From a virus, in the IMG/VR virus record IMGVR_UViG_3300045742_000007, positions 1-26,522 of that record: DNA of 26,522 bases. One strand, written 5' to 3'. Below, piece by piece: positions 1 through 26,522 of the stretch (positions within the stretch are counted from its first letter, which is position 1; every line of letters begins with the position of its first letter). The position numbers and the translations under genes were made by a program. A model generated the notes under the pieces. It was not told the origin of the DNA. It saw only the letters and a program-made list of their open reading frames with translations, and searched no databases.

Positions 1-40
1 AGCATTCAGTCGGATATCGCAAGAGTTATTTTTGAGAAAC

Positions 41-61
41 TATCACAAAAAAGGATGGATA
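41..61. repeat. 21-base dispersed repeat, copy A
   Basis: TATCACAAAAAAGG followed by ATGGATA; matches copy B at 343-363 in 19 of 21 positions. On the minus strand both carry an extended -10-like element (TGTGATAGT here, TGCGATAAT in copy B). A further partial match, TATCGCAA, is at 15-22. Confidence 0.7.
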
Positions 62-342
62 TCGTTTAACCTGTTGATATTGCTGCGAAACAAAAATGCA
101 ATTTCCATTAGTTTCGTGTGGTTTGCCGATGTGTGTTGCCGATGTTTTGACCATCTAGACCATCCCGAGACCCCCAAAACGAATCACTTTGACCCGCGCG
201 GCTAGTGTGATTATCTCGATATGGCCTGTCGGTGTATCTGTGGGTTTTTCTTGGGGGCTAATGGAATGCACCCGTGGGTGTACGCTCGGGTGCGCGTGTG
301 CGTGTGGGTGCGCGAGGTGCCTCGAGTGTTACAATATAACAT

Positions 343-363
343 TATCGCAAAAAAGGTTGGATA
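343..363. repeat. 21-base dispersed repeat, copy B
   Basis: TATCGCAAAAAAGG followed by TTGGATA; see copy A at 41-61. The separation of 302 bases leaves the GT-rich tract between the two copies. Confidence 0.7.
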
Positions 364-512
364 AGACAGAGAGACCCTGAACCCCGAGACCGCCTAGAGA
401 CCGCCCATAGCAGACCATCGGCACCCTTGCGTGGTATCTTTCCATCTGGATTGCCCAGTAAACAAAGGGTTTCCCCGCGCCTTGTGACACTCCGGTGTGA
501 CATGGGGTGCCT

Positions 513-532
513 ATCGGTGCAAATCGGTGCAA
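513..532. repeat. Tandem 10-base direct repeat
   Basis: Two exact adjacent copies of ATCGGTGCAA in the terminal region, outside any gene. Possibly a binding site for a packaging or replication protein. Confidence 0.7.
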
Positions 533-683
533 ATAGCGACCCCACAGGGGGGTAGCCGAGGAAGGCTCACGTATATATACCTCCACGAATTTTTGACCCA
601 TAATCCAATCGACCCCCGAGGAGCACCTAGAGAACACTTCGAGTGAACTTCAGGTGTCCTGCGTGGGGTGGTTGGTTGGTTGG

Positions 684-827
684 TTACTGGTAATGGTCTG
701 CACTCAGGGGAACCTCACCGTCGATCTTATCGTGTAACCTATAGTTACCATCAGGTGAACGTACAGTGTCCCTGATGTGTTTCCCTAGGCCTATACTAGA
801 GGTTAACCTTGGGTACATACTTATCAT
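684..827 (-). CDS. Possible 47-aa terminal gene
   Basis: An open frame just after the terminase gene, reading MISMYPRLTSSIGLGKHIRD at the start and GNYRLHDKIDGEVPLSADH near the end. The composition is protein-like, but no ribosome site is visible. The first ATG lies two bases before the predicted transcription start of promoter copy 2; the Met at 818 would be almost leaderless. T7 has a small gene (19.5) here, which it does not resemble. Chance occurrence is quite possible. Confidence 0.22.
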   Translation of the reverse strand: MISMYPRLTSSIGLGKHIRDTVRSPDGNYRLHDKIDGEVPLSADHYQ

Positions 828-842
828 AGGGGAGGGGTAATT
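820..842 (-). promoter_or_regulatory. T3-like phage promoter, copy 2 (phi-OR position)
   Basis: The 19 bases AATTACCCCTCCCCTATGA are identical to copy 1 at 22002-21984; predicted initiating G at 825. It points away from all long genes and into the terminal region, exactly as T7 phi-OR lies downstream of gene 19 and points to the right end. That suggests a role in replication or packaging rather than protein synthesis. Confidence 0.75.
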
Positions 843-2590
843 TAACCTACTGATGTATAACGGTTAACCCAACCCCCACCGGGGGAGTCGCCACGTGCTC
901 CAGATGGGTCTATAGCGATCCTCATGAAGTCCTCCAGAGCCTTGTCCAGTGCATCGGCCTTGACCTGTTCGATCCCCATGTTCTCGTCACGTGCCATCTG
1001 TTCAGTAAAGTAGGCAACAGCCATCGATAGGGCATCGAGGCGGTCATCATGTCGTAGGCACCCACGTTCACTGGTCAGACGGGTCATCTGATAGATCAGC
1101 ATCTTGGATTGACGTATGGACTGCTCATACGCTTGTACAGTCCGGTAGTCCTCCTCGATCACCTCGGGGGAGATCACGAGCTTGTGGCTCATCATCACTG
1201 GTTCGAGGGTGTCGATGATCCGACGTTCCTTCTGCTTACTGTGGCGTACCTCCTCAATGGCACACTTCCAGATCGAGGCCATCACTGGTTTGAGCAGTTC
1301 AACGAACATACCATCCCCGAAGTTGCTCTCGGTGATCACATAGTTCACCTTGTGCTTCTTAGCGATGTGGGAGAGTTCCACCAGAGTGTCCCTGTCGTAA
1401 CCCCCGGGGAGACCACCACAGGCCACCACGTAGAGGTAACCGTTGATCATCTTGACGACAGAATAACCAGTTTCATCCGCACCACGACCGGAGGGGTCGA
1501 TAGACAGTACTGACCCGGAGAACTCTGCTGTGATCGTACCGACGTTCATCGGTGGGTAGAGGTGATCACCACGCATGGCCACGCATGGGACGTCTCGGTA
1601 GGCACGGTCCTCGAGAGGCCCCCACTGAAGCTTCAAGGGTGCGGTGTCACCGTCGATGGGCATTACAATCAGGTCACGAACCTTCAACGGGAACCTTTCG
1701 AGGTCCGAGAGTTGGGTCGAGAGCATGAACTGCATCATGAAGCCAGCCTTGCCATACGAGGCTTCCCGTTCGGTCAGGTCCTTATCGTCAAACCGCTTGG
1801 GGTCTGTGGGGCTTCCAACGGCGTATGGGAGGCGTGTGATGAACGGGGCTAGGGTATCCCCATAGGCTGCCTTCATCTTGTCGTCAGGCATACGTGCGGG
1901 CCACACACGGACCTCGTAGCCACGATCAGGCAGCTTGGCGTAGAGGCTGTCCTCAGTCTGAGGGGTACCTAGAAAGACGACACGTGCATGAGGTAGAGGT
2001 TTCAGAACGGAGTCGAACTCCTTAACGGACTCGGATAGCTTGTCCCGAGCGGACTGGGTGAAGGCGTTGTTAAGGACTTCGATATCGTCGGCCACGATCA
2101 GGTCGGCACGAGAGCCAGTAAGCTGACCAGTGATACCCACGGACTTCACCGAGGGGGACTGATCGGCCACTGCAGGCCCAACATCGAAGCTGATCTTGGA
2201 TTGGCGCTGTTCGGGGCGTGGGTGTAGGTATTCGAGGCCTTCCATCTCCCAGATCAAACGCTGGGTAAACGTGGAGAACGCATCGGCGCGTTCCTTCGAG
2301 GCCGAGACCACCATGATCTTAAATAGGGGGTCACGCAGGAGCAACCAAACGACGAAGCCTGCGGTCACGTGCGACTTCCCAACGCCCCTGAAGGCCTGAA
2401 TGACAGAGCGCTTGGGGCCGTACTGTAGGAAGTCAGCGAGGTTATACTGGAGAGGGGTCGGTTCTGGGAGGCCGAGGTGTTGGTGGAGATACCAGAGGAA
2501 CACCTTGAAGTCGGCCCTGATCTTGCGGTGGAACTCTGTGTCGGGGATACCGGCAGTGATGCGGATATCGGGAAGAAGATATTGAGCCAT
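842..2590 (-). CDS. Terminase large subunit, T7 gp19-like
   Basis: Packages DNA into the prohead and cuts concatemers. In this 582-residue protein (T7 gp19 is 586) the ATPase has Walker A in QAFRGVGKS (K72) and Walker B in LIVADDIE (D168, D169), followed by VVFLGTPQTEDSLY (coupling motif, about 204-217). The RNase H-type nuclease has D365 in SIDPSGRG, E421 in VITESNFGDG and D515/D516/D519 in RHDDRLDAL. The GGAGG ribosome site is close, four bases before ATG. The stop codon touches the second copy of the phage promoter. Confidence 0.96.
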   Translation of the reverse strand: MAQYLLPDIRITAGIPDTEFHRKIRADFKVFLWYLHQHLGLPEPTPLQYNLADFLQYGPKRSVIQAFRGVGKSHVTAGFVVWLLLRDPLFKIMVVSASKERADAFSTFTQRLIWEMEGLEYLHPRPEQRQSKISFDVGPAVADQSPSVKSVGITGQLTGSRADLIVADDIEVLNNAFTQSARDKLSESVKEFDSVLKPLPHARVVFLGTPQTEDSLYAKLPDRGYEVRVWPARMPDDKMKAAYGDTLAPFITRLPYAVGSPTDPKRFDDKDLTEREASYGKAGFMMQFMLSTQLSDLERFPLKVRDLIVMPIDGDTAPLKLQWGPLEDRAYRDVPCVAMRGDHLYPPMNVGTITAEFSGSVLSIDPSGRGADETGYSVVKMINGYLYVVACGGLPGGYDRDTLVELSHIAKKHKVNYVITESNFGDGMFVELLKPVMASIWKCAIEEVRHSKQKERRIIDTLEPVMMSHKLVISPEVIEEDYRTVQAYEQSIRQSKMLIYQMTRLTSERGCLRHDDRLDALSMAVAYFTEQMARDENMGIEQVKADALDKALEDFMRIAIDPSGARGDSPGGGWVNRYTSVG

Positions 2591-2611
2591 TGGGCCTCCA
2601 TAGAACGCGTA

Positions 2612-2641
2612 GAGGCCCCCTGAGATGGCTCAGGAGGCCTC
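2612..2641 (-). promoter_or_regulatory. 13-bp hairpin before terminase gene (RNase III-site position)
   Basis: GAGGCCTCCTGAG pairs with CTCAGGGGGCCTC on the minus strand (one G-U), with a four-base loop and no T-tract after it. It lies between the o-spanin stop and the terminase start. T7 has an RNase III cleavage site (R18.5) at the matching place, so mRNA processing is the likely role. Confidence 0.6.
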
Positions 2642-2699
2642 ATGTGTGTGTTTAGGGTGTACGGGTAGCTTAGAGGCGCTATGGCGCTCTCAGGGGCGC

Positions 2700-2891
2700 T
2701 TAGAGAGCGTCACAACCTGCGTCGTATTGGGTGAAGAAACGGTCCACCCCGAAGAGGGTCTGGTCGGAGAGACTTCTGACCTCCTTCTCGGTGAACGTGG
2801 GTTTCTCGATCTCACATATCGCCTTTGCGGATGAGACCATTCCCGCGCAGCCGCTCAACAGCAGCATCACGAGTGGGAGAGATTTTAACAT
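2700..2891 (-). CDS. Outer-membrane spanin lipoprotein (Rz1-like), overlapping the i-spanin
   Basis: Start at 2891 gives MLKSLPLVMLLLSGC, a short signal sequence with lipobox LLSGC and lipidated Cys at residue 15, then a 48-residue periplasmic part (CEIEKPTFTEKEVRSLSD). The first 80 bases lie inside the i-spanin gene in a different frame, as in many Rz/Rz1 pairs. Open frame upstream of 2891 lacks signal-peptide character and is discounted. The lipobox and the position make the identity firm although primary sequence is poorly conserved. Confidence 0.82.
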   Translation of the reverse strand: MLKSLPLVMLLLSGCAGMVSSAKAICEIEKPTFTEKEVRSLSDQTLFGVDRFFTQYDAGCDAL

Positions 2892-3057
2892 CCTCGATCC
2901 TTTGTTTGGTGGAGGTATACTCCTCGAGCTTCTTGATGTGTTGGTCATTCTGTTCCCCGACCTTTCCGTACTGGATCAAGCCGAAGAACAGTGCGCAGGC
3001 CAACAGAATGACACCCAAGATTTTCCCGAGGCGTGAAGTGATTAGGGATGTGAACAT
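2812..3057 (-). CDS. Inner-membrane spanin (Rz-like, T7 gp18.5 position)
   Basis: Spanins fuse inner and outer membranes in the last step of lysis. The ATG at 3057 shares a base with the upstream TGA; a GTG one codon earlier is possible. The 81-residue protein has a short N-terminus, one membrane span at about residues 13-28 (ILGVILLACALFFGLI), and a charged periplasmic helix (GEQNDQHIKKLEEYTSTK), short for an Rz. The o-spanin gene begins inside it in another frame. Confidence 0.8.
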   Translation of the reverse strand: MFTSLITSRLGKILGVILLACALFFGLIQYGKVGEQNDQHIKKLEEYTSTKQRIEDVKISPTRDAAVERLRGNGLIRKGDM

Positions 3058-3242
3058 CACTTACCCTGCTTGAACACGGCGTCGATGGCGAACGCACCAC
3101 CAGCGAATGTGAAGACAGGGAGCGTCAGGAACTCAGCGATCTGCTTTGCCTCAGCAACGAACACACCCCACGTGAAGAAGCCGAAGAGGGCCGCGAGCAG
3201 TAAAGCCCCGACCTCCCTCTTGTACGTCTTTTGATTGGTCAT
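3057..3242 (-). CDS. Small two-span membrane protein, holin candidate (61 aa)
   Basis: Coupled to the lysozyme by an ATGA overlap and followed by spanins, the usual position of a holin. Two hydrophobic stretches are visible: EVGALLLAALFGFFTWGVFV (about residues 10-29) and FLTLPVFTFAGGAFAID (about 38-54), separated by a short charged turn, with a basic start (NQKTYKR) and end (KQGK). This is the shape of a class II holin. No motif proves it; the XhlA-like protein at 6903-7193 is a rival or partner. Confidence 0.65.
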   Translation of the reverse strand: MTNQKTYKREVGALLLAALFGFFTWGVFVAEAKQIAEFLTLPVFTFAGGAFAIDAVFKQGK

Positions 3243-3721
3243 TTGGTTCCTTTCAAAAACATTTGCCGCTCCTCAGCCCGCCGCTTGGTCAACCCACGAA
3301 GGACTTTCCCCTTCTGCTTATTCCAACGCGGCAACTCATTCGCAGCCCCTACGTAATCGGAAGCGTTGAGTTTACGGAGGAGCGTGGACTTGGCGAAGTT
3401 GGTAGCTCCGAGGTTGAAGATGAACGAGGCCAGAGCGTCGTACTGGGGCTGCGTGAGAGGTACCTTGACGTGTTTGGCTAGGGTAGCCTCCACCCACGCA
3501 AGGTCACCCCTTAGAAGGCTCTCTGCGGCGCTCTCTGTGATCGTCATGCCCTTTCGAGCGGTCTTGGTGTGTCCGTAACCAATCGTCCACACGTCATTCT
3601 TGGTTGGCATGTAGGCGGTAAGGCGTAGAGCCTCATGCGCCTTGATGAAGTCGATGTTCTCAACCCGTGAGGGGGCCGAGTTGACCCCCCCGTTTACTCT
3701 GGGTTCTTTCGTGTTACACAT
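3239..3721 (-). CDS. Endolysin, GH24 (T4-type) lysozyme
   Basis: Cleaves MurNAc-GlcNAc bonds of peptidoglycan at the end of infection. The 160-residue protein has E30 in KAHEALRLTAY, and DVWTIGYGHT with D43 and T46, corresponding to the Glu-Asp-Thr triad of T4 lysozyme, although the Asp is displaced toward the Thr. The C-terminal PRWNKQKGKVLRGLTKRRAEE is the usual end of the fold. There is no signal peptide or SAR segment, so release requires a holin. T7 uses an amidase (gp3.5) instead. Ribosome site AAAGGAG six bases from ATG; the stop overlaps the next start (ATGA). Confidence 0.93.
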   Translation of the reverse strand: MCNTKEPRVNGGVNSAPSRVENIDFIKAHEALRLTAYMPTKNDVWTIGYGHTKTARKGMTITESAAESLLRGDLAWVEATLAKHVKVPLTQPQYDALASFIFNLGATNFAKSTLLRKLNASDYVGAANELPRWNKQKGKVLRGLTKRRAEERQMFLKGTK

Positions 3722-3767
3722 AGGTTCTCCTTTGGGAATAGTGGAGGGAGTTGGTGTAACCGCCGCC

Positions 3768-6700
3768 CTACGAAGACGTAGCGATTACACGCATCCATCC
3801 GCTATCGAGCGTCTGACTCCCACCTGTTTCGTTTTTGTACGCGAGGTTGACGAGGTTACTGGCGGTGATGTACGGGAACAGTTGCAAACCTTTAATGTTC
3901 TGGCCCGGACACACTCTTACTGAGTCACCGATACGAGCGCCCGATACTGAAATATTAGTGATTGTACCGCCCGCGCCGCCAGCTACTGTGCCGGGGTTGA
4001 ACGTGGTACTACCACAATATTCGTGGGACAGGATGGATTGAGCACCAAGCCTGATATACGGGCGTACGAGCTTTGTCGTATCAATGGCATTGTCCATCGC
4101 ACGGTTTCGGTTTGAAGTCCCTGTTTCTTGCACGAATGCGGTAACCACAGGGGATGCCGCTTGCCACCGGACGGAACACCCGACCACCGAGATTTCATTG
4201 CAATTTTCCAACAAAATAATCGGCTCGGCAATCGTGTTGGCGCAATCCGAGAACCTCGACCGGATACTGCCACCATAACACGACTTGAGATGGATGGCCG
4301 TACCTGTAGTGTTTTGGATGACGTCATCAATATCGAGGGCTTCTCCACCTTCGATATAGATTGAGGGTCCAGCACCCGCCGCGTTCAGAAGGTCACCATG
4401 AGAGTTGCCTTTGAAGTGGACACCAACGGCGTTCTTCAAGTAAGCGAACTTCCCATTCTGCTGGAAAGCCGTGCGGACATAGTGGTTGTCCGTGGCGGTC
4501 ACGTTGAATATCTCTTTGACACCATCCGCGTCACCATCGACACCGTAGATCAGGTAATCCAAACCAGCGTGTTCACAGTCGGACACGTGGACTGAGCGGC
4601 TGCGCCAGTTGGTAACGACGGTAGACCCGCCAAACAACTGAACACCATACCGCGAACCAGCGGCACCGTTGCCCGTGAAGGTTACACCCTCGATGCGAGT
4701 GTTGTTGCCACCCCCGAGGAGGACACCTGCCGCCTGCACAAAGATGTCGCCACCTGAGACCTTACAATCCCCGGCGTTATCCAGATAGATAGCAGCGCTT
4801 GTGCAGTTGATTTCGTTGTCCTTCCACAGGGAACCCGCGTCCCACTTGGCCTGCCACCCATACGTAAAGTCAAAGACCTTGCAGTTGGTGTATTTGTTGC
4901 GATACGACCATTCTGTCTCGACGAAAACCAAGGCGTTACCAGCGCCGTGAGCGTTCACACCAACCCACTCCATCCAGTACGGGGGTGTTGACACGAATGC
5001 CGTCGGGTTGCTGACTTTGAACATGGAGTTCATGCCTGCAACAGCAACAAACCGAGCGTTACCGGGGTTCTTGATGGTAAAACTTGGTGTGTTGGAGAAG
5101 TGGAGGGCCAGCAGTGCGCCACCATCGCTTGTCGCGGTGATATTACCCTTGTTACGGCTCTCCTGTGGGACCAGCGTGATGGTAGAACCAATGCCATAGT
5201 CCCGGTTAGTGGTGCCGACATCGATCTCACAGCCCCACTTGATTGCGTGGTTAAACATGCGCTGCAACTTGGAGGTCTCATCGGTGATACCCGAGGTGCC
5301 AACGATGTCCAAGTCGCCAACAGACACGACACCGAACGCCCCGAACATCGCCGGGGTAATCGAACGCGTGGCGGAGCTAAGTTTGAGCAGCACACCACCC
5401 GCCGTAGCCCGGTCATAATCCATCGAACCGAGCGACACGATTTGGAACACCGCACCGTTATCACGAATGTTGACGTAATTCCCCACCACAATACCAGCGT
5501 ATGTGAGGCTTGTGTCAGTTTCGATATCGGTGTTTGCATCCAACGTGTACAGATCGACCTCAGCCGCAGCGTCAGTGGCAATACCAGCCTGCGTAGTAGC
5601 GATACCCGCCTGCGTAGTGGCAATACCAGCTTGCGTAGTGGCCGTTGAGGCCGCCGTGGTTGCTGTTGAGGCCTGCGTAGTAGCGATACCAGCCTGCGTA
5701 GTGGCAATACCAGCCTGAGTGGTCGCCGTGGCGGCATTTGTGGTCGCAATACCAGCCTGCGTAGTGGCCGTAGTGGCCTCATCAGCGGCAATACCCGCCT
5801 GCGTGGTAGCAATGCCAGCTTGCGTGGTCGCCGTAGCAGCCTGCGTAGTGGCAATTCCAGCCTGAGTGGTGGCCGTAGTGGCATCCGTATCGGCTGACGT
5901 GGCCGCATCAGTTGCAATACCAGCCTGCGTAGTAGCAACACCGGCCTGCGTAGTGGCAATACCAGCCTGAGTGGTTGCTGTGGTTGCCTGTGTGGTGGCT
6001 GTAGAGGCCTGCGTAGTAGCGATACCAGCTTGCGTAGTTGCTGTGTCAGCCCCAGCAGTGGCAATACCGGCCTGCGTAGTGGCAATACCCGCCTGTGTGA
6101 CCGCCGTAGCAGCCTGCGTGGTCGCCGTAGTGGCCTGCGTAGTGGCCGTAGAAGCATGCACGGCTGCTGTTATCACATCAAGCTCTGTTTGGACCCTATC
6201 CGCAGCCGTTGCCACCGCATCAAGACCTGTTTGGACACGATCAGCGGCGGTCTGCGCGGCATCCGATGATGCACTGGCGGCACTCGACGCGGCCTCGGAG
6301 GCTTTTGTAGTGGCGATAGCAGCCTGAGCCGTGGCCACATCAGCGCTCGCTAAAGCCGAAGCTGCAGCCGCTTGGGATTGTACCGTACTCTCCCCGATGA
6401 TCCACTCCGATCCGGTCCAGTAGTAGAGGGCGTTCTCAATCGAGTTGTAGTATACGGCCCCAACCTGCAGCGCTTCACCATCACCATCCGTCAGTGGGTC
6501 CGTATCGAACGCACCCAGATAAAGCTTGGTGAACTCTTCGTTGGTATCAGTTGCCTCTTGGAGGGCAAACGTCAGGTACTCGGAGTTCTTGTTGAGGTTC
6601 TCCGAGGAGAGCGCAGCGCCCCCACCGAAGACAACTGCAGGGGTATCGATGGGTGTACGCCGGATGAATTCAACTTCTGCACCCACTGAGGGGGCCAAAC

Positions 6701-6887
6701 CATCGATGACGGTCTCGACACGGATGGTTGTGTCGTTCAACCAAGTGAATGTGTACGTAGCACCCACCGCCGTAGTCTCCACCCTGTCGACCCGAACGAC
6801 GACGTGGGTTCTGTCGAGGTAATCGAATGTTACCGCGAAGTCGGTGGTGGAGCCATTCCCGACGTAACTTTTAGATGAAAAGGCCAT
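3768..6887 (-). CDS. Tail fibre/spike: T7 gp17-like N-terminus, heptad rod, beta-helix-like end
   Basis: Residues 1-160 are the T7-fibre attachment domain (MAFSSKSYVGNGSTTDFAVT, then LSSENLNKNSEYLTFALQEA), which binds the tail nozzle. Residues 170-240 are Ala-rich; 244-440 are about 28 tandem seven-residue repeats of consensus ATTQAGI; from about 444 the sequence turns beta-rich, with SITPAMFGAFG, TDETSKLQRMFNHAI and repeated short strands such as GNNTRIEGVTFTGN, as in pectin-lyase-fold tailspikes. The total is 1039 aa against 553 for T7 gp17. It recognises the receptor and may degrade surface glycan, though no catalytic residues can be assigned. Ribosome site AAAAGGGA. Confidence 0.9.
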   Translation of the reverse strand: MAFSSKSYVGNGSTTDFAVTFDYLDRTHVVVRVDRVETTAVGATYTFTWLNDTTIRVETVIDGLAPSVGAEVEFIRRTPIDTPAVVFGGGAALSSENLNKNSEYLTFALQEATDTNEEFTKLYLGAFDTDPLTDGDGEALQVGAVYYNSIENALYYWTGSEWIIGESTVQSQAAAASALASADVATAQAAIATTKASEAASSAASASSDAAQTAADRVQTGLDAVATAADRVQTELDVITAAVHASTATTQATTATTQAATAVTQAGIATTQAGIATAGADTATTQAGIATTQASTATTQATTATTQAGIATTQAGVATTQAGIATDAATSADTDATTATTQAGIATTQAATATTQAGIATTQAGIAADEATTATTQAGIATTNAATATTQAGIATTQAGIATTQASTATTAASTATTQAGIATTQAGIATTQAGIATDAAAEVDLYTLDANTDIETDTSLTYAGIVVGNYVNIRDNGAVFQIVSLGSMDYDRATAGGVLLKLSSATRSITPAMFGAFGVVSVGDLDIVGTSGITDETSKLQRMFNHAIKWGCEIDVGTTNRDYGIGSTITLVPQESRNKGNITATSDGGALLALHFSNTPSFTIKNPGNARFVAVAGMNSMFKVSNPTAFVSTPPYWMEWVGVNAHGAGNALVFVETEWSYRNKYTNCKVFDFTYGWQAKWDAGSLWKDNEINCTSAAIYLDNAGDCKVSGGDIFVQAAGVLLGGGNNTRIEGVTFTGNGAAGSRYGVQLFGGSTVVTNWRSRSVHVSDCEHAGLDYLIYGVDGDADGVKEIFNVTATDNHYVRTAFQQNGKFAYLKNAVGVHFKGNSHGDLLNAAGAGPSIYIEGGEALDIDDVIQNTTGTAIHLKSCYGGSIRSRFSDCANTIAEPIILLENCNEISVVGCSVRWQAASPVVTAFVQETGTSNRNRAMDNAIDTTKLVRPYIRLGAQSILSHEYCGSTTFNPGTVAGGAGGTITNISVSGARIGDSVRVCPGQNIKGLQLFPYITASNLVNLAYKNETGGSQTLDSGWMRVIATSS
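5568..6158 (-). repeat. Tandem 21-base repeat coding for about 28 ATTQAGI heptads
   Basis: Degenerate in-frame 21-base units within the tail fibre gene. The strongest form is ATTQAGI; variants include ATTQAST, ATTQATT, ATTQAAT and ATDAATS. Synonymous codon differences between neighbours (GCC/GCT, ACC/ACT, ATT/ATC) show that the array is not a recent perfect duplication. Spurious long frames on both strands here are by-products of the repeat. Confidence 0.9.
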
Positions 6888-6902
6888 ACTGCTTCCCTTT
6901 TA

Positions 6903-7193
6903 TTAATGTTGTTGAATGATCACAAAACCACCGCTCATCACGAAGGTTGTAGCAGCCCCTACCACCGCGAGACCCACAGCCCATAGGATGCGATTGATAC
7001 CAGCGTAGATTTTGTCCTGACCACCCCGGATCGAGGCTACGTCAGCCTTCAAGAGGGCCATATGTCCGTCACGGCGGGCGCTCTCGAGACGGGAGTGGGC
7101 CACGCTTTCCTCGAGACGCCCCATGCGGTTGTGGAGGTCGATGATCACAGGTTCGGATGAAGAGACCGACCTCTGGTTGTCAGTGTTTTGCAT
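6903..7193 (-). CDS. XhlA-like coiled-coil plus membrane-span protein, holin candidate
   Basis: Start chosen at 7193 (MQNTDNQRSVSSSEPV), which gives 96 aa and overlaps the small terminase gene by 14 bases; longer versions run inside that gene. Residues 17-65 form a charged helix with heptad character (LHNRMGRLEESVAHSRLESARRD is split by His), and residues 69-94 are one membrane span (ILWAVGLAVVGAATTFVMSG). This is the layout of XhlA/haemolysin-type phage proteins that assist lysis. T7 has its class II holin gp17.5 just after the fibre; this one precedes it. Function is inferred from architecture only. Confidence 0.65.
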   Translation of the reverse strand: MQNTDNQRSVSSSEPVIIDLHNRMGRLEESVAHSRLESARRDGHMALLKADVASIRGGQDKIYAGINRILWAVGLAVVGAATTFVMSGGFVIIQQH

Positions 7194-7407
7194 GGAGTGG
7201 TTCCTCAGCGTCGAAGTCAGGCATACTCTTCGCAAGCTGACCGAGTTTATCATTTCCAACCGCTACAGCCTCAATACCGTTGTCCTTTAGGAACTTGATG
7301 GCCTGAGCGATTACTTGTGGTGAGGCCTCCCCCGTCTGGATGTGACGAAGGAGGTCTGCAGCTACGGCTTCATGAATGAGACCGAGAATTGTTTCAGATG
7401 CTGCCAT
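7180..7407 (-). CDS. Terminase small subunit, T7 gp18-like short form
   Basis: The 75-residue protein MAASETILGLIHEAVAADLL, then EASPQVIAQAIKFLKDNGIEAV, matches short small-terminase proteins of T7-like phages, which recognise concatemer junctions and recruit the large subunit. The residue pattern KFLKDNGIE is the most diagnostic part. T7 gp18 is 89 aa and sits next to gene 19; here it lies between the gp16-like and tail fibre genes, about 4.6 kb from the large subunit. Its last codons overlap the start of the next gene by 14 bases. Confidence 0.8.
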   Translation of the reverse strand: MAASETILGLIHEAVAADLLRHIQTGEASPQVIAQAIKFLKDNGIEAVAVGNDKLGQLAKSMPDFDAEEPLHAKH

Positions 7408-7421
7408 AGTTTTCTTCTTTC

Positions 7422-10400
7422 TTATTTGAGCAGGTCTTCAAAGGACCGACGAGGGGTTACCTTGACGTCCCGTGGAGGGAACAGTTCTCGGTTTCGTTTC
7501 AGTTGGTTCTTGAGGAAGATGCCGGTGCCTTGCTTCTCAGCCTTGATGATCTCGCGAAGCTGAGGGAACGTCCCTTTTGCTTTCTTACGATAGGCCTCGA
7601 TCACTTTCCTAATCATTGCTCCCTTGGTCTTCTCGTTGACACCAATGGTGCCTTCCGGTGCGACGTTGTAGGAGCGGCTGTCGATGAGCTTCTCAAGTTC
7701 CTCGCGCAGGTTTCTCCCGTTGATCTTGACGGTGCCGGTGAGTTCCAGCCACCGGTCATAGACCGATTGGGTTTCGCTGAACGGTATCTCACTCAGATCG
7801 AGCTTGTTTGGTCCAGCTAGTTTGCGCGATGGGCTATCAGCCACCGCTTGGTTGAGGATGGCTACCTTGGTGATCTCCTCGAGAACCGGATCGACCTCCC
7901 GCACGTCAGCCTCGGTGAGACCAAGTGGGTCATACTTCGGTAGGGTGCGGACGATTGGTTCACCCAATACGTTTCTCTTAGGGTCCAACTGGTTGTACAA
8001 CCATGAGCGGTTCATGAGTGCATCAGTAACAGAGCGCACTTCGCGCATGACGTCATCGCCGTTGGTCTGGTTGAGCACGTTAGGAACGAACGAGGCCACG
8101 AAGTTACGTGCGGCTGTCGCCTGTTCCTGCGGTCGCCCCGTGAACATTGTCATTGCATCGGAGATACCCTGCGTGAACGTCTTGTTCACAGTGTTTTCCA
8201 TGACTGCGATAGTAAGGGCATGGATTACAGGTACGGCTTCCGCCTCGTTGTACTTATCCTGCATCAGTTCTACTGCATCGGCGGCGATGGAGAACACGTT
8301 GGATAGTGGTTCAAGTCTTGCGTACGACATAAACTCAACGGTACCGTCCTCATTCTGGATGCGGAACGAATACGGTTGGTTGTTCTTCAGCCACACTTTA
8401 CGGATGCGCGGGTCACGTGGACCTGATCCTGTGATGACACCAGATGCGGCCAGCATACCGGCACCGGCCACGAGGGCTGTACCCATCGCTTGTTTACCGA
8501 ACGCCTGAGTTCGGCGTACACCACCTGCTGCAAAATCAGCCTTCAACCGACGAGAAGTCAAACCAACGATTGGGAAGTGTTGGTAGGTTTCTGACAAGAT
8601 GTTGATCGGTGTGCGGACGAAAGGAACGAAGAAGCGGATCATAGGGTGATCAATCGCTGCCTTCTGGATCATCAAGGCGATACGTCCCTCTAGTGGCTGA
8701 GTGAACGTCGCCCGCCGTGCTTGGAGTAGAGCCTCTCCACGGATGGCACCACCAAGATCGTCGTAGCTTTCCTTGATGTAGTTCTTGATGTAATCCGATT
8801 TCGCGGTATCCTTGAGGCCCTTTTCGACTGCCTCAGCGTGTGCGTCTGCAAAGATACGCCCGCGATATTGGGATTGTTTGAACATCTCATCCATCGTCAC
8901 AAGGAACCGAGAGGGCAGCTTAATGGTTTCATCAACGGCCTTGATACCGGTGACCTTACCAAAACCCTCCTCGACGGTACCCTCGAAGGCGTCGAGTACC
9001 CCTTGGTTCTCCCAACCGGCTTTACCTACCGCTTTCCAAGTGTGTTGGAAGTCCATCATGGCCGCAACTGAACCTTGAAGCTGTCGGAGGGCGTGTTTGA
9101 TCATCCGAGCATCGCCGGTAACCACACCACCCACGGCCTGACCTGTTGGGATAACGATAGCCTGTAGCAGGTTGGACACCAAGTTAACCTCTTGGGTGCC
9201 GGGACCAGACAGAAGCGCATTGATGCGGAAGGTGTTGATACGCTCACCGATCTCACTGGCTCTTTTCATTGCACTATCGATGGTCGACATTGTGCCTTTA
9301 CCTGCGTTTGCCGGATCGGCCAGTGCCTTAGCAGCCGCGTCGATATCCTTGAATGCCGACGGATCACGGAGCATCTCCCGTAGAGCCTTGTCACCCTTCT
9401 TCACCATCTTCATGGCGTTCATGGCGCGGGCTACGTTCGACCGGCTACCGTCGAGACCGCCCAACAGGTTTGCTGCGACCTCACGACGTTGGTTGAAAGC
9501 GAGACGAAGCTCGTCAATATCCCTGATTCCGGGGAATTTGGACAAGCTGAACTCCATACCACTTGCGGCGTCGGAGATAACCTTGGCCATATCCTTCAAC
9601 TCTTGCTCAATCGTAAGCACGTAGCGGGACTGAGCGTGAATCTCAGCGGCCAACTTGGCCATATCACCTCCGTTAGCGCTCTGGAAGCGGGCAATGAGAG
9701 CCTCTGGGGCCTCACCTGTCATCTGAGCCATCTGACGTAGCTGTGCAGCAGCCTGAGCGCGTACAGAGGCCCAGCGCTGCACGTCACCACCCTTGATCTT
9801 GTTGAACTCGTCAGCAAGCACAGCAGACACACCGGACATTTGGTCCAGAACGTCATCATAGCTTTCTGTGGTGGTCAGGGATCGGAACGACAACCCACGA
9901 ACCTTACCAGTGGCGTCTACACCATTGGCCAGAGCACCCTGCAGGCGAATATTCTCGACCTTCTCAGGTGTCAGGTAGATGCGGTTCTTCACTGGAGGGA
10001 TATCATCGGTCACCGTTGGGCGAACCGTGGGTGTATCCCCGAGGTCCAACTGGATTTGACCGTCAACATCAACCTTTGGAACCTTGGGAGCAGCCTCATC
10101 CACCGCATTAGCGAACAGGGTCTTCTCGGTCTTCACGGTTTCCAGTGCGTCGGAACGAACGGAGTCGGCATTCTCCAAGATGGCGTCGTCGAGTACCTTT
10201 AGGGCCTCGAGTTGCTTCGCGGTTGCCTTACGTGCGCCCTTTACGTCACCAGCGGCTGTCGCCTTACGAAGACGAACACCCCATGCGATGGCTTCCATGA
10301 CGCCACCGATCAGGATACCCTCACCCGTATTGCGGAGACGGTTCTGCCACTCTGGGTCCTCTGGATCGGTTGCCATAAGTTCACCAAAAGCGCCGGTTTC

Positions 10401-10970
10401 CACCCCGAACTCCTCTAGCATCTTCGTGATGTTAGGGTCTTCTGGGTTGAACACTACGGCGTCGGTGATTGCGCCGGTCAGGAAGGCCGCTTTCAGGCCC
10501 TGTAGTTTCGTCAGTTTGGAGAAGGTTGCGTAACCAGTAACGAACTGCGTCACGCCCCGTGCGAAGCCACCCACCATAGTCTTGTTGGGTGCAACCTCGG
10601 GGGTCTCAAGGGTGCCACCATCACCGAAGACAAACTGAGCGTCCTTCCGGTCGATGACACCATTCAAGGTGAGAACTTTACCCTCACCGAACACCGCATC
10701 GTTAACAGCGGTGTCCACCCACTGGGCAAAGTTGGCGGTCTCATGCGCTGCGTCACGGACGCCTCCCACGACTGCCCGCGTGGCTTCACCTATGACTGAC
10801 CAGCCTTCATCTTCTGCGCTTGTCTCGACCGGCTCTGGTTTAGGGTCGCGTGACGCCAGAACCTCTGCTGCGCGTCCTTTACCGAATGCCTGATCGAATT
10901 GGGCGGCAACGGAGGGGTTCGCGATTAGGTGATCGAGCGAACGCTGAGGGATTACTTCAAAATCAGCCAT
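7422..10970 (-). CDS. Internal virion protein gp16-like (ejection motor), without transglycosylase domain
   Basis: The largest protein (1182 aa; T7 gp16 is 1318) follows the gp15-like gene, as in T7, where gp16 spans the inner membrane during ejection. The start is at 10970 (MADFEVIPQRSLDHL) with AAGGAAA upstream; the Met seven codons earlier lies at the previous stop. I see no lytic transglycosylase motif at the N-terminus. A hydrophobic Gly/Ala segment near residue 830 (GTALVAGAGMLAASGVITGS) followed by GPRDPRIRKVWLKNNQPYS is typical of the family in marine podophages. The C-terminus is basic (RDVKVTPRRSFEDLLK). Confidence 0.88.
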   Translation of the reverse strand: MADFEVIPQRSLDHLIANPSVAAQFDQAFGKGRAAEVLASRDPKPEPVETSAEDEGWSVIGEATRAVVGGVRDAAHETANFAQWVDTAVNDAVFGEGKVLTLNGVIDRKDAQFVFGDGGTLETPEVAPNKTMVGGFARGVTQFVTGYATFSKLTKLQGLKAAFLTGAITDAVVFNPEDPNITKMLEEFGVETGAFGELMATDPEDPEWQNRLRNTGEGILIGGVMEAIAWGVRLRKATAAGDVKGARKATAKQLEALKVLDDAILENADSVRSDALETVKTEKTLFANAVDEAAPKVPKVDVDGQIQLDLGDTPTVRPTVTDDIPPVKNRIYLTPEKVENIRLQGALANGVDATGKVRGLSFRSLTTTESYDDVLDQMSGVSAVLADEFNKIKGGDVQRWASVRAQAAAQLRQMAQMTGEAPEALIARFQSANGGDMAKLAAEIHAQSRYVLTIEQELKDMAKVISDAASGMEFSLSKFPGIRDIDELRLAFNQRREVAANLLGGLDGSRSNVARAMNAMKMVKKGDKALREMLRDPSAFKDIDAAAKALADPANAGKGTMSTIDSAMKRASEIGERINTFRINALLSGPGTQEVNLVSNLLQAIVIPTGQAVGGVVTGDARMIKHALRQLQGSVAAMMDFQHTWKAVGKAGWENQGVLDAFEGTVEEGFGKVTGIKAVDETIKLPSRFLVTMDEMFKQSQYRGRIFADAHAEAVEKGLKDTAKSDYIKNYIKESYDDLGGAIRGEALLQARRATFTQPLEGRIALMIQKAAIDHPMIRFFVPFVRTPINILSETYQHFPIVGLTSRRLKADFAAGGVRRTQAFGKQAMGTALVAGAGMLAASGVITGSGPRDPRIRKVWLKNNQPYSFRIQNEDGTVEFMSYARLEPLSNVFSIAADAVELMQDKYNEAEAVPVIHALTIAVMENTVNKTFTQGISDAMTMFTGRPQEQATAARNFVASFVPNVLNQTNGDDVMREVRSVTDALMNRSWLYNQLDPKRNVLGEPIVRTLPKYDPLGLTEADVREVDPVLEEITKVAILNQAVADSPSRKLAGPNKLDLSEIPFSETQSVYDRWLELTGTVKINGRNLREELEKLIDSRSYNVAPEGTIGVNEKTKGAMIRKVIEAYRKKAKGTFPQLREIIKAEKQGTGIFLKNQLKRNRELFPPRDVKVTPRRSFEDLLK

Positions 10971-10987
10971 AGGTGTTTCCTTGATTA

Positions 10988-13423
10988 TCACTCCCCGTTA
11001 GCGAGGGATTGGAGAGTGTTTGCGGTGCTGGGTTTCCCCGATGTTGGTCGTCTGTATCCGAGAAGCCTATCGGCGGGGTACGATGCGATACTTACAGCGT
11101 TCCCTTGGTTACCCCCGAGAATGCGGATGTTTCCATTGGCGTCGAAGCCTTGGAAGATACCCACATGACCCTGCCACCCGTCGCGGAGACCACGAGAGAT
11201 GACAACGATGTCACCGTCTTTGGGAGTGGATACAGGTTCGCCCCATTTTAGGAACGAACGGGCTTGTAGTGATTTGGTACCATCGATACCGTTCTGTGCG
11301 AGGACAGCGTTCATGAACCCTGCGCACCAAGCTGTTTCGGACGGGTCAAGATTGACACCGCCATCAGCAAGGAACCGGGAGATCAGGGAGTTTTGGGCGT
11401 TCTCGTCTGCACCCAAGACACGCTTAGCGGTTTCCACCAGTACACTTGGGCTGACGTTGACACGATCATCTGTTCCATCAGTGAACCGACGTAGAACCTC
11501 TTGGTAGAAACTATCCGGTTTGGAACGGATCACCTCGGGGTTCTGGCTTTCAGCCTCGTCCTCTACTTCTGGATCATCGATCACACCCACGTCTTCCTGA
11601 GCACCCGTGGTGGAGTGAGGAGGAACCTTAGCGGTTGGTAGAATACCGGCGTCCTGCGCGATCTGCGTAGCACTCTGGACCACCTGATCGATCACTGTTG
11701 GTTGAACTGCAGACTGCTCATCGGGTTGGACGACTGGTTGCTCCCCAGTGGGAACGATACCGGCATCCTCTTGGAAGATCGCCGCTGCTTCGGCTGCGGC
11801 TGCAGCTTGTTCAGCCTCAAGTGCCTGTGGGACACCTAGAGCACCCCCTGCAGCGCCACGAGCACCCTCTGGGTCGCCCATACCATCGGCCATCATCGAT
11901 GGAAACTCCTTGGTCAGGGTGCGGATAGCGAACGCCTCGGCCTTATCGATGATCGCTGAGATCGCCTCTGGGTCGGACATATCGACACTACCAGATGCAC
12001 GGAGCATGTAGTCGTCGTAGTAGCGCTGACCCATCGTTTTGAGCAGCGACACCTTTTCAACACTATAGTCGTCGTTCTGGAACTGACCGAGCATCTCACC
12101 GAAGCCAGAGCGGTACTGTTTTACCAACGGGTCGTTTACCAAAGATGATGGATCATCCAGTTTAATGATCTCACCCATGTACCTCGACACGTCAGAACCG
12201 GAGAGGGCCGTGGGGTTGGCGGCGACGAAGCCTGTGAGGACCTTCAAGCGTTCCCCAGCGTCCCCAGCGTCAGCTAGGCGGGCCTCGAAGTTGATCCGAG
12301 CGTTCGTGGTGATCGTTGGGTTCTCCACCTTACTGGAGCTAATCAAAGCGTCCTGCAGTGTGGTCATCTTCTGGAAGGTTGCGTAATCCCCAACCTGCTC
12401 GAATGATGGTAGGTCAGCGTATGGGTTCTCCTGCAACGTCGCAGCCCATCCGTCGAGAGCGGCCTTCTGACGGGCCTTGTCCTCAGCTTCGGTGCGGGCG
12501 TTGTTCTTGGAGGTATTCCGAGCGATATCAGCCTCGACAGCATCCATCCCGTTCGCGAGTCTCTCACGGTTGGTTAGGGATAGCTTGAGTTTCCCCGAGT
12601 CGTGTGCTCGAGCCAACGCTAGGATCGCGTCAGGGTCGTTGTTAATGTTCGCGTAACGGATTGCCGACTGCACGATCCGGTCGTTGGCCTGTGCGCCATC
12701 GGTAGTGTACATGTCGTCGGCTTCTTCCGCGATCCGGTCGATCACGGCGTTCCAGTTGGTACCCTCCTCACCCATGTCATCCATGATGGTGAATTTACCA
12801 TCTGAGAGGTCTGTGAAGATACCAGCGACGATCTCGTCATAGGCCGCAAAGCTCTCCTCTTCCAACCGAGCGGCTGTGAAAGCGGTGTGTCTGCTTGCGA
12901 AGTTGTTGGCGACCTCGTTGACCGTTGGGAGCGCCCCGGCGATCATGTACTGGTTGTTGCCAAGGCCACCCATGAAGGTTGAGACCTGACCGTTCATCCA
13001 TTCACGGAATGCGGTTCCATCATCATCGATGTGGCGACCATCCCACTGCTCGTATGCGAGTGCGACGTCGTTCTTGAACTTGGCACCACGAGCCTTACCA
13101 CGGGTCTCATTTAGTCCCATCATGTAGAACTTTGAATGCTGCCGGAAGATCGAGCCTGTCTTCACCCCGAGGAGTTCTTGACCGGCCTCTTCCCGCATAG
13201 CATCGAGGACACCCTGTTGTAGCTCGTCGGCGCGTTGCTCTGCCTTGTTGCGCTGGGCTTGCTCCCCGAGGATCGCTGAGAACGCCTGAGCGCCCTGCTG
13301 GATGGACTGCTCACCACGTCGGTCACGTGCGGGCGCGTAGAAGGTGTCGAGTGACTGAGCGAACGACCTCGCTGGAGACCGGACCTCTGTTTCGGGAACT
13401 ACCCGTGTGCTGCGTGGTGCCAT
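10988..13423 (-). CDS. Internal virion protein gp15-like with C-terminal cysteine peptidase-like domain
   Basis: By order this is the T7 gp15 counterpart, part of the ejected core, and its length (811 aa; T7 gp15 747) fits. The first 550 residues are helical. A low-complexity linker with many Ala, Gln, Val and Pro runs to about residue 650. The final 150 residues form a TIGR02594/CHAP-like domain: TAWC with C700, QGHVGIFQG with H753, and GGNQGN with N772, a plausible Cys-His-Asn triad. This would cut peptidoglycan during DNA entry, a job done in T7 by the transglycosylase on gp16. It follows the gp14-like gene after three bases. Confidence 0.85.
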   Translation of the reverse strand: MAPRSTRVVPETEVRSPARSFAQSLDTFYAPARDRRGEQSIQQGAQAFSAILGEQAQRNKAEQRADELQQGVLDAMREEAGQELLGVKTGSIFRQHSKFYMMGLNETRGKARGAKFKNDVALAYEQWDGRHIDDDGTAFREWMNGQVSTFMGGLGNNQYMIAGALPTVNEVANNFASRHTAFTAARLEEESFAAYDEIVAGIFTDLSDGKFTIMDDMGEEGTNWNAVIDRIAEEADDMYTTDGAQANDRIVQSAIRYANINNDPDAILALARAHDSGKLKLSLTNRERLANGMDAVEADIARNTSKNNARTEAEDKARQKAALDGWAATLQENPYADLPSFEQVGDYATFQKMTTLQDALISSSKVENPTITTNARINFEARLADAGDAGERLKVLTGFVAANPTALSGSDVSRYMGEIIKLDDPSSLVNDPLVKQYRSGFGEMLGQFQNDDYSVEKVSLLKTMGQRYYDDYMLRASGSVDMSDPEAISAIIDKAEAFAIRTLTKEFPSMMADGMGDPEGARGAAGGALGVPQALEAEQAAAAAEAAAIFQEDAGIVPTGEQPVVQPDEQSAVQPTVIDQVVQSATQIAQDAGILPTAKVPPHSTTGAQEDVGVIDDPEVEDEAESQNPEVIRSKPDSFYQEVLRRFTDGTDDRVNVSPSVLVETAKRVLGADENAQNSLISRFLADGGVNLDPSETAWCAGFMNAVLAQNGIDGTKSLQARSFLKWGEPVSTPKDGDIVVISRGLRDGWQGHVGIFQGFDANGNIRILGGNQGNAVSIASYPADRLLGYRRPTSGKPSTANTLQSLANGE

Positions 13424-13426
13424 GAT

Positions 13427-13906
13427 TTATTCCATCTGTGATTTTACGATTGGGGCGAGTATTCCTGCGGTGTCACCGAGGGTCCACCCTGTGGTTGGTA
13501 CGCTGTTGATGCGCCCCTGCGTTTTAGTGTCAATGCCTCGGTAGTTCACACTCTGCTGCGTGGTGAGGGACTTGAGTTCCTGACCCGTGCGTGTCGCACC
13601 CCGTGCTGTCTTCTGCTTACCGTCGCGTAGGAGAGCCTTGATCGACGCACCTTGGACGCCATTCTCGAGCGCTGAGGTGTACGCAACGGCCTCATTGGCC
13701 CGACCAGCGAGGGTTGCATCGAAACCACCTTGGATCAACGAGCGGTTCTCCTCAATCATCTTGAAGTCGGACTGTTCCCGTTCGTTATTCGCGGCTTCCA
13801 GTGCGTTAGCGCGGTTCTGCGCGGATGCTTCGTTTTGGGCGCTGATATCCGACATGGATTGGATACCGGAGAGAGCGGCCATCCCTAGAGTAGCTGGGTC
13901 ACACAT
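13427..13906 (-). CDS. Internal virion protein gp14-like
   Basis: T7 gp14 is ejected into the outer membrane and begins the channel for DNA entry. The start at 13906 has GGAGG six bases upstream and yields 159 aa beginning MCDPATLGMAALSGIQS, the usual opening of gp14-like proteins (MCDP followed by a hydrophobic helix). The remainder is helical and rich in Ala, Gln and Asn (NEASAQNRANALEAANNERE). T7 gp14 is 196 aa, so this is a shorter version. An additional 15 codons upstream lie within the previous gene and are not used. Confidence 0.85.
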   Translation of the reverse strand: MCDPATLGMAALSGIQSMSDISAQNEASAQNRANALEAANNEREQSDFKMIEENRSLIQGGFDATLAGRANEAVAYTSALENGVQGASIKALLRDGKQKTARGATRTGQELKSLTTQQSVNYRGIDTKTQGRINSVPTTGWTLGDTAGILAPIVKSQME

Positions 13907-14384
13907 ATGCCGCCTCCGTGATTTGGCAGAACTCGAGGAACGGCTTTCCACCTACCCCATAGTTCTCGTGTCGTTTAATGAAGGTGAAGCCCGTCCACTT
14001 GAGCCACCGGTGGTGGAGCGTGTTACGAGCATCTGTGAAGTTGAACACCACGCGGTACCCCTGAGAAATCTCAACGATGTACCTACGGCATTCTCGAATG
14101 AATTGCGTTTGGACCTTCTTGAGGTCGTTTGTGGCGAGTAGCCAGATGTAACCCACATCAGCCTGCCCGGACGGAGCCACCCCAAACATAGCTGTAGGTG
14201 TTCCATCGGGGAGACAGATAGTCATTGTCCGCCCACCAAAGGCGGTGTGGAGAAGGCCCCTATAGAGGGCCTCTTCCGGTGTTGATCCTGTTGAGGCTTT
14301 GATCTCAGCAACGTCAGCGTCCCTCATGGAAGCGGCCACTGTGGCTACGTCTGCCCATACTGATTTTCTGACGAAACCCTTCAT
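13899..14384 (-). CDS. gp13-like internal/assembly protein, acyltransferase-like fold
   Basis: Follows gp12 and precedes the gp14-like gene exactly as T7 gene 13, which is needed for virion assembly. From the start at 14384 (MKGFVRKSVWADVA) it has 161 aa. It contains TAMFGVAPSG, DVGYIWLLATNDLKK and LHHRWLKWTGFTFIKRHENYG, a layout reminiscent of GNAT-type folds seen in DUF2833/gp13 families; no acetyl-CoA activity is implied. The start shares a base with the upstream stop, and the end overlaps the next start by eight bases. Confidence 0.82.
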   Translation of the reverse strand: MKGFVRKSVWADVATVAASMRDADVAEIKASTGSTPEEALYRGLLHTAFGGRTMTICLPDGTPTAMFGVAPSGQADVGYIWLLATNDLKKVQTQFIRECRRYIVEISQGYRVVFNFTDARNTLHHRWLKWTGFTFIKRHENYGVGGKPFLEFCQITEAAYV

Positions 14385-16678
14385 TACCTCATCCTTCTTG
14401 CTTTTGGTTTGTACGTTGCGGTCCACTCGACTGAACCAAAGGCGCAGCGGAATGGAAGACTGCTCTCCAGTTCGACGATCACGTCATCGTTTTGACCAAA
14501 GACAGGGAACTTGAACTCGCCGGTGTCCCGTGGGATCACGTTGACGATGTTACTAGGGTCTGCCAGTGTTCTCCCGTTGAAGACTGTGATCTTCTTCTCT
14601 CCACTTAGGGGAGTTACCCACGCCTCGAAATACGAGCTATCGGTGTAGATCACGGAGTAGTACCGCATCTGTAGTCGGCCATCTTGGATCGCTGACTCAC
14701 CTGACGGAGTGTCCTCTCGGAGATACTGCGGGGAGAAACGGTAGAGGAACTGGTAGTTCATCCCAGCAACGAAACCCGCACTGATATCCTCGGCAAACAC
14801 GTAGGTTGTGTCGTTGGTCTTAGTTGGGAGGAGTGTGTCTCCGGTTGCCTTACTAAGAAACTGCAGTGTCCCTGCCCAAGCGAACGGGGTTGTCACAGTG
14901 TCTCCAACTATCGTGCAGTCTGTGTCCTCGAACTGACTGTCCAGTAGGTACTCTTTGTCGATGGTGGGACCAACGAGGACCCGTTCCATACGGAGAGCAC
15001 CGTCCACTAAGTAGACGAGGTACAGGTAGCTATCCAAGAAACCCATACCGAGGATTTCCTTTGTGGGATCGATTGCCCACTTCATCCATGCGGACTGGAT
15101 ACGCTTTCCATCACTGTTATACCATTTGTAGATGTAGAGTTCATTCAGGTTGTCGGATGACAAGAGAAACAGGGAGTCACTCGTGCTACTCGCCGCCATC
15201 GCCTTGATGTTCTTCGGGATATACGTTGGGACTTGGATACCGATATTCTCACCGTTCAGTGTTTCCCGGTTTGAGTCGATAAAGATTTCCCGAGCAAGCG
15301 TGTGGGTTGCCCCATCTGCCATGAAGTAAGCGCTTGAACCCATTGTGACGGGTGCCACGGAGGTTGAGCACGGGAATGTGGTGCTGTTGGTGATGCCCAC
15401 AGTTTCCGCAGAGAGGATCGTGGACGAGGATAGCCGGAACTGCTGTTTATCTGAGAAGAGGATAAGCTCGTCCGAGAACGAAGCAGCGTGGTACAGCGTA
15501 GAGATACGTCCAGTGGCTGACGCAACGTCGATTGGGTCCGAGGCCAGAAGCTGAACGACCGTTGTCCTAAAGAAGTCCTCGAAGATCGCGGAGGCCGAGA
15601 AGATGACATTCTCTTCGGAGAGGAAACCCAGACGTCCCTTGAAGAGAAACATACCGTTCAACTTGCGGCCAACGAAGGTTGGGACCGGGTTGCTATCAGT
15701 ATCCCCCACAGGGCGTCCATTCCACTCACCCTCACTGAACACGAAGGAACCATCAGGTTGCTTGCGGAGGATGTGGGGCATCGTGCTTTTATCAAACTCG
15801 AGGCCAGCGTTATAACCAACGTCCTCGGTCCACACACCGTTCGAGAATGATACCCAGTAGGATGCACCGATGTTTTTATCGAGGTTACCCGCGACCTTCA
15901 CGAGACGACCCTCGACCTCTGTTGGTGGTAGGTCGTCAAACTCCTGAACGGTATCGGTGTAAGCGTACATAGCCCTCCCACCAAACTCGTCACTGAGTAC
16001 AATCTTTGCCCCGGATGTGACTGTAAAGGTGACAGCGGCTCCGATTGCCGTTGCTGTGTGTCCCTTCGATACCATATCAGCAGCCAACTGTGAGGCGATC
16101 TCTGCAGTACCCTCGAGTGCTGTCCCAGCCGTTGTGTTGTCACTGGTGGTCATTGTGGCCCAGAGCACACCATTCACGTAGATGGCATACGCCACAGAGG
16201 CGATAGCCTGTTTAATGAATACTGTACCCTTAAGGGCTGGGTTACTACGGGTCTCAGCCACCGCCGTTGTGGCGATAGTCTTGTCGGTGTTCATGATGAA
16301 CGTCGTGTCTGCCACAGTGATGAAGCGGAGCTTACGCCACAGATCAGAGGCTGGGAGATACCCTGTACCGTCTGGGTAGGTGATCGTCTTAGCGACACCA
16401 AACTCATCAAAGAGCGCGAGGCCATCAGCCCCTGCAAGAAGAATATACTTCTCGGTCGCAGATCGATCAATGGTGTGGAAGGCTGCGTCTGAGCCGATTG
16501 TGACCGCACCAGTATTCAACGCAGAGACGTACTCAGTCGGTGGGCGCTTCATCAAGCCGGAGACAATGGTTGGAAACCCGTTAATCATCTCACTGCCCGA
16601 TGTGCGCAGTCGGGAGGGTGCCGGTTGTTGGGACACCCCCGATACAAGGTTAGGGATGGTACTAGCGACAAGGGCCAT
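14384..16678 (-). CDS. Tail tubular protein B, T7 gp12-like (nozzle)
   Basis: Builds the distal part of the short tail. The 764-residue length is close to T7 gp12 (794). The N-terminus MALVASTIPNLVSGVSQQP and the following INGFPTIVSGLMKRPPTEYV are hallmarks of the family. The body is beta-rich. A GGAGG ribosome site overlaps the end of the previous gene, and the start shares one base with its stop. The C-terminus (KPKARRMR) is basic; the stop again overlaps the next start (TAATG). Confidence 0.94.
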   Translation of the reverse strand: MALVASTIPNLVSGVSQQPAPSRLRTSGSEMINGFPTIVSGLMKRPPTEYVSALNTGAVTIGSDAAFHTIDRSATEKYILLAGADGLALFDEFGVAKTITYPDGTGYLPASDLWRKLRFITVADTTFIMNTDKTIATTAVAETRSNPALKGTVFIKQAIASVAYAIYVNGVLWATMTTSDNTTAGTALEGTAEIASQLAADMVSKGHTATAIGAAVTFTVTSGAKIVLSDEFGGRAMYAYTDTVQEFDDLPPTEVEGRLVKVAGNLDKNIGASYWVSFSNGVWTEDVGYNAGLEFDKSTMPHILRKQPDGSFVFSEGEWNGRPVGDTDSNPVPTFVGRKLNGMFLFKGRLGFLSEENVIFSASAIFEDFFRTTVVQLLASDPIDVASATGRISTLYHAASFSDELILFSDKQQFRLSSSTILSAETVGITNSTTFPCSTSVAPVTMGSSAYFMADGATHTLAREIFIDSNRETLNGENIGIQVPTYIPKNIKAMAASSTSDSLFLLSSDNLNELYIYKWYNSDGKRIQSAWMKWAIDPTKEILGMGFLDSYLYLVYLVDGALRMERVLVGPTIDKEYLLDSQFEDTDCTIVGDTVTTPFAWAGTLQFLSKATGDTLLPTKTNDTTYVFAEDISAGFVAGMNYQFLYRFSPQYLREDTPSGESAIQDGRLQMRYYSVIYTDSSYFEAWVTPLSGEKKITVFNGRTLADPSNIVNVIPRDTGEFKFPVFGQNDDVIVELESSLPFRCAFGSVEWTATYKPKARRMR

Positions 16679-17262
16679 TAAACAGTCCTCCGCAGGGTGC
16701 TAAACACCGACCATGAGCCGGAGAGCATGTTGACATCCTCATTCCGCAGTTGCTCGGCCTTCAACACACTGAGTGCATTCACTTCATCCGTCATATCGGT
16801 CTGACTAACGGAGTCATCGACGCGCTCTTGAAAGAGGCGGGCGGCGCGGAGGGAGATATAACGGCGGGCGGTCTCGGGGAGTTGCTCAAAGGTCAACCCC
16901 ACGACCAACTCGGTGTAGACCGGGTCGGTGAACGTGTATGAAAAGGTATCTCGGTTGTAGAGACGCTGACCGCGTTGGACGACGTTGAGATAGGAGTCAA
17001 CACCTGTGCTGTCCACGGAGAGCGTGTTCGATGGGAGGATGATGTCCCCGTCACCATTCGGCGTTAGGGGGTAGTTGATCTCGGTGTTCCAGAACCAACC
17101 TTGGGATTGAAGCTCCCGGTTGACGGAACGGACGAAACTCAAAGCGATCTGAGTGTCCACCCCGAGGTCACCCGAGATGGTACTCACCGGAGCCTGTCCG
17201 ATGTTCGCTAGGCATTCATTGACCGCCTCGAGTTCGGTGGTGGGAGAGATTAGAGCAGGCAT
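16678..17262 (-). CDS. Tail tubular protein A, T7 gp11-like (adaptor)
   Basis: Forms the ring between portal and nozzle. The protein (194 aa, T7 gp11 is 196) starts MPALISPTTELEAVNECLANIGQ and has SVNRELQSQGWFWNTE near residue 50, and FEQLPETARRYISLRAARLFQ at about 125-145, all characteristic. The ribosome site is AAAGG about nine bases from ATG. The stop shares a base with the start of the gp12-like gene (TAATG). Confidence 0.94.
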   Translation of the reverse strand: MPALISPTTELEAVNECLANIGQAPVSTISGDLGVDTQIALSFVRSVNRELQSQGWFWNTEINYPLTPNGDGDIILPSNTLSVDSTGVDSYLNVVQRGQRLYNRDTFSYTFTDPVYTELVVGLTFEQLPETARRYISLRAARLFQERVDDSVSQTDMTDEVNALSVLKAEQLRNEDVNMLSGSWSVFSTLRRTV

Positions 17263-17284
17263 GGGGTGACCTTTCAGGTGAACG

Positions 17285-17319
17285 AAAAAGGCCCCCGAGA
17301 GCGTTAACTCAGGGGGGCC
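17285..17319 (-). terminator. Intrinsic terminator after capsid gene (T-phi position)
   Basis: On the minus strand GGCCCCC...GAG pairs with CTC...GGGGGCC, giving ten base pairs with a two-base bulge and an eight-base loop, followed by TTTTT. It lies directly after the capsid stop, the same place as the T7 late terminator. Tail genes downstream presumably depend on read-through. Confidence 0.88.
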
Positions 17320-17325
17320 AATTGG

Positions 17326-18273
17326 TTAGACTGCTTTACGCAACTCACGGATACCTTGCGGGTTAACCGCACCGTGACCGACAGCCATCTTGGAGAGCAT
17401 CAGTGTACCCTGACGACGGATGTCGTATTGGGATTCCGAAGCCATCTCCATGAGCTTCACGGTGGCCAGAGCACCGCGCTGGAAGACCAAAGCAGCAGTG
17501 TCCGAGGCGTCAACTTGGTACTTGGTACCGAAGTCAACAGTGTCCGAAGTGTGATCCACAGCGAGGTTGCTCGATTTCACAATCGACATACCAGCGACCT
17601 TCATGATCTCACCTTCGGAGTAGGAACCGTTGCCGTTACCGAAGTCACGATCCAGCAGTTTGTCGTTCTGCACGAAACCGTAGTAGGTTGCAGGCGACAC
17701 GATCACGAAGCGATCCGAGGCCGGGAGGAACAGGTCATCCATAGCAGCAGCCTCTGCGTACAGGGCGTCCACAATGGTCTGGATCGTTGGGGTCAGGCTG
17801 CCGAGGTTAGTCGATACAGCAGCGCCCTGAGCAGCGACAGCACCAGTCTCACCAGCACGGGCGGTTTTAACAGCCAGCGACAGGAGGTTGCGGTCGAACG
17901 TCTGAGCGAGAGCTTGGCCCATCTGGGTGCTATACTCAGAGCGAACCTCATAGTGGTTCTTGGCTTCATCGATATTGGCGATGAACGAGTCCGAGATCAG
18001 CAGATCATCAATGGTGACGATCTTCTCGCCGTGCTCAACGGTCTTACCGGTGATCTCAGCGCCCGGAGTGTGGTAGGACGCAGTGATGCGACCGATAGCC
18101 GGGAACGAAGCCGACTTACCCGAAGTGATGCTGCGGACGCGGGTCTTATCCGCCATGACCGTGTTTGCGTTGAACGAAGACAGTACTTCGCCCGAGAATA
18201 CTTTGAGGAACAGGGCGTCAGTAGCACCGGAGCCGTTGGCCTGACCGACGCGGGAAGGAGTAGCATTGGACAT
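17326..18273 (-). CDS. Major capsid protein, T7 gp10A-like
   Basis: HK97-fold shell protein that forms the icosahedral head. At 315 aa it is slightly shorter than T7 gp10A (345 aa). Typical features are the N-terminal ALFLKVFSGEVLSSFNANTV, the loop region SGKSASFPAIGRI, TVEHGEKIVTIDDLLISDSF at about residues 78-98, and the C-terminal QYDIRRQGTLMLSKMAVGHG. Ribosome site AAAGGA. There is no second frame extending past the stop, so the T7-style 10B frameshift product is not expected; a terminator begins seven bases downstream. Confidence 0.95.
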   Translation of the reverse strand: MSNATPSRVGQANGSGATDALFLKVFSGEVLSSFNANTVMADKTRVRSITSGKSASFPAIGRITASYHTPGAEITGKTVEHGEKIVTIDDLLISDSFIANIDEAKNHYEVRSEYSTQMGQALAQTFDRNLLSLAVKTARAGETGAVAAQGAAVSTNLGSLTPTIQTIVDALYAEAAAMDDLFLPASDRFVIVSPATYYGFVQNDKLLDRDFGNGNGSYSEGEIMKVAGMSIVKSSNLAVDHTSDTVDFGTKYQVDASDTAALVFQRGALATVKLMEMASESQYDIRRQGTLMLSKMAVGHGAVNPQGIRELRKAV

Positions 18274-18553
18274 CTTACGTGTCCTTTCTATTGTAGAGTG
18301 AAAGTTTTGGGGTTTGATGCGCAGGATGCGCGGGTTTCCCTCTTTGACTTCACGCCACGTCCCACAGGTTATCCTCCGCAGAGGGCCGTGCTTTCTCGTG
18401 TTGTTATTGTCTTTGGTGGGAGAGAGAGAAGGTGGTGACCGTCGTCACACACGACCTCAGAGAGGCACCTCGGGGTGCGCTTCAAGTCTTCACACGATCT
18501 CATTAAAGTGTGAGGGGCTTGCTAGGCGTGAGGTGTCCGTCAGAGGACGTGAT
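18274..18553 (-). promoter_or_regulatory. Long untranslated leader between tRNA and capsid gene
   Basis: About 280 bases without a credible gene. On the transcribed strand it holds the hairpins GTCGT-GTGTG-ACGAC (18441-18455) and CCTC-TCT-GAGG (18455-18465), a pyrimidine-rich stretch, and an AGAAAGGA ribosome site before the capsid ATG. No exact copy of the T3-like promoter is found. A segment at 18501-18525 resembles it but has extra bases in the core. Cutting at the tRNA 3' end would produce a discrete capsid mRNA with this leader. Confidence 0.5.
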
Positions 18554-18629
18554 TGGCTGTACCGGCAGGAGTCGAACCTGCAACCGTCCCATTAACAGTG
18601 GGAAGCTCTACCAGTTGAGCTACGGTACA
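18554..18629 (-). tRNA. tRNA-Asn (anticodon GUU)
   Basis: A complete 76-base cloverleaf with encoded CCA. Acceptor stem TGTACCG pairs with CGGTACA; the D stem is GCTC/GAGC; the anticodon stem TCCCA/TGGGA encloses the loop CTGTTAA, anticodon GTT; the T arm is GCAGG-TTCGACT-CCTGC; discriminator G then CCA. All stems pair perfectly by eye. It is in the same direction as the late genes and lies between the HNH and capsid genes, so it should be cut out of the late transcript. Confidence 0.96.
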
Positions 18630-18636
18630 AAAGAGT

Positions 18637-18653
18637 GCAGGTATTGCGCCTGC
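18637..18653 (-). other. Small hairpin just 5' of the tRNA
   Basis: GCAGG-CGCAATA-CCTGC on the minus strand, followed by ACTCTTTT. The stem repeats the T-arm stem of the tRNA downstream, so it may be a remnant of a tRNA T-arm or a weak terminator or processing hairpin. No other tRNA parts are visible around it. Confidence 0.35.
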
Positions 18654-18673
18654 TGCCCATCAAGGGCCTCTAG

Positions 18674-18907
18674 TTACTTCTTGGACCTGTTGGCCTTCTT
18701 GGAGATCACTTGAAGGTTTGAACGCCGATTATCGGTAGCGTTCCCGTTCTTGTGATCCACGTCCTTACCTTTGAGGGCTTGTTTACCCTTCTTCTTGATC
18801 ATCAGGCGACGTGCAGCGTTTCTTTTGACGCGCTTCGCCACCTGTTCAGGACGTGCCTGATATTCTTTGTCGTAGGCCGAGTAAACACGGCCAGAGGGTG
18901 CGGCCAT
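18674..18907 (-). CDS. Small HNH-type endonuclease-like protein (77 aa)
   Basis: Very basic protein with an HNH-like core near the C-terminus: D51-H52-KNGN, N60, then SNLQV and N73. This matches the DHxxGNxxDNRxSNL pattern of phage HNH_3-type nucleases, truncated to the catalytic core and a Lys/Arg-rich N-terminus (KRVKRNAARRLMIKKKGK). No intein or intron is apparent, so a free-standing homing or packaging-linked nuclease is possible; similar short HNH genes sit near the capsid gene in other T7-like phages. Ribosome site AAAGGAG. It lies 44 bases upstream of the tRNA gene. Confidence 0.75.
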   Translation of the reverse strand: MAAPSGRVYSAYDKEYQARPEQVAKRVKRNAARRLMIKKKGKQALKGKDVDHKNGNATDNRRSNLQVISKKANRSKK

Positions 18908-18918
18908 GTCAGGCTCCT

Positions 18919-19185
18919 TTACAGTTGGATTTCAGCCCAATCCTCAGCGAGGACGTCAGTTTGTGAAGCCAGCCAAGGCACGATCTTGCCGTCCGCTGTC
19001 TTCATATCGATATGAGGGCAGTACGTTACCGTGGTACCCTCACCCAGAATGGACAGCAGAGGTTCTCGGTTGACCACGAACTGGCTACCGTTCACGAGAA
19101 AGATAAACATCCCCTTCCCGTTCCAACCAGCGCGTTGTACTCGCTTGCCTTCTTTAAGTGCCTCTAGGGCTTTTCCAAAGTTCAT
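18919..19185 (-). CDS. Tad2-like (DUF2829) protein, probable anti-Thoeris signal sponge
   Basis: The whole 88-residue protein matches the DUF2829/Tad2 pattern: MNFGKALEALKEGKRVQRAG, then WNGKGMFIFL, REPLLSILGEG, PHIDMKTADGKIVPW, and ASQTDVLAEDW at the end. Tad2 proteins of other phages are tetramers that sequester gcADPR-type signals made by Thoeris ThsB, and some also bind CBASS nucleotides. Those activities are family knowledge, not shown here. The AAGGAA ribosome site is seven bases from ATG. It lies nine bases after the scaffold gene and is evidently co-transcribed with late genes, so any protein would appear after the phage promoter at 22002 is active. Confidence 0.88.
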   Translation of the reverse strand: MNFGKALEALKEGKRVQRAGWNGKGMFIFLVNGSQFVVNREPLLSILGEGTTVTYCPHIDMKTADGKIVPWLASQTDVLAEDWAEIQL

Positions 19186-19194
19186 CTTTGTTCC

Positions 19195-19983
19195 TTACAT
19201 GATGTTAGAGCGGCCCAGCTTGGCTTCGACCTTTGCTCGGAACGCCGGGTTCTTGGCGTACTCAGGGTTCTGCATGTCCTTCATCAGGTCAGCAGTACTT
19301 TCGTAGCGGGAGTTCCCTGAGGTGGACACGCGACCCTGTAGGTCACCTGTGGGGTCCACTCCGTTTGCCGTGTTGAACTTTGCAGCCAACTCAGCCACCG
19401 CCAGTTTGATCGCAGGGGTGTTACCGGTCTCGAGGACAGCGTTGAAGCTATCGATTTCAGCGTCGGAGAGTTCGTTAGAGGCCCATGTGACCATCTCGGT
19501 GTAGGTCTCAATGTTTCCACCCACCGGTGCCAGCATCTCAGCTTCCGTGGCCGCACGTTGCGACTCGATACCCTTGGCGTACATCTCGACCATCTCAGGT
19601 GAGATACCAACGGCCTCGAGGGCTTTGTAGTTGGCTTCCGAGAGTTTACCATCGGTTTCCCACTCGGTACTCAGGGCCTCCATATCAAGGCCAGCCTTCT
19701 CGACAGCCTTACCGGCTTCTTCGATCTCTTTGGCTTCGTCCTTCGGCTTCTCTTCGGGCTTTGGGGCCGACTTACCAGCCTCCAATTCCTTGTAAGCGGC
19801 GGCCATGTCTTCGGCGGTCTTGAACTTCTCAGGAAGCCACTCAGGGCGTTCTGGGGCGTCAACCTCGCCAGCCAACTTTGCGGTTGCCTTAACCTTAGCA
19901 GCCGCAGCCGCATCCTGTGCAGCCGCCTGCTCTTCGAGGGTCGGGTTATTTTCAGTAGATTTGATACTTACCGCTTCGACCAT
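19195..19983 (-). CDS. Capsid assembly scaffold protein, T7 gp9-like
   Basis: Scaffold guides prohead assembly and is removed before DNA packaging. The 262-residue protein is highly acidic and helical, with an Ala-rich N-terminal region (AAAQDAAAAAKVKATAKLAG), the family-typical RPEWLPEKFKTAEDMAAAY near residue 50, and a charged KPEEKPKDEAKEIEEAG segment. The basic C-terminal end (RAKVEAKLGRSNIM) likely contacts capsid protein, by analogy with T7. Ribosome site AAGGAG. In T7 the capsid gene follows directly; here a Tad2-like gene, an HNH gene and a tRNA intervene. Confidence 0.9.
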   Translation of the reverse strand: MVEAVSIKSTENNPTLEEQAAAQDAAAAAKVKATAKLAGEVDAPERPEWLPEKFKTAEDMAAAYKELEAGKSAPKPEEKPKDEAKEIEEAGKAVEKAGLDMEALSTEWETDGKLSEANYKALEAVGISPEMVEMYAKGIESQRAATEAEMLAPVGGNIETYTEMVTWASNELSDAEIDSFNAVLETGNTPAIKLAVAELAAKFNTANGVDPTGDLQGRVSTSGNSRYESTADLMKDMQNPEYAKNPAFRAKVEAKLGRSNIM

Positions 19984-19992
19984 GTGGTCTCC

Positions 19993-21543
19993 TTATTGGT
20001 TTACCATTGCCGCAGCAGCCTCTTTTGCGACAGCGGGTACAGCCCCTTTGGCCATATCCATCATCTGAGCTTGCTGGGCTTGTTGTTGAGTTCGGTCAGC
20101 CTCGTCTTTCTTCTGTTCTGCAGTCTTGATAAGACCAGTCAGATCAATTCCGAGTGCTGTACCAATACGGGTGATATAATCGCCTACGTTCATTTCGCTC
20201 TGCAGGACGTCAGGACCAAGAGGCGCAAGAGCGCGTAGGAACAGATCGTACTTACTGAGATCATGGCCACGACCAAGAGCTTCCAGCCCGGTGACAATGG
20301 TTGGCATTGCGACACCCTTGGGGAGTGTTGGGAGTTTCTTTGCCTTGGTGAGGCGGGAGATAACGCGGTTTACATATGGCAACTGATACTCTTGCGAAAG
20401 GATTGAATAAACCCCACCCAGAGCATCCTCGAGTTCCCCGGCCATATACCGGACTTCCTCGGCGGTGACACGTTCACCCTTGCGCTGGATCGCGCTGTTC
20501 ATCAGGAAGGCGTATGCGAGGCGTTCAACGATGATGCTAATCTGCTGTTGAGCTACCGACATATCCGCTTGTTTGTTAACCTGCAGCGCTTGGATATCTT
20601 CTGGCGATCCAGATACGGCTGCACCATTCTCTGCCTGCATGACGTCCTTTGCACGGGTTTGACCGTTAGGACGCACGAGGAAGACCATACGTGCTGCGAC
20701 AACTGCACCCTCAAGTACAGCCCGCGAGAGGCCCTCAAGGGAGATCAGGTCACCCAGATACTCCTCAACATAGGACCGGCCATAATCCTCACCATCAACT
20801 CGGGTCCACCTCAATGGTAGGATCGGTGACTTATCGAGGGGCCAACTTCCTTCGCTGTTCGGAACCCGCATACCCTTGATCTCTTGGTATGACTTGATCT
20901 GCTCACCCTCACGAGTGAACACCGTAAACAGATCAACCTCGGCCTTCGGGGCCACGTCATGGTCGTCAGGGTTTGCCCCACGGATCATCTCTTGGAGGTC
21001 GGTTGGTAGGGAGGCGAAGAACAACTCTTCTTTGATGATGGTTTCCACCATGTTGCCCATAGGATCACGCACGGTAACGTAGCGGTCCAGAGGGAACACG
21101 CGGGTCCCCTTATCCTTCGGGAGATACAACAGTACGTTTCCACCAACGATCAGGTGTTTCAGGGCCTCGAAGTGGGCCGACCGGTCACCGCTATTCTCGA
21201 TAGCCTGCATGACAGACCGCTCGTATTTCCCGAGGGCTTCATCAACCTTCGCACGTGCTCCGTCTTCTTGTGCCAGTTCCTGTGCAGCGAAGTCGTCTAC
21301 GCGCATGGCGAAGAACGGGGAGTTCGGCGGGAAGAGGGACAGGAGTAGCTTCGAGGCGAGGTTGTTGACCCCGCGAGCGCCCACACCTTGGTATGGGGTC
21401 GGAAAGTTGGAATGCTTACCAGCACCATCAGGACGGATTAGTGTTGGAATGGTGACCTTGCTACATTCCCGCGCCCGATGCAGGTAAACCTCACGTGTTT
21501 CGGTGAGGTGCTCATAGCGCGATTGTGCCGTGCCTGCGTTCAT
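19993..21543 (-). CDS. Portal (head-tail connector) protein, T7 gp8-like
   Basis: Forms the dodecameric portal ring through which DNA enters and leaves the head. At 516 aa it is close to T7 gp8 (536 aa). Characteristic stretches are ARECSKVTIPTLI near residue 30, FPTPYQGVGARGVNNLASKL around 50, LFPPNSPFF, and LIVGGNVLLY near 130. The C-terminus is Gln/Ala/Met-rich and probably helical, as in the barrel region of other portals. The ribosome site is AAAGGA eight bases before ATG. It is followed after nine bases by the scaffold gene, as in T7. Confidence 0.93.
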   Translation of the reverse strand: MNAGTAQSRYEHLTETREVYLHRARECSKVTIPTLIRPDGAGKHSNFPTPYQGVGARGVNNLASKLLLSLFPPNSPFFAMRVDDFAAQELAQEDGARAKVDEALGKYERSVMQAIENSGDRSAHFEALKHLIVGGNVLLYLPKDKGTRVFPLDRYVTVRDPMGNMVETIIKEELFFASLPTDLQEMIRGANPDDHDVAPKAEVDLFTVFTREGEQIKSYQEIKGMRVPNSEGSWPLDKSPILPLRWTRVDGEDYGRSYVEEYLGDLISLEGLSRAVLEGAVVAARMVFLVRPNGQTRAKDVMQAENGAAVSGSPEDIQALQVNKQADMSVAQQQISIIVERLAYAFLMNSAIQRKGERVTAEEVRYMAGELEDALGGVYSILSQEYQLPYVNRVISRLTKAKKLPTLPKGVAMPTIVTGLEALGRGHDLSKYDLFLRALAPLGPDVLQSEMNVGDYITRIGTALGIDLTGLIKTAEQKKDEADRTQQQAQQAQMMDMAKGAVPAVAKEAAAAMVNQ

Positions 21544-21561
21544 CTTCGTATCCTTTACTTA

Positions 21562-21774
21562 TCAGGCTGCCCCTGACTTTGTGGGGATACCGCCGAGTTG
21601 GGTGTGTTGTTGAGCCACCGCGCTGCCTGTCGGCACCTTGTAGGCACTCAGGCCTTTCCGTTTCCGAGCAGCGGTCGATTCCGTATCCCCTTTAGATTTA
21701 GGGGCGAGTTGTTCGAGCATCGGGGGTGGAGCTGGAGGAGGGGGAGGCGGTGCGTAAGTTGGTGAACCACACAT
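21562..21774 (-). CDS. gp7.3-like virion/tail assembly protein (70 aa)
   Basis: Small protein immediately before the portal gene. It begins MCGSPTYAPPPPPPAPPP, a proline run at residues 9-18, then has a basic region ARKRKGLSAYKVPTG and a Gly-rich end with LGGIPTK. T7 gp7.3, a small tail-associated protein, has the same location and a comparable RKRAR...KSLSVARSSGGG end, and many relatives start MCG followed by prolines. A role in tail assembly or adsorption is inferred from position and composition; sequence similarity alone is thin. The ribosome site AAGGAA overlaps the upstream stop. Confidence 0.7.
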   Translation of the reverse strand: MCGSPTYAPPPPPPAPPPMLEQLAPKSKGDTESTAARKRKGLSAYKVPTGSAVAQQHTQLGGIPTKSGAA

Positions 21775-21775
21775 A

Positions 21776-21961
21776 TTATGTTCCTTGTAGGACTGTTTCG
21801 TTTTGTTGGTCGTAAACGGTTCGGAGATGTCTCACGAGATCAACCTTCCCAGCGTCGAACCAAATACGGCGGTCCTCTGTGCCAATACTAGGAGCACGAT
21901 CTGGGCAAATCTTTTCGAGATATGTGATCAACTCAACCGATATCACAGGGATTGGTAGCAT
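21776..21961 (-). CDS. Conserved hypothetical protein, first late gene (61 aa)
   Basis: First gene after the phage promoter, with a leader of only about 24 bases from the predicted start of transcription at 21985. The protein begins MLPIPVISVELITYLEKICPDRAP and contains EDRRIWFDAGKVDLVRHL, matching a small family I remember directly upstream of gp7.3 and portal genes in T7-like marine phages, with no known function. A GAGAAA ribosome-like site lies about seven bases before ATG. It ends DQQNETVLQGT; the stop overlaps the ribosome site of the next gene. Confidence 0.7.
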   Translation of the reverse strand: MLPIPVISVELITYLEKICPDRAPSIGTEDRRIWFDAGKVDLVRHLRTVYDQQNETVLQGT

Positions 21962-21979
21962 GTTAATGTTTTCTCTTTG

Positions 21980-22002
21980 TGTCTCATAGGGGAGGGGTAA
22001 TT
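21980..22002 (-). promoter_or_regulatory. T3-like phage RNA polymerase promoter, copy 1
   Basis: The minus strand reads AATTACCCCTCCCCTATGA followed by GACA. Aligned without gaps to the 23-base T3 promoter consensus it matches at 17 positions, including AATTA, CCCTC and the initiating G, which would fall at 21985. The first 19 bases recur exactly at 842-824, and nowhere else that I could find. It lies between a terminator and the first late gene, as expected for a class III-type promoter. Confidence 0.8.
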
Positions 22003-22007
22003 AAGTT

Positions 22008-22031
22008 AAAAGGAGAACCCGAAGGTTCCCC
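22008..22031 (-). terminator. Intrinsic terminator with UUCG loop
   Basis: On the minus strand an eight-base-pair stem (GGGGAACC / GGTTCTCC, one G-U pair) closes a TTCG tetraloop and is followed by TTTT. It lies just after the 77-residue gene and about five bases before the phage promoter, separating DNA-metabolism transcripts from the late cluster. Confidence 0.85.
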
Positions 22032-22038
22032 TAATAAA

Positions 22039-22272
22039 TCAACGTCTTGCGGCTTGCATGTAATTTAGCACCCAAGACTTTCGGCAGTGGTGTTTATCGT
22101 TACACAGGGTCTCAAAGACCCAATCAACAACCAACACGAGGACTTTTGAGACTTCGCATCCTTCCAGTCGGCGGTCCCACAGACGGGCGCACATAGTGAA
22201 ACCCTCGGGACCACAGGTGGTCTTGTTCAGTAGTTTGGAGGTGCTAATCATAGCTTTCGGGTACTTTCTCAT
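22039..22272 (-). CDS. Cys-containing hypothetical protein (77 aa)
   Basis: Start at 22272 (MRKYPKAMISTSKLL) overlaps the RNA ligase stop (ATGA), implying coupling; an in-frame Met 38 codons earlier lies within the ligase gene. Five cysteines are present (TTCGPEG, TMCARL, LEGCEV, ETLCND, HHCRKS), with two histidines near the end, so metal binding is possible but no regular spacing is seen. The C-terminus is basic (NYMQAARR). It is the last gene before the terminator at 22008-22031. No family recognised. Confidence 0.6.
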   Translation of the reverse strand: MRKYPKAMISTSKLLNKTTCGPEGFTMCARLWDRRLEGCEVSKVLVLVVDWVFETLCNDKHHCRKSWVLNYMQAARR

Positions 22273-22814
22273 GCTGCCCACTTTCCGCTCTTGTGAAGGA
22301 AGGTTTCCTTCGTGCGCACTTTGGTGGTGTGGAAGTAGATAATAATACCCTCGGGGATGTACCGCGCGGCCCCTGCGTGTTCCCACAGTTGCTGCATGGT
22401 CTCCTCGATAGCCTCATTGGAGTATGCCCCGTGAAACAAGATCGGAACCTGCTTCACACAGGATGGGAGGGTGTCTGCAGGACGAAACGTGTTAAACAAA
22501 AAGAACTGCTTTGACGGGAAGTTGTGCTTGTTCTGTTGGATGCCGGGGCCTGCCCACTCACCGTAATGGTAACCATCACCCAGTTGGGCGAGTTCGTCTC
22601 GGTTCTCGTGGACCCAGAAGGCGAACCCCATATTATCATCCCCGGGTTTGATCATGCGGTTGCGAGATTGCATCCCCACAACTTGTCCATCCCTTACGAT
22701 AACGCAAGCATTGGTACCGTCGATCTTCTCGGTGATCGTGATCAGGTTCCCCTTGATACGTGTGGTCTTGGGCCAGCCCTTGAATTCTACTTGATCGTTT
22801 GTGTAATCGTACAT
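22269..22814 (-). CDS. RNA ligase family protein (covalent nucleotidyltransferase)
   Basis: Ligases of this family activate through a lysyl-AMP. Motif I is EKIDGTN with nucleophile K30; further elements are the Arg-rich SRNR at 50-53, YGEW at 84-87 (motif III), FFLFNTF at 104-110 (IIIa), PEGIIIYF at 154-161 (IV) and KVRTKE at 165-170 (V, K165/K169). At 181 residues it is a bare catalytic domain without a C-terminal specificity domain. Two ATGs are adjacent; 22814 sits six bases from AGGA, 22817 only three, so I choose 22814. It overlaps the upstream stop by one base and the next start by ATGA. Substrate is unknown; nicked tRNA repair is one possibility given the tRNA gene at 18554. Confidence 0.85.
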   Translation of the reverse strand: MYDYTNDQVEFKGWPKTTRIKGNLITITEKIDGTNACVIVRDGQVVGMQSRNRMIKPGDDNMGFAFWVHENRDELAQLGDGYHYGEWAGPGIQQNKHNFPSKQFFLFNTFRPADTLPSCVKQVPILFHGAYSNEAIEETMQQLWEHAGAARYIPEGIIIYFHTTKVRTKETFLHKSGKWAA

Positions 22815-23089
22815 CATGTGTCCTTTCGGTTGGCCCAATGCTTTTCGTAAAGCGATTTGATCCTCGGGCGTTCTGGGTGTGTCCATATCCAACTCCCTGT
22901 CGAGGGGTCGAATTTGGTCTCGAAGAACCGGTCCATCTTGCGGTTGCCGGTAGTGACTGTGGGGTTGATCTCGAGGGACAGTTTGTCGAACTCAGCGTCG
23001 GTCATGATACTGTCGTTCTCAAACTCGTAGGCATAGGCCGCTATCGAGAGGCGGATGCGGAGCCACACTTGGCGCTCCTTTGGGGTCAC
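22814..23089 (-). CDS. Conserved-looking hypothetical protein, probable GTG start (91 aa)
   Basis: The coding frame clearly includes ERQVWLRIRLSIAAYAYEFE, SIMTDAEFDKLSLEI and GSWIWTHPERPRIKSLYEKHW. The best start is GTG at 23089, overlapping the zinc-ribbon stop (GTGA); the ATG at 23140 would lie inside that gene. I recall similar short proteins in marine podophages without function. The segment SIMTDAEFDKL resembles the ISDAEYDxL of the N-terminal Ia domain of NAD-dependent DNA ligases, but no catalytic part follows, so any relation is remote. The stop overlaps the start of the RNA ligase gene. Confidence 0.65.
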   Translation of the reverse strand: MTPKERQVWLRIRLSIAAYAYEFENDSIMTDAEFDKLSLEINPTVTTGNRKMDRFFETKFDPSTGSWIWTHPERPRIKSLYEKHWANRKDT

Positions 23090-23214
23090 TTGTCTTCTCG
23101 GACGGTGACCACAACTTCCTTGATGTACTTCGCGCCGCAATAGCAGATTATCTTGGGTTGCCCCCAGAGTTGGTGATCGATGTGGCGCTCACAGAAATTA
23201 CATTTGAACCTCAT
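23086..23214 (-). CDS. Zinc-ribbon microprotein (42 aa)
   Basis: This short frame starts MRFKCNFCERH behind a near-perfect AAAGGAGG ribosome site. It has two metal-binding half sites: C5xxC8 and C24xC26 (IICYCGAKY), with H11 and H14 between them, so it looks like a minimal rubredoxin-type knuckle or zinc ribbon. The end is basic and Val-rich (KEVVVTVREDK). Such tiny phage zinc proteins often bind nucleic acid or host polymerase, but this one cannot be assigned. Its TGA overlaps the GTG of the next gene. The strong ribosome site makes it more credible than its length suggests. Confidence 0.6.
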   Translation of the reverse strand: MRFKCNFCERHIDHQLWGQPKIICYCGAKYIKEVVVTVREDK

Positions 23215-23426
23215 GAGGCCTCCTTTGGTGTGTGTATGAATATGAGTGCAGACGCCCTGCGACCCCTGCAGAGGTCCAAGTGTTTCAATCTGAGTAGTCT
23301 GCTTAAACAGCGGCCAAGCTTCTGGGCATGGTCCTCGTCGCGCTGTTATCTGAATAATTGTGCGGGTCTCTCCCCGCCTGTCACCGTTGTCCTTACGGTC
23401 TGGAAGAGGGCGCTACCCTCCTATGG
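23215..23426 (-). other. Gene-free gap with hairpins between two operon blocks
   Basis: This gap of about 210 bases lacks a plausible gene on either strand. On the transcribed strand it contains two short hairpins: GAGGG-TAGCG-CCCTC immediately after the upstream stop and GCGGG-GAGAGA-CCCGC about 50 bases later. Neither is followed by a T-tract, so they look more like RNA-processing or stability elements than intrinsic terminators. No copy of the T3-like promoter is visible. The AAAGGAGG at the left edge is the ribosome site of the zinc-ribbon gene. Confidence 0.45.
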
Positions 23427-23588
23427 CTACACGTCGCGCTCTACTTGTAACGCTTCGCATTGTGTGCCGTGGTTGACGCACTCCCAAGGTTGGGTCAGGG
23501 GTGCATCTCTGTCTTTCAGGAACTCGGAGAGGGTCACGAAGGAGAACACGAAGAGGACCACGAAGATAGCATCAAATAGAAGCTTCAT
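23427..23588 (-). CDS. Single-span membrane microprotein with two Cys (53 aa)
   Basis: The frame opens in an ATGA overlap with the kinase stop. Residues 3-24 are hydrophobic (LLFDAIFVVLFVFSFVTLSE), with one acid at residue 6, followed by a polar tail holding C37 and C44 (PWECVNHGTQCEAL) and ending ERDV. The layout suggests an inner-membrane protein with a short soluble end. I know no family. The coupling to the kinase stop and the membrane-like composition support a real gene; no separate ribosome site is obvious. A hairpin follows the stop. Confidence 0.5.
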   Translation of the reverse strand: MKLLFDAIFVVLFVFSFVTLSEFLKDRDAPLTQPWECVNHGTQCEALQVERDV

Positions 23589-24184
23589 AGGAACAACTCC
23601 CTAACCACCTCGATGAAATTCTCTTCGGTGCCTGCGTTTGACACCTTGAAGTCCATCTCGAAGTCAAACTGTTCGCTTGGGTGATCACTCACCGCTACGG
23701 TTGTGTTCTCCCGTTGGATATGGACGACGCTGCCGTGGAGTGACCTCACCGCGTTGGCTTCATTCTCGTAACGGATATCATCCACGACCACGTTGTACCC
23801 CTGTGAAAACGCAGTCATCACAGCGTTGCTCCAGATGTGTACCCAAATCTCGGGGTGGATCAGTTCGCGGCCCCATTCGTTCCCCAATAACTGCATTGCA
23901 CGACGAGGGGAGGACCATTGGAGGATAGGGTCTGGGGTTTCCTTGAGGTCACCCTCTAGACGCCTGTGTATATCGTCAGTGGACAGGCCTGCAGTCGTAT
24001 AAAGGGACGAAAGCATACCCTTGAGACCGTCAGCGAACTTCACACGTTTGTAACCGGCGTCCATAAGAACACCGGCAGCAACCGACTTACCGGAACCGGC
24101 ACGGCCTGCGAATGCCACCAACTTTGGGCTGGCAGCGTAGAGAATATCATCATCCATGAAGGCGAGTTTTAGTTGGGTGTCCAT
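23585..24184 (-). CDS. Deoxynucleoside monophosphate kinase (P-loop, T4 gp1-like family)
   Basis: The protein (199 aa from 24184) carries a clear P-loop, GRAGSGKS at residues 27-34, and a second nucleotide-kinase feature, VVVDDIRYENEAN at 132-144, with D135, D136 and R138. The SPRRAMQLLGNEWGR segment at 92-106 is typical of phage dNMP kinases, which phosphorylate dNMPs to feed replication from degraded host DNA; this fits its place right after the exonuclease. The start at 24184 overlaps the exonuclease end by 16 bases and its ribosome site is weak; MDDD at 24157 is an alternative. The end overlaps the next start (ATGA). T7 itself uses the unrelated gp1.7 for this step. Confidence 0.85.
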   Translation of the reverse strand: MDTQLKLAFMDDDILYAASPKLVAFAGRAGSGKSVAAGVLMDAGYKRVKFADGLKGMLSSLYTTAGLSTDDIHRRLEGDLKETPDPILQWSSPRRAMQLLGNEWGRELIHPEIWVHIWSNAVMTAFSQGYNVVVDDIRYENEANAVRSLHGSVVHIQRENTTVAVSDHPSEQFDFEMDFKVSNAGTEENFIEVVRELFL

Positions 24185-24999
24185 AAGATCACTTTCTTTG
24201 CTTTGAAGTCGTACTCGCCGTGTCGAAGAATACGGGCGCAGCGGGCTTGTTGGAGTGCATCCTTCTCGTTGAGGCCTGCCTTTTGGTAAGCACTGACGAT
24301 GCAAGACCACAGGTCGCTAAAGTTGCGAACCTCGACAGGCTCCTTCTTCCACGTCACGCGCTCCTCGCCCTTGTTGGGACCTGACTTGAGGATGCGTTTC
24401 TCCTCGACCCACTTGAAGGGGTTCTCGAGCATTTCCGTCGCAGCAACCTTACCAACACCGGGACAGCCCGCGTAGTTGTCTGTCGGGTCACCCGTCAGAA
24501 TCTGCTCATGGAAGAAGCGGTCAGCGTCCTTGCGAGACACTTCGATCACCTCTCCATCCTCGCTATCCCAATGTAAACCGGGAACTGTCCGAAGGTCTTT
24601 GTCAGCGCTGTAAACCACACGTTCGCCCTTGTGGGGCATGGTGGCGTGGATGCCGATCAGATCATCACCTTCGAGGGTGTCTTCGAGGAAACACCGAGTG
24701 TTCTCGAGCATCCAGTTACGGAGGCCGGTAAGGATCATGGGACGTCGGGTGTTCGTCCGGTTGCCTTTATAAGAGGCGAGGACGGTCTTGCGGAAGTTGT
24801 TGGGGCTTGTAAGGAACAACGAGGCGTCGTCACTGTCGGTGGTCTCGAGAACCCGCTCGAGGGCGCTCTTGACCTCCTCGATGCCCTTCTTGAGGTCTGC
24901 GTGGAGTACGTGTTCACCGTTGAAGTCGAAGACCTGTTCCTGAGAAGAGGCCACTTGGAACGCCAAGATGTCGGCGTCGATCAGAATGGTTCTACCCAT
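24169..24999 (-). CDS. 5'-3' exonuclease (T7 gp6-like, FEN/PIN-like family)
   Basis: T7 gp6 removes RNA primers, degrades host DNA and aids recombination. The protein (276 aa) shows the FEN-type metal-site acids in order: D8 and D10 in LIDADI, the YKGNR segment at 77-81, E110-D112-D113 in LEGDDLIG, D133 and D135 in SADKDL, and D171/D174 in TGDPTDNYAGCPGVGK, whose end is a helix-hairpin-helix DNA-binding turn. The start at 24999 (MGRTILIDAD) has an AAAGGA ribosome site; 39 codons of open frame upstream are not supported. It is followed by the dNMP kinase with a 16-base overlap. Length is near that of T7 gp6 (about 300 aa). Confidence 0.92.
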   Translation of the reverse strand: MGRTILIDADILAFQVASSQEQVFDFNGEHVLHADLKKGIEEVKSALERVLETTDSDDASLFLTSPNNFRKTVLASYKGNRTNTRRPMILTGLRNWMLENTRCFLEDTLEGDDLIGIHATMPHKGERVVYSADKDLRTVPGLHWDSEDGEVIEVSRKDADRFFHEQILTGDPTDNYAGCPGVGKVAATEMLENPFKWVEEKRILKSGPNKGEERVTWKKEPVEVRNFSDLWSCIVSAYQKAGLNEKDALQQARCARILRHGEYDFKAKKVILWTPN

Positions 25000-25015
25000 G
25001 TCAGTATCCTTTCGT

Positions 25016-25159
25016 TTAGGTGATTGACCACCAGAAGTCGTCTGCTGCATTCTTCCCCCAACCCAGAAGGACCAAGAAGGTGCAGACGTAGAGGAGCGGC
25101 CACAGGAGGATCGCAAACGGGAGGCGTCGGGCGATGGTCAGTGCTGGAATACGTTTCAT
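25016..25159 (-). CDS. Single-span membrane microprotein (47 aa)
   Basis: This frame begins MKRIPALTIARR and continues into a strongly hydrophobic stretch (FAILLWPLLYVCTFLVLLGW), then ends in KNAADDFWWSIT. The basic N-terminus before the span suggests N-in topology. The ATG at 25159 overlaps the upstream stop (ATGA) and has GGGGAG eight bases upstream, a better start than the Met 21 codons earlier, which lies inside the previous gene. It sits directly before the exonuclease. No family is recognised; possibilities include an inhibitor of host membrane functions or superinfection, with no sequence proof. Confidence 0.55.
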   Translation of the reverse strand: MKRIPALTIARRLPFAILLWPLLYVCTFLVLLGWGKNAADDFWWSIT

Positions 25160-25389
25160 GCTGAGAACTCCCCACACCATTCCGTGAAGTGCTTGTTGCC
25201 ACTGATGGGGTATCGACGACACACGCCATACTCTGTCTGCATTTTGGACTGTGTGAAGAACTTACAGCCTTCGCAGGCGTCAGGTGTACTTGGTGTCGAA
25301 CTCTTCCCAGACGTCGGGTTCGATGTCGAAGTCTTGGCCCCAGAGGAACTGGCTGGCGTCTTGCTGGGCTTTGGTGTCTTCGCGTTCAT
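25156..25389 (-). CDS. Cys-rich small protein with overlapping N-terminus (77 aa)
   Basis: The informative part is the C-terminal 39 residues: CEGCKFF, YGVCRRYP, then EWCGEF, giving four cysteines spaced CxxC-C-C that could hold zinc or an Fe-S centre. Similar short CxxCxxF...CRRYP...WCGEF proteins are familiar from phages and bacteria, without known function. The start at 25389 has AAGGA eight bases upstream. The first 37 residues are Ser/Thr/Pro/Lys-rich low complexity and lie inside the preceding gene in a different frame. No closer ATG precedes the first CxxC, so the long overlap seems real, though a non-ATG internal start cannot be excluded. Confidence 0.6.
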   Translation of the reverse strand: MNAKTPKPSKTPASSSGAKTSTSNPTSGKSSTPSTPDACEGCKFFTQSKMQTEYGVCRRYPISGNKHFTEWCGEFSA

Positions 25390-25522
25390 GACGGAGTTCC
25401 TTGTTGTGGGTGTGGAGGATTGCGTCGAGTTGCTGTTGGGCAGCGGTCGCCGCGATGAAACTCGCGACGGACTTTGTGTTCACCAGAACGGTGCGCTTGG
25501 TTGGGAGGTTACTCCGCATCAT
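25280..25522 (-). CDS. Hypothetical protein, helical with acidic C-terminus (80 aa)
   Basis: The frame opens with two successive ATGs at 25522 and 25519, preceded by a GAGGAG ribosome site within the end of the upstream gene, so it overlaps that gene by 14 bases. The middle (AATAAQQQLDAILHTHNKELRHERED) looks alpha-helical and possibly coiled coil; the end is acidic (DIEPDVWEEFD). No domain is recognised. Its last 110 bases also carry the start of the next gene in another frame, which is unusual for this otherwise tightly but shortly overlapping operon. Confidence 0.55.
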   Translation of the reverse strand: MMRSNLPTKRTVLVNTKSVASFIAATAAQQQLDAILHTHNKELRHEREDTKAQQDASQFLWGQDFDIEPDVWEEFDTKYT

Positions 25523-25901
25523 AATCTCCTCGGCAGAACTGGATGAAGACCTGAACGCGGTCACCCTTATCTAAAAGGTTCATCCGCTTAGAGACCTCGG
25601 TAGCAGCTACGAAGCGGTCGAAGCCCTTTTGATGGGCATAGATGATGAGGTTCATTTCACCCTTACGAGCGGTGATGAAAGAGTAAGCATCCTCCCCGTC
25701 GCTGAGGCTATCGTAAGCCTCGTCGTCCACCGTAACCGTCCAGCCCTGATCGAGAAGGTTCTGGGCGTACTCGGTGAAGCTCTGAACGAGAACCACATAG
25801 TCCTCGTCGGTGTCCATCGGAGGAGGATCACAGATGTACCGTGAGCCGGTTGGGGCGCACATCTTGATACCGTCGGGTACCTTGTTCAGATCGTGGATCA
25901 T
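25509..25901 (-). CDS. Nucleotidyltransferase-fold candidate (130 aa)
   Basis: The ATG at 25901 has a GGAGG seven bases upstream and overlaps the previous stop (ATGA). The protein contains a minimal nucleotidyltransferase signature: TGS at residues 18-20, nine residues, then D30-T-D32-E-D, which fits the pattern hG[GS]x(9-13)Dh[DE]h. A possible third acidic residue is E82 in GEMNLII. The C-terminal part (RFVAATEVSKRMNL, DKGDRVQVF) resembles a phage protein family I remember beside such motifs. NTases of this minimal size transfer nucleotides to proteins, RNA or small molecules; the substrate here is unknown. It lies between the polymerase and the exonuclease. The fold is an inference from the motif; activity is not shown. 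Confidence 0.6.
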   Translation of the reverse strand: MIHDLNKVPDGIKMCAPTGSRYICDPPPMDTDEDYVVLVQSFTEYAQNLLDQGWTVTVDDEAYDSLSDGEDAYSFITARKGEMNLIIYAHQKGFDRFVAATEVSKRMNLLDKGDRVQVFIQFCRGDYDAE

Positions 25902-26110
25902 TCGGAGACCTCCATGATGGTAATTGGTTGGACCTTGAGGTGACCCCAAGTTGGTTTGCCCCCATAACGAGGCGTTCGGTTGCGCGAGTTGTTCGCCGCA
26001 CCGGAGGTTGGGTAGACACGTGCCTGTAGGAGGTCAGATGTCATCTCCATGTTCCAAGAGGAGCGCCCTTTCAGGTACTCCCCCTTCTCGTTTTTGAGGA
26101 CAAATGGCAT
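25898..26110 (-). CDS. Small basic hypothetical protein (70 aa)
   Basis: The start is placed at 26110 (MPFVLKNEKGEYL), immediately after the upstream TGA (TGAGATG). A GAGGAG motif lies about 13 bases upstream, a little far, so expression may depend on coupling. The centre is rich in Arg and Asn (AANNSRNRTPRYGG) and the end (WGHLKVQPITIMEV) reads like beta strands. It recalls small conserved proteins of many tailed phages that display KNEKGEYL and ARVYPTSGAA-type motifs, but I know no function. The gene ends in an ATGA overlap with the next start. Confidence 0.6.
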   Translation of the reverse strand: MPFVLKNEKGEYLKGRSSWNMEMTSDLLQARVYPTSGAANNSRNRTPRYGGKPTWGHLKVQPITIMEVSE

Positions 26111-26111
26111 C

Positions 26112-26291
26112 TCAGGCACCAAGCTCCTCTTCGTCAAAACCAATCAACCCATCAGCGAAGCACTCTTCGTAGGTCTCCTCGATCCCACTGCTTTTCAGTA
26201 GTTCGATTGCGTCCTTCTTGAAGCCTTCCTCGGTCCGGTATGCGGGCGAGAGTCCGATGTCCCATTCACAATGTGGTACAATGATCTTCAT
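26112..26291 (-). CDS. Small acidic hypothetical protein (59 aa)
   Basis: I do not recognise this protein. The start is taken at 26291, where the ATG shares one base with the polymerase stop and an AAGGAAA ribosome site lies about nine bases upstream; an in-frame Met six codons earlier falls inside the polymerase gene. The protein starts MKIIVPHCEW and ends in a strongly acidic tail (DEEELGA). It has two cysteines and no obvious membrane segment. It occupies the slot where T7 has small genes between 5 and 6 (5.5 to 5.9), some of which bind host proteins, but I see no sequence basis for assigning that role. Confidence 0.6.
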   Translation of the reverse strand: MKIIVPHCEWDIGLSPAYRTEEGFKKDAIELLKSSGIEETYEECFADGLIGFDEEELGA

Positions 26292-26522
26292 CAGTGAGTT
26301 TCCTTCCAATTGTTTCCAACATTAGCTTCGCCATCGAGAGGCATACGAATTGCGAAGTATTCACCCGCACGTTTGATACACTCGATGGACAACTTGCCGA
26401 CTTCCTCAGCGATCTCTTCATCGACCTCGTACTGGTGTTCATCGTGGATATTTGCCACGACCTGTACTCGGTCTTCCCAACCAAGGGCTTTGATTGCATC
26501 GTCCATTTCTACAGCCCACCGC
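26291..26522 (-). CDS. DNA polymerase, C-terminal fragment (T7 gp5-like, family A), cut by window edge
   Basis: Only about the last 76 codons are present; the frame stays open to the window edge, so the first Met at 26506 is internal and not a start. The fragment holds motif C of family A polymerases (NIHDEHQYEV), in which the HDE supplies a metal-binding aspartate of the palm. It ends in VGNNWKETH, matching the extreme C-terminus of T7-type polymerases. Expected role: replicative DNA polymerase. Its stop overlaps the next start by one base (TGATG), so the two are probably translationally coupled. The identity is firm from motif C plus position ahead of the exonuclease; nothing can be said about the N-terminal proofreading domain. 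Confidence 0.9.
   Translation of the reverse strand, partial: RWAVEMDDAIKALGWEDRVQVVANIHDEHQYEVDEEIAEEVGKLSIECIKRAGEYFAIRMPLDGEANVGNNWKETH

Follow-up and report, generated by a model that had tools for sequence, protein, structure and literature searches.

What is a gene resembling tad2, which in other phages encodes a sponge for immune signals, doing among the head genes of a virus? The question is raised by the window analysed here, a 26,522-nucleotide stretch of viral DNA (IMG/VR record IMGVR_UViG_3300045742_000007). Since its capsid protein is 65-68% identical to those of Roseobacter phages CRP-403, CRP-118 and CRP-804, which are annotated as Autographiviridae, the window is a fragment of a T7-like (Autographiviridae) phage. 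The intact tad2 reading frame consists of 88 codons on the minus strand, with an ATG at 19185, while the plus-strand reading of the same interval is interrupted by stops. The gene and its surroundings are listed in Table 1.

Table 1. Features of the head block in the window.
Feature	Position	Strand	Basis
Portal / head-tail connector	19993..21543	-	PF12236 8.4e-88
Capsid scaffolding/assembly protein, immediately upstream of tad2	19195..19983	-	PF05396 6e-13; phrog_1052 1e-50
AAGGA, the Shine-Dalgarno site of tad2, sharing bases with the scaffold stop codon	19192..19196	-	direct sequence reading
tad2-like gene, 88 aa, VNR...HIDMKTADG-type Tad2/DUF2829	18919..19185	-	PF11195, PDB sequence matches, AlphaFold, Foldseek
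HNH_3 protein, 77 aa	18674..18907	-	PF13392 8.3e-09; same site in many relatives
tRNA-Asn (GTT)	18554..18629	-	
CTCTGCGGAGGATAAC element ahead of the capsid gene, possibly forming a hairpin, kept in close relatives	18368..18383	-	
Major capsid protein, T7 gp10A-like	17326..18273	-	PF21703 2.9e-62; 68% to Roseobacter phage CRP-403

Along the minus strand, genes are ordered as portal, scaffold, Tad2, HNH_3, tRNA-Asn, major capsid, and tail tubular A and B. The first-pass annotation gave the correct coordinates and rightly located the gene between scaffold and capsid, but tad2 is not alone there, as the HNH_3 gene and the tRNA-Asn share the interval. The scaffold stop codon is 9 nt from the tad2 start, and the tad2 stop codon is 11 nt from the start of the HNH_3 gene, which has another good ribosome-binding site. 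Because of these short gaps and ribosome-binding sites, tad2 is best described as the central one in a closely packed series of genes. Translation of scaffold and tad2 is likely coupled, judging from the AAGGA placed over the scaffold stop codon. A sigma-70 promoter scan of the 17-22.5 kb region yielded matches no commoner than in shuffled sequences and no separate tad2 promoter, for which a 9-nt gap leaves no space. Late transcription of tad2 would be expected from the T7-like gene order.

Two further features of the window were observed. Ahead of the capsid gene in the window (18368-18383, minus strand) and in loci L090-L105, the sequence CCTCTGCGGAGGATAAC hardly varies and may form a hairpin with a UNCG-type loop; in the more distant L106, L108 and L109, a hairpin is kept with an altered stem and is followed by AGGAYAAC. 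The element could be a phage promoter, a processing site or an mRNA stabiliser. CTCTGCGGAGGATAAC was also considered as a repeated phage promoter, which is unproven, as the element occurs once in the window. Outside the head block, the gene for a putative tail fibre of 1039 aa (3768-6887, minus strand) contains more than 20 tandem 21-nt units coding for ATTQAGI-like heptads.

The 88-residue protein matches Pfam family PF11195 (‘Thoeris anti-defense 2-like’; E 2.9e-29, 101.8 bits, cut-off 25), its residues 1-84 aligning to positions 1-71 of the 73-position profile. Sequence searches of the PDB returned Tad2/AcrIIA7 entries only, ModTad2 (82.6 bits) scoring above SptTad2 (69), SPO1 Tad2 (65) and HgmTad2 (64). 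Given the Pfam E-value and the match to seven distinct solved Tad2/AcrIIA7 sequences, a chance match is excluded; NCBIfam and PADLOC gave no Tad2 match for the protein. An AlphaFold model of the single chain, built from 47 homologues, has a mean pLDDT of 95.3, with values of at least 90 at 82 of the 88 residues. The best Foldseek match is 9eib, the structure of ModTad2 with His-ADPR (E 1.9e-10, TM 0.76-0.78), followed by other Tad2 structures (E < 1e-6) and, after a gap, by chance matches at E > 0.2. All 24 PDB chains with E < 0.001 are Tad2/AcrIIA7. The Tad2/DUF2829 membership proposed in the first-pass annotation is borne out by profile score, fold and conserved residues alike, and the model resembles known Tad2 structures, ModTad2 first. 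On sequence and model, we confidently identify the product as a Tad2/DUF2829 protein, a kind already known.

Some members of the family were originally catalogued as AcrIIA7, and the entries 8kbi and 9kzr, which bear that name, match the window protein. A function as an AcrIIA7-type anti-CRISPR is nonetheless highly improbable. The protein in question has also been solved as HgmTad2 with cADPR and cGG, which means that the activity demonstrated by structures is that of a sponge; in sequence, the window protein is closer to ModTad2 than to HgmTad2/AcrIIA7, and its link to AcrIIA7 is the common Pfam family only.

Residues W21, N22, G23, M26, W71, S74, Q75, D77, D82 and W83 are invariant in 47 relatives, and W21-N22-G23-K24 together with W71, S74, D77, D82 and W83 are common to the window protein and to ModTad2, SPO1, Spt and Hgm Tad2. 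A review (PMC12043709) locates the ligand pockets of Tad2 in two loops (b1-b2 and b3-b4), in strand b4, and in the final loop and helix. In the predicted model, the W21-N22-G23-K24 and SQTD segments seem to lie in corresponding places. A second conserved stretch, the middle segment F.VNR.PL..I..EGT...Y..HIDMKTADG.VVPW, unites the window protein with its relatives in IMG/VR; within it, F36, R40, P42, L43, Y55, H58 and D60 are invariant in 47 sequences, and V38 is also strongly conserved. These residues mostly differ in ModTad2, SPO1, Spt and Hgm Tad2. By its sequence, the window protein belongs to a distinct ‘VNR...HIDMKTADG’ Tad2 subgroup.

Comparison with solved proteins bears on the ligand. 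ModTad2, from a Myroides odoratus prophage (8v3e, 9eib), is the closest in both sequence and fold and, like the window protein, is a short form that lacks the long insertion and has the W-N-G-K and EDW motifs. In contrast, it is a prophage gene product, is 48% identical and is devoid of the VNR..PL and HIDM signature. SPO1 Tad2 (gp34.65; 8sme, 8smf, 8smg) is of the same fold, family and short form and has an identical SQTDVLAEDW, but comes from a Bacillus phage, is less similar and has a different middle segment. HgmTad2/AcrIIA7 and SptTad2 (8kbi, 8wjd) share the family and the WLASQTD motif with the window protein; they are, however, 13-16 residues longer and carry an insertion that has been linked to cyclic-dinucleotide binding (PMC12043709).

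Both Spt and Hgm Tad2 have been solved with cGG, and one sponge can take several signals (PMC12043709), so that the window protein might be imagined as a cyclic-dinucleotide sponge directed against CBASS. We consider this unlikely, as the insertion is missing from the window protein, which has 88 residues and a short loop as opposed to 101-104 residues, and as SPO1 Tad2, also a short form, showed no binding of 3'3'-cGAMP (PMC11722364). Reportedly, MoTad2 counters type II Thoeris by way of His-ADPR, whereas SPO1 Tad2 counters type I by way of gcADPR (PMC13299392). By analogy, our best guess is that the window protein binds an ADPR-type signal; binding of His-ADPR itself would be an extrapolation from ModTad2. 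The ligand may differ, because the closest solved relative is 48% identical and is devoid of most of the subgroup signature residues.

Whether the gene is an established part of the head block was assessed by surveying scaffold-capsid intervals in related phages. T7-like head blocks were gathered by capsid and portal searches and annotated with the proteins of the window and of other T7-like phages. Tad2 was found in one of 187 distinct intervals, that of the window; an HNH gene is present in 47, Roseobacter phages included. Neither three complete related Roseobacter phages nor five larger related contigs contained Tad2, and the tRNA-Asn (GTT) was absent from the 22 related loci scanned. Other cargo precedes the capsid gene in L091, L090 and L092, which carry differing extra genes. 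In L091 (900-3347) and L090 (105-1029), accessory genes lie between HNH and capsid and include a shared 92-aa protein (MAQNTT.AVPAKTWTLLTNSD); because of these genes, the scaffold-capsid interval looks like a cargo site. The lasting conservation of the 77-aa HNH_3 protein at one site is odd for a selfish nuclease.

The first-pass annotation had left room for a virion role, and a head-assembly accessory protein reusing the Tad2 fold would suit a gene tightly spaced between scaffold and capsid in the same operon. The survey speaks against it: conservation in the head blocks of relatives, as for a T7-like virion protein, was not found, the gene being absent from 186 of the intervals. Moreover, near relatives occupy unrelated positions and phages, and the conserved residues agree with those of nucleotide-sponge relatives. 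A virion role is therefore very unlikely. With no Tad2 in the 186 other intervals and HNH often present there, tad2 appears to be a recently gained, dispensable piece of cargo rather than a head protein.

In L010, an unrelated phage, the nearest relative of the window protein (86% identity) is encoded with a terminase gene on one side and a connector gene on the other, which points to horizontal transfer. Tad2 directly follows the capsid gene in IMG/VR loci L064 and L122 and in Klebsiella Drulisvirus phages, and is found among late structural genes in the Phimunavirus Momine. The Drulisvirus proteins (from phages KPPK108.1, KMI6, PWKp7 and myPSH1235) resemble that of the window in belonging to T7-like phages and in adjoining the capsid gene within the head block, but are encoded after that gene, fall into another Tad2 subgroup and are annotated as hypothetical or not at all. 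In a tree based on 86 columns, which is poorly resolved, the window protein and its counterparts in L064, Drulisvirus and Phimunavirus occupy different parts; separation of the T7-like cases in the tree suggests, with limited support, separate acquisitions. Tad2-like frames left unannotated in public records were noticed in Klebsiella phage myPSH1235 (L006 4001-4246) and Enterobacteria phage IME10 (L116 4001-4273). A broken Tad2-like gene lies upstream of an exonuclease gene in a T7-like contig (L142 1421-1865), where the match is split into two pieces, one with a stop, which suggests that Tad2 is lost when not needed.

The 71 nearest large genes upstream of the closest Tad2 relatives include two portal families (7 and 6 cases), head-tail adaptors (3), terminases (3), ribonucleotide reductases (4) and helicases (3), tallies that are approximate, since one gene may count in more than one category and some of those picked lie on the wrong strand (e.g., L064). 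Portal genes are thus among the commonest upstream neighbours. Other homologues lie beside replication genes, immediately before the N4 virion RNA polymerase gene, or near lysis genes or methyltransferases. The head-block position is less special than the first-pass annotation supposed: late or head placement of Tad2 is recurrent (Drulisvirus, L064, Phimunavirus, portal-adjacent IMG/VR relatives) without being a rule, given the genes found near DNA-metabolism or lysis functions, and the position in the window is uncommon but not unprecedented.

The first-pass annotation also suggested that the timing of the sponge is matched to its trigger, tad2 having been selected in the capsid block since the capsid protein triggers host Thoeris and both would appear together. 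Staphylococcal Thoeris is indeed activated by a major head protein (PMC12578639), and in the window, as in L064, Drulisvirus and several portal-adjacent relatives, Tad2 adjoins the capsid or portal block. However, a sponge expressed early would work too, any late insertion site would provide the same co-timing, and elsewhere Tad2 is found next to genes for ribonucleotide reductase, helicase, replication or lysis. The evidence for matched timing is one of position, and we regard such selection as improbable. Slightly less probable still is a broader proposal, in which the ‘VNR..PL...EGT...HIDMKTADG.VVPW’ subgroup would be a sponge of separate function that takes a TIR-derived ligand of its own, and repeated portal/capsid adjacency would match its expression to capsid-sensing immunity.

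The gene is most probably a functional Tad2-family sponge for immune signals, which a T7-like phage acquired horizontally and carries as dispensable cargo between scaffold and capsid. The analysis directly shows the family, the fold, the intact gene, the operon layout and the sporadic occurrence. We infer that scaffold and tad2 are probably transcribed together and translated together, and that the late-expressed tad2 product, a tetramer by family precedent, would capture an ADP-ribose-type signal that a TIR enzyme of the host produces, either gcADPR or, going by the closest relative, His-ADPR. With the signal sequestered, the Thoeris effector would stay inactive. Sponges work by stoichiometry, not catalysis (PMC12043709), and a late operon would supply abundant protein. 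For such stoichiometric action, a strongly expressed late operon would be a sensible home.

The locus provides a clear example of a putative anti-defence gene that a lytic T7-like phage carries as cargo within its late head operon, and indicates that counter-defence genes are not confined to early regions. The middle segment of the subgroup (F36, V38, R40, P42, L43, Y55, H58, D60) offers a concrete target for finding the ligand, and the recurrence of Tad2 beside capsid and portal genes makes it testable whether the timing of the sponge follows that of its trigger.
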